Part shown: in pieces, positions 1-64,000 of the stretch | Layout of the letters: each line of letters opens with the position of its first letter | How positions within the stretch are numbered: the first letter of the stretch is position 1 | Origin: Bradyrhizobium sp. AUGA SZCCT0158 | Lineage (GTDB): Bacteria; Pseudomonadota; Alphaproteobacteria; Rhizobiales; Xanthobacteraceae | Assembly (NCBI RefSeq): GCF_018130065.1 | Contig: NZ_JAFCME010000004.1 | Span: 1-64,000, forward strand | Length of the DNA: 64,000 bases | Direction: 5' to 3' | Notes under the pieces: generated by a model | What the model was told of the DNA's origin: nothing | What the model saw: the letters and a program-made list of their open reading frames with translations, nothing else | Database searches by the model: none | Program-made: the position numbers and the translations under genes

Positions 1-433
1 CTCCGCCTTGGTTCGGCGAAGCTTGAAGAACAGTTTCTTCTGAGCCGTACCGGTCCCCATCTTCACAAGCGACCAGGCGCGCAGGATGTATTCCTGAATG
101 GAGGCCCTGATCCACCACATCGCATACAACAAGGCGAAAGCCGCGCTCCGGATCGAAGCGCTTCACCGCCTGCATCAGGCCTACGTTTCCTTCCGAAATG
201 ATATCCGCTATTGGAAGTCCGTAGCCTCGGTATCGCATGGCGATTTTAGCAACGAGGCGCAAATGGCTGGTGACGAGATGGTAGGCGGCCTCGCGGTCCC
301 CTTGCTGACGCCACCGATTGGCATAGTTGAGTTCCTGCTCCGGCTGCAGGATCGGAAACTTGCGAATCTCCGAAAGATAATGGGAAAGTCCGCGGTCAAC
401 GGATGGCAACGAAATTGCTGAAGTCCTTTCCAT
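1..433 (-). pseudogene. rpoH: RNA polymerase sigma-32 (RpoH) N-terminal part, frameshifted and cut by the window edge
   Basis: Read leftwards from ATG 433, behind a GGAGG ribosome site 7 bases upstream. The product begins MERTSAISLPSVDRGLSHYL and carries sigma region 1.2-2 signatures such as HLRLVAKIAMRYRGYGLPI and [10 protein letters not shown]. Just after GFRL (about 127-131) two bases are missing compared with the expected [18 protein letters not shown]. That motif and [18 protein letters not shown] continue in another frame to the window edge. RpoH directs heat-shock transcription in proteobacteria, and rhizobia often carry several copies. As read, this copy makes no normal region 2.4. 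An assembly error cannot be excluded, but several neighbours are broken in the same way. Confidence 0.8.
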
Positions 434-1422
434 TTTTACACCTCCGCCTTGGAACAAGTCCTCGATGGCCATGGCGCACATCAAAATGCGAAAACCCGTC
501 TTAGGTTTCAGCTCAATGCAAAAATTTGCCGTCTCGCCAAAAGTTTTCGTGGTAGTGGTCGGTTCGGGCGGAGATCCCGAGGGTCCGGGCGGGTCGACAC
601 AGTCCGCCTATCACAAGCATGAGCGCAGTTAGCGCTATGCCAGCATGGCTAGGTCATCATCGGGAGGGTGCAAGTTGGATTCGTGCGAGTCGCACGAAAT
701 GTAGCCATCGCCTTTGGCTATCCGCGCGAGCGCTCTTGAAGGAATAACAGCGGGTCCGGAGACCTTTGGCTATCCGCGACAGGCGCCGTTTTGAACGGCG
801 GGCGATGGCTTCGCGCACTCAACCGCACCCAATTCTTTTTGTTCCAGTGGAGTGCCCGATGCGAAGGCGTCCAGGTGGAAATCTCGCCCTCGGTCTGAAA
901 ATCTTCCCAAAACGGCGGGAACGAGCGGTTGAAAAAGTGCACTCACCGGAAACGGGTGAGTTGTCAGCGCGTACCGACGCGGGCAGAAACCGGAAAAATG
1001 CTCCGCGTCCAACATCCCCGTTTGCGTCCGATTGTCGCTCGGCGGTAGTGGTCTAACGCTGCTCCATGCCGCTGGTTGCAACTCATCGCCTAAAGATGCG
1101 GTGCAAGGGCGCATTAGAAAGCGGCCTGAGCTGAAGACCACACTTGGAGGGGCCAGCCTTAAAGACGCGTACAGGAACGTTCGACGTCGTCGAGTATTTA
1201 GACACCTTAACGGAGGATTTGCAGATGGGGATTTTGCCTCGCGTAGCGATCGTCGGTCGACCCCCGACAACGCCCCAAAGATTTGGATCGGTGATGTTAA
1301 GCAATCCTTCGAACTAACTTCGATGCAACGCATAGGCGACCTGACCGGGCTGATTCCTAAGTTCGATTTTTCGGTCATGGGACGAAGGTCTTCATCCAGG
1401 CAAGCGGCAATTCGAGGACAAC
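434..1422. other. Intergenic stretch with a 16-base direct repeat and a possible gene remnant
   Basis: No convincing intact gene. The 16-base word CCTTTGGCTATCCGCG occurs at 711-726 and 763-778. Around 1090-1165, plus strand, a peptide containing KRPELKTTLGGAS resembles the small basic protein at 8110-8327 (KRSQ / KTTLGGA), so it may be a further decayed copy. The long open frames on both strands at 770-1378 have no recognisable domain and I treat them as chance high-GC frames. Confidence 0.4.
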
Positions 1423-1962
1423 TTGGACAGATTACTCTTAATCGAATGGGCGGAACTGATAATTCCGACGCATTCCATTGCGGAGATGATATTGCGGGGC
1501 ACAGTAATGTACCTGTCGCTTTTCATTATCTTACGCTTTGTGATGGTGCGTCAGACCTCAACCATTGGAATTGCCGACATACTTGTTATCGTCGTGATAG
1601 CCGACGCCGCACAGAACGGATTTGCCAGAGAATATAAGTCCATTACTGAGGGTATAGTTCTGGTCCTCACTATCGTATTCTGGAACCTGTTTCTCAATTG
1701 GATCAGCTACCGCTTTAAAGTGTTTGAGCGGCTTTTATCTCCTCCGCCGCTTCCGCTTATAAAAGGTGGCAAGATGAATCGTCGTAATATGCGCCAGGAG
1801 TTTATTACCGAGGAAGAGCTAAGGGGTCAGTTGCGACAACAAGGAGTCTCCCAACTCGCCGAGGTTCGAGAGGCCTGTTTGGAGGCAAACGGAGAATTGA
1901 GTGTGATCAAATCGGATTCAAAGGAAAGCTCGAAACCGAAATCACGAGCTAAACCCGGTTGA
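1423..1962 (+). CDS. DUF421 / YetF-family membrane protein
   Basis: 179 residues from a TTG start, with GAGGA about 8 bases upstream. The first half has three hydrophobic segments (about residues 15-35, 45-62 and 72-95), including GTVMYLSLFIILRFVMVR and TIGIADILVIVVIADAAQNG, which match the YetF/DUF421 family. The second half is the soluble YetF domain with the motif PPPLPLIKGGKMNRRNMRQE and ends in a Lys/Ser-rich tail. These proteins are inner-membrane proteins of unknown function, often found near stress genes. It stands alone here, with about 1 kb of non-coding DNA on its left. Confidence 0.8.
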   Translation: MDRLLLIEWAELIIPTHSIAEMILRGTVMYLSLFIILRFVMVRQTSTIGIADILVIVVIADAAQNGFAREYKSITEGIVLVLTIVFWNLFLNWISYRFKVFERLLSPPPLPLIKGGKMNRRNMRQEFITEEELRGQLRQQGVSQLAEVREACLEANGELSVIKSDSKESSKPKSRAKPG

Positions 1963-2160
1963 GATAACGCGAGCGAATATGCGCCGGGAGAGCAGGGCCT
2001 ATCGATCCTCTCTCCAGCGACGCTCTCTAGGGGGCGATTTGCTTGAGACGTCGCTCTCGGTCCTGCCGCGCCCAGTAATGCAAGTCTAGTGGTACATGCT
2101 GGGAATCGGGGCCAAAACAGGCCAGTAGCGTCGCTCAGGCGGGGTTTCACTGAATGCTTC

Positions 2161-2379
2161 TCACAAGGATCTTTTCGGTTGGCCAATCGGAGGCTGGCGG
2201 CGAATAAGCCGTACCGTCTCAACTGCCCGGCAAATGCCGCACCGGTAATGAATGAGGTCGTTGCCTTCGTCGTCCGGGTCGGCCTTCTCGATCTTCATCG
2301 TCTGCATGCAAACAATGCACGTGATCAAATCCAGCAGTGGGCTACGATCGTCGTTCAGGGGAGGACGATGATCACTCAT
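2161..2379 (-). CDS. Small CxxC / CxxC putative zinc-binding protein
   Basis: 72 residues. Two cysteine pairs, CIVC near residue 21 and CGIC near residue 48, frame a zinc-ribbon-like core with a basic C-terminal tail (RLIRRQPPIGQPKRSL). The spacing suggests a single metal site. Small proteins with this layout recur in Bradyrhizobium genomes, and I know no assigned function. It lies about 100 bases downstream of the Mn-catalase fusion gene on the same strand, so it may be read from the same transcript. Confidence 0.6.
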   Translation of the reverse strand: MSDHRPPLNDDRSPLLDLITCIVCMQTMKIEKADPDDEGNDLIHYRCGICRAVETVRLIRRQPPIGQPKRSL

Positions 2380-2480
2380 TTGCGTGCTGTCACAGCTTGC
2401 ACTTGTTCGCTTCCTCGAACTCGCGTTCCACGCACGAAAGGCGGCCGGCGCGCTTGCAACGGTGCACCGGCCGGTAGCCC

Positions 2481-3767
2481 TTATTCGACTTCGATACGCT
2501 CGACTGCCGCCGGCATCTGGGCAACCGACATCAGGCTGCGTGCCACCTGATTGAGCAGTTGATCGGAGTTTTCCTCCTCCGCCAGAGATTTTGACAGCAA
2601 TTCCACCACGGCGCTGTGGCGCAGTTGCTGGGCAAGGTTCTTAGCGGTCGTGTACGCGGAAATCTCGTAGTGCTCGACCCGCTGCGCCGCCCCGATTAGG
2701 GCGAGATCGGCAAGCGCGTCCTCCTTGTCCGCGCCTTGCTCCATGACTTCCTGGCCTTCCTCCACCAGACCCATCATGCCCTTGCACGGCTTGGCGCGGG
2801 CGGTCTCGCCGAGCAGCGAGAAACATTCGTTGAGCCGCTCGATCTGCTCCTCGGTTTCGATCAGGTGCTGTTCGAAAAGCTCTCGCAGGCGATCGAACCG
2901 CGCCGCCTTGGCCATTTTGGGCAGCGCCTTGGTCAGTTGCTTCTCTGCGTGCAGGATGTCCCGCAATTCGTCGACCAGAAGCTCGGCCATGCCCTCTGGC
3001 GCGAGGGGAGGCGAACTTTCGGTCTTGATCGGATGCGCGCCGCCATTGATGCCGGCCTCAGACTGCGAGAAGGCGGGCGCTTCCACGAATTCCCAGTCGC
3101 CGCCCTGGTTCCAGGGACCACGCGTGTCGATCTCGCCTTCGTCGCCGGCTCCGGTGGAATCGTTGAAGAACTGATTTACCAGCCCCGGCGTCGGGGCGAG
3201 CTTGCCGATGCTGAACGCCGGCTTTTTCATGCTTTCCAGGGCTGCGGCAAAAGCCTTCATGTGGGTGATTTCCCGGGTCATGAGGAACTGAAGCGCATCC
3301 TTGGTGCCGGCGTCGTCGCAGAAATTGATGAGCCGCTCGTAGACGATCTTTGCCCGAGCTTCCGCCGCGATGTTGCTGCGCAGGTCGACGTCGAGTTCGC
3401 CGGTGATCTTAAGGTAGTCCGCGGTCCACGGATTGCCTTGCGAGTTGAACAGATTGACGCCGCCGCCGCCGGCGATCGCAATCAGCGGGTCGGTTTCGGC
3501 TGCCTGGCGGTCGAACTTCGAGGGTTTGAGGTGCATGCGCGCCAGACATCCGACGATTTCGAGATGGCTGAGCTCTTCGGTCCCGATATCCATCAGGAGG
3601 TCCTTGCGGTCAGGGTCTTCGCAATTCAATCCCTGGATCGAGTACTGCATCGCTGCAGCCAGTTCGCCGTTGGCGCCGCCGAACTGCTCCAGCAGCATGT
3701 TGCCAAATCGAACGTCCGGCTCGTCGACGCGCACGGTGAACATCAGTTTCTTGACGTGATGATACAT
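2481..3767 (-). CDS. Manganese catalase fused to a C-terminal DUF892 (YciE/YciF) ferritin-like domain
   Basis: 428 residues in two domains. Residues 1-230 are a manganese catalase, a di-manganese H2O2 dismutase. The glutamate/histidine metal ligands are visible in EELSHLEIVG near residue 65 and in EARAKIVYERL / TREITHMKAF near residues 136-170. After a linker (about 230-255, with WNQGGDWEFVEAP), residues 258-420 form a DUF892 four-helix ferritin-like domain (ELLVDELRDILHAEKQLTKA, AQRVEHYEISAY). DUF892 proteins are stress-induced and of unknown function. The gene follows another DUF892 gene by 2 bases, so both should be read from the EcfG-type promoter at 4299-4323. The role is inferred to be peroxide protection under general stress. 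Confidence 0.85.
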   Translation of the reverse strand: MYHHVKKLMFTVRVDEPDVRFGNMLLEQFGGANGELAAAMQYSIQGLNCEDPDRKDLLMDIGTEELSHLEIVGCLARMHLKPSKFDRQAAETDPLIAIAGGGGVNLFNSQGNPWTADYLKITGELDVDLRSNIAAEARAKIVYERLINFCDDAGTKDALQFLMTREITHMKAFAAALESMKKPAFSIGKLAPTPGLVNQFFNDSTGAGDEGEIDTRGPWNQGGDWEFVEAPAFSQSEAGINGGAHPIKTESSPPLAPEGMAELLVDELRDILHAEKQLTKALPKMAKAARFDRLRELFEQHLIETEEQIERLNECFSLLGETARAKPCKGMMGLVEEGQEVMEQGADKEDALADLALIGAAQRVEHYEISAYTTAKNLAQQLRHSAVVELLSKSLAEEENSDQLLNQVARSLMSVAQMPAAVERIEVE

Positions 3768-3769
3768 GA

Positions 3770-4267
3770 TTATGCCGCCTTCTGTTCGATCGCGAGATAC
3801 TGTTGAGTCACCTTTGCAACGTTGGCATCAATCCAGGCTGCCATGCGCTCCTCTTCCTTGAGGTTCTGCTCCAGCAGGGAGCGAGAGCCGCCTTGACCGG
3901 CGCTGTCGCATAGCGTCAGGAGCGATTTATATGCGGCGATCTCGAAATGCTCAAAAGCGTTATTGGCAAAGGTGTTCTTGAGAATTTCGTCTCCAGCCAT
4001 GGCATGGGTCATTGCCATCATGTTGGCCATCACGGATTGCGCAGTGTCCTTGAGGGTGGAGTTGCTTTCTCCGCACGCTTGCAGGCATTGCTCAAGACGA
4101 CTGAGCTGGTTGTTGGTTTCTGCCAGATGTTCTTTCACCCGCGCCCTTACCTCAGGATAGTCGGTCAGTCGTTCCGATTGACGCTCCATCAGTTCTCTCG
4201 CCTGTACTTCCATCGCGTGCGCATTGCGCAGGCCGACGACGTATACGTCCTTTGCTGTGGTGGTCAT
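3770..4267 (-). CDS. DUF892 (YciF-like) ferritin-like stress protein
   Basis: 165 residues from ATG 4267, behind GGAG 7 bases upstream. An ATG further upstream (4423) would add about 52 poorly conserved residues and is rejected, because the promoter at 4299-4323 lies inside that extension. The protein is all-helical with DUF892 hallmarks: a helix pair around RNAHAMEVQARELMERQSE, then NNAFEHFEIAAYKSLL. It is the first gene of a two-gene unit with the Mn-catalase fusion (2-base gap). Homologues are induced by the general stress response; the biochemical role is unknown. Confidence 0.8.
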   Translation of the reverse strand: MTTTAKDVYVVGLRNAHAMEVQARELMERQSERLTDYPEVRARVKEHLAETNNQLSRLEQCLQACGESNSTLKDTAQSVMANMMAMTHAMAGDEILKNTFANNAFEHFEIAAYKSLLTLCDSAGQGGSRSLLEQNLKEEERMAAWIDANVAKVTQQYLAIEQKAA

Positions 4268-4298
4268 TGCCGTCTCCATTGTTCGTAGGAGACCGTCC

Positions 4299-4323
4299 AA
4301 CGAGACGCGCCGCTCATCGTTCC
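4299..4323 (-). promoter_or_regulatory. EcfG-type general stress promoter for the DUF892 / Mn-catalase operon
   Basis: Read on the minus strand, GGAAC (4323-4319), 16 bases, then CGTT (4302-4299). This is an exact match to the alphaproteobacterial EcfG consensus GGAAC-N16/17-CGTT. It predicts transcription from about 4292 and a leader of about 25 bases before ATG 4267. Confidence 0.75.
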
Positions 4324-4403
4324 TATTGTATCCGCGCGCTTCTTTAGGACGAAGATGATCCTTGTATCCGCCCATCCCGCACGCGGTACATGCCGCCGCG
4401 GCA

Positions 4404-4650
4404 TTAGATAAGCCGCGTCGCATTAGCTGCCACTTGCTTGCGATAGAAGTCGATGACCTCGCCCGTGGTCTTGCCGCCCATCAAGCATCGCGCTAGCTTC
4501 CACTGCGGCATCGATCTTTTCGGAAACCATCAGTTGCGTCTCTTTCGCAGCATGAACGCCGCCGGTAGCGATCTTCCATAGGCGCATGTCGATGACGTTC
4601 TGAGCTTCGACCGCTAACATGAGGGCCGGATAGAAGGGGTAAAATAGCAT
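4404..4650 (-). pseudogene. Conserved small helical protein, frameshifted near its C-terminus
   Basis: ATG 4650 follows GAGGAGA. The first 55 residues (MLFYPFYPALMLAVEAQNVI ... EKIDAAVEASAML) are in one frame. Then one extra base near 4481 shifts the reading, and the natural ending MGGKTTGEVIDFYRKQVAAN continues in the next frame to a TAA at 4404. Read straight through, the protein ends in an unrelated tail (75 residues). The family is recognised only as a small conserved hypothetical of Bradyrhizobium, possibly phasin-like. The joined version would be about 81 residues. Confidence 0.6.
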
Positions 4651-4977
4651 CTCGCTGTCTCCTCACAGCGGGAGCGCTGCAACTGCTCAACAGTCTGGCA
4701 ACTCAATGGTTGCTAAGTGCGGGTCGGAGGCCGACTAGCGCCGTTGGTGGTCCATTGGCGGGCTATGTACACTTTTGTACTGACTTGCCTTACTCGCGCC
4801 AGCAATGCGCGCTGCTCTTTGGGTTCGAAGGTCGCAATCCGACGCGCCTCTTGCCATCAACCAATAGCTCAGTTCGCAGTTGGGCTTCCTCATCATTGTC
4901 GCATGGAATCTCGATGCGGTTGCGGATATGGCCGGCGTCGCCCACGACTTAGGCGCAATACCTCCGAGTCATGGCAA
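4651..4977. other. Intergenic, nothing recognised
   Basis: 327 bases. Short open frames on the plus strand (4710-4995) have no ribosome site or recognisable sequence. No terminator or promoter consensus was seen. Confidence 0.4.
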
Positions 4978-5181
4978 CTAGGTGGGTCGCTGTAGTCCGG
5001 GCGACTTTAGCCAATCACTCATGTGAGAAGCCGCTTCAGCCTGCCGAGCCCGCTTGAGAAGAAGTTCCCGGGCCAAACCCGGCGGGGCGTTCTCCGCGGC
5101 CTCCCTGAAGCGCTGAGCTTCCTCGGCTAGTCGTTCTTCAAAAGTCTGAGTGTGCTTAAAACGGCGGCGTTGCTGCGGCAT
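4978..5181 (-). CDS. Small charged helical protein (conserved hypothetical)
   Basis: 67 residues, starting MPQQRRRFKHTQTFEERLAE. Predicted to be one long amphipathic helix pair: AEEAQRFREAAENAPPGLAR, then LLLKRARQAEAASHMSDWL, ending SPGLQRPT. The pattern (PPG followed by LLLKRARQAE) is shared with the 70-residue protein at 8351-8563 (KPG followed by LIQKARKAEA), so the two belong to one loose family of small proteins common in Bradyrhizobium. Function unknown. Confidence 0.6.
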   Translation of the reverse strand: MPQQRRRFKHTQTFEERLAEEAQRFREAAENAPPGLARELLLKRARQAEAASHMSDWLKSPGLQRPT

Positions 5182-5365
5182 CGCGCTGGTCTTCTTCCGT
5201 TGGAGTAAGGCGGGAGCGCAGTTGGCGTCCTCACCACCGAAAGATGCTTAAGCCCTTACGGCGGTGATGAGCTTAGGCTCTATGGTTCGAAACTCTATAA
5301 CAACGGTTAACTTTCGGGAGATTGTTGCCATAGGAACAACGCGTCCCCGCGTCTGTTCGGATTGG

Positions 5366-5581
5366 ATGACGCGCTATTCCTTTCAGATTACGAACGGCCA
5401 GAACTTTCTACACTCGGAAGAACTCGCGAGCGACGCGGCGGCATGGCATGAAGCCATTCTCACTGTCAGGGACATTGAATCGACGCTCTCGTCAGAAGGC
5501 GGAGACTGGTCGCTTGAGGTCAAGCGGGAAGAAAAACCGATTTTCAGAATCGACGTTACCGCCCGAAGGATTGAACCTTAG
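5366..5581 (+). CDS. DUF6894-like small protein
   Basis: 71 residues from ATG 5366. It opens MTRYSFQITNGQNFLHSEEL, matching the typical start of DUF6894 proteins (M.RYFFHL.NG), followed by the conserved helix DAAAWHEAILTVRDIESTL and a final beta strand (WSLEVKREEKPIFRIDV). The same frame is open from 5264, but the extra 34 residues fall outside the domain. An EcfG-like promoter, GGAAC 5333-5337, N16, TGTT 5354-5357, would start the transcript almost at ATG 5366, implying a nearly leaderless message; this is tentative. Its stop overlaps the end of the convergent Crp/Fnr gene by 4 bases. Confidence 0.5.
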   Translation: MTRYSFQITNGQNFLHSEELASDAAAWHEAILTVRDIESTLSSEGGDWSLEVKREEKPIFRIDVTARRIEP

Positions 5582-6306
5582 TTCCCCGGATACAGATGCA
5601 AATAAGATGGATCGAATTCAGCCAACTTCTCCAGTTCCGGAGGGTCGACCAGGCGGAAATTCGTTCTTTGAACCTCAATCAGACCCTCTCTTCGAAGCTG
5701 CTGCAGTACTCTGTTGACATGCACAGTCGAAAGACCCAGGCAGTCGCCTAGATCGGCTTGGGTAACGGGCAACTCGAATTCCAACTCCCGCGCACGACCA
5801 ATAGCGTTAAGCCTTCGATGGAGTTCGAGCAGCAGGTGCGCCATTCGAGCATCCGCAGATCTACGACCCAGACTCAGGAGCCATTCTCTGAATATCGCAG
5901 CATCGATCAGTGTTTCTCTCCAGAGGGCGGCAGCAACGTTAGGGCGCTCCCTGTTCAGCCCCATCACCGCGGCATGGGGTATAAATCCCAGCGTGCAGGG
6001 GGTTAGTGTCGTAAGATCGTGATCCATGACCTTCAGATGAAGGCTTTGGAGATCCGGAACCTCGCCGGGAATGTGAATGGAAAGAACCTGGCGCTGGCCT
6101 TCGACGGTCGTTTTCGAGCGAAAGGCAAAACCTTCCCCGATCAAACAACACTCGTGGGGACGCTGACCATCGGACACGATGGCTTCCCTCGCCTTGAACT
6201 CGCGTTGGTGTATGGGCAGCCGTCGGAGCGCCTCGATGTCTTCCTCATCGAGAAAGTTGGAGACGGTGAGTTTTGTTATCAACGCAGCCGCTAGATGTGC
6301 CGTCAT
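5578..6306 (-). CDS. Crp/Fnr-family transcriptional regulator
   Basis: 242 residues. The N-terminal cyclic-nucleotide-binding-like beta barrel spans about residues 15-120. There is no FNR-type cysteine cluster, so oxygen sensing through an Fe-S cluster is unlikely. The C-terminal winged helix contains LPVTQADLGDCLGLSTVHVN and RVLQQLRREGLIEVQ. This resembles the short Crp/Fnr regulators that are abundant in Bradyrhizobium. The ligand is unknown. A candidate EcfG-type promoter (GGAAC 6391-6387, N16, TGTT 6370-6367) lies about 60 bases upstream, which would place it in the general stress regulon. Confidence 0.8.
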   Translation of the reverse strand: MTAHLAAALITKLTVSNFLDEEDIEALRRLPIHQREFKAREAIVSDGQRPHECCLIGEGFAFRSKTTVEGQRQVLSIHIPGEVPDLQSLHLKVMDHDLTTLTPCTLGFIPHAAVMGLNRERPNVAAALWRETLIDAAIFREWLLSLGRRSADARMAHLLLELHRRLNAIGRARELEFELPVTQADLGDCLGLSTVHVNRVLQQLRREGLIEVQRTNFRLVDPPELEKLAEFDPSYLHLYPGN

Positions 6307-6366
6307 CGACCGTCCTTGCTCGGGACCCGAACCGGAGTCCTAGGACGTCCAATGTCGGTAGATGAT

Positions 6367-6391
6367 AACAGCGGCGAGCGAGCTGGGTTCC
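6367..6391 (-). promoter_or_regulatory. Candidate EcfG-type promoter upstream of the Crp/Fnr gene
   Basis: Minus-strand GGAAC, 16 bases, TGTT (equivalent to N17-GTT). It differs from the CGTT consensus in the first -10 base, so it is weaker evidence than the sites at 4299 and 8025. Confidence 0.45.
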
Positions 6392-6459
6392 GGAACCCCC
6401 GGCCAGGCAGAGCGGCGACCGTGGTGCTGACGATGTCAGCCGAACAGGCCCGCGTCGGC

Positions 6460-6552
6460 CGACGCGAACGGCGACAATGCGCGCAACGGCGCGATAAGAA
6501 GCGCACCCAGCTAAGACGAAGCTCGGCAGCGCCACCGCCAAGCGCAACAAGG
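6460..6552 (+). pseudogene. Decayed copy of the small basic protein gene at 8110-8327
   Basis: Pieces in different frames spell GDNAR.GA, KKRTQL and TKLGSATAKRNK. These match GDNARKGAVKKRSQ / KTTLGGAAAWTKR of the copy at 8110-8327. At least two frame changes occur in 90 bases and no usable start remains. It abuts the ligD remnant. Confidence 0.5.
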
Positions 6553-6559
6553 CGCAATC

Positions 6560-6966
6560 CGCAGTCCTTTAAAGATCGGGTGTCGCACCTTGCGCTCGGC
6601 GGACTTCGCCCTGTACTCGATCTCGACGAGTAGGTGGGGCTCGACCCAAATTCCCATATGGGCGATGCGCTTGGCATAGGGCTGGGTCTTGCGGATCAGC
6701 GGCGTCAGGCGGCGTCGCAGTTCGGCAGCAGACGTTTTGTCGAATCCGTGGTCGACTTTGCCGGCGTAGATCAGGTCGTTGCCCTTGCGCCGGCCGACAT
6801 AGATGCCGTCCCAGTCGTTGCCGTCGAGGGCGAAGCCGGCGATCGTCAATGTCTCCCGCTGGGCGCAGGTTTTCTTGGTCCAGTTGTTACCGCGGCCATG
6901 AATCCAGGGAAGGGCGCCTTGACGCCGATCGCCGCCGGTTTCCTGCGCTGAAAGGCCATGGGTCAC
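6560..6966 (-). pseudogene. ligD: C-terminal remnant of an ATP-dependent DNA ligase (LigD type)
   Basis: The minus-strand peptide contains GNNWTKKTCAQRETLTIAGF, DGIYVGRRKGNDLIYAGKVD, HGFDKTSAAELRRRL and GIWVEPHLLVEIEYRAKSAE, and ends HPIFKGLR. This is the OB-fold and tail of the ligase domain used in bacterial non-homologous end joining. The polymerase, phosphoesterase and nucleotidyltransferase parts, including the catalytic KxDG, are absent. The sequence upstream (ALPWIHGRG) does not extend the homology. The frame runs past the usual end into an unrelated tail. About 110 residues of a protein normally above 600 remain. Confidence 0.75.
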
Positions 6967-7321
6967 ACCAGATGTGTCGGCAGCGGCGGCTGCACGTCGT
7001 GGTAGCGTTCGAAGCGGTCGGTGAAGTCTTGCAGGAAAAACGGGATGTCGCGCCCCTGCAGATCGCAGCGCCGGCGCAGCTCATGGGCGACGTCCTCGGA
7101 AACGTCTTCCGACCAGCGCTCGGCGGTGTTGAAGGCGATAACGCGGATCGGGTTGCTATATTGCCCCGTGAGCAGGTCCTGGATGACCGTCTCGAGGTCG
7201 GTCGTCTCATAGTCGGTCTCGCACCAGGCGCGGCCGAGCTTGCCGAAATTATCGGCCACCAGGTAGACCGTCTGTCGTGGCCGTTGGGCACGATCGACGG
7301 CGTCCAACTGGACTTACGCAT
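6963..7321 (-). pseudogene. Conserved hypothetical protein, frameshifted paralogue of the gene at 51505-51834
   Basis: From ATG 7321 (GGAG upstream) the frame gives MRKSSWTPSIVPNGHD. About one base is then missing near 7273, and the body QTVYLVADNFGKLGRAW continues in the next frame to 6963. The intact paralogue at 51505-51834 reads VPYGADQTLYLVMDTFG across the same point, which locates the break. Further shared blocks are DLETVIQDL / DLDTVINDL, NPIRVIAFNTAERW / NPVGIYAFNTLEHW, and EDVAHELRRRCDLQG / KNVAEEIQCRCDIEG. The family is of unknown function. The second half could still be translated from an internal GTG or ATG (114 residues from 7307). Confidence 0.65.
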
Positions 7322-7678
7322 CAAAGCAACTCCACGCAACAGACCCCGGATTCAAGCGGACCCGCGCCGATTCGTTCCGGCGGCCGTGTCGGTCCCGGGG
7401 CTCTTAATTCCCTGAACGCAAACCTCCCCAAAGGCCAAGAAGGAAGTAGGCTAAGAGAACCAAAAAAGGCCATCGCAGCCCCCAGATATTTCGCCTAATG
7501 CGAACTGGGATGGCGGGTTCGACACGCAACGGGGCTCGCGGGTGCTCAGATGACGGATGATCCACGGGGCTGCACGCTTTCCGGCGTGGCGGCCCGACCA
7601 TCGCTTTGACCCTGTCACTGCCGCTGCAGCGAACACCCGAAGGTCGTTCTACACGGCAGTGGGGGGAGGCAACCATAT
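7322..7678. other. Intergenic; only a possible hydrophobic remnant
   Basis: On the minus strand near 7404-7480 a peptide ending WPFLVLLAYFLLGLWGGLRS looks like a transmembrane tail, but its upstream sequence shows no ribosome site or conserved start. Nothing else was recognised. Confidence 0.3.
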
Positions 7679-7822
7679 TTAAAAGAATGGGTCCCGCGCA
7701 GACCCTTTGACGAACGGGTGGTTTGATAGCCGGCGGCTGACCATCCGGTCAGCTAGGTGCATCACCCCGACCATTGCGGCGAGGGTTACCAGGCCGCAGA
7801 GCGTTGCGACAATCGCGAGCAT
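7679..7822 (-). CDS. 47-residue single-span membrane protein
   Basis: ATG 7822 follows AAAGGAGG at 5 bases, one of the strongest ribosome sites in this part of the window. The product is MLAIVATLCGLVTLAAMVGV followed by MHLADRMVSRRLSN and a short polar tail. It has one transmembrane helix near residues 3-22, then a basic cytoplasmic segment. It lies 11 bases downstream of another tiny membrane protein gene (7834-7995), so they form a two-gene unit behind an EcfG-type promoter. Function unknown. Confidence 0.6.
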   Translation of the reverse strand: MLAIVATLCGLVTLAAMVGVMHLADRMVSRRLSNHPFVKGSARDPFF

Positions 7823-7833
7823 GGCCGCCTCCT

Positions 7834-7995
7834 TTAGTTCGGCGAATGCAGTTCCTCAGACGCGAGCCATTCGTCAACCTGGGGCAGGATTTCCAGGCCT
7901 TCGGCTCGCTTCAACTCAGCAAGCCGGAACAGGCCAAGCACGACGATTGTCGGGATCGATACGGCGGCGGTCGCCAACGCCATTAGTTCTAACAT
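7834..7995 (-). CDS. 53-residue single-span membrane protein
   Basis: From ATG 7995: MLELMALATAAVSIPTIVVL GLFRLAELKRAEG, then an acidic tail (LEILPQVDEWLASEELHSPN). One N-terminal transmembrane helix (about 4-25) is followed by a polar helix. The first gene of the pair with 7679-7822. The leader of about 20 bases follows a perfect EcfG-type promoter (8025-8049), so the pair is probably stress-induced. No family recognised. Confidence 0.6.
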   Translation of the reverse strand: MLELMALATAAVSIPTIVVLGLFRLAELKRAEGLEILPQVDEWLASEELHSPN

Positions 7996-8024
7996 GATGG
8001 CCACCCGATCTTGATTGCCCCTAC

Positions 8025-8049
8025 AACGCCCGCACGCGTTCTCTGTTCC
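8025..8049 (-). promoter_or_regulatory. EcfG-type general stress promoter for two tiny membrane protein genes
   Basis: Minus strand GGAAC (8049-8045), 16 bases, CGTT (8028-8025): exact consensus. A GGAAC on the plus strand at 8056-8060 faces the basic-protein remnant at 8110 but lacks a -10 GTT at the right distance. Confidence 0.75.
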
Positions 8050-8109
8050 TCCATTGGAACCTTTTGCCCGGTTGCGTGCTTTTCCCGCAGCGGTCAAGGA
8101 GACGACAGA

Positions 8110-8327
8110 ATGGCAGTCAACAAGCCGAAAGGCGACAATGCCCGCAAGGGTGCAGTGAAGAAGCGATCGCAGTGAAAACCACGCTCGGCGGCGCCGCCGC
8201 ATGGACCAAGCGCAGCAAGAAGGGCGGCGAGTTCATGGCAGCGAAGAAGCCGGCAAAAAAGGCTAAGGCGGCGCAAAAATTCAAGGGAGTGCGGGTCGAG
8301 AAAAAGCGGGCGCGAGCGGCCCGATAG
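8110..8327 (+). pseudogene. Small Lys/Arg-rich protein, broken by a one-base deletion
   Basis: ATG 8110 opens MAVNKPKGDNARKGAVKKRS Q and meets TGA at 8173. Inserting one base there restores KTTLGGAAAWTKRSKKGGEF MAAKKPAKKAKAAQKFKGVR and a basic end at 8327, 72 residues in all. The sequence resembles short nucleoid-type basic proteins common in Bradyrhizobium; DNA binding is only a guess from composition. A decayed second copy is at 6460-6552 and a possible third near 1100. Translation from an internal ATG (8235) could still give the basic tail. Confidence 0.6.
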
Positions 8328-8350
8328 CCCGCGATATTGCGAGGTGTGTG

Positions 8351-8563
8351 ATGACACGCAATCGGACAAGGCCATCGACTTCATTGGAAATGCGCCTTCT
8401 GAAGTTTGCGGAAGACGCGCGAGCTGCGGCCGGCCGCATCAAGCCTGGTCGAGAACAGGACGTTTTGATTCAGAAGGCGCGGAAGGCGGAGGCGATGGCC
8501 GATGCCGAGAACCGGCTCAAGACGCTGGCATATGAGACGGCCCCAGCGCGGGAGGCAAGCTGA
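8351..8563 (+). CDS. Small charged helical protein (conserved hypothetical)
   Basis: 70 residues from ATG 8351, with GAGG 6 bases upstream (a GTG at 8348 is an alternative). MTRNRTRPSTSLEMRLLKFA EDARAAAGRIKPG, then REQDVLIQKARKAEAMADAE. Two amphipathic helices are separated by a KPG turn, the same layout as 4978-5181. It lies 21 bases after the broken basic-protein gene, probably as one transcription unit. Function unknown. Confidence 0.55.
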   Translation: MTRNRTRPSTSLEMRLLKFAEDARAAAGRIKPGREQDVLIQKARKAEAMADAENRLKTLAYETAPAREAS

Positions 8564-8669
8564 GGCCGTCGGCTTCGAGAGGTCGTGCCGGAGGAGCTGT
8601 CCGGCACAGGTTTACAATTTCGAAGGCCGGCGCTCGTTCCAACCACGACGGATTGGCAAGATGCCCGCC

Positions 8670-8849
8670 TCATGTGACTTCAGGCGCGCTGGGCGGTGGC
8701 AAGCCAAAATCCTTAGCCTGCTTAGCTGCTAGCTTCCGGTAGGCCGACGCTTGCTCCAGCAACTGCGTTCTGAAGATCGAATCTTGCTCACCCGCCGCCA
8801 GGCGTTCTAATGCCACGGCCCGATCCAGATATTCCGTAAGGAGCTTCAT
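8670..8849 (-). CDS. 59-residue helical protein (conserved hypothetical)
   Basis: MKLLTEYLDRAVALERLAAG EQDSIFRTQLLEQASAYRKL, then AAKQAKDFGLPPPSAPEV. It appears to be a helical hairpin with a proline-rich tail (GLPPP), a pattern shared by tiny proteins in Bradyrhizobium. It starts 9 bases after the stop of the upstream gene 8859-9026, so they are likely co-translated. Function unknown. Confidence 0.55.
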   Translation of the reverse strand: MKLLTEYLDRAVALERLAAGEQDSIFRTQLLEQASAYRKLAAKQAKDFGLPPPSAPEVT

Positions 8850-8858
8850 CGGAAAAGA

Positions 8859-9026
8859 TTAGTCTTTAGGTTCGGACCAGCTGCGTTCGACATTCAAACA
8901 TTCGTACTGTGAGCCACGCGTTGAGTCCATTATCTTGCGGACCACTTTGGGCTGTGCTCCACACCGGCATCTGCGCTCCTCGGGCGTCTCCGGTCCTGAT
9001 AGTTTTTCGCTGCTAAAGTAGTTCAT
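8859..9026 (-). CDS. 55-residue protein with a CxC metal-site-like motif
   Basis: From ATG 9026 (GGTGAG upstream): MNYFSSEKLSGPETPEERRC RCGAQPKVVRKIMDSTRGSQ, then YECLNVERSW. The CRCG pair followed by YECLN..SW looks like a one-finger zinc protein that has lost a cysteine of a second CxC pair (a Cys-x-Cys-Gly would be usual before the final Trp). It is the first of a two-gene unit with 8670-8849. Function unknown. Confidence 0.45.
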   Translation of the reverse strand: MNYFSSEKLSGPETPEERRCRCGAQPKVVRKIMDSTRGSQYECLNVERSWSEPKD

Positions 9027-9473
9027 TGCTCACCCCGCCAAAGGTGAGTCAGTAAGTGCTAAAGTGAAATTTGGTTCCCCACTCACTCGGCGGACAAGGC
9101 GTCTCACCCAAATGGGTTAGCGGTATGACGCCAAGGGGAGGCCGCACCGTTGCAACGTTTCCCCGGTCTCCCCCGCGGAGCTTTATGAATCCAACCGATA
9201 GTGCGAAGTGTCCCCTCGATGCGGGCTCTCGAGACGTCTTGAGGCGTCCGTTGGGGCTTCAACTCAAATGAAGTCCGAACAGATGTCGGCACTCTCATGC
9301 ACATCAAATCAAGTTCTCGTTCGAAAGAATGAACTGAATTGGCGGCCGAAATGGGCCGTCCAAGCACAACGCCACCAAGCTGAATGATGCTTGGCGGCGC
9401 TGCACCAGATCTGGGAATTGCGATGCCCCAGTCGGAGAATACGTCCGTGAGAGGACAAGGTTGCTTGGAATCG
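9027..9473. other. Intergenic, nothing recognised
   Basis: 447 bases. No start with a ribosome site, no recognised domain and no clear hairpin. Overlapping open frames on the minus strand (9104-9743) look like chance frames. Confidence 0.35.
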
Positions 9474-9498
9474 GGAACAAGTGGCAATGACCGAGTTT
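9474..9498 (+). promoter_or_regulatory. EcfG-type promoter, cassette 1
   Basis: GGAAC 9474-9478, 16 bases, GTTT 9495-9498, in the shared context TCGGGAACAAGTGGCAATG. The -10 lacks the leading C, so it is the weakest of the three cassette promoters. Confidence 0.5.
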
Positions 9499-9504
9499 CG
9501 CGTT

Positions 9505-9556
9505 ATTTCGCGGCAAGGCGGCACACGGAACCCCATGCTGGGCCTTCCCATTTTTG
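9505..9556 (+). ncRNA. Candidate stress-induced small RNA, cassette 1
   Basis: About 50 bases between the predicted start near 9505 and an intrinsic terminator at 9527-9556 (stem GGAA-CCCA / TGGG-TTCC with a small bulge, then ATTTTT). No open frame with a ribosome site lies inside. Architecture shared with the cassettes at 9926 and 11021. Confidence 0.4.
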
Positions 9557-9765
9557 GTGGCTGGTAAGGAACGCGCTGGCGATCCCGTCGCGGTGACGGC
9601 GATCTGGCGGGCCGAATGGAATTAGATGCGCCCGCGGACGCCATCAAGACAGCAAACGACCTCCGTGACGAGGTTCGAAGCCGCCGGCCATATCCATACG
9701 GCAGGAGAATTCCACCATGTCGACCGCAAGAATTAGCGGCCACTGGCAGACGTTACCGCTTAAGA
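9557..9765. other. Spacer between cassette 1 and a tiny membrane gene
   Basis: No gene or structured element recognised. Confidence 0.3.
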
Positions 9766-9858
9766 TCAGCGAAGAAATGCGCCACAGATGATGACCAGAA
9801 TGACGAGTGCAAACGCCATCAAAAGCCAGGGCATGTCTTTTCGTTCGCGGGGTGTCAT
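9766..9858 (-). CDS. 30-residue single-span membrane peptide
   Basis: From ATG 9858 (GGTGATCAG upstream): MTPRERKDMPWLLMAFALVI LVIICGAFLR. A short basic N-terminus and one transmembrane helix cover nearly the whole protein. The composition and positive-inside start look genuine, but the length makes the call uncertain. It is antisense to and just left of cassette 2. Function unknown. Confidence 0.4.
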   Translation of the reverse strand: MTPRERKDMPWLLMAFALVILVIICGAFLR

Positions 9859-9896
9859 TACTGATCACCGAGATCACATTAGTGGTGTTCATCTCG

Positions 9897-9920
9897 GGAA
9901 CAAGTGGCGATGGCAGCGTT
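9897..9920 (+). promoter_or_regulatory. EcfG-type promoter, cassette 2
   Basis: GGAAC 9897-9901, 16 bases, GTT 9918-9920 (CGTT if counted with N15), in the context TCGGGAACAAGTGGCGATG shared with cassettes 1 and 3. Confidence 0.55.
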
Positions 9921-9925
9921 TTTGA

Positions 9926-9993
9926 AGGTTCGGTCTGGGTGGACTGCCGCTTTGAACCTGTTAGGCTCTAGCTGCCCGCTCGCGCGGGTTTTT
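9926..9993 (+). ncRNA. Candidate stress-induced small RNA, cassette 2
   Basis: About 68 bases from the predicted start to an intrinsic terminator at 9975-9993 (CCCGC, TCGC loop, GCGGG, TTTTT). The interior can fold through GGTTC (9928-9932) with GAACC (9955-9959). There is no open frame. Confidence 0.5.
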
Positions 9994-10011
9994 GGATGCT
10001 TATCTCGACTT

Positions 10012-10040
10012 AGCCCCGCCTAACCGGCGGGGCTTTCTTC
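10012..10040 (+). terminator. Strong intrinsic terminator behind cassette 2
   Basis: Perfect 9-base stem AGCCCCGCC (10012-10020) / GGCGGGGCT (10026-10034), followed by TTTCTT. It may act as a back-up terminator for cassette 2. Confidence 0.65.
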
Positions 10041-10207
10041 CTGACGCTAGGAACGATCCGGCCCGGCAGGAATCGACTCCGCGCTCCCGGAAGACTCCTC
10101 AGCCTCCGACCGGGAGAAAACCCCCATTGGGTTGGCGGCCTTGGTGCAGCGTTGCGTATCAGCGCTGGGGCCGTTTGCGCGTGGGTGAAGCTCATCACGG
10201 CCCCGCG

Positions 10208-10437
10208 GCCGGTCAGTATTCGCATTTGGAAATGCCAGTCGTCATCATCGCCGGCGAGGAAGACAGTCGATCGACATCGAAAGTCAGTCGACCCGACTTC
10301 ACTCCGACCTTGCTCAGAGCAAGTTCCACAGGCTCGCGGGGAACGGCCACATGATCCAACAGACCGCGACGGATCAAGTAATGTCAGCCATACGGGAAGT
10401 AGCCGGCGCATCAACGCATCTTGCAGCCGCCGAATAA
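10208..10437 (+). pseudogene. C-terminal remnant of an alpha/beta hydrolase, frameshifted
   Basis: The first frame gives YSHLEMPVVIIAGEED, the strand and acidic residue typical of the catalytic Asp region. After a shift near 10275 the next frame gives IESQSTRLHSDLAQSKFHRL and AGNGHMIQQTATDQVMSAIR, which contains the catalytic-His motif GHM. It ends at TAA 10437. The nucleophile half is missing. Confidence 0.65.
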
Positions 10438-10698
10438 CCATGTAGCCGCGCGTGCAGCTTGTCCGCTAGCGGTGGCCCTTCCGCATCGATCGGCGCCGCC
10501 CCCTTGGGGAACAATGATGCGTCACCGGCATTACGTATCGATGGTGCGTCCCCTATTTGAATGTCGAAATAATATAGACCCACGCAAGGCAAGACCCCGA
10601 CCCAGGAATTCGTTCCGGCGCTTGCCTCCCGTTTGGAACGGAGCCCTGCGCCTTGAATTAACGCCACGTCGTATCGCCCTGACGTCGTGAAACTTGCG
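10438..10698. other. Intergenic, nothing recognised
   Basis: No gene, terminator or repeat recognised. Confidence 0.3.
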
Positions 10699-10890
10699 AT
10701 GGTTGGAAGTAGGAACAGGCCTTGGACGGAGGAGGATGATCGCCGGCTGCTTGAATTACGAGACAGCGGCAGATCTTATCTTTCGATAGCGGTGGCCATG
10801 AGACGCTCGGCCTCTGCGATTAGAGGTCGTCTGTGTATTGTCCGGGCCCGGGCGAGATCCACCCCAAGCTCGCTGAAGACCGATGCGTAG
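10699..10890 (+). CDS. Small SANT/Myb-like putative DNA-binding protein
   Basis: 63 residues from ATG 10699 (GTG 10687 is possible). The core RPWTEEDDRRLLELRDSGRS YLSIAVAMRRSASAIRGRL has the tryptophan-acidic start and three-helix spacing of SANT/Myb or GcrA-like DNA-binding folds: W-T-x-E-x-D, then a recognition helix with AIRGRL. The basic tail is typical. A frameshifted copy is at 13296-13478 in the opposite orientation, with the same MVG start, which supports ATG 10699. The target is unknown. Confidence 0.5.
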   Translation: MVGSRNRPWTEEDDRRLLELRDSGRSYLSIAVAMRRSASAIRGRLCIVRARARSTPSSLKTDA

Positions 10891-10989
10891 CGCCTTACCG
10901 CTCCGGCCGCTCACCCATTTGGACGAAAAACCCGTGGCTCCCGCGATGCTACAGGCCAAGGGTGCGTTTTCATGAGCCGTCCGTGATCG
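10891..10989. other. Short spacer before cassette 3
   Basis: Nothing recognised. Confidence 0.3.
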
Positions 10990-11014
10990 GGAACAAGTGG
11001 CAATGCCCTGCGTT
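10990..11014 (+). promoter_or_regulatory. EcfG-type promoter, cassette 3
   Basis: GGAAC 10990-10994, 16 bases, CGTT 11011-11014: exact consensus, in the shared context ATCGGGAACAAGTGGCAATG. Confidence 0.7.
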
Positions 11015-11020
11015 GATGGT

Positions 11021-11100
11021 TTGTCTGAAAGGACATTAGGACACGGACAACTTAACCGGCCCCAGCGCGCTTCCCCCTTAGCGCTGGGGCCGTTTCTTTT
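11021..11100 (+). ncRNA. Candidate stress-induced small RNA, cassette 3
   Basis: About 80 bases from the predicted start near 11021 to a very strong terminator: perfect 11-base stem GGCCCCAGCGC (11058-11068) / GCGCTGGGGCC (11081-11091), then GTTTCTTTT. The only open frame inside is a 7-codon one (MVCLKGH). It has the best promoter and terminator of the three cassettes. Confidence 0.6.
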
Positions 11101-11488
11101 GCATCAAGCTTGAGACCTTCCGCACTGCCCGGCCTTTGGATCCAGAATTGCAATGGCTCATCTGCGTTCGCCGCTTCTTGGACTTCAATCCTGCTCTTCG
11201 ATCATTCTGACGGTGTTTAATCGGACGGCAATTCATCTCCAACGATAAGGGACGACCGCACGTTTCGCTTCTCAAATCATTGGTCTGTTTTTTCCATTAA
11301 ATGAGCGCCGGCCCTACACCATGATTTGTCGGGAAGCGAACACATCTGTCCGAACCATTTGATGTCGGCGGAGTTGGTTCCAATGCTACGATTTCCCAGA
11401 TCATCAACTCGGCCTGTTTAGCTGGATCGCTGTTGCTACCGGCCTAATCGTCCGCGCCCGGTAAAGTTCAGATCGCTTAGGAAAAAAC
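11101..11488. other. Intergenic, upstream region of the HWE kinase gene
   Basis: 388 bases with no gene recognised and no EcfG consensus. Confidence 0.3.
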
Positions 11489-12546
11489 ATGGAAGCGCAA
11501 GGTGACAGCCTGTTTGAGGCGGCTCCTGTTCCGAAGATTTCCGCAAGGCCCCTGGGGAAGTCGGGCATGCCAGTCTGGGATGCGGAACAGTTACGTTTGG
11601 CGATTGCTGCTGCGGGAGTCGCACTGTGGTCGTGGAACGTAGACACCAATCGCTTCACGATGGACGAAAGAGCCTTCCATCTTTGGGGCGTGCCGCTCAG
11701 CGGATCCGTGACGTTCGATGACCTTTCTTCGCATATTCATCCCGCGGACCGCGACCGCGTGAAAGCCGCTTTTGCGGCCACACGCGCTATCATCGGCGCC
11801 TATGAAATCGACTTCCGAATCATGGTCGGCGAGGAGGTGAGGTGGGTGTCGGCTCGAGGCCAGGGCAACGATGCGGATATCGTCGGTCGTATCATGTACG
11901 GGATTTTCCTCGACGTCACTGGACGTAAGCAGGCTGAGGAAGGTCACGAGCTACTGGCGGGTGAAATGAGCCATCGGGTGAAAAATCTGCTAGCCATTGC
12001 ATCCGGTCTCACGGCCATTACTTCGCGGTCCGCAAAGACAACGGCCGAAATGGCGAAAGAACTAACACATCGGCTCACCGCGTTGGGTCGCGCCCATGAT
12101 CTTGTCCGTCCGCTTCCAGGTCAGGGAGGAAAAGCTGCCCTTCTCGGCGATCTGTTGACGGTACTGCTTGCACCATATGACGACATGGGGGCGTTTAGCG
12201 GTCGCGTCCGAGTGTCAGTCCCTCGCATGGGCGTGGGCGAGCAAGCAGCCACAACGCTCGCGCTCGTTATTCATGAACTAGCCACCAATTCTCTAAAGTA
12301 TGGCGCGCTATCTTCACCGACTGGCACATTGGATATATCCTGCGCTGCTCATGACACTGAGGTGGTGGTAGTATGGACTGAGCGCGGTGGCCCGCCGGTT
12401 GCGTCTCCGATTGGGAAGGCGGTTATGGAAGCAAGCTGCTCAATCGCGGCATGACGGTCCACCTTGGCGGATCAATTTCATGCGATTGGAGCGCGGAGGG
12501 TGTTATTGTGACGCTTCATATGACCAAAGATCAGCTCGCCAAGTAG
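11489..12546 (+). pseudogene. PAS-domain HWE-family sensor histidine kinase with a C-terminal frameshift
   Basis: ATG 11489 follows AGGA. A PAS domain lies at about 30-145 (LWSWNVDTNRFTMDERAFHL, then a PAC-like GIFLDVTGRKQAEE). The HWE phosphoacceptor box EMSHRVKNLLAIASGL is near 155 and the N box HELATNSLKYGAL near 265, followed by VVVWTERGGPPV. About one base is missing near 12409. The natural continuation WEGGYGSKLLNRGMTVHLGG, ending TLHMTKDQLAK, is in the next frame to TAG 12546. As read, the protein stops at 321 residues without the last ATP-lid segment (GYGSKL). HWE kinases often feed the PhyR/EcfG stress pathway; no phyR, nepR or ecfG gene is in the window. Confidence 0.75.
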
Positions 12547-12600
12547 AGACGGGACGATGCTGCCGGTCCCAAACCGAGCCAGTTCTTATTTGCACTTTCG

Positions 12601-12762
12601 ATGCCGGCTATAGGGGTAGCAGCGCAGCTCGGAATAGTCCTTGCATCGCATGTAACGCTCCGGAAAGCCGGTTTCACCGGCCCTGCCGAGGGCGCGAAGG
12701 CGAGCTACGAAGTCGTTGCGAACCGGGGCAAGGAATCCGCGGAAAATTTAAAAGTACGATGA
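12601..12762 (+). pseudogene. Cold-shock protein remnant (C-terminal half)
   Basis: The plus-strand peptide ends KAGFTGPAEGAKASYEVVAN RGKESAENLKV, which matches the second half of CspA-type OB-fold proteins (AG...EG..VSYEV...GK..A.NL). The RNP motifs of the first half (KWFN, KGFGFI, VFVH) are not readable in any frame and are replaced by degenerate sequence. The remnant is 54 residues, of which about 33 are csp-like. Confidence 0.55.
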
Positions 12763-12985
12763 GTAGCCGGGAACGCTTCTGCTTGTTCCGCAGTTATTTG
12801 CCGGTGACAGAATCCTTGCGAGGAGCGGGACAGTCCCTGCTAAAGGCCATGCGGTGTAACGCCCGTGTGGCCTTAGTCCTGAGATGAGGCGGCCCGACGG
12901 TGAGCTAAGGAGATGCCGCCTAGCCTAACCGCGGGGCAGGATACGCGCCCAACAACGAGACTACAAATCCAACGCGCCGGTTCCA
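12763..12985. other. Spacer, nothing recognised
   Basis: No gene recognised. Confidence 0.3.
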
Positions 12986-13216
12986 TCATTGTGCCTTGGC
13001 CTCGGTCGGTTCGATGTATTCGCGGTGGAGAGAGGTTAAATTCCGATTACCATCGAAACGAACAATTACGATGCTGCTGTCGGGCCGTCGGTTGATGACC
13101 GTACCGACCTTGCCTGCGAGCCCCGGGGCAACGTTCAGCACCAAGCGTGCTTTAACGAAAGCGATCGCCAACCTGGGGTGTCTCTTCGGTGTCGGCCAAA
13201 GGATCGCTTTCTGCAA
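12986..13216 (-). CDS. Small SH3-like/KOW-like hypothetical protein
   Basis: 76 residues. The segment FVKARLVLNVAPGLAGKVGT VINRRPDSSIVIVRFDGNRN LTSLHREYIEP has the alternating strands and central glycine turn of small SH3-like barrels, where a KOW-type strand carries G.VG.V. The start is uncertain because the first 20 residues are poorly ordered, and a start nearer VKARLVL is possible. I do not recognise the family by name. Function unknown. Confidence 0.45.
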   Translation of the reverse strand: MQKAILWPTPKRHPRLAIAFVKARLVLNVAPGLAGKVGTVINRRPDSSIVIVRFDGNRNLTSLHREYIEPTEAKAQ

Positions 13217-13295
13217 TCGATTGATTAGGTTGATTCATTCCGGCCTTATCGGTTCCAATCGTCTGTAGGTTCGAACGACGAGTTCGCATCATTTC

Positions 13296-13478
13296 TCAGT
13301 ATGGCTGGAGGTGGATTTTGTCCGGGCTGCCCGGGGCTCGGACGTTTCTAATTGCAGAGATCGAACGTCTCATGGCCACTGCTATCGAAAGATAAGATCT
13401 ACCGCTGTTTCGTAATTCAAGCAGCCGGTGATCGTCTTCTGCTGTCCAAGGCCTGTTATTATCTCCCACCATCGGCAA
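13296..13478 (-). pseudogene. Frameshifted second copy of the SANT/Myb-like gene
   Basis: It reads MPMVGDNNRPWTAEDDHRLL ELRNSGRSYLSIAVAMRRSI SAIR, nearly identical to the copy at 10699-10890. The DNA then lacks about 11 bases after AIR, so the GRLCIVRARAR end is lost and the frame changes. The two copies are in inverted orientation 2.4 kb apart. Confidence 0.6.
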
Positions 13479-13535
13479 AGTCTTTACGCACCAAACAACA
13501 ATCGGAACAGAGAAAAGCGAGCAGAGAAATCGAAG

Positions 13536-13775
13536 TCAGTTTGATTTCTCATTCGCCAACCGCCCGCGATCCAGGGCGACTCGTGCTGCGGTATGAGCTT
13601 CAAACAAAAATCGTCCGGCCTCTGTTGTGGCCGATGGGTTTCGGTCGATATGAGACCCGTTCAGCGTGACTGTGCCGTTTGATAGAATTGGAAATTTGAA
13701 GACGTGGCCGTGCCTCACATGAACAACCACGACCTCTTTTTCGGAAACTGATGTGGTAAATTCAGGATCGGGCAT
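13536..13775 (-). CDS. Hypothetical 79-residue protein
   Basis: It reads MPDPEFTTSVSEKEVVVVHV RHGHVFKFPILSNGTVTLNG, then SHIDRNPSATTEAGRFLFEA. It begins with beta-rich sequence (VVVVHVRHGHVFKFPIL) followed by a helix. Codon use and composition look real. Its start overlaps the 3-prime end of the frame of 13715-13942 by 61 bases, so either the upstream gene is mis-ended by an indel or they overlap. Family not recognised. Confidence 0.45.
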   Translation of the reverse strand: MPDPEFTTSVSEKEVVVVHVRHGHVFKFPILSNGTVTLNGSHIDRNPSATTEAGRFLFEAHTAARVALDRGRLANEKSN

Positions 13776-13942
13776 GATCCGCTGGCCCTGCGAGCTCGGC
13801 CGAGAACAGCGGCGTCGCGAACCTGGGCTGCCTTCTTGAGAGCGTCAAGTTGCTGAGGACCGGAAGGCAAGCACCGGGCGTCCATTAGGGCCTTGATTGC
13901 CTTTGCGCTCAATTCCTTGTCGGGAAACGTCCTCTTGGCCAT
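13715..13942 (-). CDS. Small helical conserved hypothetical protein
   Basis: ATG 13942 behind GAGGAGA. It reads MAKRTFPDKELSAKAIKALM DARCLPSGPQQLDALKKAAQ VRDAA, helical with a PSGP turn, the same two-helix pattern as 4978-5181 and 8351-8563. The last 20 residues (CPILNLPHQFPKKRSWLFM) look unrelated to the family and cover the start of the next gene, so a frameshift near 13780 is likely. Function unknown. Confidence 0.5.
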   Translation of the reverse strand: MAKRTFPDKELSAKAIKALMDARCLPSGPQQLDALKKAAQVRDAAVLGRARRASGSCPILNLPHQFPKKRSWLFM

Positions 13943-13984
13943 AGTCCTTCTCCTCAAAGACAATTCACGCTGGACGCGCCGAAA

Positions 13985-14634
13985 ATGGCGCCAAGACTCC
14001 CCGATCGAAGATACTGATTCTTGGAGCCACCGGCGGTACCGGCCGTCTCATCGTCGACCAGACGCTGGAGCGCGGGCAGGAGGTCACCGCGCTGGTGCGG
14101 TCACCGGAGAGGGCGAGCTGGTTGAAAGGTGCCAGACTTATAGTCGGTGACGTCCGCGATGAAAAAGTGCTGCGGGAAGCCCTCAAAGGTCAGGACGCGG
14201 TCGTCAGCGCGCTGGGTACACCGGCGAGCCTCTTCCGTGAAGTAACGCTTCTCTCGACCGCCACGCGAGCGCTTGTCAGAGCGATGAAGGCCGAGCACGT
14301 CTCTCGCCTGGTGTGCATCACGGGGATTGGCGCCGGGGATAGTGCCGGACACGGTGGCTTCCTATTCGACAACGTGATCTTTCCGCTTCTGCTGAAGAAG
14401 GTCTACGCAGACAAGAATCGGCAGGAAACGATCGTCAGAGACAGCGGACTTGACTGTATCCTCGTTCGTCCCTCCGTCCTGAACGATAAGCCCGGGCACG
14501 GGTCGGTCCGGGTCCTGGCGGATCTTTCAGGCTTCCATGGCGGAAGCATATCGCGAGCAGACGTTGCGACGTTCGTCTTGGATCAACTGCATGCCGATGC
14601 TTGGCTGCATCGTTCCCCGTTGATCACATGGTGA
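13985..14634 (+). pseudogene. NAD(P)-binding SDR-like epimerase (NAD(P)H_10 type) with a disrupted start
   Basis: The reading frame contains KILILGATGGTGRLIVDQTL E from 14008 and continues intact to 14634 with GDVRDEKVLREALKGQDAVV, LVCITGIGAGDS and SGLDCILVRPSVLNDKPG. This is the atypical SDR family of NAD(P)H-binding reductases. No ATG, GTG or TTG lies in frame between the upstream stop (13942-13944) and the Rossmann motif GATGGTG. The ATG at 13985 is out of frame by one base, and the first in-frame GTG (14095) would delete the nucleotide site. Either a one-base indel near 13990 or a CTG start (14014) must be invoked. Confidence 0.6.
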
Positions 14635-15030
14635 CAACGGTTGTCGCATCTAGGGGTGGTTCGAAATGGATCCTGCGTACCAGTTCGAAAAGCAGTCTCC
14701 ATCACAGCTTGGTCGATGGTGCCGATTGATCGATCGATTGCCTTGCCGAGGTAGTCCGCGCTCGCTGCGGCAGGGACCGACACCGTCGCCGCTCGGAACG
14801 CAGCGTAAATTTAATTGCCACTCCTATATCAGAGCACTCGTGACCGACCGCTGTTGGCGCAAAGCAGCCGCTGAGATGTGTGAAGCTTGATCTAGCTAAC
14901 TCTCGATGGCTGGCCCCAACTCAAACTCCCCCATGAATGGATTGGATAGATTGTTCAATCTCTTCAATCAGTTGGAAGGCGGCGTGAGCACGACGTGTGC
15001 ACCGACCGATCAAGGAAAATCTGCCGGCGA
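14635..15030. other. Intergenic; contains a possible degenerate dusA-type attachment core
   Basis: No gene recognised. At 14931-14949 the sequence CCCATGAATGGATTGGA matches the dusA core CCCATGATGGATTGGA (22215-22230) except for one inserted A. Confidence 0.35.
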
Positions 15031-15213
15031 CGAGGTGCGATGCCGGCGCAGGTTGCGCTCGCTTGGCTGTTGAAGAAGTCCCCGGCAATCGTTCTTATTC
15101 CAGGCACATCGTCGCTCCAACATCTAGAGCAAAATATAGCCGCCTGTGATATCGAGCTGTCCGAGCGGAATATGCAAGTGCTCGACGGCCTGGGTGTGAC
15201 AGCAGGTAGATGA
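15031..15213 (+). pseudogene. Aldo/keto reductase C-terminal fragment
   Basis: RGAMPAQVALAWLLKKSPAI VLIPGTSSLQHLEQNIAACD, then IELSERNMQVLDGLG matches the last 55 residues of aldo/keto reductases (ATPAQ.ALAWLL..SP.I..IPGTS...H..EN). The TIM-barrel body with the catalytic Tyr/Lys is absent. There is no start codon context. Confidence 0.75.
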
Positions 15214-15241
15214 AACAGAGATCTGCATCAGCAAAAGAGTG

Positions 15242-16210
15242 CTAGACCTGTTTGTCGTGATCGATTTCGATGTGCGTTGGGTTGCTCGAAATCTTCTCGT
15301 TGCGCGGCCTGCCGATCTTCTCGACGACGAAGTCGATGAATGCGCGGACCTTCGCGGCTGGATGTGGGCCTCCCGGGTACAATGCGAAAAGTGAAAATGA
15401 TTGTCCTGGCCAGTCGGGCAGGACGTCGATCAAGCGGCCGCTGGCAAGCAAGTCTTGCAGACCGACGGCCTTAACCCGTGCAATGCCAGCTCCGGCAAGG
15501 CAAGCTCCAATTACTGGCCCAAATTCGGTGACGACAATGCGGCCCGTTGTCCGAACAGAAACGACCTTGCGTCCTTGCCGATATTCCCAGTCCTGGAGGG
15601 GGTCGCCGCTTAAGGCATTCCTCACCTGAATGCAATTGTGCGTGGTCAGTTCCGAGGGATGCTTGGGCTGTCCAAACCTTTGGATGTAGGATGGGGAAGC
15701 AACCGTCACGGTACGAGTTTCGAGGAGTTTGCGGGAAACGAGCGAGGAGGAAGGCGGATTTCCGAAATGAATGGCGATGTCGAACCCTTCAGCGACAAGA
15801 TCTCCAAGCTGATCACGCGCGATAAGTTCCAGCGAAAGCTCCGGATATCGCTCCAGAAACTCGCCAGCATGCGGAGCGAACATCGTGGTCGCAAAAAAAG
15901 CGCTGACGTTAAGCCGAAGGCGGCCCCGAACCGCGGCCGAGCAACTCGCAGTCTGAGTGAAAGCATCTTCGATGCCAGAAAGCAGCGGCCCAATCTCACC
16001 GTAAAGGCGCCGGCCCTCATCGGTTAAGGACACCGAGCGCGTTGTTCGATCGAGCAGCCGAACTCCCACGCTTGCTTCGAGGCGCGCAACGGCTCGGCTC
16101 ACGCCAGACCTCGTCAAGCCCAATGCGTCGGCCGCCCGCGCGAAGCTGCCTCCCTGCACGATCGCTGCCAGGACACCTACGTTCGCTACCAAGCGGCCAT
16201 CGAACTTCAT
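15242..16210 (-). CDS. LysR-family transcriptional regulator
   Basis: 322 residues. The N-terminal winged helix (about 8-66) contains SFARAADALGLTRSGVSRAV ARLEASVGVRLLDRTTR, the standard LysR helix-turn-helix. The effector domain (about 95-300) has RGRLRLNVSAFFAT, FDIAIHFGNPPSSSLVSRKL and GAGIARVKAVGLQDLLASGR LIDVLPDWP. It is closest to the LTTR subgroup that lies next to oxidoreductase genes. Its target may be the neighbouring NmrA-type gene (16394-17284), the SDR or the AKR fragment. The start was chosen from the conserved MKFDG...NVGVLAAIV N-terminus. Confidence 0.85.
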   Translation of the reverse strand: MKFDGRLVANVGVLAAIVQGGSFARAADALGLTRSGVSRAVARLEASVGVRLLDRTTRSVSLTDEGRRLYGEIGPLLSGIEDAFTQTASCSAAVRGRLRLNVSAFFATTMFAPHAGEFLERYPELSLELIARDQLGDLVAEGFDIAIHFGNPPSSSLVSRKLLETRTVTVASPSYIQRFGQPKHPSELTTHNCIQVRNALSGDPLQDWEYRQGRKVVSVRTTGRIVVTEFGPVIGACLAGAGIARVKAVGLQDLLASGRLIDVLPDWPGQSFSLFALYPGGPHPAAKVRAFIDFVVEKIGRPRNEKISSNPTHIEIDHDKQV

Positions 16211-16393
16211 GCCCGCCTCCCACCGTTCGATTAATGAACTAATGTTTCAGAAATGTTGCGAGCCTGTCAACAATTGGCTTCGACTACGATAACCAACCGC
16301 AATTACGCTCTCGACGGCGGGCTGGCAGCTCACGCCGGACATCCGATAGGTGCCGAAGCCAAGTCTTGGGATTGAGACGCCTTGGTGACGAAG

Positions 16394-17284
16394 CTATGCT
16401 TTGAGGATCTCATCACGTCTGTCCGTCGAAAGAAGACCGGCGATGACTGCGTCCGCGTCAATGCGTCCCTTGATCGCCTCCGCGCCCCGTTCTTTGAACT
16501 CGATCCAGCCCTCGTTGAAGCCGTCAAGCATGCTGATGCGTGGCTGGGGGTTCTTCATTCCTTGCGAGCGGAAGAGCGTTTCCCAAGTGTCGCGAGGCAC
16601 GGATTGGACGCGTACGACCTTTGCCAAGGCGCGTCCGAATGACATTGCGAGATCATTCGGCGAAATGCGGCGTGGACCTTCAAGCTCGACGATCCGCTTT
16701 CCGCTCCAGCCTTCCTGAATCAGTTCAGCCGCTACACGTCCGACATCCCTGGTGGCAACCATCGGAAACGGCCTGTCCGCCGGTTGCAGAAAGCTCTGAA
16801 TGATGCCGGCGTCGCGTGCAGACGTGACGTCCAACAGTGCGTTCTCGATGAACCAGCCTGGCCGCAAGATGGTCAGCGGCAAGCCGACTTTCGTAATCGC
16901 GTCCTCCATCATGGTCCGTTGCGACAGGAGGTTATCCTTGATCGCGTCGGCGCCAATTGTCGACAGGCAGACGACTCTACCGGGCTCGGCAGACTTGAGC
17001 GCGCTTACAACGTTGCTAATCACACGTTGAGCCTCGGGGTATCCAGGTTCGGGATCAAATTCCGAGGGGGGAAGAATAAAAGCAGCTGTTGCTCCGGTGA
17101 AGGCGCGGGTCAAAGCGGCCGCGCTTTCCATTTCGGCAATTGCAACCTGACACCCCAGTTCGGCCCAGGCGTCGCCCTTGCTCTCGTCTCGCACGACGGC
17201 CCGAACCGGTTGGCCCTGGGCTAGAAGTGTGCGGGCGAGTTCTCCTCCGACTTTCCCCGTGATACCCGTTATGGCGTACATCAT
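16394..17284 (-). CDS. NmrA-family NAD(P)-binding protein
   Basis: 296 residues. The Rossmann motif MMYAITGITGKVGGELARTL (GxTGxxG) is at the N-terminus, followed by VRAVVRDESKGD, where the Arg favours NADP, and then FILPPSEFDPEPGYPEAQRV. The C-terminal half binds substrate in NmrA/HSCARG-type proteins. Usual roles are quinone reductase or redox sensor; the substrate here is unknown. It is intact, lies between the LysR regulator and the serine hydrolase on the same strand, and probably belongs to the LysR-controlled group. Confidence 0.8.
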   Translation of the reverse strand: MMYAITGITGKVGGELARTLLAQGQPVRAVVRDESKGDAWAELGCQVAIAEMESAAALTRAFTGATAAFILPPSEFDPEPGYPEAQRVISNVVSALKSAEPGRVVCLSTIGADAIKDNLLSQRTMMEDAITKVGLPLTILRPGWFIENALLDVTSARDAGIIQSFLQPADRPFPMVATRDVGRVAAELIQEGWSGKRIVELEGPRRISPNDLAMSFGRALAKVVRVQSVPRDTWETLFRSQGMKNPQPRISMLDGFNEGWIEFKERGAEAIKGRIDADAVIAGLLSTDRRDEILKA

Positions 17285-17334
17285 AGTTCTCCATTCGCGT
17301 GCTTATCTTTGTTGGAGTGATCTGGGGGAGGGGC

Positions 17335-18624
17335 TTAGGCGCGGCTGAGCTCGCGATACAACGCTCGCTCGAAGTCGCCATAGAGCGCCACGACCCGATC
17401 ATCGAAAAACGGCAGCATCTGCGTGAACAAGGCACCTGCTACCTTCTTGTGCGAATCGAGCCAGAAATAACAGTTGAGCAGACCTGCCCAGGAAATGCTG
17501 CCTGCGCTTCGTCCGCTGACTACCGCCTGCTGATTGATGTCGAACGAAAGGCCCCACTTGTGAGCTTGGCCCGGGAATTGATTGAAGCTGTTCGAGAAGC
17601 TTGGTTGAACCGACTTCATCTCGATGACGTCGAGCGGACCAATCTGGTTCTGCATCATAGATGCAACGGTCTCAGGGCGGAGAATCTGTGCGCCGTTCAA
17701 GGTGCCGCCATTCAGCAACATGCGAAGAAATGTCATGTAATCCTTGGGCGTACTGAAGGCGCCGCCTCCACCCATGAAGAACTCCGGGCGCTGAGGCATC
17801 TCGAATGCAGCCGGAACCAGCGTGCCGTCAGACTGTCGATTGTGAAGTGTGGCCACTCGCCGCTTTTGCGCGCTGCCGATCAGAAAGCCGGAATCCCTCA
17901 TTCCGAGAGGAGAAAAGATGTTCTCCCGAAAATAGACTTCCAGCGATTGGTCGCTCACGGCCTCAATCAACTTGCCGATCCAGTCCATGCCGATGCCGTA
18001 TTGCCAACGTTCGCCGGGGTCAAACTCCAGTGGAGCGGCGAAGGCGGCATTCTGGCACGTCGCGATGTCCGGCATGCCCGTGACCTTCTCATACAGGGTC
18101 AGTTGCTCGCTCCAGATCGAGTAAGTGTAACCGGACGTATGCGTAAGGAGATGCCTGACGGTGATCGGCCGCTTGGCGGGGCGAAACCGTGGTTGGCCGT
18201 TGCCGTCAAAGCCTTCGAGCACTTTGGGTTCTGCGAGCTGAGGCAGTATCGTCGAAGCTTCCTGATCGAGGTGAACACGACCCTGCTGCACGAGTTGCAT
18301 GCAGGCGGCCGCCGTGAACGCCTTTGTCAACGATAACAGCCAGAATACGGTGTCCATGGACATCGGCGTGCCATCCGCCGTGTTAGCCTTCCCAAAACCA
18401 CCTTGATAGGCGATCCCGTTCGCCGATGCGCCAACCGCAACCACGCCGGCAACTGTGCCGCTGTCGACGGCTTTTTGCATCAAGGCATCCAACGCCACGG
18501 AATTTGATGGCTGTCGCGTCGCCCCTTCGCCGGCGGCGATAGCCCGCCAGGAACCAGCGGAGGCCATCGAGGCCGCGGCGATAAGACTCGCGGACTGCAG
18601 AACGTTTCGACGATCGATCAGCAT
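17335..18624 (-). CDS. Class C beta-lactamase-type serine hydrolase, Tat-exported
   Basis: 429 residues from ATG 18624, which follows AAGGGA (ATG 18642 is less likely). The N-terminus MLIDRRNVLQSASLIAAASM ASAGSWRAIA is a twin-arginine-like signal (DRRNVLQSA). The catalytic Ser-x-x-Lys is in FWLLSLTKAFTAAACMQLV (SLTK, near 100). A Tyr motif (SGYTYSIW) follows, with a C-terminal GG..YF region. This is the beta-lactamase/esterase EstB-like family; a true beta-lactamase role is not implied. Likely periplasmic. Last in a row of minus-strand genes with NmrA and LysR. Confidence 0.8.
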   Translation of the reverse strand: MLIDRRNVLQSASLIAAASMASAGSWRAIAAGEGATRQPSNSVALDALMQKAVDSGTVAGVVAVGASANGIAYQGGFGKANTADGTPMSMDTVFWLLSLTKAFTAAACMQLVQQGRVHLDQEASTILPQLAEPKVLEGFDGNGQPRFRPAKRPITVRHLLTHTSGYTYSIWSEQLTLYEKVTGMPDIATCQNAAFAAPLEFDPGERWQYGIGMDWIGKLIEAVSDQSLEVYFRENIFSPLGMRDSGFLIGSAQKRRVATLHNRQSDGTLVPAAFEMPQRPEFFMGGGGAFSTPKDYMTFLRMLLNGGTLNGAQILRPETVASMMQNQIGPLDVIEMKSVQPSFSNSFNQFPGQAHKWGLSFDINQQAVVSGRSAGSISWAGLLNCYFWLDSHKKVAGALFTQMLPFFDDRVVALYGDFERALYRELSRA

Positions 18625-18675
18625 TTCGATCCCTTCAAACAACCTGAGTGCCGGCTCTGCGGCGATCGTCTGGTA

Positions 18676-19937
18676 TTAGCTGCGTGCAAAGCCGGCCGTG
18701 AGTGCGATTAACTTGTTGACGTTGAATGCCCAAGCCGATCCGTCGGTGCGGACGCGGCGGTCGGCATCGAGATCGTTGGCCAGGCTGACGAGACCGTAGT
18801 GGTGAGGAACGGGGGCCGCGACGAGGCTGTTCACGATCTCGGAGACGATCGTTAGGGGGGACGAAACGCTGGTGTATCTTGCGTCCTCAAGTACGGTTTC
18901 CCCCGGAAACAGCCAAGACATCGGGCTGACGTCGGTGCCGCCGATGCGAACGGGAGCCTGCACGATATCGAGATGCCTGCCCATGATGCGGCAGAGGTGA
19001 TTGAAGACCAGTCGATCCCAGATATAGAATTGTATCGTGACGTCTCGCTTGTTGGGATCGAACAGCCGATAGCCTGCGAGCGTATCGGCCCGTGCGCGGG
19101 CGATATCCTGCATCATGAACTCGAGCCACTGACGCAGGATCTCTCCCTCGGCGTCAACTGAGCGCTCCAAGACTAACAAGGCGCGGTCGCGATTGGTAAA
19201 CGCTCTGCCATAGCCAGCATTTGTGCGTTCGGCACGCCGTAGGAGATATTGTATCCGAACGCGAAGGTCAGGCCCGATCCAACGTCAAAGTCCGCGGAAA
19301 TGTTGACGCGGATGTCGGAGAAGCTCGGCAAGACGGCCGATGTGCCGGCCCGATCCGGTATGGCTGCGGGGAGGGTGTTCACCAAAGTTAGACCGCGGGC
19401 GACGAGCACTGTTCGCTTTGCGCGGAGGGTTTGATGCGATTCGAAGACGATGTTGCCTGCCGACGCTGCTGAAAGGCTTTGAACATTCGTGATCCCGCCT
19501 TCGAGAAGCTTGCCGCGCGCACCCTCGATCAGGCCGGCTACGCGGCTGGGATGGTCCAGGTCCTTCGCCATGGTCCAACAGTAGGCCGACTGTGCCTGTT
19601 GGGCGCGCGCCGGCGGGGTCGGGATAGCCGCGGCGGCGTCCTCCTCGGTCGACCATTTGTAGCCGAGATAATCGCAACCGGAGCATCTGTGATCGACATG
19701 CCAAGGCAGGTCGCGCCAATCCGGTTCGCTCAGGATCTTGCGGAGGTCGTGCCGCAAGAATCTGGCGACGCGCCCCAGAACGACCTCCGGCGGCATCGTT
19801 TCCAGATCAGCGGCCAGGGCAGCCAGGTATTTCTCCTGATGCCGGTCCATCACATGATCCTTCACGTCCTGGCGCAACTGGACCTCGATACTGGACGCGT
19901 CGTGGCGGCCTGGCCAGATTGCGGCTTCTTGCGGCAA
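18676..19937 (-). pseudogene. Remnant of a large nuclease/helicase-type protein with a cysteine motif
   Basis: Two frames. The upstream piece (19937-19173) has HVDHRCSGCDYLGYKW, a CxxC typical of RecB/Cas4-like Fe-S nucleases, plus YCWTMAKDLDHPSRVAGLIE and SDIRVNISADFDVGSGLTFA. A one-base shift near 19200-19230 leads into NAGYGRAFTNRDRALLVLER SVDAEGEILRQWLEFMMQDI and VTIQFYIWDRLVFNHLCRIM GRHL. The layout suggests a RecB-like plus RNase-H-like protein in which a helicase would follow. No helicase motif remains and the N-terminal catalytic part was not found. Family assignment is tentative. Confidence 0.5.
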
Positions 19938-20953
19938 GACCGTCGCAGCTCCTAGAAACCGCCTGCGACGCGTGCGGCGGCCTATTCGTGGCCCGGATAA
20001 GGTTGGCGAGATCGGGCGAGATTCGCGGTTGCCGTCATAGAGGTCTGCTCGAGGCAGATCTGGTCGGTCAGCCCAGAAAGCTTCTCCTCGGAATAGCCGC
20101 TAACGCGGCAATCCGTGCTCAACGCCGACATCGCAAAGGCTCGGTTCACCGCTTGCGCAACGGTTCGTCCAAATGCGCAGACGTCCGATGTTCTCGGCAA
20201 GCTCAGCATCAATGAACTGACCAAAAAGGTTTTGCTGCGCAATTCTCGAGTGACCTCGTCGCCATTTTGATACTCGCGCCGCCGCACATCATGCAGGTGC
20301 CATTTCCGCACCAGCCAGGAATTGCCGCACTCGCTGGCTCCGCGGTTTCAGCGCGGCCGAGCCCGTCGCCGTGGCCGAGGAGGCGGTCGGGCCGGAGGAG
20401 GGTGATCGCGGTGACGTTGCCAAGTCAGCGGTTCAAATCCCACGAAATGCCCGACGCTCCCGACCGAGTATGCCCGATACGCAGCTCGCCGGTTTTTCGG
20501 ACTATTCGGACTGTCGAATCGAAGCGGTTTCGCGCCGCTCGGAGCCGGCCGCAATCGGGCGGGCGACCGCCTCATCCGGAGTGACGCCGGACGGCGGATC
20601 CGATGGCTTGCAGTGCACCCGCGAAATCGCTGACAGGTTGGATGGCAAACCAAAGCAAGGCAGCCGAGGTTTTACGCTGCAGCCAGGCTCTCGCGAGCGA
20701 AGCGGGGGCGCCTTGCAGCTTTGAATAGAGGGTTGTGCAGGAATATCGCGAACCGAATGCAGATTTAGAGCGAACGCTACATCTTGCCAGACTCAACTTC
20801 CAAAGCTGGACTCAAGATAGGGTTCACCAGACTCAATTTGGGTCGATCGCTACACAACGGATCATGCACGAGGCGCTCCTGCCATTTCGCATAAGGTTCA
20901 TTACGCGAATTAAGAGCTAGACATGAACTGCCTGCCGAGCATGCTTAACGCCA
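19938..20953. other. Intergenic kilobase beside the integrase, nothing convincing
   Basis: About 1 kb. A minus-strand open frame at 19982-20311 (109 residues) has no recognised domain. There is a tRNA T-loop-like word at 20431-20445, but no tRNA folds around it. No intact excisionase-like gene was seen. Confidence 0.35.
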
Positions 20954-22048
20954 TCAGGACGCGGCTAACGTCTCCATGAATTCTTCCATAGACGGCTGCT
21001 TCGCGTATTGCAGCTTAAGAAGATCTTCAACCTTAAGATTGGTGTAGCGCTGAAGCTGTCGCCAATCCTTGTGTCCGGTGACCAGAGCGACTTTTTCGAT
21101 TGGAAGTCCTGCCTCGAACAGACGGCTCGTTCCCTCGTGGCGGAGATCGTGGAAGTGCAGGTCGTCGATCTTGAGTTCATCGCAGGCCCGGGTGAATGCC
21201 GCACTTACCGATTTGTGATTATGAGGAAAAATCCGTCCATAACCTCGAGTGACAATCCGTTGCTGAAGCACGACTTCCCACGCGTCATAGCCCGTTAGAT
21301 TGAGCAGAGGTACTTTCTGGTCATTCCCGTCCTTGTTCCTTGGATCCTTTCTGTCCTGAATGACCACTAATCGTTTTTTCATGTCGACCAGTGGCCACTC
21401 GGGTTTGCAGATCTCTTCCTGGCGCAAAGTCGTCGCCACGGCGTATCTGACGATCCGTCCCATCGGTATGAATTGCCGACGGTTCGTCTCAAAATATTCG
21501 ATCAATTCGTCGAGTTCGTCTTGGGTGGGGCGTCGGTCACGCTCGTTGCTCTTTCCGACCAGATTGAGATGACTTAATGCGACCCGCGCGAGGCGAGCTT
21601 CCTCGGCGGAAACCTCGATGCCGTGCACAGCGGCGGCATGTGTGATGATTGTTCGGATGAAAGACATATCGATCGCCAACGTTGCGGGGCCGGCGCCTTG
21701 CTTGGCGCGCTTCCTTCCGAACTCGATCAGTCGTTCTCGATTCAGTGCGGGAAGCTTCACGCTGCCGAGCTGAGTCTTCAGCGATGCCATTACGGCAGCT
21801 TTTGAGCGGCGAGGGGGCTTTCCAACCTCGTGCATGTCCTCATCGTGCAGGTCGATCAGATCGCCGAACGTGCGAACGTTGCGCACCGCGCGGGGCTTAG
21901 CCGATCCGTTCCGGTCGATGTTGCGCTCCATTTCGAGCGCCCATTCTTCTCCGTCCTTGCGTCGGCGGAAGGTCTCGGCCACATAGCGGGTCTTCCGGCG
22001 GACCTGGACGCGCCAGTTTCCCGAAGTCAATTGGGTGAAGGTCGCCAC
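20954..22048 (-). CDS. int: Tyrosine recombinase (integrase) of a dusA-integrated element
   Basis: 364 residues from a GTG start. An N-terminal arm-type domain (1-70, GNWRVQVRRKTRYVAETFRR) and a SAM-like core-binding domain (about 75-170) come before the catalytic domain (about 195-350). Catalytic residues visible: Arg in ATTLRQEEICK, His-x-x-Arg in HFHDLRHEGTSRLFEAG, His in VTGHKDWRQLQRYTNL with the nucleophile Tyr. It faces away from dusA, whose start is 134 bases away. This matches the described dusA-specific integrase family (Farrugia et al. 2015), which inserts at the 5-prime end of dusA. Intact, unlike many genes of the element it marks. Confidence 0.9.
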   Translation of the reverse strand: MATFTQLTSGNWRVQVRRKTRYVAETFRRRKDGEEWALEMERNIDRNGSAKPRAVRNVRTFGDLIDLHDEDMHEVGKPPRRSKAAVMASLKTQLGSVKLPALNRERLIEFGRKRAKQGAGPATLAIDMSFIRTIITHAAAVHGIEVSAEEARLARVALSHLNLVGKSNERDRRPTQDELDELIEYFETNRRQFIPMGRIVRYAVATTLRQEEICKPEWPLVDMKKRLVVIQDRKDPRNKDGNDQKVPLLNLTGYDAWEVVLQQRIVTRGYGRIFPHNHKSVSAAFTRACDELKIDDLHFHDLRHEGTSRLFEAGLPIEKVALVTGHKDWRQLQRYTNLKVEDLLKLQYAKQPSMEEFMETLAAS

Positions 22049-22050
22049 GC

Positions 22051-22143
22051 GTGTGCACTCCGACTTTCGTGTGCACTATGTGTGCACTGAGAGGTCAAAA
22101 CAGGTACAAACGTGTGCAATTTTGGCTAGTTTGGAGTGCACAC
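22051..22143. promoter_or_regulatory. Iterated GTGTGCACT sites between integrase and dusA
   Basis: GTGTGCACT occurs exactly at 22051-22059, 22069-22077 and 22080-22088, with one mismatch at 22112-22120 and in inverted form (AGTGCACAC) at 22135-22143. Regular clustered words in this position are expected for integrase arm sites or an excisionase/repressor operator. The region must also hold the promoters of both divergent genes. Confidence 0.6.
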
Positions 22144-22181
22144 GTTCGTGTTTCATCCCCTTGAGAGCATAGGGTAAATCG

Positions 22182-22232
22182 TTGAAATCGCAAGACTATC
22201 GCTTTTCTGTGGCGCCCATGATGGATTGGACT
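22182..22232 (+). other. Predicted dusA attachment site (attR side)
   Basis: The 5-prime end of dusA, around CCCATGATGGATTGGA (22215-22230, encoding PMMDW), is the usual integration core for dusA-specific integrases. The left copy would be expected at the far end of the element. None was found in the window apart from a degenerate match at 14931. Confidence 0.5.
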
Positions 22233-23177
22233 GACCGGCATTGCCGCGTGTTCCACCGTTTGATGACGCGGCGTGCGCGGCTTTACACGGAGATGCTGAC
22301 GACCGGCGCCATCATTCATGGTGACCGAATGCGGCTGCTCGGCTTTGACCAGAGCGAGCATCCGGTGGCGCTGCAGCTTGGCGGCTCCGATCCGCGCGAT
22401 CTCGCCACGGCTGCGAAGATCGGCGAGGATTTCGGCTATGACGAGATCAACCTCAACGTCGGCTGTCCGTCGGACCGGGTAAAGGACGGCCGCTTCGGCG
22501 CCTGCCTGATGGCGGAGCCGGCGCTGGTTGCGGACGGCGTTGCGGCGATGAAGCGTGCGGTGAACATTCCCGTCACGGTGAAATGCCGTATCGGCATCGA
22601 CGACCAGGATCCGGAAGTGGCGCTGGACGTGCTGGCGCGCGGCGTCGTTGCTGCGGGGGCCGATGCGCTGGTCGTGCACGCCCGCAAGGCCTGGCTCAAC
22701 GGCTTGTCGCCGAAGGAGAACCGCGACATTCCGCCGCTCGATTACGACAGGGTCTATCGGCTGAAGGCGGCATTGCCGGACGTGCCCGTCATCATCAATG
22801 GCGGGATCGGCAGCCTCGCCGAGACGAAGGCGCATCTTGCCCATGTCGATGGCGTGATGCTGGGGCGGGCGGCCTATCAGGAGCCGTGGCGATTGCTCAA
22901 TGTCGATCCGGAATTGTTCGGCGAGGCGGCGCCGCATGCGACCATGAAGGATGTGTTCGACGCGATGATGCCCTACATCGAAAACCAGCTCGGGCAGGGC
23001 ACGCGGCTGCATTCGATGACGCGGCACTTCGTCGGCGCCTTTCACGGCGTGCCGGGGGCGCGTGCCTTCCGCCGCCATCTCGCCGAAAACGGCGTCAGGC
23101 AAGGCGCCGGCGCCAACGTATTGTGCGATGCGATTGCGCTGGTTGATATCAGCGCGGCGTCCTCGATCGCGGCGTGA
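22182..23177 (+). CDS. dusA: tRNA-dihydrouridine synthase A
   Basis: 331 residues from TTG 22182. FMN-dependent enzyme that reduces uridine to dihydrouridine in the D-loop of tRNA (U20/20a). Motifs: SVAPMMDWTDRHCRVFHRLM near the start, NLNVGCPSDRVKDGRFGACL with the catalytic Cys, VKCRIGIDD with a substrate-binding Lys/Arg, VIINGGIGS and GVMLGRAAYQEPW at the flavin phosphate site. Length is normal. The gene is regenerated by the element: its first codons and promoter come from the integrase side, which may explain the TTG start. Confidence 0.93.
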   Translation: MKSQDYRFSVAPMMDWTDRHCRVFHRLMTRRARLYTEMLTTGAIIHGDRMRLLGFDQSEHPVALQLGGSDPRDLATAAKIGEDFGYDEINLNVGCPSDRVKDGRFGACLMAEPALVADGVAAMKRAVNIPVTVKCRIGIDDQDPEVALDVLARGVVAAGADALVVHARKAWLNGLSPKENRDIPPLDYDRVYRLKAALPDVPVIINGGIGSLAETKAHLAHVDGVMLGRAAYQEPWRLLNVDPELFGEAAPHATMKDVFDAMMPYIENQLGQGTRLHSMTRHFVGAFHGVPGARAFRRHLAENGVRQGAGANVLCDAIALVDISAASSIAA

Positions 23178-23317
23178 CGCCACACCATCTTCCACCGGCT
23201 CAGTTGCCGGTCCGACAGATATCGCCTTGACAGCGCAATCATCCCGTCCGTAACCTCAGCTCACAAAATCAAAAAAACATCAACCAAGGAGAAATTGCTG
23301 CCAAAAGGGAGGAGAGA

Positions 23318-24439
23318 ATGCTCAGGTACACGTCTATCGTCGTGGCTGCTGCCCTCGGACTCGCCGCCACCTTTACGGAGCCAGCCCAGGCTCAGACCCC
23401 GGCTCCCAAGCCCCTGGTATTGAAGGGCCAATCGACCCATCCAGCATCTGCGAACTTCCACCTCATCTTCAAATTGTGGGCCGAGACAGTCGAAAAGATG
23501 TCGGGCGGTCGCCTCAAGATTGAAACGCTTCCCGCCGGCGCCATCGTTCCCCCGTTCGAAGTCTTCGACGCAACGTCGAAGAACGTTCTCGACGTCGGAA
23601 TGGCGCCGTTCGGCTACATTCTCGGCCGCAACACCGCAACCATCCCGATGTCGCACGGTCCGCTGTTCGGCATGGACGGAAGCGACTACTGGGCCTGGTA
23701 CTACGACGGCGGCGGCATGGCCCTGCTGGAAGAATTCTACCGCGACGTCCTCAAGCTCAACGTCGTGGGCTTCCCGATTCCGACCGACTATCCGCAAGGT
23801 ATGGGTTGGTTCAAGAAAGAGATCAACAGCCTCGCCGACCTCAAGGGGATGAAGTATCGCATCTACGGCATCGGCGCGGAGACCTACGGCCGGCTTGGCG
23901 TGTCGGTCGTCACCATACCGGGCGGCGAGATCGTCCCGGCGATGGAGCGCGGCGTGATCGAAGGCGCCGAGTGGATCAACTGCGAGGAAGACAAGAAGCT
24001 CGGTCTGCACCAGGTTGCGAAGCACTACTACACCCCTGGCATGCACGAGCCCGTCACCGGCGGCCAGTTGATGATCAACGGCGATGTCTGGAAGAAGCTG
24101 ACGCCGGATCTGCAGGAGATCATCAAGGTTGCCAGCGTCTACGCCACGACGCAGCGCAATTTCTCCTTCAACCGCGAGACCGCGCAGGCCTGCCAGGACC
24201 TCCTCAAGATGGGCGTCCAGTTGCATCGCACGCCGGATGATGTCTTGAAGAACTTCCTCGACGAGTGGGAGAAGATCCAGTCCGAGTACGCCGCCAAGAA
24301 CCCGTTCTACAAGAAGGCGATGGACAGTCAGAAGGCCTACGCCGAGAAAATCGTCCCGTTCAAGCTTTCCTGGTTCCCGCCTTATAATTTCGCCGGCGAG
24401 TACTACTGGAAGGACAAGGTCTATCTGCAGAAGAAGTGA
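23318..24439 (+). CDS. dctP: TRAP transporter solute-binding protein (DctP family)
   Basis: 373 residues. ATG follows AGGAGAGA. Signal peptide MLRYTSIVVAAALGLAATFT with cleavage after AQA near 27. The mature part has the DctP fold (KPLVLKGQSTHPASANFHLI), the conserved substrate-facing Arg in GMKYRIYGIG and the gate region VVTIPGGEIVPAMERGVIEG AEW. It binds a carboxylate in the periplasm for the Q/M permease encoded by the next two genes (64-base gap, then an ATGA overlap). The ligand cannot be told from sequence. Confidence 0.9.
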   Translation: MLRYTSIVVAAALGLAATFTEPAQAQTPAPKPLVLKGQSTHPASANFHLIFKLWAETVEKMSGGRLKIETLPAGAIVPPFEVFDATSKNVLDVGMAPFGYILGRNTATIPMSHGPLFGMDGSDYWAWYYDGGGMALLEEFYRDVLKLNVVGFPIPTDYPQGMGWFKKEINSLADLKGMKYRIYGIGAETYGRLGVSVVTIPGGEIVPAMERGVIEGAEWINCEEDKKLGLHQVAKHYYTPGMHEPVTGGQLMINGDVWKKLTPDLQEIIKVASVYATTQRNFSFNRETAQACQDLLKMGVQLHRTPDDVLKNFLDEWEKIQSEYAAKNPFYKKAMDSQKAYAEKIVPFKLSWFPPYNFAGEYYWKDKVYLQKK

Positions 24440-24502
24440 TCCGCTTTCGCGCGCGCAACTGGCGTCATTGACAGGCGCCAGTTGCTTTCCAAGGGGATCA
24501 TG

Positions 24503-25093
24503 ATGTCGACTGACGGCGGAGCCTCGTATCCTGCTGGCGTGGGAAGTGAGTTTCCACACGCCTTCTACACGATCATTCGAGCCATTGACCGGTTCTCGGA
24601 CGTCACCGGCAAACTCATCTCCCTGACGATGCTGTTCCTCGTGGTGACGATCACCTACGAGGTCGTGATGCGTTACGGGTTCAATGCCCCGACCGCCTGG
24701 GTTTACGAGTCGAGCTTCATGGCCAACGGCTCAGCCTTCATGCTCGCCTGCGGATACGCGCTCTACAAAGGCGCGCACGTTCGAACCGATATCTACTGGG
24801 AGAACTTTTCGGAACGCACCAAGGGGATCATCGACATGATCTCCTACATCCTGCTGTTCTACCCGGTCATGATCACCTTCATGGTGGTCAGCTACGACGC
24901 CGCATTGCATTCCTGGGACACCGGCGAGCGATCGCAGGAAAGCGTGTGGCGCGTGATCATGTGGCCGTTCCGGGCCACCATCCCGCTGGCGGCGGTCCTT
25001 CTCATGCTTCAGGGCGTCTCCGAAGTACTGAAGTGCTGGTATCAGATCCAGTTCGGGCGCGAGTTCGAGCACAAGGAAAAGATCGAGATATGA
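24503..25093 (+). CDS. dctQ: TRAP transporter small permease (DctQ family)
   Basis: 196 residues from ATG 24503, 6 bases after AAGGGG (the adjacent ATG 24500 is too close). Four hydrophobic segments at about 36-58, 75-95, 120-143 and 160-180, with the family motif WVYESSFMANGSAFMLACGY and an HVRTDIYW segment in the second half. It partners DctM in the membrane. Its stop TGA overlaps the ATG of dctM, so the two are translationally coupled. Confidence 0.88.
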   Translation: MSTDGGASYPAGVGSEFPHAFYTIIRAIDRFSDVTGKLISLTMLFLVVTITYEVVMRYGFNAPTAWVYESSFMANGSAFMLACGYALYKGAHVRTDIYWENFSERTKGIIDMISYILLFYPVMITFMVVSYDAALHSWDTGERSQESVWRVIMWPFRATIPLAAVLLMLQGVSEVLKCWYQIQFGREFEHKEKIEI

Positions 25094-26490
25094 CCGGACT
25101 CGAGCTGCTTGGCCTATTCATGCTGCTGGTGATGCTGGGGGCGATCTTCATCGGTCTGCCGATCAGCTTCACGCTTTTGTTTCTCGCGGGCGTGTTCGGC
25201 TACATCGGCATGGGGCCGCGGGTGCTCAGTCTCGCCTACCTGCAGACCATCGGCATCATGAAGCAGGACGAGCTGGTCGCGGTGCCCATGTTCATCCTGA
25301 TGGGCTTCATCTGCGATCAGGCCGGGCTGATGGAACGACTGTTCAGGGCGTTCCGCGATCTGTTTGCGCCGTTGAAGGGCGCGCTTTACGTGGTCGTCAT
25401 CGTTACCGCGACGCTGTTCGGCATCGCTGCCGGAACCGTGGGCGCGACGGTGGCGCTGCTCGGCATCATGGCCGGGCCGATGATGATCCGCTCTGGCTAC
25501 GACGTGCGCATGTCGGCGGGCGCGATCGCGGCCGGCGGCACGCTGGGCATCCTGATTCCGCCGTCGGTGATGCTGGTCGTGATGGCACCAGTGCTCGACA
25601 TTTCGATCATCGATTTGTACGCGGCCGCGTTCGGCCCGGGCTTCCTGCTGTCCGGCATGTTCATCGCCTACACGCTGATCCGCTGTCACTTCAATCCGAA
25701 GCTCGGTCCGCCGGTGCCGCTCGACGAGCGGCCGGAATCGATCAAGATCGTGCTGTGGGAGTGCCTGGTCGGCCTCGTTCCGGTGACGGTGCTGACCATC
25801 GTCACGCTGGGTGCGATCCTGGCCGGCATCACGACGGCCGCGGAGGCCGCGGCACTCGGCGCGCTCGGCGCCATCCTTCTGGTCATCCTCTACGGCAAAT
25901 TCACGTGGAGCGGTTTGCTGCAGGCCTGCTACAGCACGATGGCGACCACCAGCATGGTGCTGCTGCTCGCCGTCGCTTCCAACGTGTTCGGTGCGGTGTT
26001 CGCATGGCTCGGCACCGCCAGCTGGATGACCAATGCCCTGCTGGCCTCGCCGCTGCCGGCTTGGGGCACCATGACGCTGCTGCTGACGCTGATATTCCTG
26101 CTCGGCTGGCCGTTCGAATGGCCGGCGATCGTGTTTATTTTTCTCCCCATGCTCGCGCCCGTGGCCAAGGGCCTCGGCTACGACATGGTGTGGTTCGGCT
26201 GCATCGTCGCGGTCGTGCTGCAGACGGCGTTCCTGTCTCCACCTGTCGCGATGTCGGCCTATTATCTCAAGCAGGTCGTGAGGGAATGGAATCTGCGGTT
26301 GATCTACCGCGGCATGGCGGACTTCATGGTCATCCAGGTTCTCTGCGTGGTCCTGGTGTTGATATTCCCCGCGATCGCGATGTGGTTTCCAGGCTGGCTG
26401 CAGGCACGCCGGGATGCCGAACGCAAGAAGGTGCAGATCGAATATGTGGTGCCCGCTAAAGTCGCGGCTTCCGTGCTCGGGCCGAATTGA
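25090..26490 (+). CDS. dctM: TRAP transporter large permease (DctM family)
   Basis: 466 residues from ATG 25090 (overlapping dctQ). About 12 hydrophobic segments. Family signatures: FIGLPISFTLLFLAGVFGYI, VPMFILMGFICDQAGLMERL, GTVGATVALLGIMAGPMMIR and GTLGILIPPSVMLVVMAPV, the IPPS loop typical of DctM. It provides the sodium-coupled transport channel for the DctP-bound solute. The open frame runs further upstream (24946), but that part is only dctQ read in another frame. Confidence 0.9.
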   Translation: MTGLELLGLFMLLVMLGAIFIGLPISFTLLFLAGVFGYIGMGPRVLSLAYLQTIGIMKQDELVAVPMFILMGFICDQAGLMERLFRAFRDLFAPLKGALYVVVIVTATLFGIAAGTVGATVALLGIMAGPMMIRSGYDVRMSAGAIAAGGTLGILIPPSVMLVVMAPVLDISIIDLYAAAFGPGFLLSGMFIAYTLIRCHFNPKLGPPVPLDERPESIKIVLWECLVGLVPVTVLTIVTLGAILAGITTAAEAAALGALGAILLVILYGKFTWSGLLQACYSTMATTSMVLLLAVASNVFGAVFAWLGTASWMTNALLASPLPAWGTMTLLLTLIFLLGWPFEWPAIVFIFLPMLAPVAKGLGYDMVWFGCIVAVVLQTAFLSPPVAMSAYYLKQVVREWNLRLIYRGMADFMVIQVLCVVLVLIFPAIAMWFPGWLQARRDAERKKVQIEYVVPAKVAASVLGPN

Positions 26491-26523
26491 CCCGCGCCGA
26501 GTGACTTACTGCGAGCCGCCGCC

Positions 26524-29100
26524 TTACCACTGATAGCGGACGATGCCCTTGCCGGCGTAGCTGTCGGTGACGTCCGAGAACTCGCCCTCGAAGCTTGCCG
26601 CCACCGAGAAGCCGTTCAGCCATTTCGCTTCGGCGGACGCGCCCACGAGTGCACTGTTCCTGGCCTGCGCGGCGCCGTTGACGACGAAGGCAGAGGCGGG
26701 CAGCGTCTGGAAGATCGCGCTGACGCTGCGGTCGGTGTTGAAGTTGTGGGCCCAGGCGGCGCGGCCGCGCAGCGTGACCACGGCATCGGTGGCCGCGAAG
26801 GAGGTGTCCGCGCGAAGTCCGAGCTCGGTGCGCGGGGCGGTAACGTTCCGCTCGGCGTAGGACAAGGCGAACGTGTTGACGCCGGCGACAACCTGTTCGG
26901 TATAGTTGGGCAACCACAGCGTGGTGAACTGGCCCGCGGCGTAGGGCGTCAGCCCGCTGGCGCCGAACGCGTAGCGGTAGCCGCCTTCGAGCCGGCCCGA
27001 GAGCGCGTTGGCGTCGAATTTGGCGCGGTAGCTGTTCAGCAGCGCGATGCGATCGGTCGTGACGTCCTGCCAGCCATAGGCGAGGGCGCCGGCGAGGTAG
27101 GCCGCGCCGATATCGTGCCGGCCGTAGACGCCGGCCTGGAACATCTCCGACCGGCCGCCGCCGAGGCCGTTCACGAGGTCGTACTTGGTGCCGGCGCCGC
27201 CGAGCGAAAAGCCGACCAGCGTGCTTGGCGCAATTCGATAGTCCAGACCGGCCGCGCCGCCATAGATGCGCGAGGTGTAGGAGTTCGAACCGACGGCGGC
27301 GTTGCCGTCGGTCGATTGCGTGCCGCCATAGCCTGCGCCCCAGACGCTCCAGCGCCGTTCGAACGCCAGCGGCCGCGCCTTCATCGCCATCTTGGCATAG
27401 GCCTCCCGCTCGCCCGCGTTGCGGCCTTTGCGCGCGGCATAAGCCAGCGCCTCGTTCTCGTCGGCATAACCGGTTGCGCCGGCCGGCGGCGCGCCGCCCG
27501 AGCGCGTCCCCGTGAAGAGATCGGTCATTACGTTGATGAACTTGTCCATCGCGTCGAACGTGGTCTGCTGCGTGCCGGTAGCGGCTTCGCCCGATACCTG
27601 GGTTAGGCCTGCAGGCGTCAGCGCACCGAACACCAGCGGAATGCCGCCGGTGGTATTGAACGAGTTGATGAGCGCGTTGGCGACAGCAGTCTGGTTGCCG
27701 TTCAGGCCGCTGGCGAACCCGGGCGAGAACGTCAGATTGAGATCCAGATAGGCATTTTGGGCGTCATAGCTCAGCGAGCTCACGAAGCCGGCCGGCAGGT
27801 TGGTGTTGACCACCGAGCCGAAGGTGCCGTTGACGCCGCCGGCCGCGTTCACGATCGTGTAGCGCCGCGCCACATAAGCGCCATTGGCGTAGATAGCGGA
27901 AACGGTCGCGCCGCCGAGCGTCGCGCTGCCGGTGACGTTGGTGAGGTCCGAATTCGTCGGTGAGATTTCGATAAGGTACGTCGCCGCTGCGGTGAAAACC
28001 AGGCTGCCTTGCACCGAGAGGGTGCCGATCGAATTGCCGGGCGCCAGCGTGCCGCCCGCGATCGTGAGGTTGCCGACCGTGCCGGTGCCGCCGAGCGTGG
28101 CGCCGGCATTTACCGTGGTCAGGGCCGACGAGGCGATCGAACCATTCACCAGCAGCGTGCCGGCGTCGACGGTCGTATTGCCGGTGTAAATGTTGTTGCC
28201 CGCCAAATTCAGCGTGCCCGTTCCGGTCTTTATCAGTTGCCCGCCTGTTGCGCCGGGGTCGCCGCAGGCCACGCCGCTGGCGCCGCAGTCGCTGATGACG
28301 CCGGTCACCGTCGTGCTGAGATTGTTGCCCCCGACCGTGACCCGGCGGGCGCCGAGATAGAAATTGCCGCCGCCGGCCAGCGAGCCGATCGTGAGCGCAC
28401 CATCATTCGCCGGACCAAGACTGTGGGCGAAATCGACCACCGCCAGGGCACTGTTGGTGACGGCGGCATTTCCGCCGGTGGCCCTGACTACGAACTCGAG
28501 CAGGCCATTATTGGTGATGACGGCGTTGCCGGCGCTGCTCTGGGTTTGGAAATTGAGAAGATTATTGTTGATGAAACTGGCGTTGCCGCCGCTGCTGCTG
28601 TCGAAGAAACGCATTTCGCCGTTGTTGACGAACGTGGCGGTTCCGGCCGTACTGGAATTGCCAAAGCGAACAAACGCCCCGGCGTTGTTGGTAATCGTGG
28701 CCGCGCTGCCGTTGACGATGCCGGCGGCATTGAAGGTCAATGTCTGCGTATTCGTGAACGTGTAGGCGGGCGCACCCGCATTGAATGTCCACCCGCCGAT
28801 GGTGGTATTGGCCGAGAGGGTCAGGCCTGTAATGTTGGATGCACCAAAGAACGCGACACCCGTCGGGACTGTGCCGGGATTCCAGTTCGTATTGGTGTTG
28901 AAGTCGTTCGAGCCGGGCGCGGCGAGCCAGGTAGCGTCCTGGGCTTTCGCCGGCGCCGCGAGGCAGGTCAGAACTGCAATCGCGGCAGAGATTTGAAGGC
29001 GGCGGCGTTGTGAACCCGGGGTGACGTTGTTGCCGTTGGCTGACTTGGTTGCCGAGCCCGTGCCCGATCGAAATTCTCTTGCCATTCCCATTGCTCGCAA
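26524..29100 (-). CDS. Autotransporter with beta-helix passenger and outer-membrane beta-barrel
   Basis: 858 residues. A basic N-terminus and signal (RRRLQISAAIAVLTCLAAPA KAQ) come first. The passenger (about 55-500) is rich in short Asn/Gly/Thr repeats (FVNNGEMRFFDSSSGGNASF, INNNLLNFQTQSSAGNAVIT) and passenger-associated repeats (GTLNLAGNNIYTGNTTVDAG, GTLAPGNSIGTLSVQGSL). The autotransporter barrel (about 590-858) has alternating aromatic strands and ends in the terminal aromatic YQW. No protease Ser or adhesin domain was recognised in the passenger. It reads convergently to dctM with a 33-base gap. Confidence 0.88.
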   Translation of the reverse strand: MRAMGMAREFRSGTGSATKSANGNNVTPGSQRRRLQISAAIAVLTCLAAPAKAQDATWLAAPGSNDFNTNTNWNPGTVPTGVAFFGASNITGLTLSANTTIGGWTFNAGAPAYTFTNTQTLTFNAAGIVNGSAATITNNAGAFVRFGNSSTAGTATFVNNGEMRFFDSSSGGNASFINNNLLNFQTQSSAGNAVITNNGLLEFVVRATGGNAAVTNSALAVVDFAHSLGPANDGALTIGSLAGGGNFYLGARRVTVGGNNLSTTVTGVISDCGASGVACGDPGATGGQLIKTGTGTLNLAGNNIYTGNTTVDAGTLLVNGSIASSALTTVNAGATLGGTGTVGNLTIAGGTLAPGNSIGTLSVQGSLVFTAAATYLIEISPTNSDLTNVTGSATLGGATVSAIYANGAYVARRYTIVNAAGGVNGTFGSVVNTNLPAGFVSSLSYDAQNAYLDLNLTFSPGFASGLNGNQTAVANALINSFNTTGGIPLVFGALTPAGLTQVSGEAATGTQQTTFDAMDKFINVMTDLFTGTRSGGAPPAGATGYADENEALAYAARKGRNAGEREAYAKMAMKARPLAFERRWSVWGAGYGGTQSTDGNAAVGSNSYTSRIYGGAAGLDYRIAPSTLVGFSLGGAGTKYDLVNGLGGGRSEMFQAGVYGRHDIGAAYLAGALAYGWQDVTTDRIALLNSYRAKFDANALSGRLEGGYRYAFGASGLTPYAAGQFTTLWLPNYTEQVVAGVNTFALSYAERNVTAPRTELGLRADTSFAATDAVVTLRGRAAWAHNFNTDRSVSAIFQTLPASAFVVNGAAQARNSALVGASAEAKWLNGFSVAASFEGEFSDVTDSYAGKGIVRYQW

Positions 29101-29419
29101 CTCGTACGGCCGGGCGCTCCAGAACGCGCCCTGACAACCGTCACTTTGATCTTTCTACTTAAGCGAGGGGCGAGTGGCTAGGTTGGGCAATGTATTCAGC
29201 AGGCAATAACGCGTAAAATGGTGGGCGCCTGTGGCGTTTCCGCAACGGAAAAACCTTCGAATATCCCTCAATGGCTGGATTCCGGCGCCGGCGCGTTGCA
29301 TTTTGCATGGATTCAACCCCCGCTAGCCCGCGCTCGCAGACTCACACGGCCGAGCCGCCCGGTGCCCTAATCCTTTTCGGTCGGACTTGGCATCGAATGC
29401 TGGACTTCAGGAGTTCACC
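29101..29419. other. Intergenic, autotransporter upstream region
   Basis: 319 bases. It holds the minus-strand autotransporter leader. No EcfG-type promoter or repeat was recognised. Confidence 0.35.
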
Positions 29420-30184
29420 TTACTGTTGCGGCGGCTGGCCGTTGGAGGCGGAAACGCCGCCGTCCACCGTTACGTTCGCGCCGGTCATAAAGCTTGCATC
29501 GTCGCTTGCCAGAAACGCGATGACAGCTGCTATCTCATCAGGCTCGCAGACCCGTCCCAGCGGAATTCGCTCCGCAAACTTTGTCAGCAGCTTCTCGTCA
29601 TCCATCATGTCCGAGGTCATGCCCGTGCGGGTCAGACTGGGGCAAACCGCATTGATGCGGACACCCTTGCGACCGAGATCCAGCGCCAGTGCGCGTGTCA
29701 GATTGACGACAGCGCCCTTGGCGGCATTGTATGGACTCATCCCCCAGTCGCCTCCCAGCCCGGACACCGAGACGGTGTTGACGATTGATCCTTTGGTCTT
29801 CTCAAGATGCGGTAGCGCCGCACGACACCCGTAAAAGACGCCGTCGAGGTCGGTCGCCATGACCTTGCGCCACTGCGCATCGGTGATTTCGGCGGGATCG
29901 CCGCCCTCGAAGATCCCGGCGTTATTGACCATGACATCCAATCGTCCAAAGCGCTTCACGACGGTTTCGACCATGGCCTGCGTCGCCGCGCTTTCCGAAA
30001 CGTCGGCGACATGCGCAATGGTCAATTCCTTGGGCAAATCGGCTGCGACATTCGCCAGTGGAATCTCGTTGCGATCGACCAGCGCAACACAGGCGCCCTC
30101 GTCGGAGAAGCGGCGTGCCGTTGCCTCCCCGATGCCGGACGCTGCGCCGGTCACGATCACTACTTTTCCTTGGAAACGCTGCAT
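29420..30184 (-). CDS. Short-chain dehydrogenase/reductase (classical SDR)
   Basis: 254 residues. Cofactor motif VVIVTGAASGIGEATARRFS near 10. The Asp in ALVDRNEI favours NAD. NNAG is near 90. Catalytic Ser in VNTVSVSGLGG and Tyr-x-x-x-Lys in SPYNAAKGAVVNL near 158. The substrate loop and C-terminus (SFMTGANVTVDGGVSASNG) are normal. The substrate is unknown; this clade includes 3-oxoacyl-, hydroxysteroid- and polyol-type enzymes. Confidence 0.85.
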   Translation of the reverse strand: MQRFQGKVVIVTGAASGIGEATARRFSDEGACVALVDRNEIPLANVAADLPKELTIAHVADVSESAATQAMVETVVKRFGRLDVMVNNAGIFEGGDPAEITDAQWRKVMATDLDGVFYGCRAALPHLEKTKGSIVNTVSVSGLGGDWGMSPYNAAKGAVVNLTRALALDLGRKGVRINAVCPSLTRTGMTSDMMDDEKLLTKFAERIPLGRVCEPDEIAAVIAFLASDDASFMTGANVTVDGGVSASNGQPPQQ

Positions 30185-30317
30185 GTTGACCTCTCGTCTT
30201 AGAGTACCGTCAACGCTGGTAGGTGCAATCGAGGTAACTCGGGAAGGGCCATGCTGCGGTTTTTCGAGCAGGACCCTTCCATGGGCCTAGGCGCAGTCTG
30301 TAAACGAGGTGACCGGA

Positions 30318-30842
30318 TCAACCCGCCGCCGTCCGGTTGACGCCTTTGCGAAGCGCGACGGTGTTCAGTTTGGTGTTGGCCGCCTTTTCTTCGTTAAGGT
30401 TGGTGGTGAGGAAGCGCACGATGTCGTCGTGCCCGAGTTCTTCCGCCCAGGCGATCAGGGTGCCATAGCGCGAAATCTCGTAGTGCTCGACTGCCTGTGC
30501 ATTTGCGATGATGGCTGCATCAAGCACGGATTTGTCGTCGATCTCGCCGGCGGTTGCCTCGGCTTCCTTGATCAGGCCGTCGATCGCCGGGCAGTCGGCG
30601 CCGGAAGGTGTCTTGCCGAGCTTCTTGAAGACCTGATCCAGCCGTTCGATCTGCTTGTTGGTTTCCTCGAGATGATTCTTCAGTCCCTGCTTCAGGTCGC
30701 GGTTGGTGCTTCGCTCGACCATCTTCGGCAACGCCTTGGTAATCTGCTGCTCGGCGTAGTAGATATCCTGCAACCCATGCAGCAGCATATCGTCCATTGT
30801 TTTGATCTCTTTTGAAAACAGTCCCACGGTATCCTCCGTCAA
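30318..30842 (-). CDS. DUF892 (YciE/YciF) ferritin-like stress protein
   Basis: 174 residues. LFSKEIKTMDDMLLHGLQDI YYAEQQITKALPKM is the DUF892 opening, followed by NHLEETNKQIERLDQVFKKL and AQAVEHYEISRYGTLIAWA. It is the third DUF892 domain in the window. The promoter at 30873-30897 is an exact EcfG-type match, so general-stress induction is expected. The start was chosen by the conserved region and the GGAGG (30832-30836) just upstream of an in-frame GTG or ATG; an ATG nearer to TMDDML (30797) is an alternative. Confidence 0.85.
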   Translation of the reverse strand: MTEDTVGLFSKEIKTMDDMLLHGLQDIYYAEQQITKALPKMVERSTNRDLKQGLKNHLEETNKQIERLDQVFKKLGKTPSGADCPAIDGLIKEAEATAGEIDDKSVLDAAIIANAQAVEHYEISRYGTLIAWAEELGHDDIVRFLTTNLNEEKAANTKLNTVALRKGVNRTAAG

Positions 30843-30872
30843 AAAAATACACCCAGAACGGGCTCTTCAATC

Positions 30873-30897
30873 AACGGGCAGAGTGCATGCTGGTTCC
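30873..30897 (-). promoter_or_regulatory. EcfG-type general stress promoter for the DUF892 gene
   Basis: Minus strand GGAAC (30897-30893), 16 bases, CGTT (30876-30873). Exact consensus, about 30 bases upstream of the gene. Confidence 0.75.
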
Positions 30898-30933
30898 TAC
30901 GATCCTCTGGTTTGGACGAATTGACGCGTTGGC

Positions 30934-32508
30934 CTAGTCGACTTGCGCGAGGCCTGAGACCGCCGGCGCATTCAGCGGCGTGCCGTCGGCGGCGAAGTGA
31001 GAGCCGTGGCAGGGACAGTCCCAGCACCGCTCGAACGAATTCCAGTGCAAATGACAACCGACATGCGTGCAGGCGGCCGAACGCTTGTATAGTTGGCCAT
31101 GATCGTCGCGATAGGCCGCTATCTTCGAAAGGCCTTGCCGGACGATGGCGCCGTGGCCGGGCTTCAGATCGTCGAGCGACGACAATTCGCCGGGCGCCAG
31201 ATACTCGGCGATATTCTTCACCACCGTTGTGTTCTCGCGCAGGAAATTTCCGATTGCCGATGGCGTCTTGCGCGACGGCTCATACACATCGACCCACTTC
31301 GCCTCCCTGCCCAGGATCAGGGATGAATTGATCAGGCTGCCGACGACGCCATGGGTCATGCCCTGTCCGGAATCGCCGGTGTGAACGTAGATGCGCTGCT
31401 GGCCGGGATTGCGGCCAATGAAGGCGGCATAATCGATGGTGTCGAGCACCTGGCCGGACCACCGGTGGCTGACTTCGCCAAGAGCCGGCATCAGATTCCG
31501 CGCCCAGGCCTCCAGTGCCTGGAAGCGGGCATCGGCGTCGTCGGCTTCGCCACTCTTGTGGTCGGCGCCGCCCACGATGACGTAGTCAGTCTGGCCATCG
31601 CCCGGCTGCAGTCTCACATAGTGATAGGGATCGAGCGTGTCCCAGTACAATGCGTCGGGCAGGGCGCCCCGCTTGATCCGCATGGCCATCGCGTAGGTGC
31701 GATACGGCGCCATCTTGGTGTGCAGCGCGACGGTATTGTTGATCGGCGAATTGGTGGCGACAACCGCCGCCGCTGCCGTGATATTGCCTCGGTCAGCCGT
31801 GACGACGACGGTGTCACCGCCACTTTCCTCCACCGCGTGAACGATAGTGCCGGCATACAGCAAGCCGCCTCTCGCCTCGATGGCGCTGACCAACCCCTGA
31901 AGATACTTCAAGGGATGGAAGGTGGCCTGTCGTGGATAGCGCAACACGTGCTGTTGCTCGCAATGCGCCAGCGCCTCGACACCTACAAGGCGGTGCACCG
32001 GCGCACCGACCTTGCGAACGGCATCCATCTCATCATCGATGATGGCTGAGTCCGTGTTCGGGGCCTGAAACAGGAAGCCGTCCAGCCGGCGGAAATCGCA
32101 CGTGATATTTTCTGTCTTCTGGATCTCTTCGATCCGGTCGACGGCAGCGGCCTGGCTTTCGTAGAAAGCGCGCGAAATTTCTTCGCCGCGCAGCCTGATC
32201 ATTTCTGACGTCAGGTCGTCGCACAGCGGGGCGAGGTGTGCGGTGGTTCGGGCGGTGATGCCTCCCGCGATCGAGCCGCGGTCGACCACGATGACCTTCT
32301 GACCCTGGATGGCAAGTTCGTAAGCGGTCGAAATTCCGGCGATACCCGCGCCGATCACGATCGTATCGCAGGATCGGGCGCCCTCGAACGGGCGGGCGTT
32401 TGGCGCGACCTCGACGTCCATCCACAGGGAACGAGACCGCTTGTCGAAGGAGCTCGTCATTGAATGCTCGATATCCCTCAGCAAATAGATTTGGTTACCG
32501 GGAATCAA
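30934..32508 (-). CDS. FAD-dependent oxidoreductase with a C-terminal Rieske domain
   Basis: 524 residues. The N-terminal DAO-type FAD fold (CDTIVIGAGIAGISTAYELA, near 50) is followed by ITARTTAHLAPLCDDL. The C-terminal Rieske [2Fe-2S] domain (about 430-520) has ligands Cys-x-His in AACTHVGCHLHWN and Cys-x-x-His in CPCHGSHFAADG. These fusions are soluble enzymes of unclear substrate, related to glycine/D-amino-acid oxidase-like proteins. Stress-linked neighbours (DUF892 gene, DUF72 gene) are on the same strand. A GGAAC lies upstream (32536-32532), but no matching -10 was found. Confidence 0.88.
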   Translation of the reverse strand: MIPGNQIYLLRDIEHSMTSSFDKRSRSLWMDVEVAPNARPFEGARSCDTIVIGAGIAGISTAYELAIQGQKVIVVDRGSIAGGITARTTAHLAPLCDDLTSEMIRLRGEEISRAFYESQAAAVDRIEEIQKTENITCDFRRLDGFLFQAPNTDSAIIDDEMDAVRKVGAPVHRLVGVEALAHCEQQHVLRYPRQATFHPLKYLQGLVSAIEARGGLLYAGTIVHAVEESGGDTVVVTADRGNITAAAAVVATNSPINNTVALHTKMAPYRTYAMAMRIKRGALPDALYWDTLDPYHYVRLQPGDGQTDYVIVGGADHKSGEADDADARFQALEAWARNLMPALGEVSHRWSGQVLDTIDYAAFIGRNPGQQRIYVHTGDSGQGMTHGVVGSLINSSLILGREAKWVDVYEPSRKTPSAIGNFLRENTTVVKNIAEYLAPGELSSLDDLKPGHGAIVRQGLSKIAAYRDDHGQLYKRSAACTHVGCHLHWNSFERCWDCPCHGSHFAADGTPLNAPAVSGLAQVD

Positions 32509-32558
32509 ATCCGCGCGAACCGAATTGTTCCTAACCAGGTATGCCCCTCAGCCGCGGT

Positions 32559-33287
32559 TCATCGATCGAGCAGCAGACGCAACTTGAGGGCGTCTGCGGG
32601 GGCCGCGCTCTTCTGGTCGTTATCGAAATAAACGTAGACATCGCAACCCTGCTTTTTCCAGGATCGGATACGCCGCTTCCAATCGGCCAGCATCTTGGGG
32701 GAATAGTGCCCCTTGTAGCGTCCGCCTGGCCCATGGCCTCTGATGTAGACGAAGTCGGCCGTTCGTTTCCACGGCGCCGGCGCATCATGATGATCCGAAA
32801 TGCAGAGTGAGATATTCCGGTCGGACATCAGGCGGAATACCTTCGGAACGTACCAGCTTGGGTGACGGAACTCGAAACTGTAGCGGCGTTTGTCCGACAG
32901 CAACCCGAAAAAGGACGCCAGCCTTTCGGCGTCGGCGTGAAATTGCGGAGGCAGTTGGAACAGAACCGGACCAGCCTTCCCGCCAAGCAGCGAGAGGCGG
33001 TTCTCCAGCAGTTCAAGGCTGTTGGCGGAGTTGTCGGACAGACGCTTCCAGTGGGTGATGAATTTCGACGCCTTCCACGCAAACACGAAATCCTTGCCGG
33101 TTTGGGCGCGCCAGCTTTTGACGGCCTCCGGCGTCGGCGTTCGATAGAACACGCCGTTCAGTTCGGTGGTCGGAAACTGGCTGGCGTAATATTGAAGCTG
33201 GTTCTTGAGCGGCAGCCGCTCGGGAAAGAAGCGGCCGCGCCAGGAATCGTAGTGCCAACCAGAGGTGCCGATCCAAACCCGCGCCAT
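32559..33287 (-). CDS. DUF72 (YecE) family protein
   Basis: 242 residues. WIGTSGWHYDSWRGRFFPER LPLKNQLQYYASQF is the DUF72 opening; later RYSFEFRHPSWY, FVYIRGHGPGGRYKGHYSPK and CDVYVYFDNDQKSAAPADAL complete the TIM-barrel signature. Some YecE proteins have been implicated in DNA or nuclease functions, but the activity is not settled. It stands alone, just downstream of the FAD/Rieske gene's start on the minus strand. Confidence 0.85.
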   Translation of the reverse strand: MARVWIGTSGWHYDSWRGRFFPERLPLKNQLQYYASQFPTTELNGVFYRTPTPEAVKSWRAQTGKDFVFAWKASKFITHWKRLSDNSANSLELLENRLSLLGGKAGPVLFQLPPQFHADAERLASFFGLLSDKRRYSFEFRHPSWYVPKVFRLMSDRNISLCISDHHDAPAPWKRTADFVYIRGHGPGGRYKGHYSPKMLADWKRRIRSWKKQGCDVYVYFDNDQKSAAPADALKLRLLLDR

Positions 33288-33388
33288 TGCGATTTCAATG
33301 CGGCTGGGGTGCAGCTGGTTCCTATCGGAGCGGAAATCTCGGCCGGGAACGATCGCACCGGCGCAGCGCCCTGCGCGATGCTATCGCG

Positions 33389-33961
33389 CTAGTTGCCGGC
33401 TGCGCGGTCGCGCCGGGGGCGGCGCGGGGGGCTGACGCTGCCCGTCACGTCGGGATAGCCGTGCAGCATCAGCTGGTCGGCCTTGACGCCCCAGCTTTCC
33501 AAGCGATCCAGAAAGCTCATGCCGAGCAGGTTGGTTTTCATCTGCCCGCGCTGCACCACCAGCGCCGGGACCGATTTCTCGACGAGATGACCGACCGCGA
33601 GACGATCGAGCGTCAGCCGCGCCGCCTTGGTGTGCCCGCCCACGGTTTCGACGTCGACATTGTATTCGAGCATCTCCAGCGGCAGCCCGATCGCCTTCGC
33701 GGTTTCCCAGGTCAGCACCACCGAAGTCGCGCCGGTGTCGATCACCATCGGCGCCTTGACGCCGTTGATCTTGGCATGCAGCGCGAATTCGCCGGCCTGG
33801 CCGCGCGCGATCTGCACCGCGGGCGCCGGCTGCAGGCTGTGCCGCCGCAGCATCTGCGAGACGGAATCGCTGGCGCGTGCGATCTGTTCGGGGTCGCCGT
33901 AAGCAACGACGGCGCCGGCGGTGGCGGCGAGCATGATCAGGACGAGCAGGATGCGGCTCAT
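33389..33961 (-). CDS. Retropepsin-like aspartic protease (TIGR02281 type), membrane-anchored
   Basis: 190 residues. One N-terminal hydrophobic segment (MSRILLVLIMLAATAGAVVA), then a single aspartic protease domain with the catalytic triad in VIDTGATSVVLTW (DTGA, near 87) and the flap and hydrophobic-hydrophobic-Gly motif TNLLGMSFLDRLESW. The family is a periplasm-facing clan-AA protease of alphaproteobacteria with an unknown target. It ends in a basic Pro/Arg tail. It lies 31 bases before the DUF1289 gene on the same strand. Confidence 0.82.
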   Translation of the reverse strand: MSRILLVLIMLAATAGAVVAYGDPEQIARASDSVSQMLRRHSLQPAPAVQIARGQAGEFALHAKINGVKAPMVIDTGATSVVLTWETAKAIGLPLEMLEYNVDVETVGGHTKAARLTLDRLAVGHLVEKSVPALVVQRGQMKTNLLGMSFLDRLESWGVKADQLMLHGYPDVTGSVSPPRRPRRDRAAGN

Positions 33962-33992
33962 CGCGCGCCTCCGTGGGCGGTCCTGCGATCGA

Positions 33993-34196
33993 TCAGCTGG
34001 ACGTCGGACGCTCCGCGATCTGCGCCAGACCGGCCTCTGCCATGCGCGCCGGCAATCCCGCCATCACGGCGAGCCGCTCCGCGCTGTCCATGCGGTGCCA
34101 TTGCGCGATTTCCGGCAGCGTTCGTCCGCAGCCGAAGCAGAGTTTGGTTTTGGGGTCCATCATGCAGACAGCGATACACGGCGTTTCTTTGCTCAT
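33993..34196 (-). CDS. DUF1289 Fe-S-type small protein
   Basis: 67 residues. The cysteine pattern CIAVCMMDPKTKLCFGCGR (C-x3-C-x9-C-x2-C) is the DUF1289 hallmark, followed by TLPEIAQWHRMDSAERLAVM. Predicted to hold a small metal site. It is upstream of the protease gene and probably co-transcribed with it. The neighbouring frame (33958-34179) is a shadow. Confidence 0.82.
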   Translation of the reverse strand: MSKETPCIAVCMMDPKTKLCFGCGRTLPEIAQWHRMDSAERLAVMAGLPARMAEAGLAQIAERPTSS

Positions 34197-34241
34197 TCAG
34201 GGAGTGTGAAATGCTTTCGGTGGTTTGCGCAAGCGCTCCAG

Positions 34242-35846
34242 TTACAGTCCAGTTCCGGCGCTCATGATCGGTTTGTGGCGCGCCCGGCGTTTCTCATCCG
34301 CGGTCGCAATGATGACGGGCTCCGGCTGCAGGGGCGGGGCCTCTTCGGCCATCGGCGCCAGCGCCGACATCACGCGCTCCGGCGGGAAGGTGACGATGAC
34401 TTCGGTGCCGATCCGCAGCTTCGATTTCAGCGTGAAGGTGCCGCCATGCATGTCGATCAGGCTTTTGGCGATCGGCAGTCCGAGCCCTGCGCCCTGTTCG
34501 GCCGACTTGATCGAGTTGGAGCCCTGGCCGAACGATGCCAACACGATCGGGATTTCGTCCTCGGCAATGCCGGAGCCGGTGTCTTTCACGCTCAGATACT
34601 GGCCGCCGGACGCGGTCCAGCCGACCTTCAGCCAGATATCGCCGCCTTGCGGGGTGAACTTGATCGAATTCGACAGCAGATTGAGCACGATCTGGCGAGT
34701 GGCGCGCTCATCGCCCCAGATCCGCGGCATGCCCTGTTCGAACACTTCGTGGATGGTGATGCCGCGGCTGGTGGCGCGCAGTTTCAAAAGATGGTGGCAG
34801 TCGGCGACGACATGCACCAGCGACACCGCTTCCTCGTTGAGTTCATAGCGGCCGGCCTCGATCCGCGACAGGTCGAGGATCTCGTTGATGAGATTGAGCA
34901 GGTGGACGCCGGAATTGTGGATGTCGGCGGAATATTCCTTGTAGACCGGCACGGTGTGCGCGCCGAAAATTTCGCTCTTCATCACCTCGGAGAATCCGAG
35001 GATCGCGTTCAGCGGCGTGCGCAGTTCGTGGCTCATCTGCGCGAGAAAGCGCGACTTGGCGACGTTGGCGGATTCGGCGCGATGCCGCGCCTCGTCGGAG
35101 ATCGCCTTGGCCTGCTCGAGCTCGCCGATCAGCGCATCCTTTTCGGCGCGCGCCTCCAGCGTCGCCAGCGTTGTCGAGTGCAGGCGATGGGCGAGCAGGG
35201 CGAAATAGCCTTCGGCGGCCAGCGCCAGCATGGCGAGCGCGTAAGTGTCGAAGGTGCCGCCCAGCACGAAATTCAGCGCGATCGCGGCCGTCACCGGCGC
35301 GGTGGCCGCCAGCGCCGCGATCGGCAGGCTGGCCGCCAGCATGCTCGACACCGCGATCACCAGCAGCATCAGGAACATCATCATCGTGTTGGACACGACG
35401 TCGAGGCCGGCGGGGTGGATCAGGATCGCGGTCCAGCACAGCCCGTAGAGCAGGTCGAGCAGCACAAATCGCGTGCGCCATTTGCGCGTGGCGGCGAGCG
35501 AGGGCTGCACCGCCAGAAACCTGCGGCAATTGCGGATGATGACGGCATGGATGCACAGCATGCCGAAGGTCCAGGCCATGGCCGCTATCACGTGCATCCA
35601 GAAGCCGAACAGCACACCGGTCGCAACCACCAGCAGCATGACGACATAGGAGGCCGACATCCGGGTCTGGGCATATTGCCGGAGCAGTTCGGTGTCGAAA
35701 GCCGGGCGGGTTCCGCTGGTCGACGTTAACCGGTCGCGCGCCTCGCGCACCCGCTGCGCCGCGGCGCGCCGGGTGTTGACCGGCGGGGCGACAGGCGGGT
35801 CCGCCGGAAGCTGGACAACCTCGGGCTTTTCTGCGGGATTACTCAT
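34242..35846 (-). CDS. Membrane-bound sensor histidine kinase
   Basis: 534 residues from the ATG giving MSNPAEKPEVVQLP (35846). The N-terminus is a polar region, then about six transmembrane helices (60-240, for example SYVVMLLVVATGVLFGFWMH). A short coiled coil leads to the HisKA box SHELRTPLNAILGFSEVMKS (phosphoacceptor His near 300). The ATPase has N box NLLSNSIKFTP, G1 VKDTGSGIA and G2 GAGLGLPIAKSL. It resembles PleC/DivJ/PdhS-type kinases of alphaproteobacteria. The partner regulator is not adjacent. Confidence 0.85.
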   Translation of the reverse strand: MSNPAEKPEVVQLPADPPVAPPVNTRRAAAQRVREARDRLTSTSGTRPAFDTELLRQYAQTRMSASYVVMLLVVATGVLFGFWMHVIAAMAWTFGMLCIHAVIIRNCRRFLAVQPSLAATRKWRTRFVLLDLLYGLCWTAILIHPAGLDVVSNTMMMFLMLLVIAVSSMLAASLPIAALAATAPVTAAIALNFVLGGTFDTYALAMLALAAEGYFALLAHRLHSTTLATLEARAEKDALIGELEQAKAISDEARHRAESANVAKSRFLAQMSHELRTPLNAILGFSEVMKSEIFGAHTVPVYKEYSADIHNSGVHLLNLINEILDLSRIEAGRYELNEEAVSLVHVVADCHHLLKLRATSRGITIHEVFEQGMPRIWGDERATRQIVLNLLSNSIKFTPQGGDIWLKVGWTASGGQYLSVKDTGSGIAEDEIPIVLASFGQGSNSIKSAEQGAGLGLPIAKSLIDMHGGTFTLKSKLRIGTEVIVTFPPERVMSALAPMAEEAPPLQPEPVIIATADEKRRARHKPIMSAGTGL

Positions 35847-35863
35847 TAAACAACACAAACCCT

Positions 35864-35887
35864 GCCCGCGAACCGCGCGGGCTTTTT
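35864..35887 (+). terminator. Intrinsic-terminator-like hairpin upstream of the histidine kinase
   Basis: GCCCGCG (35864-35870), loop AACCG, CGCGGGC (35876-35882), TTTTT. Oriented for plus-strand transcription, yet no plus-strand gene ends here, and it lies in the minus-strand kinase leader. Confidence 0.45.
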
Positions 35888-35977
35888 GTATTGTCTATCT
35901 GTGAGGCCAAATCCTTAAGCGATGACTTAAAGAGCTAAAGAATCCCGTTAACGCGAGGTTAAATTAACTCTTCCCAT

Positions 35978-36053
35978 CGTCATGGCCGGGCTTGCCCGGG
36001 CACAGGCGAGCGGAAGCGACGCCGTTCTTCGAACGGCTAGCCCGGGCATGACG
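35978..36053. repeat. Palindromic interspersed repeat
   Basis: Outer arms CGTCATGGCCGGGC (35978-35991) and GCCCGGGCATGACG (36040-36053) are inverted, with CGTTCTTCGAACG as an inner palindrome. This is typical of short mobile intergenic repeats. Confidence 0.65.
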
Positions 36054-36072
36054 AAGGCTGCAAATGTCTCGC

Positions 36073-36942
36073 TCAGCGCTGCAGCCTTGCCAGCAGGCTC
36101 GACGTGTCCCAGCGCTTGCCGCCCATTTTTTCGACTTCGGAATAGAACTGATCGACCAGCGCTGTGACCGGCAGATTGGCGCCGTTGCGGCGGGATTCGG
36201 CGATGCAGATCGACAGGTCCTTGCGCATCCATTCGACTGCAAAGCCGAAATCGAACTTGCCGTCGTTCATGGTCTTGTAGCGGTTCTCCATCTGCCAGGA
36301 CTGCGCGGCGCCCTTGGAGATGGTCTCGATCACGGCCTGGACGTCGAGGCCGGATTTTTTCGCAAAATGAATGCCTTCGGAGAGGCCCTGAACCAGCCCC
36401 GCAATACAGATCTGGTTGACCATCTTTGTTAACTGACCGGAACCGGCGGGTCCCAGCAGCTTGCACATCCGCGCATAGGCCGCGATCACGGGCTCGGCGC
36501 CGGCATAGGCGTCCGCGGCGCCGCCGCACATCACGGTCAGGACGCCATCTTCGGCGCCGGCCTGGCCGCCGGACACCGGCGCATCGATGAATTTGAAGCC
36601 CGCTTTGGTGGCGGCGGCATCGAGCTCGCGGGCGACTTCGGCTGACGCGGTGGTGTGGTCGACGAAGGTCGCGCCCTTCGCCATGCCGGCAAAGGCGCCG
36701 TCAGCGCCGATCGTGACGGCGCGCAAATCATTGTCATTGCCGACGCAGCACATCACGAAGTCCTGGCCTTCGGCTGCGGCCTTTGGCGTCGGCGCGGTGC
36801 GGCCGCCGAACTTGTCCGCCCATTCCTTCGCCTTGGCTCCGGTCCGGTTGTAAACGGTGACCTGGTGGCCGCCTTTTTTCACCAGATGGCCCGCCATCGG
36901 GAAACCCATCACGCCGAGACCGAGAAAAGCGACTTTAGCCAT
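36073..36942 (-). CDS. NAD(P)-dependent beta-hydroxyacid dehydrogenase
   Basis: 289 residues. The N-terminal motif GLGVMGFPMAGHLVKKGGHQ is the beta-hydroxyacid dehydrogenase cofactor site. The substrate site is APVSGGQAGAEDGVLTVMCGG-like (quoted in part), and the catalytic Lys lies in GSGQLTKMVNQICIAG near 175. The family oxidises 3-hydroxyisobutyrate, tartronate semialdehyde and similar acids. The exact substrate is uncertain. It stands alone on the minus strand. Confidence 0.85.
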   Translation of the reverse strand: MAKVAFLGLGVMGFPMAGHLVKKGGHQVTVYNRTGAKAKEWADKFGGRTAPTPKAAAEGQDFVMCCVGNDNDLRAVTIGADGAFAGMAKGATFVDHTTASAEVARELDAAATKAGFKFIDAPVSGGQAGAEDGVLTVMCGGAADAYAGAEPVIAAYARMCKLLGPAGSGQLTKMVNQICIAGLVQGLSEGIHFAKKSGLDVQAVIETISKGAAQSWQMENRYKTMNDGKFDFGFAVEWMRKDLSICIAESRRNGANLPVTALVDQFYSEVEKMGGKRWDTSSLLARLQR

Positions 36943-37153
36943 GTGTGCTACCTTATCGTTTGCCCTTGCGGGCTTGATCTTTGGGGGGCCGGACTTCGAC
37001 CGAAGCTGGGAAGGGCCGGGCGGAACCCTGAGGCGGGTGGCCGCACCATAACCTCTGCGTCATGGAGGGCAACGCCTTCGTTTGGCTGAAAAGGCCGGTT
37101 TCGTGCTAATGTCGGACGGTTCAAACAACTCACAAAAAAGGGAGTGAGATCGC

Positions 37154-37591
37154 ATGGGCGTCAGCGTGGGCGTGCTCGATCATTTCAACATCCGGACCCG
37201 GAATCTCGCCGACACGGTCCGTTTTTACGAGGATATCCTGGGCCTGGAAAAGGGCGCCCGGCCGAACTTCGCCTTCCCCGGCGCGTGGATGTACTCGGAG
37301 GGCAAGGCGGTGGTGCATCTGGTCGATATTTCCAAGACCGATGAGCCCCAAAAGCCTGACTCCGGCGTGGTCCATCACGTCGCCTTCGCCAGCACGGGCT
37401 TTGCCGGCATGCAGCAGCGGCTCAAATCCAAGGGGACGGAGTTCGACTCGCGCCAGGTTCCCGGCGGCGATCTTTGGCAGATCTTCGTCACCGATCCCAA
37501 CGGCGTCATGGTCGAATTGAACTACGAGGCCGCCAAGGAGGGCGGGGTCGTGGCCCCGGCCGAGCGCCGGGACGACGTCGGAGCAAGGTAG
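37154..37591 (+). CDS. VOC (glyoxalase/bleomycin-resistance) family protein
   Basis: 145 residues. One vicinal-oxygen-chelate module pair: LDHFNIRTRNLADTVRFYED ILGL with the first metal His, VVHLVDIS, then VVHHVAFASTGFAGMQQRLK and a metal Glu in GVMVELNYE. It is a metal-dependent lyase, isomerase or binding protein; the substrate is unknown. GGAGTGAG precedes the start. Confidence 0.82.
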   Translation: MGVSVGVLDHFNIRTRNLADTVRFYEDILGLEKGARPNFAFPGAWMYSEGKAVVHLVDISKTDEPQKPDSGVVHHVAFASTGFAGMQQRLKSKGTEFDSRQVPGGDLWQIFVTDPNGVMVELNYEAAKEGGVVAPAERRDDVGAR

Positions 37592-37647
37592 CCTTTTGGG
37601 CTGCAACGCTCTAAGAGGGCCCCGGTTCTGATGCAATCGGAACCGAC

Positions 37648-37710
37648 TAGAGCGTTTTCCAGCGAAGTGGACACCGGTTCGCGTCAAGAAAACGCGTCAA
37701 ATCGAGAATC
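37648..37710. repeat. Dispersed intergenic repeat, copy A
   Basis: TAGAGCGTTTTCCAGCGAAG, then GACACCGGTTCGCGTCAAGA and AAACGCGTCAA. Same family as copies B (45187) and C (59559). GCGTTTTC and GAAAACGC form the stem of a hairpin. Between the VOC gene and mrp. Confidence 0.8.
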
Positions 37711-37769
37711 TAGAGCCCCGTTCCGATTTTATCGGAACGGAAAAGGCTCTAGGCTCCAGGAGACGTGCC

Positions 37770-38930
37770 GTGAGCGTAACGCAGCAACAGGTTCTCGATG
37801 CATTGGCCAAGGTGGCTTCGCCGCGCGGCGTCGCCTTGACCAATGCCAATGTGCTGTCGGCGATCACCGCCACTGACGGCAAAGTGTTCTTCTCCATCAA
37901 CGTCGACGCCGCGGAGGCGCGCGCGTGGGAAAGCGTGCGGGCGCAGGCGGAAGCCGCGGTTCGCGCCATTCCCGGCGTCAGCGTGGCGATGATCGCGCTG
38001 ACCGCCGAGCGCAAGCCCGGTGCGGCGCCTTCGCCGTCACCCGGCGCGGCGCCGCCGCCGCCACCTCAGCCGCATCGCCATGCGCACGGCGTGCAGCCGG
38101 TGTCGGCGCATAAGCCGCCGCAAAGCCCGGCGTCGCCGATGTCCAGGCAAGCAGAAATTCCTGGCGTCGCCGCCGTGATTGCGGTGGCCTCCGGCAAGGG
38201 CGGCGTCGGCAAGTCGACGACGGCGCTCAATCTCGCGCTGGGCTTGCGCGATCTCGGCCTGCGCGTCGGCCTGCTCGACGCTGATATTTACGGCCCCTCG
38301 GTGCCGCGGCTGACCGGCATTCACGAGAAGCCGAAACTGAACGACGACCGCAAGATGATTCCGATCGAACGCTTCGGTCTTGCCATCATGTCGATCGGCT
38401 TCCTGGTCGAGGAAGAAACCGCGATGATCTGGCGCGGACCGATGGTGATGTCGGCGATCACCCAGATGCTGCGCGACGTGGCATGGGGCACGCTCGACAT
38501 TCTCGTGGTCGACATGCCGCCCGGCACCGGCGACGCGCAGCTGACGCTGGCGCAGAACGTGCCGCTGAAGGGGGCGGTCATCATCTCGACCCCGCAGGAT
38601 CTCTCCCTGATCGACGCGCGGCGCGGCCTTGCCATGTTCAAGAAGGTCAACGTGCCCGTGCTCGGCATCGTCGAGAACATGAGCTATTTCCAGTGCCCGC
38701 ATTGCGGCACCCGGTCGGACATTTTCGGTCATGGCGGGGCGCGGCACGAGGCCGAGCGGCTGGGTGTGCCGTTTCTGGGCGAGGTCCCGCTGCACATGTC
38801 GATTCGCACCACCTCGGACTCCGGTAACCCGGTGGTGGCGAGCGAGCCGGATGGTCCGCACGCCGCGATCTACCGCGAGATCGGTACCAAGGTCCGCGAC
38901 CAGCTTCAGGGCGCAAATGCAGCCGCCTGA
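37770..38930 (+). CDS. mrp: Mrp/ApbC/NBP35-family Fe-S cluster carrier ATPase
   Basis: 386 residues from GTG. An N-terminal DUF59/MIP18-like domain (1-85, QVLDALAKVASPRGVALTNA) and a Pro-rich linker (about 92-125) precede the P-loop ATPase: deviant Walker A ASGKGGVGKSTTALNLALGL, then LLDADIYGPSVPRL. The C-terminal CxxC in YFQCPHCGTRSDIF is the scaffold cluster site. It carries [4Fe-4S] clusters to apoproteins. Convergent and overlapping frames on the other strand are shadows. Confidence 0.9.
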   Translation: MSVTQQQVLDALAKVASPRGVALTNANVLSAITATDGKVFFSINVDAAEARAWESVRAQAEAAVRAIPGVSVAMIALTAERKPGAAPSPSPGAAPPPPPQPHRHAHGVQPVSAHKPPQSPASPMSRQAEIPGVAAVIAVASGKGGVGKSTTALNLALGLRDLGLRVGLLDADIYGPSVPRLTGIHEKPKLNDDRKMIPIERFGLAIMSIGFLVEEETAMIWRGPMVMSAITQMLRDVAWGTLDILVVDMPPGTGDAQLTLAQNVPLKGAVIISTPQDLSLIDARRGLAMFKKVNVPVLGIVENMSYFQCPHCGTRSDIFGHGGARHEAERLGVPFLGEVPLHMSIRTTSDSGNPVVASEPDGPHAAIYREIGTKVRDQLQGANAAA

Positions 38931-39116
38931 GGGCCTTATTCTGCTTCCCTGAGACTTTCGTTTAATCAGTGCAGTCATGCCTTTGTCGCGTTTTCGTTAG
39001 CCAACTTCCATGTTAAAGCGCCCCCGCCAGAGCGCCCCGGATGACGTGGAATTCGCCCCGCCGGAGGATCGCTCGCGGAAATTGGGAAACGCCCCCGACT
39101 TTAAGGAGATGCCTGA

Positions 39117-40205
<1,089 letters not shown>

Positions 40206-40229
40206 TCTAATTCCTAAGTCGCACAAGCG

Positions 40230-40261
40230 AGCCCGGTCTCCGCGAGGAGGCCGGGCTTTTT
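40230..40261 (+). terminator. Intrinsic terminator after TakP-like copy 1
   Basis: GCCCGG (40231-40236) ... CCGGGC (40251-40256) with inner CTCC/GGAG pairs, followed by TTTTT. Confidence 0.75.
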
Positions 40262-40371
40262 GCGTTACGCCTTGCAGTTCGGGATGGAAATCGGGAACCG
40301 GATGTTCCATGGTGCGCTCGAAAGCCTCGGCAAGAAGGCTCTCGGACACACAACCACAAGGGTAGGATTCC

Positions 40372-41460
40372 ATGAAAAGAAGAGATTTTCTCAAGGTCAC
40401 AGGTATTGGCGCCGCGGGTGCCGCAACTCTGGCGGCGCCGGCGATCGCGCAATCGATGCCGGAAATCAAATGGCGGCTGACGGCGAGCTGGCCGAAATCG
40501 CTCGACACGCTGTGGGGCGGGGTCGAGGTGATGGCCAAGCAGGTCGCCGAAGCCACCGACAACAAATTCCAGCTCCAGACCTTTGCCGGCGGTGAAATCG
40601 TTCCGGGCCTGCAAGTCCTCGATGCCGTGCAAAACGGTACCGTCGAGATGGGACATACCGCGTCCTACTATTACTTCGGCAAGGACCCGACGTTTGCTTT
40701 CGGCACGGCGGTGCCGTTCGGACCCAACCAGCGCCTCAACCAGGCCTGGTACATGCAGGGCGGCGGCAGGGAGCTGCTCAACGAATTCTACAAGAGCTAT
40801 AACGTCACGTCGTTTCTGGCCGGCAATACCGGTTGCCAGATGGGCGGCTGGTTCCGCAAGGAGATCAACACCGTCGACGACCTGAAGGGACTGAAGATGC
40901 GCATCGGCGGCTTCGCCGGCCGCGTCATGCAGAAACTGGGCGTCGTGCCGCAGCAGCTGGCCGGCGGCGACATTTATCCTGCGCTCGAAAAAGGTACGAT
41001 CGACGCGGCGGAATGGGTCGGCCCTTACGACGATGAGAAGCTCGGCTTCAACAAGGTCGCGCCGCATTATTACTATCCCGGTTGGTGGGAAGGCGGTCCG
41101 ATGCTGCTCGGCATCGTCAATCTCGACAAGTGGAACTCGCTGCCGAAATACTATCAAACCGTTCTCGAGCTGGCAGGGCAGTCCGCCAACAGCTGGATGA
41201 TGGCGAAGTACGACCAGCTCAATCCGCCGTCGCTGAAAAAATTGCTCGCCGGTGGCACCAAGCTGCATAGCTTCTCGCCGCCGATCATGCAGGCCTGCCT
41301 GAAGGCGACCAAGGAAATCTATGCCGAGACGTCGGCGACCAATCCGAACTTCAAGAAGGTTCTGGACTCGCTGAACGGTTTCACGAGCAACGGATACCAA
41401 TGGTTCCAGGTCGCGGAGCTCGGTTACGACAGCTTCATGGCGCGCAACCCGCAGGGCTGA
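40372..41460 (+). CDS. TRAP solute-binding protein, TakP-like, Tat-exported (copy 2)
   Basis: 362 residues, same length and layout as copy 1: Tat signal [103 protein letters not shown]. It differs from copy 1 throughout (SWPKSLD against SFPKSLD, EVMAKQVAEAT against [11 protein letters not shown]), so the duplication is old. Separated from copy 1 by a terminator, hence expressed separately. Confidence 0.88.
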   Translation: MKRRDFLKVTGIGAAGAATLAAPAIAQSMPEIKWRLTASWPKSLDTLWGGVEVMAKQVAEATDNKFQLQTFAGGEIVPGLQVLDAVQNGTVEMGHTASYYYFGKDPTFAFGTAVPFGPNQRLNQAWYMQGGGRELLNEFYKSYNVTSFLAGNTGCQMGGWFRKEINTVDDLKGLKMRIGGFAGRVMQKLGVVPQQLAGGDIYPALEKGTIDAAEWVGPYDDEKLGFNKVAPHYYYPGWWEGGPMLLGIVNLDKWNSLPKYYQTVLELAGQSANSWMMAKYDQLNPPSLKKLLAGGTKLHSFSPPIMQACLKATKEIYAETSATNPNFKKVLDSLNGFTSNGYQWFQVAELGYDSFMARNPQG

Positions 41461-41490
41461 TCGTCAAGCAAGCAGCAACTTCAACAAACA

Positions 41491-41521
41491 AAAACCCCGG
41501 AGCGAAAGCTCCGGGGTTTTT
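41491..41521. terminator. Bidirectional terminator between convergent TRAP genes
   Basis: AAAACCCCGGAGC-GAAA-GCTCCGGGGTTTTT: perfect stem with an A run on one side and a T run on the other. Confidence 0.85.
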
Positions 41522-41564
41522 CGTTACAGGAATCTTGGAGGATTCTTGGCGGGAATCGCGCCCG

Positions 41565-43166
41565 CTATTGTTTCGGTTGCCCGAAATCCAGCGGTGGCAG
41601 TTCGATCTGCGGCACCTCGATCCTGACCTTGCTGAGATCGACGTCGAGCGGCTTGTCGAGGAACACGGTCACTATGGTCGGGAAAGCGACCACGAGCGCC
41701 ACCATGATCGCCTGCAGGCCGATCCAGGGCAGGGCGCCCCAATAGATGTCGGAGCTCTTCACTTCCTTCGGCGCGACGCCACGCAGATAGAACAGCGCAA
41801 AGCCGAACGGCGGATGCAGGAACGAGGTCTGCATGTTGACGCAGAGCATGACACCGAACCAGATCAGCGCCGCGTCCGGTCCCACGACCGGCGCCAGCAC
41901 CTTCTGCGCAATCGGCGCGACCATCGGCAGGATGATGAAGGCGATCTCGAAGAAGTCGAGGAAGAACGCCAGGAAGAAGATGAAGACATTGATGAAGATC
42001 AGGAAACCCCAGACGCCGCCGGGGATCGAGGTCAGATGATGCTCGAGCCAGACGCCGCCGGAGACGCCGAGGAACACCACCGAGAAGCAGGTCGAGCCGA
42101 TCAGGATGAACACCACCATGGTGGAGAGGCGCATCGTCGACTCGTAGCCTTGCTTGATCAGGCCGCGCAGGTCCGGGATGCGGACGGCTTCGAGGCAAAG
42201 CCAGACGACGGCGAGATAGACCACCGCGAAGGTGAGCTTCAACATCTTGCCTTCACCGAGCAGGATGCCGACGATCACGGCGACACCGGTGGCGGCGATG
42301 CCGAGCAGGAGCATCTTTTGCCCCTTGCTGCTCAGATCCTTGTGGTGGATCGCGGCGAGGACGATGGCGCCGACGGCGCCCATCGCGCCGGCTTCGGTCG
42401 GCGTTGCGAGGCCGAGCATCATGGTACCCAGCACCACGAAGATCAGAACGGCTGACGGAATGATGCCCATCAGGCATTTCTTCCAGAGCGGCCAGCCCGT
42501 CAGCGTGAGCGCGTCTCTCGGAACCGGAGGGACGTGATCCGGTTTGATGAGGCCGAGCATGAACGTATAGCCGGCGAACAGGGCGATCTGGAGGATGGAT
42601 GGCCCCCAGGCGCCGAGATACATGTCGCCGACCGACTTGCCGAGCTGGTCGGCCATCACGATCAGCACCAGCGAGGGCGGCACCAATTGGGTGATCGTGC
42701 CGGACGCGGCGAGCACGCCGGTGATGTAGCGAATGTTGTAGCCGTAGCGCATCATCACCGGCATCGAGATCAGCGCCATGGCGATGACCTGCGCCGCCAC
42801 CGTGCCGGTGATCGCGCCGAGGATGAAGCCGACGATGATGACGGAATAGCCGAGGCCGCCGCGGACCGGTCCGAACAGCTGCCCCATCGAGTCCAGCATG
42901 TCTTCCGCAAGCCCGCACCGTTCCAGGATCGAGCCCATGAAGGTGAAGAAGGGGATCGCCAGCAGCAATTCGTTGGAGAGCACGCTGCCGAAGATGCGGC
43001 CCGGAATGGCCTGCAGGAAGTTCATGTCGAAGAAGCCGAGATAGATCGACAGGAATCCGAACGACAGCCCGAGCGCGGCCAGCGTGAAGGCCACCGGGAA
43101 GCCGATCAGCATGGCCAGAATCAAGCCGCCGAACATCAGCGGCGGCATCATTTCCAGCGTAATCAT
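41565..43166 (-). CDS. TRAP transporter large permease (TakM/DctM-like)
   Basis: 533 residues from ATG 43166, which overlaps the dctQ stop by an ATGA. Multi-span protein: PPLMFGGLILAMLIGFPVAF, LFGPVRGGLGYSVIIVGFIL, GAITGTVAAQVIAMALISMP, TITQLVPPSLVLIVMADQLG (the VPPS loop of DctM). A central insertion (about 270-350) makes it longer than typical DctM (about 430), as in TakM-like members. The C-terminal tail is polar. It partners the DctQ of 43163-43702 and probably both TakP-like proteins. Confidence 0.87.
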   Translation of the reverse strand: MITLEMMPPLMFGGLILAMLIGFPVAFTLAALGLSFGFLSIYLGFFDMNFLQAIPGRIFGSVLSNELLLAIPFFTFMGSILERCGLAEDMLDSMGQLFGPVRGGLGYSVIIVGFILGAITGTVAAQVIAMALISMPVMMRYGYNIRYITGVLAASGTITQLVPPSLVLIVMADQLGKSVGDMYLGAWGPSILQIALFAGYTFMLGLIKPDHVPPVPRDALTLTGWPLWKKCLMGIIPSAVLIFVVLGTMMLGLATPTEAGAMGAVGAIVLAAIHHKDLSSKGQKMLLLGIAATGVAVIVGILLGEGKMLKLTFAVVYLAVVWLCLEAVRIPDLRGLIKQGYESTMRLSTMVVFILIGSTCFSVVFLGVSGGVWLEHHLTSIPGGVWGFLIFINVFIFFLAFFLDFFEIAFIILPMVAPIAQKVLAPVVGPDAALIWFGVMLCVNMQTSFLHPPFGFALFYLRGVAPKEVKSSDIYWGALPWIGLQAIMVALVVAFPTIVTVFLDKPLDVDLSKVRIEVPQIELPPLDFGQPKQ

Positions 43167-43702
43167 TGCACTGGCCTCTCGTATTTGGCGTCGATCATCA
43201 CATAGCCCTTCAACGCCGCGATACGCTTGATCACTTCGGAGACACCTTGCAGAGCGAGAAAAACGAAGCCCACGGGAACGACGGCCTTGATCGGCCACCG
43301 CACCAGGCCGCCGGCGTTGCTCGAAATCTCGCTGACGGCGTAGGATTGCATGAAGAATGGCCACGACAGGTAGGCCAGCAGCAGGCAGGACGGGATCAGG
43401 AAAAACAGCGTTCCGATCATGTCGAGCCAGAGCTGTCCGCGTTCGGACAGCATGAGATAGAGAAGTTCGACGCGAACATGCTCGTTCTTCTTGAAGGTAT
43501 AGGAGGCGCCGAACATCACGAAGACGGCGAACATGTACCACTGCAATTCGAGCCAGCTGTTGGAGCTGTAGCCGAACGCGTAGCGGATCATCGCGTTGGC
43601 GGCGCTGACCAGGCAGGCGGCGAGCACGAGCCAGTTGCAGATGCCGCCCAGTTGCTCGTTGATCCAGTCGATGCCGTTACTGATTGCCAACAATGGACGC
43701 AT
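43163..43702 (-). CDS. TRAP transporter small permease (TakQ/DctQ-like)
   Basis: 179 residues from ATG 43702, which follows GAGGAGAACGTA. Starts MRPLLAISNGIDWINEQLGG. Four membrane spans, with WLVLAACLVSAANAMIRYAF, WYMFAVFVMFGASYTFKKNE HVRVELLY and GTLFFLIPSCLLLAYLSW. Gene order Q then M, converging on the two binding-protein genes. Confidence 0.85.
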   Translation of the reverse strand: MRPLLAISNGIDWINEQLGGICNWLVLAACLVSAANAMIRYAFGYSSNSWLELQWYMFAVFVMFGASYTFKKNEHVRVELLYLMLSERGQLWLDMIGTLFFLIPSCLLLAYLSWPFFMQSYAVSEISSNAGGLVRWPIKAVVPVGFVFLALQGVSEVIKRIAALKGYVMIDAKYERPVQ

Positions 43703-44079
43703 TACGTTCTCCTCGGGCACGTCATCGACATGCGCCGGATTTCTTCATTGATATTGCGTCGCCACCCCGCGTCAGGCGCGCACAGCCGCTGCCGCGCGGC
43801 AAACGCGCAGCTTCGTTCCGGCGCGAAAAACGCGCAGGTTCGCAGCTCATTCGCTGGAGCGATTGCAACGATAGTCCTCCCCCGTTCGCACGCTTTCGCC
43901 GTCTTGGCTGCTCCATGAGGGAGCAGCGGCCCATCCGGCCGTGCTGGCGTAAAGCAGGCGCACCATTTCAGTGCGTTGTGGCGGCGTCAATCGGAAAATG
44001 GACAAATTGACGCGGGCTTTCAGTTGCGTGGGGAGGACGCGCTTGGTTGCGCGGGACGGCGAAAATACACGCTGAAATT
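43703..44079. other. Intergenic upstream of the TRAP permease operon, nothing else seen
   Basis: 377 bases. Short open frames on both strands lack ribosome sites and recognisable sequence. Confidence 0.4.
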
Positions 44080-45111
44080 TCAACCGCCGGTAACGCTCAT
44101 GTGGCGGCTGACGCTGGGGCGGTTATAGCGGCGGTCGATGATGAAGTCGTGGCCCTTCGGCTTCAGGCCGATGGCGCGATCGATCGCGGCGGAGAGCAGG
44201 TCGTTGTCGGCAGATGCCCGCAAGGGTTTGCGCAAATCGGAGGCATCCTCGTGACCGAGGCAGGTGTGCAGCGTGCCGGTGCAGGTGATCCGTACCCGGT
44301 TACAGGACTCGCAGAAATTATGGGTCATCGGCGTGATGAAGCCGAGCTTGCCGCCGGTCTCGCTGACGCGGACATAGCGGGCAGGGCCGCCGGTGTCGTC
44401 GTCGAGGTCGGTTAGCGTGTAGTGCTGGGCGAGACGCGCGCGCAACAACGACAGCGGCACGTATTGATCGATCCGGCCTTCTCCGATGTCGCCCATCGGC
44501 ATCACTTCGATCAGCGTCAGCGCCATGCCCTTGTCGTGCGCCCATTGCATCAGCGAGGGGATCTCCTCCTCGTTCATGTTCTTCAGCGCCACCGCGTTGA
44601 TCTTCACCGCAAGGCCCGCCGCGCGCGCAGCTTCAATGCCGGCCAGCACCTTGTCGATGTCGCCCCAGCGCGTGATGGCGCGGAACTTGGCGGGATCGAG
44701 CGTGTCCAGCGAGACGTTGATCCGGCGCACGCCGGCGTCGCGCAACTCGCCGGCAAAGCGCGCCAGCTGCGAGCCATTGGTGGTCAGCGTCAACTCATCG
44801 AGCGCGCCGCTCGAAAGATGCCGCGACAGCGAGCGCACCAGCGACATCACGTTGCGCCGGACCAGCGGCTCACCGCCGGTGAGGCGGATTTTGCGCACGC
44901 CCTTGGCGACGAAGGCCGAGCACAGCCGGTCGAGTTCTTCCAGCGTCAGCAGATCGGCTTTCGGCAGGAACGTCATGTCCTCGGACATGCAATAGAAGCA
45001 GCGCAGGTCGCAGCGATCGGTGACGGAGACCCGCAGATAACGGATGGTCCGCCCGAACGGATCGGTCATCGGAGAGAACAGCTGATCGGGAGAAGTCGAC
45101 AATCCGCTCAT
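44080..45111 (-). CDS. moaA: GTP 3',8-cyclase (molybdenum cofactor biosynthesis)
   Basis: 343 residues from ATG 45111 ([20 protein letters not shown]). Radical-SAM motif C-x3-C-x2-C in [20 protein letters not shown], then [17 protein letters not shown]. The C-terminal second cluster has three cysteines in [20 protein letters not shown]. Together with MoaC it makes cyclic pyranopterin phosphate in the cytosol. An in-frame extension upstream is not conserved. Confidence 0.93.
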
Positions 45112-45186
45112 CCAAACTGCCTTGCAAACCCTGCCTGCGCGCCGCGTGCGGCGGAACCGCCGCAACGCCTGTCACCCATCATCCTA

Positions 45187-45249
45187 TAGCGCTTTTGAGC
45201 GAAGTGGATACCGGTTGGCGTGAAGAAAGCGCGTTAAAACGAAAGGCTT
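45187..45249. repeat. Dispersed intergenic repeat, copy B
   Basis: TAGCGCTTTTGAGCGAAGTG, then GATACCGGTTGGCGTGAAGA and AAGCGCGTTAAAAC. The most diverged of the three copies; upstream of moaA. Confidence 0.75.
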
Positions 45250-45334
45250 ATATCACGGTTCTGATTCGATCAGGGCCGGGATATAGGCACGAAGCAGGAC
45301 GGCTACAATCCACAGCTTTCGGGTGCGGTGCCGA

Positions 45335-45799
45335 TCAGCGGGCCGGCTGCGTCGCCGGCGCGGCGGGGCTCGGGAACGGCGAGGCGGCGGCGGGCGCAGC
45401 TGCTGCAGGCTTCGGCTTCTTCTTCGGCCGCATTTTGCGCGGCGGCGGCCCAGCGGGCTTCAGTTCGGCGACCACGGGATTGGGATCGACCGTGACGGAG
45501 GCAGGCGTCGTGAAGTCGCCGGGGTCGCGGATCACCTGGACGGGAACCGTGACCGGCTGGAACCTAGGCATCGCGAAGGTGACGGTGAAGCCGGCGTCGG
45601 GGGCGGCGACCGCAACCGAGCAGGGGGTCTTGCAGCCCGGTCCGACCGAGGTGGTGGCATCCGCCCCTGGTGGCACCGATTCCAGCTGGACCTGGATCGG
45701 CGGCGGCGTCGGCTTGAAGGAATCCATGGAAAAGGTGGAACAGCCGGCCAGAGAAGCTCCGGCGACGGCAATCGCGAACACACGACTTATGATCATCAC
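45335..45799 (-). CDS. Small outer-membrane-type lipoprotein
   Basis: 154 residues. Lipoprotein signal MMIISRVFAIAVAGASLAGC with lipobox LAGC at 20. A beta-rich middle (VQLESVPPGADATTSVG, then TVTFAMPRFQPVTVPVQVI) resembles a PEGA-like domain, followed by a basic Pro/Ala/Lys tail (RKMRPKKKPKPAAAAPAA) that may span the periplasm. Role unknown. Confidence 0.72.
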   Translation of the reverse strand: MMIISRVFAIAVAGASLAGCSTFSMDSFKPTPPPIQVQLESVPPGADATTSVGPGCKTPCSVAVAAPDAGFTVTFAMPRFQPVTVPVQVIRDPGDFTTPASVTVDPNPVVAELKPAGPPPRKMRPKKKPKPAAAAPAAASPFPSPAAPATQPAR

Positions 45800-45939
45800 T
45801 CACCTGCGGCGATCAGCCACAATCCCCGAGCCGGACCATAGGAGCGTGAGAACAGGGCCGCAACCACGCCGTGCAGATTCGCTAAAGGATGGTTAATGTC
45901 GGGACGGAACGATCAATATACTGTATATAAATCAATACG

Positions 45940-46626
45940 TTACGTGGATGAAGTGGCGCCAATCAGGCTGTTCACCGCCGCCGGCAGCTCGCGAAAATGG
46001 CCGATCAGCCGGTCCGGCTTCAGCTCGGCGATCGGCACGTCGGTGTAGCCGAATTCGACCCCGATCACGGGAATGCCTGCGCGCCGGGCCACGCCGACGT
46101 CGGGACCGGCATCGCCGACCATGATGGCGCCGGCGAGCTGCGCGCCGGCCCGGGCCAGCGTCTGCTGCAGGATCACCGGATCGGGCTTTGAGACGCCAAA
46201 CGTGTCCGCGCCGCAGATCGCGGCAAACCGCTTGCTGAGGTCGAGCTTGTCGAGCAGCAGTTTTGACAGCCATTCCAGCTTGTTGGTGCAGACCGCAAAG
46301 CGAAAGCCTTGCCCTTCCAGTTCATCCAGCGCCGCTTCGAGCCCCTCGAAGGGGCGCGATTCATCGGCGATATGTTCGGCATAATAGGCGACGAAATCCT
46401 TGGTCAGCCGGTTGAGCTCATCCACGCTCACGGAGCGGTCCTCAAGCTCGAGGCCGCGCTCGATCAGCTTGCGCGCGCCGGCGCCGATCATGTTGCGCGC
46501 CTTCGCGAGTGGAACAGGCGCCAGGCCTTCGCGGTCCAGCACGAAGTTGAGCGCGCCAATCAGGTCGGGCGCGGTTTCGACGAGCGTGCCGTCGAGATCG
46601 AATACGAGCATGCGGGGAGCTGTCAT
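45940..46626 (-). CDS. gph: Phosphoglycolate phosphatase (HAD superfamily)
   Basis: 228 residues from ATG 46626 (MTAPRMLVFDLDGTLVETAP). HAD motif I is FDLDGTLVET, motif II CTNKL, motif III Lys in ICGADTFGVSKPDP and motif IV VGDAGPDVGVARRAGIPVIG. It clears 2-phosphoglycolate, for example from Rubisco oxygenation or DNA repair. Divergent from rpiA. Confidence 0.85.
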   Translation of the reverse strand: MTAPRMLVFDLDGTLVETAPDLIGALNFVLDREGLAPVPLAKARNMIGAGARKLIERGLELEDRSVSVDELNRLTKDFVAYYAEHIADESRPFEGLEAALDELEGQGFRFAVCTNKLEWLSKLLLDKLDLSKRFAAICGADTFGVSKPDPVILQQTLARAGAQLAGAIMVGDAGPDVGVARRAGIPVIGVEFGYTDVPIAELKPDRLIGHFRELPAAVNSLIGATSST

Positions 46627-46766
46627 TTGCCATTCGCTACCGGCCCGGGCGTGATGATGCAAGTGGGTCGATAGGGCCGATTTAGCCCTCGTTTGCGCTA
46701 TTCCTGCCCGCCAAACGACGCTAGATATGCGCCGCCAGACCGGCGGATCTTAAAGGGCATATCCAC

Positions 46767-47483
46767 GTGGACATGGACGCATTGAAACGGCAGGCGGCGG
46801 CGCGCGCGCTGGAGCATGTACAGGACGGCATGAAGCTCGGGCTCGGCACCGGCTCGACCGCCAAACACTTTGTCGAACTGCTCGGCGAGAAAGTCGCGAA
46901 GGGCATGCGCGTGATCGGCGTGCCGACCTCCGAGGCGACCCGCGCACAGGCGCAGGCCTGCGGCGTGCCGCTGACCACGCTCGACGAGATCGACCACCTC
47001 GATCTCACCGTCGACGGCGCCGACGAGTGCGACGGCGCGCTCAATCTCATCAAGGGCGGCGGCGGTGCGCTGCTGCGGGAGAAGATCGTGGCGGCGGCCT
47101 CCGATCGCATGATCGTGATCGCCGACGACAGCAAATGGGTCGATGTTCTCGGCCGCTTCCCCCTGCCGATCGAGGTGATCCCGTTCGGGCTTGCGGCGAC
47201 GCAGCGGGCGATCGTGCAAGCCTTTCTAGAATGTGGGGCATTTGCGCAAAGCGGCGTTTCCGGGCAAATGGAGGTCCGGAAGACCAAGGACGGCCACGTT
47301 TTTGTCACCGATGGCGGCCACTGGATTGTGGATGCCCATCTCGGGGAAATACCGGATGCGCCGCGACTGGCAGGCTTGTTGAGCGTGATCCCGGGCGTCG
47401 TCGAACACGGTCTGTTCATTGGCTTGGCGCGCACGGCCGTGCTGGCCGGCGCACAGGGAATTCGCGTAGTTGAGCGGCGATAG
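46767..47483 (+). CDS. rpiA: Ribose-5-phosphate isomerase A
   Basis: 238 residues from GTG (ATG 46773 is alternative). Motifs [46 protein letters not shown] (catalytic Asp and Glu region), [20 protein letters not shown] and [12 protein letters not shown]. Interconverts ribose-5-P and ribulose-5-P in the pentose phosphate/Calvin pathways. Followed after 25 bases by the DUF2059 gene. Confidence 0.92.
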
Positions 47484-47508
47484 CGCCGAATCTTTGAGGA
47501 GAATTGGA

Positions 47509-48054
47509 ATGAAGAGTTTTTCGGGAAGTTTGTCGGCTGCGGGTCTCGCGGTGGCGCTGGCGCTGATCGGAGCGCCGGCCATGGCGCAGCAGAAAAACGC
47601 TCCTGCGGCCACCGTGGCTGTACCCGGCAAGCCGGCGTCGCCCGCCGCGATCGCCGCGGCCAAGGAAATCCTGACCATGAAGAACGCGAGCGCGATGTAC
47701 GCCAACGCCGTTCCGGGTCTCGTCGAGAAGACCAAGAACGTGCTGCTCGGGGCCAACCTCAACTACCAGAAAGACCTCAACGAGGTCGCCGTGATCGTCG
47801 CCAAGAGTCTGGCCGGCCGCGAAAAGGAAATCGGCGACGGCATGGCGCAGATCTACGCCAACGAATTCACCGAGCAGGAATTGAAGGACCTGGCGACGTT
47901 CTACAAATCGCCGCTCGGCCAGAAACTGATCCTGAACGAACCGAGGGCGATCTCGGGCAGCATGGCCTATATGAACGATTGGGCGCAGTCCTTTGCCGAG
48001 GTGATCAACGGCCAGTTCCGCACCGAGATGAGGAAGCGCGGCAAGGAAATCTGA
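47509..48054 (+). CDS. DUF2059 periplasmic protein
   Basis: 181 residues from ATG 47509, behind GAGGAGAATTGGA. Signal peptide MKSFSGSLSAAGLAVALALI, with cleavage near AMA-QQ. The rest is helical with the DUF2059 segment IYANEFTEQELKDLATFYKS PLGQKLI, which is diagnostic. Function unknown; it often lies near redox or sugar-phosphate genes. It is between rpiA and gor. Confidence 0.82.
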   Translation: MKSFSGSLSAAGLAVALALIGAPAMAQQKNAPAATVAVPGKPASPAAIAAAKEILTMKNASAMYANAVPGLVEKTKNVLLGANLNYQKDLNEVAVIVAKSLAGREKEIGDGMAQIYANEFTEQELKDLATFYKSPLGQKLILNEPRAISGSMAYMNDWAQSFAEVINGQFRTEMRKRGKEI

Positions 48055-48067
48055 GCTGGTAGAGGGC

Positions 48068-48158
48068 GAATGGCGAAGCTGGCGGAATAGCGAGTAGCGA
48101 ATGGAGGCGAGCGGCAAGGTCGGCTTACCATTCGCCATTCACTACTCGCCACTGGCGG
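48068..48158. repeat. Imperfect palindrome between DUF2059 and gor
   Basis: AGCGAGTAGCGAATGG (48089-48104) faces CCATTCGCCATTCACTACTC GC (48128-48149). It is a typical interspersed hairpin; it could also terminate the upstream transcript. Confidence 0.55.
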
Positions 48159-48167
48159 AAAGTAGAC

Positions 48168-49556
48168 ATGGCTGAATACGACGTCGATCTGTTTGTCATC
48201 GGTGGCGGTTCGGGCGGCGTCCGCGCCGCGCGCATCGCGGCCGGCTACGGCGCCAAGGTGATGGTCGCCGAAGAATACCGGATGGGCGGCACCTGCGTGA
48301 TCCGCGGCTGCGTGCCGAAAAAACTGTTCGTGATCGGCTCGCACGTCCGTCACGAGATCGAGGACGCCGCGGGCTTCGGCTGGACCATCCCCGAAATCTC
48401 CTTCGACTGGAAGACGCTGGTCGCCAACAAGGACAAGGAGATCGCCCGGCTCGAGGGCATCTACACGACCAATGTCGAGAAATCCGGCGCGCAGGTGGTG
48501 AAGGCCCGTGCGGTGCTGGAAGACGCCCACACGCTGCGTCTGTCCGACGGCAAGAAAATCACCGCGCAAACCATTCTGATCGCGACCGGCGGCCGGCCCA
48601 ACCATGGCGCGGAAATTCCCGGCATCGAGCACGTGATCTCGTCGGACGAAGCGTTCCACCTCACCGAACTGCCTGAGCGTATCGTGATCCAGGGCGGCGG
48701 CTATATCGCGCTCGAATTCGCCGGCATCTTCAAAGGCTACGGCGCCGATGTCACCGTGATCTATCGCGGCGACAACATCCTTCGCGGTTTCGACGAGGAC
48801 GTGCGCAAGCATGTGCGCGCGGAGATGGAGAAGCAGGGCATCAACATCATCACCGGCTGCACCATCAGCAAGGTCGACAAGCACGGCAAGGAATTCACCA
48901 CGCATCTGTCGAGCGGGTCGAGCATCGCCTCCGACCAGGTGATGTTCGCGATCGGCCGCCATCCCAACGTCGCCAATCTCGGGCTGGAGACCGCTGATGT
49001 CGCGATCAATCCGAAGAACGGCGGCATCGCCGTCGACGCCTGGTCGAAAACGTCGACGCCGAACATCTACGCCATCGGCGACGTCACCCACCGCACCAAT
49101 CTGACGCCGGTGGCGATCCGCGAGGGCCATGCCTTCGCCGACACCGTGTTCGGCAAGCGCCCGGTGCAGGTCGATCACGCCACCATCCCGACCGCGGTGT
49201 TCTCGCAGCCCGAAGTCGGCACCGTGGGCCTCACCGAAGCCGAAGCCCGCGCGCAGTTCAGCCACGTCGATATCTACAAGACCGATTTCCGGCCCATCAA
49301 GGCGACGATGTCCGGCCGCGACACCCGCGTCCTGATGAAGCTCGTGGTCGACGGCACGAGCGACCGCGTGCTCGGCTGCCACATCGTCGGCGAAGCCGCC
49401 GCCGAGATCACGCAGGCCGTCGGCATCGCCGTGAAGATGAAAGCGACCAAGGCCGATTTCGATGCCACCATCGCGCTGCATCCGACCGCGGCGGAAGAAC
49501 TGGTGACGATGCGGACGCCGACGGCGCGCTATGTGCGGGAAGCGGCGGCGGAGTAG
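48168..49556 (+). CDS. gor: Glutathione-disulfide reductase
   Basis: 462 residues. The FAD motif VIGGGSGGVRAARIAAGYGA and redox-active disulfide GGTCVIRGCVPKKLFVIGSH (C-x4-C) are at the N-terminus. NADPH is bound around QGGGYIALEFAGIFKGYGAD VTVIYRG, the second-flavin motif is IYAIGDVTHRTNLTPVAIRE, and the dimerisation His-Glu is in LHPTAAEELVTMRTPT. Keeps glutathione reduced in the cytosol. Confidence 0.92.
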   Translation: MAEYDVDLFVIGGGSGGVRAARIAAGYGAKVMVAEEYRMGGTCVIRGCVPKKLFVIGSHVRHEIEDAAGFGWTIPEISFDWKTLVANKDKEIARLEGIYTTNVEKSGAQVVKARAVLEDAHTLRLSDGKKITAQTILIATGGRPNHGAEIPGIEHVISSDEAFHLTELPERIVIQGGGYIALEFAGIFKGYGADVTVIYRGDNILRGFDEDVRKHVRAEMEKQGINIITGCTISKVDKHGKEFTTHLSSGSSIASDQVMFAIGRHPNVANLGLETADVAINPKNGGIAVDAWSKTSTPNIYAIGDVTHRTNLTPVAIREGHAFADTVFGKRPVQVDHATIPTAVFSQPEVGTVGLTEAEARAQFSHVDIYKTDFRPIKATMSGRDTRVLMKLVVDGTSDRVLGCHIVGEAAAEITQAVGIAVKMKATKADFDATIALHPTAAEELVTMRTPTARYVREAAAE

Positions 49557-49591
49557 GGCGCGCGTAGCCTGGATGGGCGCAGGAGATGCGC

Positions 49592-49876
49592 TCAGTATCG
49601 CGGTCGATTGTCGCCGCGCCGCTGGAGTGCGAAAGCGTAGTGGGGATTGATCCCGCAAAAGGCGTCGGTACCGTTAGCGGTGGCCATGCACTGGGCGTAG
49701 CTCGAGAATTGGCAATTGCCCGGATAGCCCCATACGCGCCCTTGCAGGCAGTAGCTATTCCGAACGTTCTCATAAGCCTGGGGACCGTAAAAACTTGGGC
49801 CATATGCCTGAGCCCGGGCTTGCCCGCCTGTGAGGGCGACACTCATCGTCAAGATCGTCAAAGCCAAAGTGCGCAT
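49592..49876 (-). CDS. DUF3551 small secreted protein
   Basis: 94 residues from ATG 49876. Signal peptide MRTLALTILTMSVALTGGQA. The mature part has the DUF3551 pattern NSYCLQGRVWGYPGNCQFSS YAQCMATANGTDAFCGINP, with four cysteines. Common in Bradyrhizobium, function unknown. Confidence 0.8.
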   Translation of the reverse strand: MRTLALTILTMSVALTGGQARAQAYGPSFYGPQAYENVRNSYCLQGRVWGYPGNCQFSSYAQCMATANGTDAFCGINPHYAFALQRRGDNRPRY

Positions 49877-50075
49877 CGGACCTTCCTCGAAGTCGGACCA
49901 GCGTCGGCACAACACCGGTGCACCTGGACCGCAGGAGATATTGATCCAAGTCAATGTACTCGGGAAAGGTTCACACGCGCACCAGCGGCAACGACACCCG
50001 GACATGCGGCCCCGGCATAGCCGGTGAGTTCGACCACCTTGGGCGGCCATGACGCGGGCCGACCCCCACCGCCTG

Positions 50076-50483
50076 TCATTGACCGGCCGCGCCCGACTGC
50101 AAGTAAGCAATGATCTTCGCCCGCTCCTCCGCCGATGCGAGACCGCCATACGGCTTCATGGTGTTGCCGGGCACGACCGCATCGGCGTTAGCCATGAAAC
50201 GCTCGAGCTTGTCGGCGTCCCAGGCGAAGCCCGCCTCCTTCATGGCGCTGGAATAGCCGTAGTCCGGCAGCGACCCTGCCTTCCGCCCGATAATTTTGTG
50301 CAGATTTGGGCCTTGCCGGTTATCGCCCTCCTTGACGGTGTGGCAGGTCCGGCACGCATTGTTGAACGCCTGTTGGCCGGCGGCAGCATCCGCGCCTTGC
50401 GCCGGCGTTTGCGATGCGGCTGACGAAGACAACGTCAGGCACGCCATCCCGCTCAGGGCCAAGGCTCGAACAAGGGTTCGCAT
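50076..50483 (-). CDS. Soluble class I c-type cytochrome
   Basis: 135 residues from ATG 50483 (MRTLVRALALSGMACLTLSS signal, then ASQTPAQ). One haem site CRTCH in AFNNACRTCHTVKEGDNRQG PNLH, the axial Met in AVVPGNTMKPYGGLAS, and a C-terminal helix (AEERAKIIAYLQSG). It resembles cytochrome c2/c550 electron carriers of the periplasm. Confidence 0.88.
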   Translation of the reverse strand: MRTLVRALALSGMACLTLSSSAASQTPAQGADAAAGQQAFNNACRTCHTVKEGDNRQGPNLHKIIGRKAGSLPDYGYSSAMKEAGFAWDADKLERFMANADAVVPGNTMKPYGGLASAEERAKIIAYLQSGAAGQ

Positions 50484-50554
50484 CGGCCGTCCTCCGTATT
50501 CCCTGCCAAACAAACGCGCGAGGCAGCGAAGGTTTCCCCTGGTTCCCGTAAGCT

Positions 50555-50641
50555 GTAGGGCGGATTGAGCCGAAGGCGTAATCCGCCGTTCATCGATTAC
50601 TATGCGGCGGGTTACGCCTTCGGCTAAAACCCGGCCTACGA
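50555..50641. repeat. Palindromic repeat upstream of higA
   Basis: GTAGGGCGGATTGAGCCGAA GGCGTAATCCGCCG is followed by GCGGCGGGTTACGCCTTCGG CT...GGCCTAC, making an interrupted inverted repeat of the widespread GTAGGGCGGATTA type. Confidence 0.65.
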
Positions 50642-50656
50642 TCTGAGGTCGAAGCC

Positions 50657-50968
50657 ATGACCAAGAAGCTTCCGAAGCGTGGTTTGCCGCCGATGCATCC
50701 CGGTGAACTTCTTCGCGAGGAGATTTTGCCCGCTCTCGACCGGACCAAGACAGAGATCGCCAGGCTGCTCGGCGTGTCGCGTCAGACGTTGTATGATCTC
50801 CTGAAGGAGAAGCAGCCGGTTACTCCGGTGATGGCGTTGCGGCTTGGTAAGCTGTGCGGCAACGGTCCCGATCTCTGGCTCAATCTGCAAAGGCGGTACG
50901 ATTTGGATCAGGCGGAGCGGGAGCTTGGCGAAGAGATCAAGAGCATCCCGACGCTGGCCGTTGCCTGA
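50657..50968 (+). CDS. higA: HigA-type antitoxin (XRE/HTH addiction module)
   Basis: 103 residues. GLPPMHPGELLREEILPALD, then the HTH IARLLGVSRQTLYDLLKEKQ PVTPVMALRLGKL, NGPDLWLNLQRRYDLDQAER ELG. This is the HigA family. A HigB toxin gene is expected just upstream, but only a palindromic repeat lies in that 170-base space, so this copy is an orphan. Confidence 0.85.
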   Translation: MTKKLPKRGLPPMHPGELLREEILPALDRTKTEIARLLGVSRQTLYDLLKEKQPVTPVMALRLGKLCGNGPDLWLNLQRRYDLDQAERELGEEIKSIPTLAVA

Positions 50969-50980
50969 CTAGTCTGCGAG

Positions 50981-51106
50981 CTACTTCGTATCCTGCCGCG
51001 ACCTCTTCCGGAAAGCCAAGGCCTCCGGGCCCCACATCCTGATCATCACAATCGCGCAGGAGGCAATGCCGACGAAGGCGAGCATGACGGTGAGGGCGAT
51101 TTCCAT
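50981..51106 (-). CDS. 41-residue single-span membrane protein
   Basis: From ATG 51106: MEIALTVMLAFVGIASCAIV MIRMWGPEALAFRKRSRQDT K. One transmembrane helix, then a basic tail. It lies right after higA in convergent orientation. No family recognised. Confidence 0.45.
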   Translation of the reverse strand: MEIALTVMLAFVGIASCAIVMIRMWGPEALAFRKRSRQDTK

Positions 51107-51361
51107 GATGTGTGCATAGATGATTTGCGGGTGATTTGTCTTCCGTATCACTACGGTGTCATCGCGTTTCCCTGCACCGAGGTTTCAGCGTTGACGGCCT
51201 GCAATCCTTGAGCGCATTCAGGCCTTCGGGACGTTCATGCAGTCTTCCGGCCGAACCTTGGCCCAAGCATCCGGCGCTTGGCTGTTTCGGTCGCGGCACG
51301 CGCGTTCGGAATTTCGCGGGGAGCGAAGCTGCTGCTTTTTTGGCAGTGCCTATTTTAGGCG
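51107..51361. other. Intergenic, nothing recognised
   Basis: 255 bases without a supported gene. Confidence 0.3.
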
Positions 51362-51487
51362 CTACCGGACAGGTGGCTTGGGAGGATGGCGATCCACGAC
51401 CACGGAGTCGGGATGCGAGACGATGGTCATGAACCAGATCGAGCTTACGACCAGCGACCAGAACGTATTCCAGTAAACCCAATTCAT
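51362..51487 (-). CDS. 41-residue aromatic-rich single-span membrane protein
   Basis: From ATG 51487 (GGAAG upstream): MNWVYWNTFWSLVVSSIWFM TIVSHPDSVVVDRHPPKPPV R. The helix carries five tryptophans or tyrosines in the first 20 residues, ending in a polar proline-rich tail. It sits 17 bases after the stop of 51505-51834, so likely in the same unit. Confidence 0.45.
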   Translation of the reverse strand: MNWVYWNTFWSLVVSSIWFMTIVSHPDSVVVDRHPPKPPVR

Positions 51488-51504
51488 TGGTGCTTCCAAT
51501 CCAT

Positions 51505-51834
51505 CTAGGGCTTCCGGGTCCGAACGTCGCTCAGGCTCTTTGCAACAAAGTCTTCGAGATGCGCCGGCACCGGAGCTCCCTCAATATCACAGCGACACTG
51601 GATTTCCTCTGCGACATTTTTGGAGATGTCGGCGGTCCAGTGTTCGAGCGTGTTGAAGGCGTAGATTCCGACCGGGTTGTTGAAACGCGCCAGCATCAGA
51701 TCGTTGATCACGGTATCGAGATCGGGGCGCTCGATCGGATTCTGAAGCTGCAAATCCCTCGGACCAAACGTGTCCATCACCAGATAGAGCGTTTGGTCGG
51801 CGCCATAGGGCACGGTTAACGGCATTCCAGTCAT
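51505..51834 (-). CDS. Conserved hypothetical protein (paralogue of 6963-7321)
   Basis: 109 residues: MTGMPLTVPYGADQTLYLVM DTFG ... DLDTVINDLMLARFNNPVGI YAFNTLEHW ... KNVAEEIQCRCDIEGAPVPA HLEDFVAK. The family has an N-terminal strand plus a helix core, likely a small alpha/beta fold, function unknown. This copy is intact, while the one at 6963-7321 in the element is frameshifted. Upstream DNA has no clear EcfG site. Confidence 0.6.
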   Translation of the reverse strand: MTGMPLTVPYGADQTLYLVMDTFGPRDLQLQNPIERPDLDTVINDLMLARFNNPVGIYAFNTLEHWTADISKNVAEEIQCRCDIEGAPVPAHLEDFVAKSLSDVRTRKP

Positions 51835-52071
51835 GGCCTGGGCACTCCGTGGAACGCAGATTCAAGTTTGAATCGAAGCGTTGGTTCCAGCGGCGGCGTG
51901 TGCACCTTCGTCTATTTTTCGCTGACATAGTTGATGCAACGACGATGCCCGGCCGGGCGCCGGCTCAGCACCAGAAATGAGAGGCAGCATTAGCCTGGAT
52001 GAGCAACGCGACATCGGGTCTTGGCCCCCGCATGCCGCGGTGCTCATGCGGGCTAACGTCGGCAGGTGGGC

Positions 52072-52299
52072 TCAAGATACCAGCGACAACAGGCGCTCGG
52101 CTTTGAATCGCTTGTAGGCGTCGATCGCCCGGTTCGCGAGCATCAGCTTTCGCGTTTCGCCACGCCGGATCAGGGTCTCGACGGCATCCGTCAGGAAGCG
52201 CGCCGCGACTTCGGCATCGCCAAGTTCGCCGGTCCCCTCGAGATAATCCCAGGCGATCTGGATCGAATTTTCCATCAGCAATGGCAATGGTTCGGTCAT
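52072..52299 (-). CDS. Small helical conserved hypothetical protein
   Basis: 75 residues: MTEPLPLLMENSIQIAWDYL EGTGELGDAEVAARFLTDAV ETLIRRGETRKLMLANRAID. Mostly helical. It lies just downstream of the leader-peptide gene 52379-52564 on the same strand (79-base gap). A GGAAC-N17-GTT lies immediately upstream of the start (52331-52310 region), which would give a nearly leaderless transcript; weak evidence. Confidence 0.55.
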   Translation of the reverse strand: MTEPLPLLMENSIQIAWDYLEGTGELGDAEVAARFLTDAVETLIRRGETRKLMLANRAIDAYKRFKAERLLSLVS

Positions 52300-52378
52300 G
52301 GAAATAAAACTCCCTAAGGCAACATCAGTTCCTCAAGGCGGCGGCAGCGTGGGGGCATCCACGCCGCCCCGCGCCGGG

Positions 52379-52564
52379 TTACGGCCTCGGACCGTAGCTG
52401 CTGACCTTGCCGTTGATGTCGAAGGTGAAGGTCAATCCGAGGAACGACAATTGACCGCCGCGGGCGTCGATCACGTCGGGGTTCTTGGTACCGGGCGTCC
52501 ACTTCATGCCGCCGCTCACGGCGTCGAGTTCGATTGCGTTGAGTTCGCGATTGTCGGTGGTCAT
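52379..52564 (-). CDS. Short peptide with a bacteriocin-type double-glycine leader
   Basis: 61 residues from ATG 52564 (GGAG 6 bases upstream). MTTDNRELNAIELDAVSGGM has the LDAVSGG leader end typical of double-glycine secretion signals, cut after GG by C39 peptidases. The mature 42 residues (KWTPGTKNPDVIDARGGQLS, then FLGLTFTFDINGKVSSYGPR P) are beta-rich, without cysteines. No C39 peptidase/ABC exporter lies in the window. A Crp-type palindrome is at 52638-52653. Confidence 0.65.
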   Translation of the reverse strand: MTTDNRELNAIELDAVSGGMKWTPGTKNPDVIDARGGQLSFLGLTFTFDINGKVSSYGPRP

Positions 52565-52637
52565 GTCAGTCTCCATTCATTGGTGGCAAAAGCCACTTGC
52601 GATGGTGATGGAGTAACCACAGCAGCCGGTCAGCGAC

Positions 52638-52653
52638 TGTGACCGACGTCACA
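52638..52653. promoter_or_regulatory. TGTGA-N6-TCACA palindrome upstream of the double-glycine peptide gene
   Basis: TGTGA (52638-52642), CCGACG, TCACA (52649-52653): perfect Crp-type operator, 74 bases upstream of ATG 52564. The same element precedes the second peptide gene at nearly the same distance. Confidence 0.65.
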
Positions 52654-52772
52654 ATGCCGGCCGCCCCGATGGCGCGCGCCGCAAATCCGTAAAGTTCGAT
52701 TCAATGCGCCGTTAACGCGCTAAGGGAACCTTACGGCCTCACCTTCAAGTTGGTGATCTGCTGATCCAACGG

Positions 52773-53156
52773 ATGTCACCCGTGACGATGGATGCTCTTA
52801 AGCCAAAGGTGGTGCGCGAACCCCGCCGGCAACTGCACAAGCAGCCGGCCTGGATGACGGTCGACGATGGCCTGACCAACCGCGAATGCTTCGTGCTCGA
52901 TGTATCGCCGGGCGGCGCCAGGATCGTGACCGATGTCGCGATCGATGTCCGCGACAAGTTTGGATTGGCGCTGGTGCGCGATCGCCCAAAACACCAGTCC
53001 TGCGAAGTCGTCTGGCGCCGCGGCAAGACCTACGGCGTCAAGTTTTTGATCGCCGGCAAAGCAGGCGCAGGGCCGATCAACGATCTTTCTGCCGTAGAGC
53101 CCCACGCGCAGGCGGAGCTGTTCGATGCAGCTCAGCGCGTGAAGGCGGAAGCCTGA
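52773..53156 (+). CDS. PilZ-domain protein
   Basis: 127 residues. REPRRQLHKQPAWMTVDDGL contains the RxxxR-like c-di-GMP arm, followed by FVLDVSPGGARIVTDVAIDV (D/NxSxxG), then VWRRGKTYGVKFL. Such proteins bind c-di-GMP and act as adaptors. The first R is R19/R20 and the second motif is intact, so binding is plausible. Divergent from the leader-peptide gene, sharing the upstream region with the Crp-type palindrome. Confidence 0.78.
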   Translation: MSPVTMDALKPKVVREPRRQLHKQPAWMTVDDGLTNRECFVLDVSPGGARIVTDVAIDVRDKFGLALVRDRPKHQSCEVVWRRGKTYGVKFLIAGKAGAGPINDLSAVEPHAQAELFDAAQRVKAEA

Positions 53157-53173
53157 CCCGCCTTGCGGACCTT

Positions 53174-53213
53174 CGTCATTCCCCGATGCGCAATTGCGCA
53201 TCGGGGAATGACG
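53174..53213. repeat. Perfect 40-base palindrome
   Basis: 20-base arms with the centre GCGCAATTGCGC. Arm begins CGTCATTCCCCGATGCGCAA. Extended relatives at 54775 and 54882 share TGCGCAATTGCGCA. Likely a mobile intergenic hairpin; it may also terminate the PilZ transcript. Confidence 0.75.
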
Positions 53214-53317
53214 GAAGCTGATTTCCGGCCCAAGGTGCGAAATCCTGCCACGCGCAAAACGAAGGCCCGACACTTTGGTTGCCGGGCCTCCGCGTCGCGT
53301 CGCTCTCGCGAGCGAGC

Positions 53318-53638
53318 CTATTTTTTCTTGGTGGCGCTGCCCGTGGTCTGCTGACCCGGCGCCTGTTCCGATGCGCCCGGTGCCGTCGATTTCTTGGCAG
53401 CCTTCATCTTGTGACCGGGCGCGTATTCCGATGCGCCCGGTGCCGTCGATTTCTTGGCAGCCTTCATCTTGTGACCCGGCGCGTATTCCGACGCACCCGG
53501 AGCCGTTGATTTCTTGGCACCCTGCATCTGATGGCCCGGTGAGCTATCCGATGCGCCAGGTGATTTGGTTCCGGATTGCGCAAAGGCGGACGAAGCTAAC
53601 GCGAGCGACGCCGCGACGATCAGGGATTTCTTGAACAT
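53318..53638 (-). CDS. Secreted protein with 20-residue tandem repeats
   Basis: 106 residues. Signal peptide MFKKSLIVAASLALASSAFA. The mature chain consists of four imperfect 20-residue repeats of the type KKSTAPGASEYAPGHKMKAA (60 bases each, the middle two nearly identical in DNA). Rich in Pro, Gly, Ser, Lys, so intrinsically disordered and basic. His and Met occur once per repeat (GHKMK). Function unknown. Confidence 0.7.
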   Translation of the reverse strand: MFKKSLIVAASLALASSAFAQSGTKSPGASDSSPGHQMQGAKKSTAPGASEYAPGHKMKAAKKSTAPGASEYAPGHKMKAAKKSTAPGASEQAPGQQTTGSATKKK

Positions 53639-53893
53639 CGTGTTTCTCCTGCTGGCTATCGGCAATAAATGCGCGGTGCGCGCGCACGTTCCACTTTTTC
53701 CCGAATGAATGTTTCCGGGATGAAGAAATAATTTTCCGGCAAGGTTGATGAACGGATGTTTATCTCTTGCGCAAACGCTTAGCGTTTGTCGCAATCCATG
53801 AGACGGAGAACTCCTGAAAGCGTAGCCCGGATGAGCTGCCGGGTCGCGGCAACGCGCGCCCGATGACAGGCACATCCGTGACGTCAGCCAGCC
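53639..53893. other. Intergenic, nothing recognised
   Basis: 255 bases; upstream region of the repeat-protein gene. Confidence 0.3.
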
Positions 53894-54073
53894 TCAGCAA
53901 ATGTTCCTGGTGGAGGTCTTCATCATCCAGGGAAAGTAATTTTCCTTGAGCCATTCGATGGTGGCCCGATCGATACGCGGCTTGCCGCCCGACACGGCGT
54001 CCAATTCCGCAGCCGTGAATTCGACGGCGTTGATTTCCTGCGTCTGCTTTCTTCCCAATTTCGGAGCGCTCAT
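53894..54073 (-). CDS. Short peptide with a bacteriocin-type double-glycine leader (second)
   Basis: 59 residues from ATG 54073, 5 bases after AAGGAGGG. MSAPKLGRKQTQEINAVEFT AAELDAVSGG is a leader ending in GG; the mature peptide KPRIDRATIEWLKENYFPWM MKTSTRNIC has one Cys at the very end. The leader ends in the same LDAVSGG block as the peptide at 52379. A perfect TGTGA-N6-TCACA lies 79 bases upstream of the start. No maturation gene is adjacent. Confidence 0.68.
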   Translation of the reverse strand: MSAPKLGRKQTQEINAVEFTAAELDAVSGGKPRIDRATIEWLKENYFPWMMKTSTRNIC

Positions 54074-54151
54074 GTTTCCCTCCTTGGTGAGCAGGGGACC
54101 ATCCCCTCGGGGGCTCGGTCGTGGAAATAGGCGGCCAGAGCGGTGTTTGGC

Positions 54152-54167
54152 TGTGACTGGCATCACA
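54152..54167. promoter_or_regulatory. TGTGA-N6-TCACA palindrome upstream of the second leader-peptide gene
   Basis: TGTGA (54152-54156), CTGGCA, TCACA (54163-54167), flanked by the same CTGTGAC...GTCACAWTG-type context as the site at 52638. Confidence 0.65.
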
Positions 54168-54289
54168 TTGCAGCGGCAAATCAGCCTGACGGCCGCACCC
54201 GGCGTAGCCGAGAAGTAAGTTACTTCTGATTTACGGAAGTCATGTCAAGCCCCGAAATAAAAAATATTTCTGTTTACCGGAAAGAAAAT

Positions 54290-54730
54290 CAGGTGCATAT
54301 CTTTGCCCATCCCGTCCTACTCAGAAGGGCGTCGGCCGTCGTCACGGACGTTGGGCGGGGTTGCGGTGGACGCTGGTTTACGCTGAGACGACGGCGTGGA
54401 TAAGCGTACGGCAAAACCGTGTGGTCCTGGCGCCCGTTGCTGGCGTCAAGCCGTCGGCTAAGCGCAAGCTGAACCGGCGGTGACGGAGTCAACCCAGAAC
54501 TCGTCTCCGGGGAGATCACGGCATAAGCCGTAAAGCCATTGCGCAGGGAAGGCCGGGTGTTCTCCGCTGCCCTGTATGCTCGTGTGCAGCCTACTTAGTG
54601 CAAACCGCACACGGGACCGCGGGTGCAGCGCGCACCCGGTCTTCCCTGCGCCCTCTGTTTTCGAGGGCAAGGAGTTTTTGGCAAAGCTCGGGCGCAATGC
54701 GTCGCGAGAAGGCGAAGGTGCGTTTGAATG
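54290..54730. repeat. Interspersed high-copy-type element (spurious coding potential)
   Basis: The minus-strand peptide contains SKTEGAGKTGCALHPRSRV and TSIQGSGEHPAFPAQWLYGL. This is a pattern I know from many non-coding repeats in Bradyrhizobium-type genomes that are often mis-annotated as proteins. I treat it as a repeat, not a gene. Confidence 0.55.
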
Positions 54731-54774
54731 ACGGTGCAACAACAAACACCGCCGTCGTCCCGGGCTTGACCACA

Positions 54775-54900
54775 GATGCGCAATTGCGCATCGGGGGACC
54801 CATAACCACAGGGAGAAGTTTTGCGAAAGGTCTCTGCTACCGAGCCTTCATCGAGAGATCACGCGGTATGGGTCCCCCGACGCGCAATTGCGCATCTGAG
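54775..54900. repeat. Long inverted repeat around TGCGCAATTGCGCA
   Basis: Left arm GCGCAATTGCGCATCGGGGG ACCCATA and right arm TATGGGTCCCCCGACGCGCA ATTGCGC are inverted with about 55 bases between. Same core as the palindrome at 53174. Confidence 0.7.
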
Positions 54901-54942
54901 CTCAAGGCCGGGACGACGAGTGGCCGGGACGACAGCAACGCG

Positions 54943-55911
54943 CTACTCCGCCGCCTCGATCCATTCGGCCGCCCCGCGCCACAGCGTGTCACGATGCTCG
55001 GGGCGGAAGAAACCAAAATGGCCGATCCGGCTGGCGCCGGTGTCCTTTGGCGTCACCGTGATGATCTCGGGTTTTGCGGCCGTAAATCCCGAGCACAGCA
55101 ACTCCACCGCCGGCCGCGTCGCCCAGGGATCGTCAGACATGCAGAGCGCGCGCAACGCGCCTTTGTAGTTCGGAAAATTTTGCAAGGCCGCCAGATTCTT
55201 GTCGTCGAACATGTAGCGCGGGCTCATCACCCAGGAGACCCATTGCAGGAACACATCCCTCGGCATGTCCATGCCGAGCCCGAGCCAGCCCGGCGTGTAG
55301 CCGAACGCGCGGGTGAGCGGGACCGCGGCATTGAGCATCGCATAGACGCGATAGCGCTCGGGCACCGCGATCAGTTTCCAGGTGCCGGCTTGTGCCGCGA
55401 TGAACAGCGCGCGCGAGATCTCGGTGTTGTTCGGCAGCAGGCCCAGCGCCTGGCCGCCAAAGGAATGCCCGACATAGGCAAACGGCAGCGCCTTGTAGCG
55501 CTCACGCATCCAGGCCACCGCGGAGGTCACATCCTGCGCGGCCCAGTCCGACATCGAGGCCTTGAAGCCGACCAGCGATTTCGGCTGGTTGTAGCCGGTC
55601 ATCGATTTCTGCCTGCTACCGCCGGTGCCGCGGTAGTCATAGGTCAGCACCGCGCAGCCGCGCTTGGCGAGGTAGCCGGCAAAGCCGCGATAGACCTTGC
55701 GGTGGACCGCGGTCGCCGAATTGATCAGCACGGCGTGGCGCTTGGTCCCGCGCGGCAAAAACAGCGTCGCCCCCAGCGGATAGCCATCCGCCGCGGGAAG
55801 CGTGATATCGTCGATGAATACGTCGTCCAGCCCCAGCTCGGCCACCCGCGATTTCCTTCCTCGCTTTTCGCGATTTGGCCCTAACAAATGCGAATTCGGC
55901 TTTTGCTGCAA
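54943..55911 (-). CDS. Alpha/beta hydrolase (UCP037442-like)
   Basis: 322 residues. A beta-sandwich N-terminal part (VFIDDITLPAADGYPLGATL FLPRGTKRHAVLINSATAV) leads to the nucleophile elbow GHSFGGQALGLLPN (Ser near 160), then GFFRPEHRDTLW with the catalytic His. It resembles a broad family of serine hydrolases. The first ~20 residues are basic and may not be translated; a GTG start (VAELGL) is possible. Substrate unknown. Confidence 0.78.
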   Translation of the reverse strand: MQQKPNSHLLGPNREKRGRKSRVAELGLDDVFIDDITLPAADGYPLGATLFLPRGTKRHAVLINSATAVHRKVYRGFAGYLAKRGCAVLTYDYRGTGGSRQKSMTGYNQPKSLVGFKASMSDWAAQDVTSAVAWMRERYKALPFAYVGHSFGGQALGLLPNNTEISRALFIAAQAGTWKLIAVPERYRVYAMLNAAVPLTRAFGYTPGWLGLGMDMPRDVFLQWVSWVMSPRYMFDDKNLAALQNFPNYKGALRALCMSDDPWATRPAVELLCSGFTAAKPEIITVTPKDTGASRIGHFGFFRPEHRDTLWRGAAEWIEAAE

Positions 55912-56021
55912 GGGCTTGACTGGACAGGTGGAAATCTAATGGCGGTTGGCCATCGCCCTGTGTATAACCCGGCCCTTCGTAACCGCGGGTAAGTCGCGGT
56001 TTTTGCTCAGGAGTTAACGTC

Positions 56022-57410
56022 ATGTCCGAGCGGTGGACACCCGATAGCTGGCGCGCCAAACCGGTGCTGCAGGTGCCCGATTATCCCGATGCCAAGGTGT
56101 TGGCTGATGTCGAGGCGCAGTTGGCTACCTTTCCGCCGCTGGTGTTCGCCGGTGAAGCCCGCAATCTGAAGAAGTCGCTGGCGCGCGTCGCCGCCGGCGA
56201 AGCCTTCCTGCTGCAGGGCGGCGATTGCGCCGAGAGCTTTGCCGAGCACGGCGCCAACAACATCCGCGACTTTTTCCGCGTGCTGCTGCAGATGGCCGTC
56301 GTTCTCACCTATGCCGGCGCGCTGCCGGTCGTGAAGGTCGGCCGCATCGCCGGACAGTTCGCAAAACCGCGCTCGTCGAACACCGAGAAGATTAATGGCG
56401 TCGAGCTGCCGAGCTATCGCGGCGACATCATCAACGACATCGCGTTCACGCCCGAGGCGCGCATCCCCGATCCGCAGCGCCAGCTGATGGCCTATCGGCA
56501 GTCGGCGGCGACGCTCAACCTGCTCCGTGCGTTCGCGACCGGCGGCTTTGCCAATCTCGGCAGCGTGCATCAGTGGATGCTGGGCTTCCTGAAGGACTCG
56601 CCGCAGTCACGCCGCTACAAGGAACTGGCCGACCGTATCTCGGACGCGCTGAATTTCATGCGCGCCTGCGGCCTCGATCTTGAGAGCCATCCCGAGCTTC
56701 GCGCCACCGATTTCTACACCAGCCACGAGGCGCTGCTGCTGGGCTACGAGCAGGCCTTTACCCGCGTCGATTCCACCACCGGCGACTGGTACGCGACCTC
56801 CGGCCACTTCATCTGGATCGGCGACCGCACCCGCCAGCTCGACCACGGCCATGTCGAATATTTCCGCGGCATCAAGAACCCGATCGGCCTGAAATGCGGC
56901 CCGTCGCTCAAGCCTGATGAACTGCTGAAGCTGATCGACATCCTCAATCCGGACAACGAGCCCGGACGGTTGACGTTGATCAACCGCTTCGGCTCGGACA
57001 AGGTCGGCGATCATCTGGCGCCGCTGATCCGCAGCGTGCAGCGGGAAGGGCGCGTCGTGGTCTGGTCGTGCGATCCGATGCACGGCAACACCATCAGCTC
57101 GAATTCGGGCTACAAGACCCGCCCGTTCGACCGGATATTGTCGGAAGTGAAATCGTTCTTCGCCATCCATCAGGCGGAAGGCACCCACGCCGGCGGCATT
57201 CACCTGGAAATGACCGGGCAGGACGTCACCGAGTGCATTGGCGGTGCCCGCGCCATCACCGACGAGGACCTCAACGACCGCTATCACACGGTCTGCGATC
57301 CCCGTCTGAACGCCGAACAATCGATTGACATGGCCTTCTTGATCGCCGAACTGCTCAAGCAGGAACGCGCCGGCAAGGTCAAACCGATACCGGCTGCAGC
57401 GGGTTTCTGA
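56022..57410 (+). CDS. 3-deoxy-7-phosphoheptulonate synthase, class II
   Basis: 462 residues. [20 protein letters not shown] is the class II opening; [59 protein letters not shown] and [20 protein letters not shown] give the metal/PEP sites (Cys, His, Glu, Asp ligands). First step of the shikimate pathway; plant-type enzyme common in alphaproteobacteria. Stop is one base before the dgkA TTG. Confidence 0.92.
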
Positions 57411-57411
57411 C

Positions 57412-57765
57412 TTGCTGCGACTCTGGCGCGCCACGATCAACACGCGTAACGGCCTCGCTTTTGCGATCCGCTCGGAGCAGGCCGTCCGCGAGGAACTGTT
57501 TGCGCTGGCGCTGTCGGTGCCGCTGGCCTGGCTGGTCGGCGCCAGCGTGATGCGCCGGGTCGAACTGGTCGCGGCGGTGGCGTTCGTCCTCGTCGTCGAG
57601 ATTCTCAACACCGCGATCGAAAAGCTCGCCGACCGGCTCACCACCGACCATGATCCGCAGATCGGGCGGGTCAAGGACATGGGATCGGCCGCGGTCGGCG
57701 TGGCGCTGTTGATGTCCGGCGCGTTCTGGCTGTTTGCCATCGCCGAACGCATAGGCGCGTTCTAA
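57412..57765 (+). CDS. dgkA: Diacylglycerol kinase
   Basis: 117 residues from TTG (start close to the DAHP synthase stop). RATINTRNGLAFAIRSEQAV REELF, then the family signature VEILNTAIEKLADRLTTDHD PQIGRVKDMGSAAVGVALL with the catalytic Glu and metal residues. Three membrane helices. Recycles diacylglycerol in lipid turnover. Confidence 0.9.
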   Translation: MLRLWRATINTRNGLAFAIRSEQAVREELFALALSVPLAWLVGASVMRRVELVAAVAFVLVVEILNTAIEKLADRLTTDHDPQIGRVKDMGSAAVGVALLMSGAFWLFAIAERIGAF

Positions 57766-57809
57766 AGGCGGCGATTGAAGTTTCGGCGTGTGCAGGGCAC
57801 CATTGGCAT

Positions 57810-59561
57810 ATGAGCGAACCGAAATTCACAATTACGCTGGCGCAGTTGAACCCGACCGTTGGCGATGTCCCCGGCAACGCCGCGAAAGCGCGCGCCGCGC
57901 GTGAGCAGGCGAAAGCCGACGGCGCTGATCTGCTGGTGCTGCCGGAATTGTTCATCACCGGCTATCCGCCGGAAGACCTGGTGCTGAAACCGGCGTTCCA
58001 GGCGGCCTGCCGCTCCGCGATCGAGGAACTGGCACGCGAGACCGCGGGTGGTGGTCCGGCGGTCCTGATAGGCACGCCCTGGGTCGAGGACGGCAAGCTC
58101 TATAACGCCTGCGCGCTGCTCGACGACGGCCGCATCGCCGCGCTGCGTTTCAAGGCCAATCTGCCCAACTACGGCGTGTTCGACGAAAAGCGCCTGTTCG
58201 CACGCGGTCCCGCCGCGGGGCCGGTGACGGTGAAGGGAGTCCGGGTCGGCGTCCCCATCTGCGAGGACATCTGGCTCGAAGAGTCCGAGGAATATGAAAA
58301 CGTCGTCGAGTGCCTGGCCGAGACCGGCGCGGAAATTCTGGTGGTGCCGAACGGCTCGCCATATGCCCGCGACAAGAACGATCTGCGGCTGTCGATCGCG
58401 GTCGCCCGCGTCACCGAGAGCGGGTTGCCGCTGGTGTATCTGAACCAGATCGGCGGGCAGGATGAACTGGTGTTCGACGGCGCATCGTTCGCGCTCAATG
58501 CCGACCTTTCGGTCGCGACGCAAATGCCGGCGTTCGAGGAAAACATCACGACGCTGGTTTGGACCAAGGGCGCCGACGGCTGGCGCTGTAATGGACCGGT
58601 AGTGCCCCTGATCGAGGGCGACAAGGGCGATTACGCGGCGTGCGTTCTCGGCCTGCGCGACTACGTCCGCAAGAATGGCTTTCCCGGCGTGCTGCTCGGC
58701 GTTTCCGGCGGCATCGACTCGGCCTTGTGTGCGGCGATCGCGGTTGATGCGCTCGGTGCGGAGCGTGTCCGCGGCGTGATGCTGCCGTTCAGGTTCACAG
58801 CGCAGGTGTCGCTCGACGATGCGGCAAAACTCGCCACCGCGCTGGGCTTCCGCTACGAGGTGCTGCCGATTGCGGACGCCGTGAACGGGTTCGAGAAGAT
58901 TCTGTCCGGCACCTTCGCCGGCCTGCCGCGCGACATCACCGAGGAAAACCTGCAGGCGCGCACCCGTGGCACGCTGCTGATGGCGATTTCGAACAAGACC
59001 GGCGCGATGGTGGTCACGACCGGCAACAAATCGGAAATGTCGGTCGGCTACGCCACGCTCTATGGCGACATGAACGGCGGCTTCAACCCGATCAAGGATA
59101 TCTACAAGACCGAAGTGTTCCGCCTGTCGAGCCTGCGCAATGAATGGAAGCCGGAAGGCGCGCTGGGACCGTCGGGCGAGGTCATTCCGGTCAACATCAT
59201 CGTCCGTCCGCCCACCGCCGAATTGCGCGAGAACCAGACCGACCAGGATTCGCTGCCGCCCTACGAGATACTCGACGGCATCCTGGAACGGCTGGTCGAG
59301 CGCGAGGAGCCGCTGGCCTCGATCATCGCTGCGGGCTACCCGGCCGATGTGGTGACGCGGATCGACCGCCTGCTCAACATCGCCGAATACAAGCGCCGCC
59401 AGGCGGCGCCGGGGGTCAAGGTCACCGAGAAGAATTTCGGCCGCGACCGCCGCTATCCCATCACCAACCGTTTTCGCGACAACGGCAAGGCGTTGCCGGC
59501 ACCCGACGAAAAACTGGTCGCCCGCGCGGGGCGCGCCTCGGCTGATGTGTTCGACGGGTAG
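57810..59561 (+). CDS. nadE: Glutamine-dependent NAD+ synthase
   Basis: 583 residues. N-terminal nitrilase domain with Glu (LVLPELFITGYPPEDL), Lys (FKANLPNYGVFDEKRLF) and Cys (VGVPICEDIW). The C-terminal synthase has the P-loop GVSGGIDSALCAAIAVDALG and FNPIKDIYKTEVF. Converts nicotinate adenine dinucleotide to NAD+. Ends with TAG that is also the first base triplet of repeat copy C. Confidence 0.93.
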   Translation: MSEPKFTITLAQLNPTVGDVPGNAAKARAAREQAKADGADLLVLPELFITGYPPEDLVLKPAFQAACRSAIEELARETAGGGPAVLIGTPWVEDGKLYNACALLDDGRIAALRFKANLPNYGVFDEKRLFARGPAAGPVTVKGVRVGVPICEDIWLEESEEYENVVECLAETGAEILVVPNGSPYARDKNDLRLSIAVARVTESGLPLVYLNQIGGQDELVFDGASFALNADLSVATQMPAFEENITTLVWTKGADGWRCNGPVVPLIEGDKGDYAACVLGLRDYVRKNGFPGVLLGVSGGIDSALCAAIAVDALGAERVRGVMLPFRFTAQVSLDDAAKLATALGFRYEVLPIADAVNGFEKILSGTFAGLPRDITEENLQARTRGTLLMAISNKTGAMVVTTGNKSEMSVGYATLYGDMNGGFNPIKDIYKTEVFRLSSLRNEWKPEGALGPSGEVIPVNIIVRPPTAELRENQTDQDSLPPYEILDGILERLVEREEPLASIIAAGYPADVVTRIDRLLNIAEYKRRQAAPGVKVTEKNFGRDRRYPITNRFRDNGKALPAPDEKLVARAGRASADVFDG

Positions 59562-59622
59562 AGCGTTTTCGAGCGAAGCGGACACCGGTTCGCGTGAAGA
59601 AAACGCGTCAAAACAAGAATCT
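59559..59622. repeat. Dispersed intergenic repeat, copy C
   Basis: TAGAGCGTTTTCGAGCGAAG to AAAACGCGTCAAAACAAGAA TCT. It fills the whole space between nadE and the convergent DUF2865 gene, and the two stop codons (TAG on each strand) lie at its ends. Confidence 0.8.
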
Positions 59623-60823
59623 ATTGCTTCGGCGGGATGAAGGTCGGCCCAACGGTGCGGATCTGCTTCTTCTCGTCCGTCGCGCCGGTTGAGTCGGCGG
59701 CAGGCGCGGGAGTTGCAGGAGCGGGCGCGGCGGCCGTCGTGCCTGCGGGTGCCGTGCCCTTCTTGGCGACGGGGGCCGTCTTCTGCTGAGGCATCGCGCG
59801 CTGCTGCATCCGCTTCGCGCTCTCTTCTGTGACGATGATGTCGCCCTGCTGTTCGGCGGCGGCTTTCTCGTCGATCGATTTCAGCGCATCCGACCAGGTC
59901 TGGCCCGCGGCCTTGCAGGCGCACGACGGGTTGAACTCGGTGCGGAATTTGAACGCATTGGGCAGCGACGAGTAAGGCTGGCCGCTGACCGAGACCGCCT
60001 GGTTGATGTCTTCGCCGGGATTACGATAGGTGAACAGCGATGCTTCCGTTGCCGGGCACAGCGCCTTGCAGGTCCTCTCATCGTCCTGGAAGCGCGCCTG
60101 GTAGGTGGCGAACGAGACCGGGAAATAGGCGCCGTCGCAGGTGCGCACGCACACCGTCCGGAACGTGCCGGATGGCGCACCGAGATCGGCGCTCGGCGGA
60201 GGGATGGTGTTGTTGCCGAACAGGTTGTCGATGAAGCTGCCCCCGTTGCGCGCGGCAGCGGCGTATTGCGGGCCGCAATTGTTCTGCGCGAGCGCCGTCA
60301 GCACCGAACGGCGCTGGTTTTCGCGGTCGGCGCCGCCGATGCCACCTGAGCGCAACCGCTCGAGGCTGGTCGTCATCTGCTCGAGATTGGCGCGCATCTG
60401 CTGGATCTGGTTATTAACCGGTCCGCATTGTGCGGACTGGCCGTTGAACAGCGAGAAGAAGCCGGAACTTTCGCAGCCCATCCGCTTCGCTTGCATCGTG
60501 ACGCGGTCAAGCTCGGCCTGCTGTTTGGTTGCCGCTTCCTGATAGCGGCGGATTTGCTCTTCCTTGGCAGGATCGCCGCCGCTGGCACCGCGGTCGACGG
60601 CCGCCAATTGTCCTTCAAGGCGGATGCAGATCGGGTTGGCTTGCGCGCCCTGTTGCTGGGGAGGCGGAGCTGCTCCGGGGGGCATTTGTGCGAGCGCGTC
60701 CATATTCGATGGCGCGGGATCGGCTTGTGCGATCGCAGCCGAACTCGTCCCGGCGATGCCAGCAAGCAGCACGGCGCAGGTCAAAATCCACCGGGAGAAG
60801 GGAGCAGTCAGCGTCAGGGGCAT
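59621..60823 (-). CDS. DUF2865 periplasmic protein
   Basis: 400 residues from ATG 60823 (MPLTLTAPFSRWILTCAVLL signal, SSAAIAQA). Coiled-coil-like segment (EEQIRRYQEAATKQQAELDR, about 80-160), then a Cys-rich DUF2865 core: TVCVRTCDGAYFPVSFATYQ, DDERTCKALCPATEASLFTY RNPGEDINQAV, FNPSCACKAAGQTW. Function unknown. A longer frame (to 60961) is not signal-like. Confidence 0.82.
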   Translation of the reverse strand: MPLTLTAPFSRWILTCAVLLAGIAGTSSAAIAQADPAPSNMDALAQMPPGAAPPPQQQGAQANPICIRLEGQLAAVDRGASGGDPAKEEQIRRYQEAATKQQAELDRVTMQAKRMGCESSGFFSLFNGQSAQCGPVNNQIQQMRANLEQMTTSLERLRSGGIGGADRENQRRSVLTALAQNNCGPQYAAAARNGGSFIDNLFGNNTIPPPSADLGAPSGTFRTVCVRTCDGAYFPVSFATYQARFQDDERTCKALCPATEASLFTYRNPGEDINQAVSVSGQPYSSLPNAFKFRTEFNPSCACKAAGQTWSDALKSIDEKAAAEQQGDIIVTEESAKRMQQRAMPQQKTAPVAKKGTAPAGTTAAAPAPATPAPAADSTGATDEKKQIRTVGPTFIPPKQ

Positions 60824-60991
60824 ATCCAGCCATCGATAACGAATCCGCGCGGCTTTATAGCCGAAAAGGCGCGGCCCAGGCGGCACGGTGCGGCCGAGGC
60901 CGCATCTGATAGCTGCTTCTCGGGGCAGCGTCACGTCGTTTCCGCGGCGCCGGTGTGGCAATGCGGCAACGGCCCGCCGCTTCGATCCGGT

Positions 60992-61300
60992 TCAGCGCTG
61001 GCAGGTAATGGCGACGTATTCGTCGCAGCGGCTGCCGCTACATTTGTCGTTTCCGCCCCTCGGTACCGATCCGGTGATTTCATCGGGATCGACGCGGCGG
61101 TAGGCGGTTGCGGAAGCAAATTCGCGTGATTGGCAGTAGGAGCGGGCGGCATGGGCGCCGCATTTGTCGCCCTTGGCGAGGCACTGGTCGATGCCGTAGC
61201 CGTCGGCCTGATTGGCAATGATGAAAACGCGGCTGTCGCCATAAGCGGCCGAGGCGGTGAGCAGGAATGCGCTGGTAAAAAATGCTGCTGAAATTCGCAT
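60992..61300 (-). CDS. Small cysteine-containing secreted hypothetical
   Basis: 102 residues. Signal peptide MRISAAFFTSAFLLTASAAY, then DSRVFIIANQADGYGIDQCL AKGDKCGAHAARSYCQSREF. Cysteines 5 to 6, likely disulfides. Family known only as a Bradyrhizobium hypothetical. Confidence 0.7.
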   Translation of the reverse strand: MRISAAFFTSAFLLTASAAYGDSRVFIIANQADGYGIDQCLAKGDKCGAHAARSYCQSREFASATAYRRVDPDEITGSVPRGGNDKCSGSRCDEYVAITCQR

Positions 61301-61587
61301 GGGGCACCCAATAAGGAAAAGGGATCGCCCCTCTCAGATAAGCCCAAAGTCTTAATAATGATTAACCATGAGCCCGTCGCCGGGCGTCCCGCGACGAATT
61401 TGGTTCAAAAACGGCCGCAGGCGGGCCTTGACGGCATCCCCCGGGCTGGGACATGGTGGAACCATGAACGGTTTCCTCGCCATCTGCAGCATTTGCCGCG
61501 AGATTATTAGCTAGCGATTCGCTGGCTGAGGCCGTCTTTTCTCAAAATGAGATCACTGGACGCCCGGCCGCAAGGTACGGGATTCCC

Positions 61588-63003
61588 ATGCAACTACGCC
61601 TCTACGATACGTTGACCAAGGAGAAGCGGCCGTTCACGCCGCTCGATTCCGATAATGTCCGCATGTATGCCTGCGGGCCGACGGTCTATGACTTCGCCCA
61701 TATCGGCAACGGTCGCGCCGCGATCGTGTTCGACGTGCTGTTTCGCGTGTTGCGCCATCGCTATGGCGCTGATCATGTGACCTATGTACGCAACATCACC
61801 GACGTCGACGACAAGATCAACGTGCGCGCCGCGCGCGACTATCCCGGCGTGCCGCTGAACGACGCGATCCGCAAGGTCACGGAAACCACCTATCAGCAGT
61901 ATCAGGACGACGTCACCGCACTCGGCTGCTTGGCGCCGACCGTGCAGCCGCGCGCGACCGAACATATCCCGGAGATGCGGGCGATCATCGAGAGACTGGT
62001 TGCCGGCGGGTTTGCCTATGCCGCCGAAGACCACGTGCTGTTCTCGCCGCAGGCCATGAATGCCGCAAATTCGGTGATGCCGCGCTATGGCGCGTTGTCG
62101 AGGCGCTCGCTCGACGAGATGATCGCCGGCGCACGCGTCGACGTCGCGCCCTACAAGCGCGATAACACCGACTTCGTGCTGTGGAAGCCGTCCAAACCGG
62201 GCGAGCCGTCGTGGCCGTCGCCGGCCGGTATCACCGTGGAAGGCCGCCCGGGCTGGCACATCGAATGCTCGGCGATGGCCTGGAAACATCTTGGCGAGAA
62301 GTTCGACATCCATGGCGGCGGCATCGACCTGGTGTTTCCGCATCATGAGAACGAACTGGCGCAGACCTGCTGCGCCTTTCATTCCGACCGCATGGCAAAT
62401 GTCTGGATGCACAACGGCTTCCTGCAGCTCGAGAGCGAGAAGATGTCGAAATCAACAGGCAACTTCTTCACGATCCGCGAGATGCTGGCCGATTGGCCGG
62501 GCGAGGTGCTGCGCTTGAGCATGCTCAAGACGCATTACCGCTCGCCGCTCGACTGGACCACCAAGGGGGCGGAAGAAAGCGCCAGGACGCTGGACGATTG
62601 GTACGCCATCGCAGCCGACGCCGACGCCGGTGAGCCGTCGCCGGCCCTGACCGAAGCGCTCTATGATGACCTCAACACGGCGCAGGCCATGGCCGTCTTG
62701 CACGGCCTGCGCAACGCAGCAGCGTCCGGGGGGGAGCGCGAACGCGGCGAGTTTGCCGCGTCCCTTCGGCTGCTCGGTTTCCTGTCCGTGAGCGCGGCCG
62801 ACTGGAAGGGACGCAAACAGCAGGCGAGCGGCATCGATGCAGGGCAGGTCGATCGGCTGCTCGCCGACCGCGCGGCCGCGCGGGCGCGAAAGGACTTCAA
62901 GGAGTCCGATCGGATCCGTGACGAACTCGCCGCCATGGGCGTTGTCATCAAGGACGGCAAGGACGCGGAAGGCAAACCCGTGACAACCTGGGAGATTGCG
63001 TGA
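61588..63003 (+). CDS. cysS: Cysteine--tRNA ligase
   Basis: 471 residues. [50 protein letters not shown] with HIGN as the first signature (HIGH variant), [15 protein letters not shown], zinc region [36 protein letters not shown], and [16 protein letters not shown]. Length is normal. Followed by a small membrane gene whose ATG overlaps the stop (ATGA-like TGATG). Confidence 0.95.
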
Positions 63004-63116
63004 TGACCAGACCCGATACGCCTTTCCCAAAACACTGGCGCTACTACATCTTCATCAAATGGGCCGTGATCGTTGCGGCGGTCGTGCTCGTGCTGCGATT
63101 GTTCGGAGTGTTTTGA
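63003..63116 (+). CDS. 37-residue membrane protein coupled to cysS
   Basis: ATG 63003 overlaps the cysS stop [40 protein letters not shown]. One transmembrane helix and a basic-aromatic N-terminus. Such tiny genes after cysS are seen in related genomes by my recollection. Function unknown. Confidence 0.55.
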   Translation: MTRPDTPFPKHWRYYIFIKWAVIVAAVVLVLRLFGVF

Positions 63117-63120
63117 AGCG

Positions 63121-63630
63121 ATGGGACAGTCGTTGCCCAAACCCGCACTACGGCCGTTTCTTGCGGCGGATACCCCCGTTGTGGCGGCGATCTTCGTTGC
63201 CGCGATCCAGGAATTGACCGGGGATGACTACGGCGAGGCGCAGCAGGAAGCCTGGGCATCGGCGGCCGATGATGAGGAACAATTCGGCAAGAAGCTGGCC
63301 GGTGAATTGACCCTGATCGCGACGCTGCAGAATTCGCCGGTCGGATTTGCTTCGCTGAAGGGCGCCTCGCATATCGAGATGCTCTATGTGCACCCCAGCG
63401 CGGTGGGGCAGGGCGTCGGCGCGATGCTGTGCGATGCGCTGGAAAAGCTCGCCGGTGGGCGCGGCGCCAAGATTCTCACGGTTGACGTCAGCGACAACGC
63501 GCAGGAATTCTTCCTCAAGCGCGGTTACGTCGCCATGCAGCGCAACACCGTCACCATCAACGGTGAATGGCTCGCCAATACCACGATGCAGAAGACGCTG
63601 GCCGAGGCCGCGCCGGGAGCGCCACAATGA
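63121..63630 (+). CDS. GNAT-family N-acetyltransferase
   Basis: 169 residues from ATG 63121 (MGQSLPKPALRPFLAADTPV). The acetyl-CoA fold has strands and VGFASLKGASHIEMLYVHPS AVGQGVGAMLCDALEKLA (Q/RxxGxG/A-like VGQGVGA), then LTVDVSDNAQEFFLKRGYVA MQR. Substrate unknown. Overlaps cimA by ATGA. Confidence 0.85.
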   Translation: MGQSLPKPALRPFLAADTPVVAAIFVAAIQELTGDDYGEAQQEAWASAADDEEQFGKKLAGELTLIATLQNSPVGFASLKGASHIEMLYVHPSAVGQGVGAMLCDALEKLAGGRGAKILTVDVSDNAQEFFLKRGYVAMQRNTVTINGEWLANTTMQKTLAEAAPGAPQ

Positions 63631-64000
63631 GCCGCGAACGCCTCTATCTGTTCGACACCACGCTGCGCGACGGCGCGCAAACCAACGGCGTCGACTTCAC
63701 GCTGCATGACAAGCAGATCATCGCCGGCATGCTCGACGAACTCGGCATCGACTATGTCGAAGGCGGCTATCCCGGCGCCAATCCGACCGATACCGAATTT
63801 TTTGCGACCAAGCCGAAGCTCGACCATGCGCGCTTTACCGCATTCGGCATGACGCGCCGTCCCGGCCGCTCGGCTTCCAACGATCCCGGGCTGGCGGCGC
63901 TGATCGAGGCCAAGGCGGATGCGATCTGCTTTGTCGCGAAAGCATCCGCCTATCAGGTGCGCGTCGCGCTCGAGACCACCAATGAGGAAAACCTCGCCTC
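63627..64000 (+). CDS. cimA: (R)-citramalate synthase / alpha-isopropylmalate synthase-like, partial
   Basis: Starts at ATG 63627 (overlap with the GNAT stop) and runs off the window. MSRERLYLFDTTLRDGAQTN GVDFTLHDKQIIAGMLDELG is the DRE-TIM metallolyase opening (DTTLRDGAQ), then IDYVEGGYPGANPTDTEFF. The short N-terminus and DYVEGGYPGANPTD favour CimA over LeuA. It condenses pyruvate and acetyl-CoA in isoleucine synthesis. Confidence 0.85.
   Translation, partial: MSRERLYLFDTTLRDGAQTNGVDFTLHDKQIIAGMLDELGIDYVEGGYPGANPTDTEFFATKPKLDHARFTAFGMTRRPGRSASNDPGLAALIEAKADAICFVAKASAYQVRVALETTNEENLA

Follow-up and report, generated by a model that had tools for sequence, protein, structure and literature searches.

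Class II double-glycine bacteriocins are under pheromone control. The peptides described here resemble them, and the model TIGR01847, in the leader (Leu-12, Leu-7, Val-4 and Gly-Gly), in a small body and in the C39 ABC exporter that goes with them; they differ in that our two focal precursors, pep1 and pep2, give no profile match over cut-off and in that control is predicted to be of the CRP type. With the NHLP/NHLM systems they share leaders ending in GG and the exporter, which is a full member by TIGR03794, TIGR03796 and TIGR03797. Unlike NHLP/NHLM precursors, pep1 and pep2 give no hit at E≤1 to the nitrile hydratase and Nif11 leader models of NCBIfam and Pfam, the leaders are about 20-30 amino acids long, and most genes are scattered genome-wide, each behind its own site.

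One shared machine serving many precursors is also found in the prochlorosins of Prochlorococcus and Synechococcus (ProcM/SyncM), as outlined in PMC9872173 and PMC10783134. Those are Nif11-family lanthipeptides with one modifying enzyme, whereas cysteine occurs in just 10 of the 56 mature bodies analysed here. The Cdz system of Caulobacter is also alphaproteobacterial and exports small bacteriocins by a type I route; one of our peptides, C23:224060, recalls its glycine-zipper CdzC. CdzC and CdzD are presented in PMC5380434 as products of a single cluster that includes an immunity gene and is switched on in stationary phase, in contrast to the roughly 55 dispersed genes with common operators reported below. 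Finally, eight of our promoters match the consensus of the Sinorhizobium meliloti Clr regulon, HGTYHCNNNNGRWACA, and the genome encodes a Clr-like protein with the same SRPK(I/V)N helix, but the passages of PMC10127613 that we consulted do not describe the targets of Clr as double-glycine peptides that are exported.

In Gram-negative bacteria, searches for double-glycine peptides have often started from the neighbourhood of an exporter, as in PMC3140520. Bacteriocin-like zones are known in Bradyrhizobium, and the responsible genes were not assigned in that work (PMC4520892). Taken singly, the exporter, the kind of leader and CRP promoters are already known; what may be new is their combination, with dozens of dispersed double-glycine genes, two operators of cyclic-nucleotide type and class II geometry, and one exporter, which was absent from the papers listed by our searches of open-licence PMC. 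A CRP-controlled double-glycine regulon in Bradyrhizobium was likewise absent from the papers listed.

We propose that pep1 and pep2 belong to a regulon that spans the genome and consists of short peptides with double-glycine leaders. In most cases a unit would be transcribed from a class II CRP-type promoter of its own, with a dyad at -41.5 and a -10 element at fixed spacing, the dyad being TGTGA-N6-TCACA or, in eight genes, the Clr-type TGTYMCC..GGAACA. A CRP-family activator bound to a cyclic nucleotide would switch the genes on jointly; a single, catalytically complete C39 exporter of the NHLP type would cut the leader after GG and then secrete bodies of roughly 30 amino acids, and the likeliest role of these bodies is that of unmodified peptides resembling class II bacteriocins. 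From leaders, operators, spacing, exporter and co-occurrence, all of them read in the sequence, we infer the identity of the binding protein, activation, cleavage, export and function. That some 55 scattered, cyclic-nucleotide-activated and bacteriocin-like double-glycine genes make up one such regulon with one exporter is a reading in which we place considerable confidence. The shared operator points to a cyclic nucleotide as a likely signal, and the exporter is identified as well, so secretion, regulation and killing become directly testable in laboratory strains of Bradyrhizobium.

Two double-glycine peptide genes

The window, that is, the whole stretch of DNA analysed, spans 64,000 nucleotides (contig C34:1-64000) of a genome of 7.35 Mb. 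Both peptide frames reported in an earlier note on this DNA are present in the ORF list, on the minus strand (Table 1). Their leaders end alike, in ELDAVSGG, one residue more than the LDAVSGG first noted, and the mature parts do differ: the bodies, of 42 amino acids with VIDARGG in pep1 and of 29 amino acids in pep2, are unrelated. The two palindromes lie where they had been placed and have perfect 5-bp arms, but that of pep2 (54152-54167), also called perfect, is mismatched at its sixth base. Distances of 73 and 78 nt between site edge and ATG agree with the 74-79 bases given before. These are the only perfect TGTGA-N6-TCACA sites in the window, where 0.01 would be expected by chance. The similarity noticed in their flanking DNA is weak but real, the site being followed on the coding strand, in the genome-wide set of CRP-type promoters, by G (29/37) and C (20/37). 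The predicted -10 region of pep1 lies 29.5 bp from the centre of the dyad; relative to the most frequent position of YA, pep1 is shifted by one base.

Table 1 Features of the two peptide genes (window positions).
Feature	Position	Strand	Evidence
pep1, double-glycine precursor, 61 aa	52379..52564	-	ORF; leader profile match; homologues
Probable pep1 ribosome-binding site, GGAGA	52570..52574	-	sequence reading
Predicted pep1 promoter -10 region, TTACTC	52611..52616	-	fixed-spacing profile, 37 promoters
pep1 CRP-type operator, TGTGACGTCGGTCACA (coding strand)	52638..52653	-	
pep2, double-glycine precursor, 59 aa	53894..54073	-	ORF; leader profile match; weak relatives only
pep2 ribosome-binding site, AGGAGG	54079..54084	-	sequence reading
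Predicted pep2 promoter -10, TATTTC	54125..54130	-	fixed-spacing profile
pep2 CRP-type operator, TGTGATGCCAGTCACA (coding strand)	54152..54167	-	

Homologues of pep1 occur in 15 other genomes among 265 searched in the genus, with alignments that span most of the body. After removal of one row with stops and one leader-only row from 20, the family counts 18 genes, 13 of which have a CRP-type site and five of which do not. In five genomes the homologue lies 2.2-3.2 kb from an exporter gene, with a CRP-type site in G054 and G099 and none in G084, G157 and G183. Eight positions, V-x-D-A-R-G-G among them, are invariant in an alignment of 14 bodies that omits G235 and G236 (identical to pep1), the near-duplicate G084, and G114, the last of which has VIDTRGG in place of VIDARGG. 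Against three close relatives the pN/pS of pep1 is 0.14, 0.39 and 1.08, values that few changes underlie. This conserved family of the pep1 body is absent from the earlier note, as are the two operator classes and the class II geometry described below.

A peptide of G157, which itself has no site, is 50% identical to pep2 over 46 residues; weak similarity also exists to a paralogue in its own genome, at C9:76527. Relatives of pep2 are thus nearly lacking, and the case for a real protein depends on its leader, its operator and its ribosome-binding site.

Neither peptide has a match over cut-off in Pfam or NCBIfam; below it, pep1 comes closest to a phage tail-fibre model (E 0.1) and pep2 to the CTB bacteriocin model (E 0.049). 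A search of the plasmid collection with pep1 gave no match. The AlphaFold model of the pep1 body is poor, with a mean pLDDT of 65.8, a pTM of 0.34 and a hint of three strands, and a PDB search with it returned nothing at E≤0.001; we therefore make no fold claim. Inspection of the ORF lists around the window genes and the C9 cluster brought no recognisable immunity gene to light, although small uncharacterised ORFs there are possible candidates.

Leader genes and their bodies

A first profile built from ten peptides gave 44 matches in the genome, and a leader-only profile 65. Sixty-one of the latter were examined, four not being carried forward; once five with no start codon and a pair of false positives are taken out, there remain 54 double-glycine genes whose start is usable, scattered and for the most part far from the exporter. 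A CRP-type site with at most two mismatches lies 56-102 nt before the start of 37 of them, in 25 cases at 72-80 nt, and eight others have the Clr-type dyad TGTYMCC..GGAACA at 78-88 nt. For another eight, the gene in front is itself a leader gene of the same orientation; the gap is 4-208 nt in seven of these, while C1:30998 overlaps the preceding gene and its start is unconvincing. The one gene left, C56:173234, has a degraded site with three mismatches, 77 nt before the start. With an operator, belonging to either class, before 45 of 54 leader genes and eight more in tandem, the genome-wide leader search that the earlier note had proposed supports its idea of one promoter module for diverse peptides.

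When the range is set to 50-110 nt, a CRP-type site with at most two mismatches precedes 38/54 leader genes versus 5/388 background ORFs. The background is the DNA preceding other ORFs at these loci, and its figure is if anything too high, because some loci were fetched for holding sites; resampled sequence gives about 2.3%. In 42 leaders, L-12 is found in 34, L-7 in 40, V-4 in 36 and GG in all 42, the last partly by selection, the leaders having been found by profile or motif.

The 56 bodies have a median length of 32 amino acids and fall into 44 groups without detected mutual similarity at E≤0.001. That of C23:224060 is glycine-rich and zipper-like. Two peptides of other genomes have Pfam matches below cut-off, to lactococcin G-beta (E 0.034) and Bacteriocin_IIc (E 0.0038). 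The diversity of the bodies, the zipper-like example and the sub-cut-off bacteriocin matches of these two and of pep2 favour unmodified bacteriocin-like peptides; given the regulon and its exporter, we put bacteriocin-like action at slightly better than even.

The conserved pep1 body and the absence of recognised immunity genes leave room for signal or structural roles. The same regulon and exporter might thus deliver signals or surface or matrix components, directed at kin, plant or community, in place of bacteriocins. Such an outcome is plausible, though we would expect it to prove wrong: the pep1 body keeps its eight invariant positions in 14 across species, where a weapon in an arms race would usually vary, no immunity gene is recognised beside the window peptides, and tandem peptides with Gln/Asn-rich, curlin-like bodies occur among the relatives (L294, L299), while 44 dissimilar groups among 56 bodies fit weapons better than signals, and both the zipper-like body and the sub-cut-off bacteriocin matches, that of pep2 to the CTB model included, count against such roles.

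Operators and promoter geometry

The genome contains 26 perfect TGTGA-N6-TCACA sites, against none for the reversed pattern. Nine precede ten leader genes, the site at C26:25350 serving a divergent pair. A refined consensus, YGTGAYNNNNRTCACR, finds 40 sites in the genome and none in the control. An operator search of the whole genome, as suggested in the earlier note, leads back to the peptides: 25 of the 40 sites precede a leader gene, 23 matched by script to known leader genes and two recognised on inspection from the operator side. The two genes concerned, C4:3123 and C45:187116, had been missed by the leader search, and the shared operator is an independent means of finding double-glycine peptide genes. 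No recognised leader gene stands behind the other 15 sites. Since some of these precede what by eye are secreted-protein-like genes, for instance a divergent pair at C7:54809, the regulator of the TGTGA sites probably has targets beyond leader peptides. A further dyad near the exporter, at C67:251800, likewise has no recognised leader gene behind it.

Aligned on the dyad, the CRP-type promoters show YA (pyrimidine-A) at +37/+38 in 74% of 38 cases. The remaining offsets average 8%, and the best of them, +49 (45%), would fall near the transcription start. All eight Clr-type promoters carry CATTNTCC in the same -10 place, and seven of them match HGTYHCNNNNGRWACA in full, the eighth with one mismatch (either orientation). 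If the -10 hexamer is taken to begin at -12, the centre of the dyad falls at -41.5. This is the figure for class II dyads, so that both site classes have, in predicted position only, the geometry of class II CRP promoters. In that arrangement, as set out in part of PMC5449483, the activator site overlaps the -35 element. The spacing to the -10 is fixed while the distance to the ATG varies, which would be hard to explain otherwise than by activation from the dyad.

Exporter and candidate regulators

The window has no C39 domain match, in line with the earlier note, which had expected an exporter elsewhere. The genome has four such matches, in three proteins on contigs C67 and C47, and a complete NHLP-type system lies at C67:244.5-250.9 kb (L061:4500-10892). 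There, genes for an HlyD protein, a peptidase-ABC protein and a second ABC protein follow one another on the same strand as overlapping or adjoining ORFs. TIGR03794, TIGR03796 and TIGR03797 all score over the NCBI cut-off, TIGR03796 with 1060 bits (cut-off 853.3). Read by eye, the catalytic residues are Cys47 in an ECG motif and the histidine of NHF, and the catalytic cysteine is found in this exporter only among the C39 proteins of the genome. We discounted the HlyB-like transporter (C67:197 kb) and the LssB-like one (C47) as exporters because their C39-like domains have, by eye, no cysteine at the catalytic position. A leader peptide gene, C67:244315, adjoins the exporter and has its own dyad, CGTGATGCCAATCACG, with two mismatches. 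No modification enzyme was found among the exporter-locus proteins scanned. The nearest named relative of the exporter in the plasmid collection, 71.8% identical, is that of Bradyrhizobium sp. CB82.

CRP/FNR-family regulators are numerous, with 31 matches to PF13545 in the genome. One is encoded inside the window itself (5623-5850). Two CRP-like proteins, C1:582965 and C42:25739, have helices suited to the TGTGA class. The closest PDB structures to C1:582965 are 3i54, 3d0s and 3mzh (E 8.6e-40 to 2e-39), and 3MZH is the Crp of Mycobacterium tuberculosis. The motif of that protein resembles that of E. coli CRP, to go by the relevant part of PMC4117774, and Bradyrhizobium CRP homologues are mentioned in PMC5449483 as grouping with Actinobacteria. 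Being the protein most like M. tuberculosis Crp, C1:582965 is the best candidate for the TGTGA-class activator; C42:25739, with an R-E-x-x-x-R helix seen by eye, comes second.

For the Clr class, the best candidate activator by sequence is C67:239748, near the exporter. Its best PDB match is 7pza (E 7.8e-44), the structure of Clr, and it has the SRPK(I/V)N helix in common with Clr, whose residues contact DNA; structure, contacts and the S. meliloti consensus HGTYHCNNNNGRWACA are given in the part of PMC10127613 that deals with them. The gene, about 4.5 kb from the exporter genes, is followed by one for a CHASE2 cyclase, and lies with it and a gene for a cyclic-nucleotide-binding protein on one side of the exporter. 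As a fixed part of exporter loci the cyclase and Clr-like pair was rejected, being present only in G012 when the stretches of 20 other genomes were inspected; a cyclic-nucleotide/patatin protein is found in 3/20 of them.

The half site of FNR-type regulators is TTGAT. Our dyads have TGTGA, which, with their class II activator position, the matching -10 in 74% and the cyclic-nucleotide genes flanking the exporter on one side, makes it improbable that they are FNR/FixK- or repressor-type sites, with control by oxygen or by repression and not through activation by a cyclic-nucleotide receptor, even in a genome with so many regulators of the family, one of them within the window. We thus retain activation by a receptor of cyclic nucleotides.

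The module in other genomes

When 31 genomes from the genus are compared, our own included, leaders at E≤0.001 are found in 10/11 exporter-positive and 1/20 exporter-negative genomes, the exceptions being G017 and G009. At this strict cut-off 11 of 16 further exporter-positive genomes have a leader match, so the association is strong but incomplete. Numbers per genome vary: G000 has 41 matches, G012 has 31 and G236 no fewer than 18, while the other genomes examined have at most seven.

Operators accompany the leaders elsewhere in the genus too. For 52 leaders of 21 other genomes, searched 40-130 nt upstream, 46 have a site, 44 of the CRP type and two of the Clr type. The corresponding figures are 21/23 for additional leaders of G012 (18 and three) and 10/10 for those fetched from G236 (nine and one). 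Of 20 exporter stretches of up to 20 kb from other genomes, 16 contain one or more sited leader peptides. Across the 20 stretches the leader motif picks out 33 peptides, 26 of which have a site, and none in the reversed sequence. Plasmid pCB82_1 has five leader peptides beside its exporter, each with CGTGATTTCTCTCACA at 100-103 nt and all annotated 'hypothetical protein'.

That the ORFs are chance frames in repetitive intergenic DNA, the leader similarity being a translated repeat, is very unlikely: many do sit in short intergenic regions and three of the 61 examined leader-profile matches (of the SELDAVTGAR kind) resemble such repeats, but the reversed loci yield nothing against 33 peptides, pep1 homologues align across most of the body, and no DNA repeat carries the leader, because most of the 54 genes preserve the order of leader, start codon, operator and -10 and yet have different bodies.

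Outside the genus, 10 leader matches occur in 8/397 genomes at the level of the order; none of the 10 has a CRP-type site and one has a Clr-type match with one mismatch. The module thus looks specific to the genus. It may have begun as an exporter-linked locus and expanded later in a subclade, if we read the direction of change correctly. In its full form, this reading has a Bradyrhizobium clade turn such a locus, a small one, into a combinatorial secretome under cyclic-nucleotide control, made of about 55 dispersed promoter-leader cassettes, with some 44 unrelated bodies, two CRP-family receptors and one exporter; we offer it tentatively, its chances falling just short of even. If true, one second messenger would release the whole peptide cocktail simultaneously. 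A scan of named genomes turned up a single locus, in Acetobacter sacchari (L110).

A candidate component beside the exporter

The 203-aa protein encoded next to the NHLP-type C39 exporter has no Pfam match. A relative of it adjoins the NHLP exporter in all 20 other loci examined in the genus, and we consider it a candidate for an unknown component of the exporter. On plasmid pCB82_1 of Bradyrhizobium sp. CB82 (loci L294 and L299), near-identical double-glycine peptides occur in tandem, adjoining the exporter; their bodies are Gln/Asn-rich and curlin-like.

Features discussed in this section (C, contigs of the own genome unless preceded by a G number, which denotes another genome of the genus; L, fetched loci)
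Feature	Location	Strand	Context
203-aa protein	C67:251120-251731 (L061:11121-11732)		divergent from the exporter's HlyD gene
Small secreted-looking protein, repeats of KKSTAPGASEYAPGHKMKAA	window 53318-53649	minus	between pep1 and pep2
Peptide island	C9:73.2-78.0 kb (L064:3202-7962)		
LNPQPLPP family (named members)	C5:90819; C29:47311; G190 C35; G099 C115; G012 C123; L287		
Perfect Clr-type palindrome TGTTCCCTGGGGAACA	L160:4095-4110		~400 bp upstream of a FecR-like gene
Single CRP-type dyad	C7:54809 (L302:1010)		between divergent genes

Peptide families and dyads

The C9 island holds eight double-glycine peptide genes, counted by eye, one of which (L064:7795-7962) escaped the leader-peptide profile; no modification enzyme was recognised among the ORFs listed for the island. 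One peptide family is marked by the motif LNPQPLPP in the body, and all six named members have a CRP-type site with at most two mismatches.

The Clr-type palindrome is followed by the FecR-like gene and then by the Clr-like regulator, with no leader peptide seen behind it. The CRP-type dyad on C7 is flanked on either side by a divergent, secreted-looking gene, each with its ATG 77 nt from the dyad; TAGGGT and CACATC occupy their −10 places.
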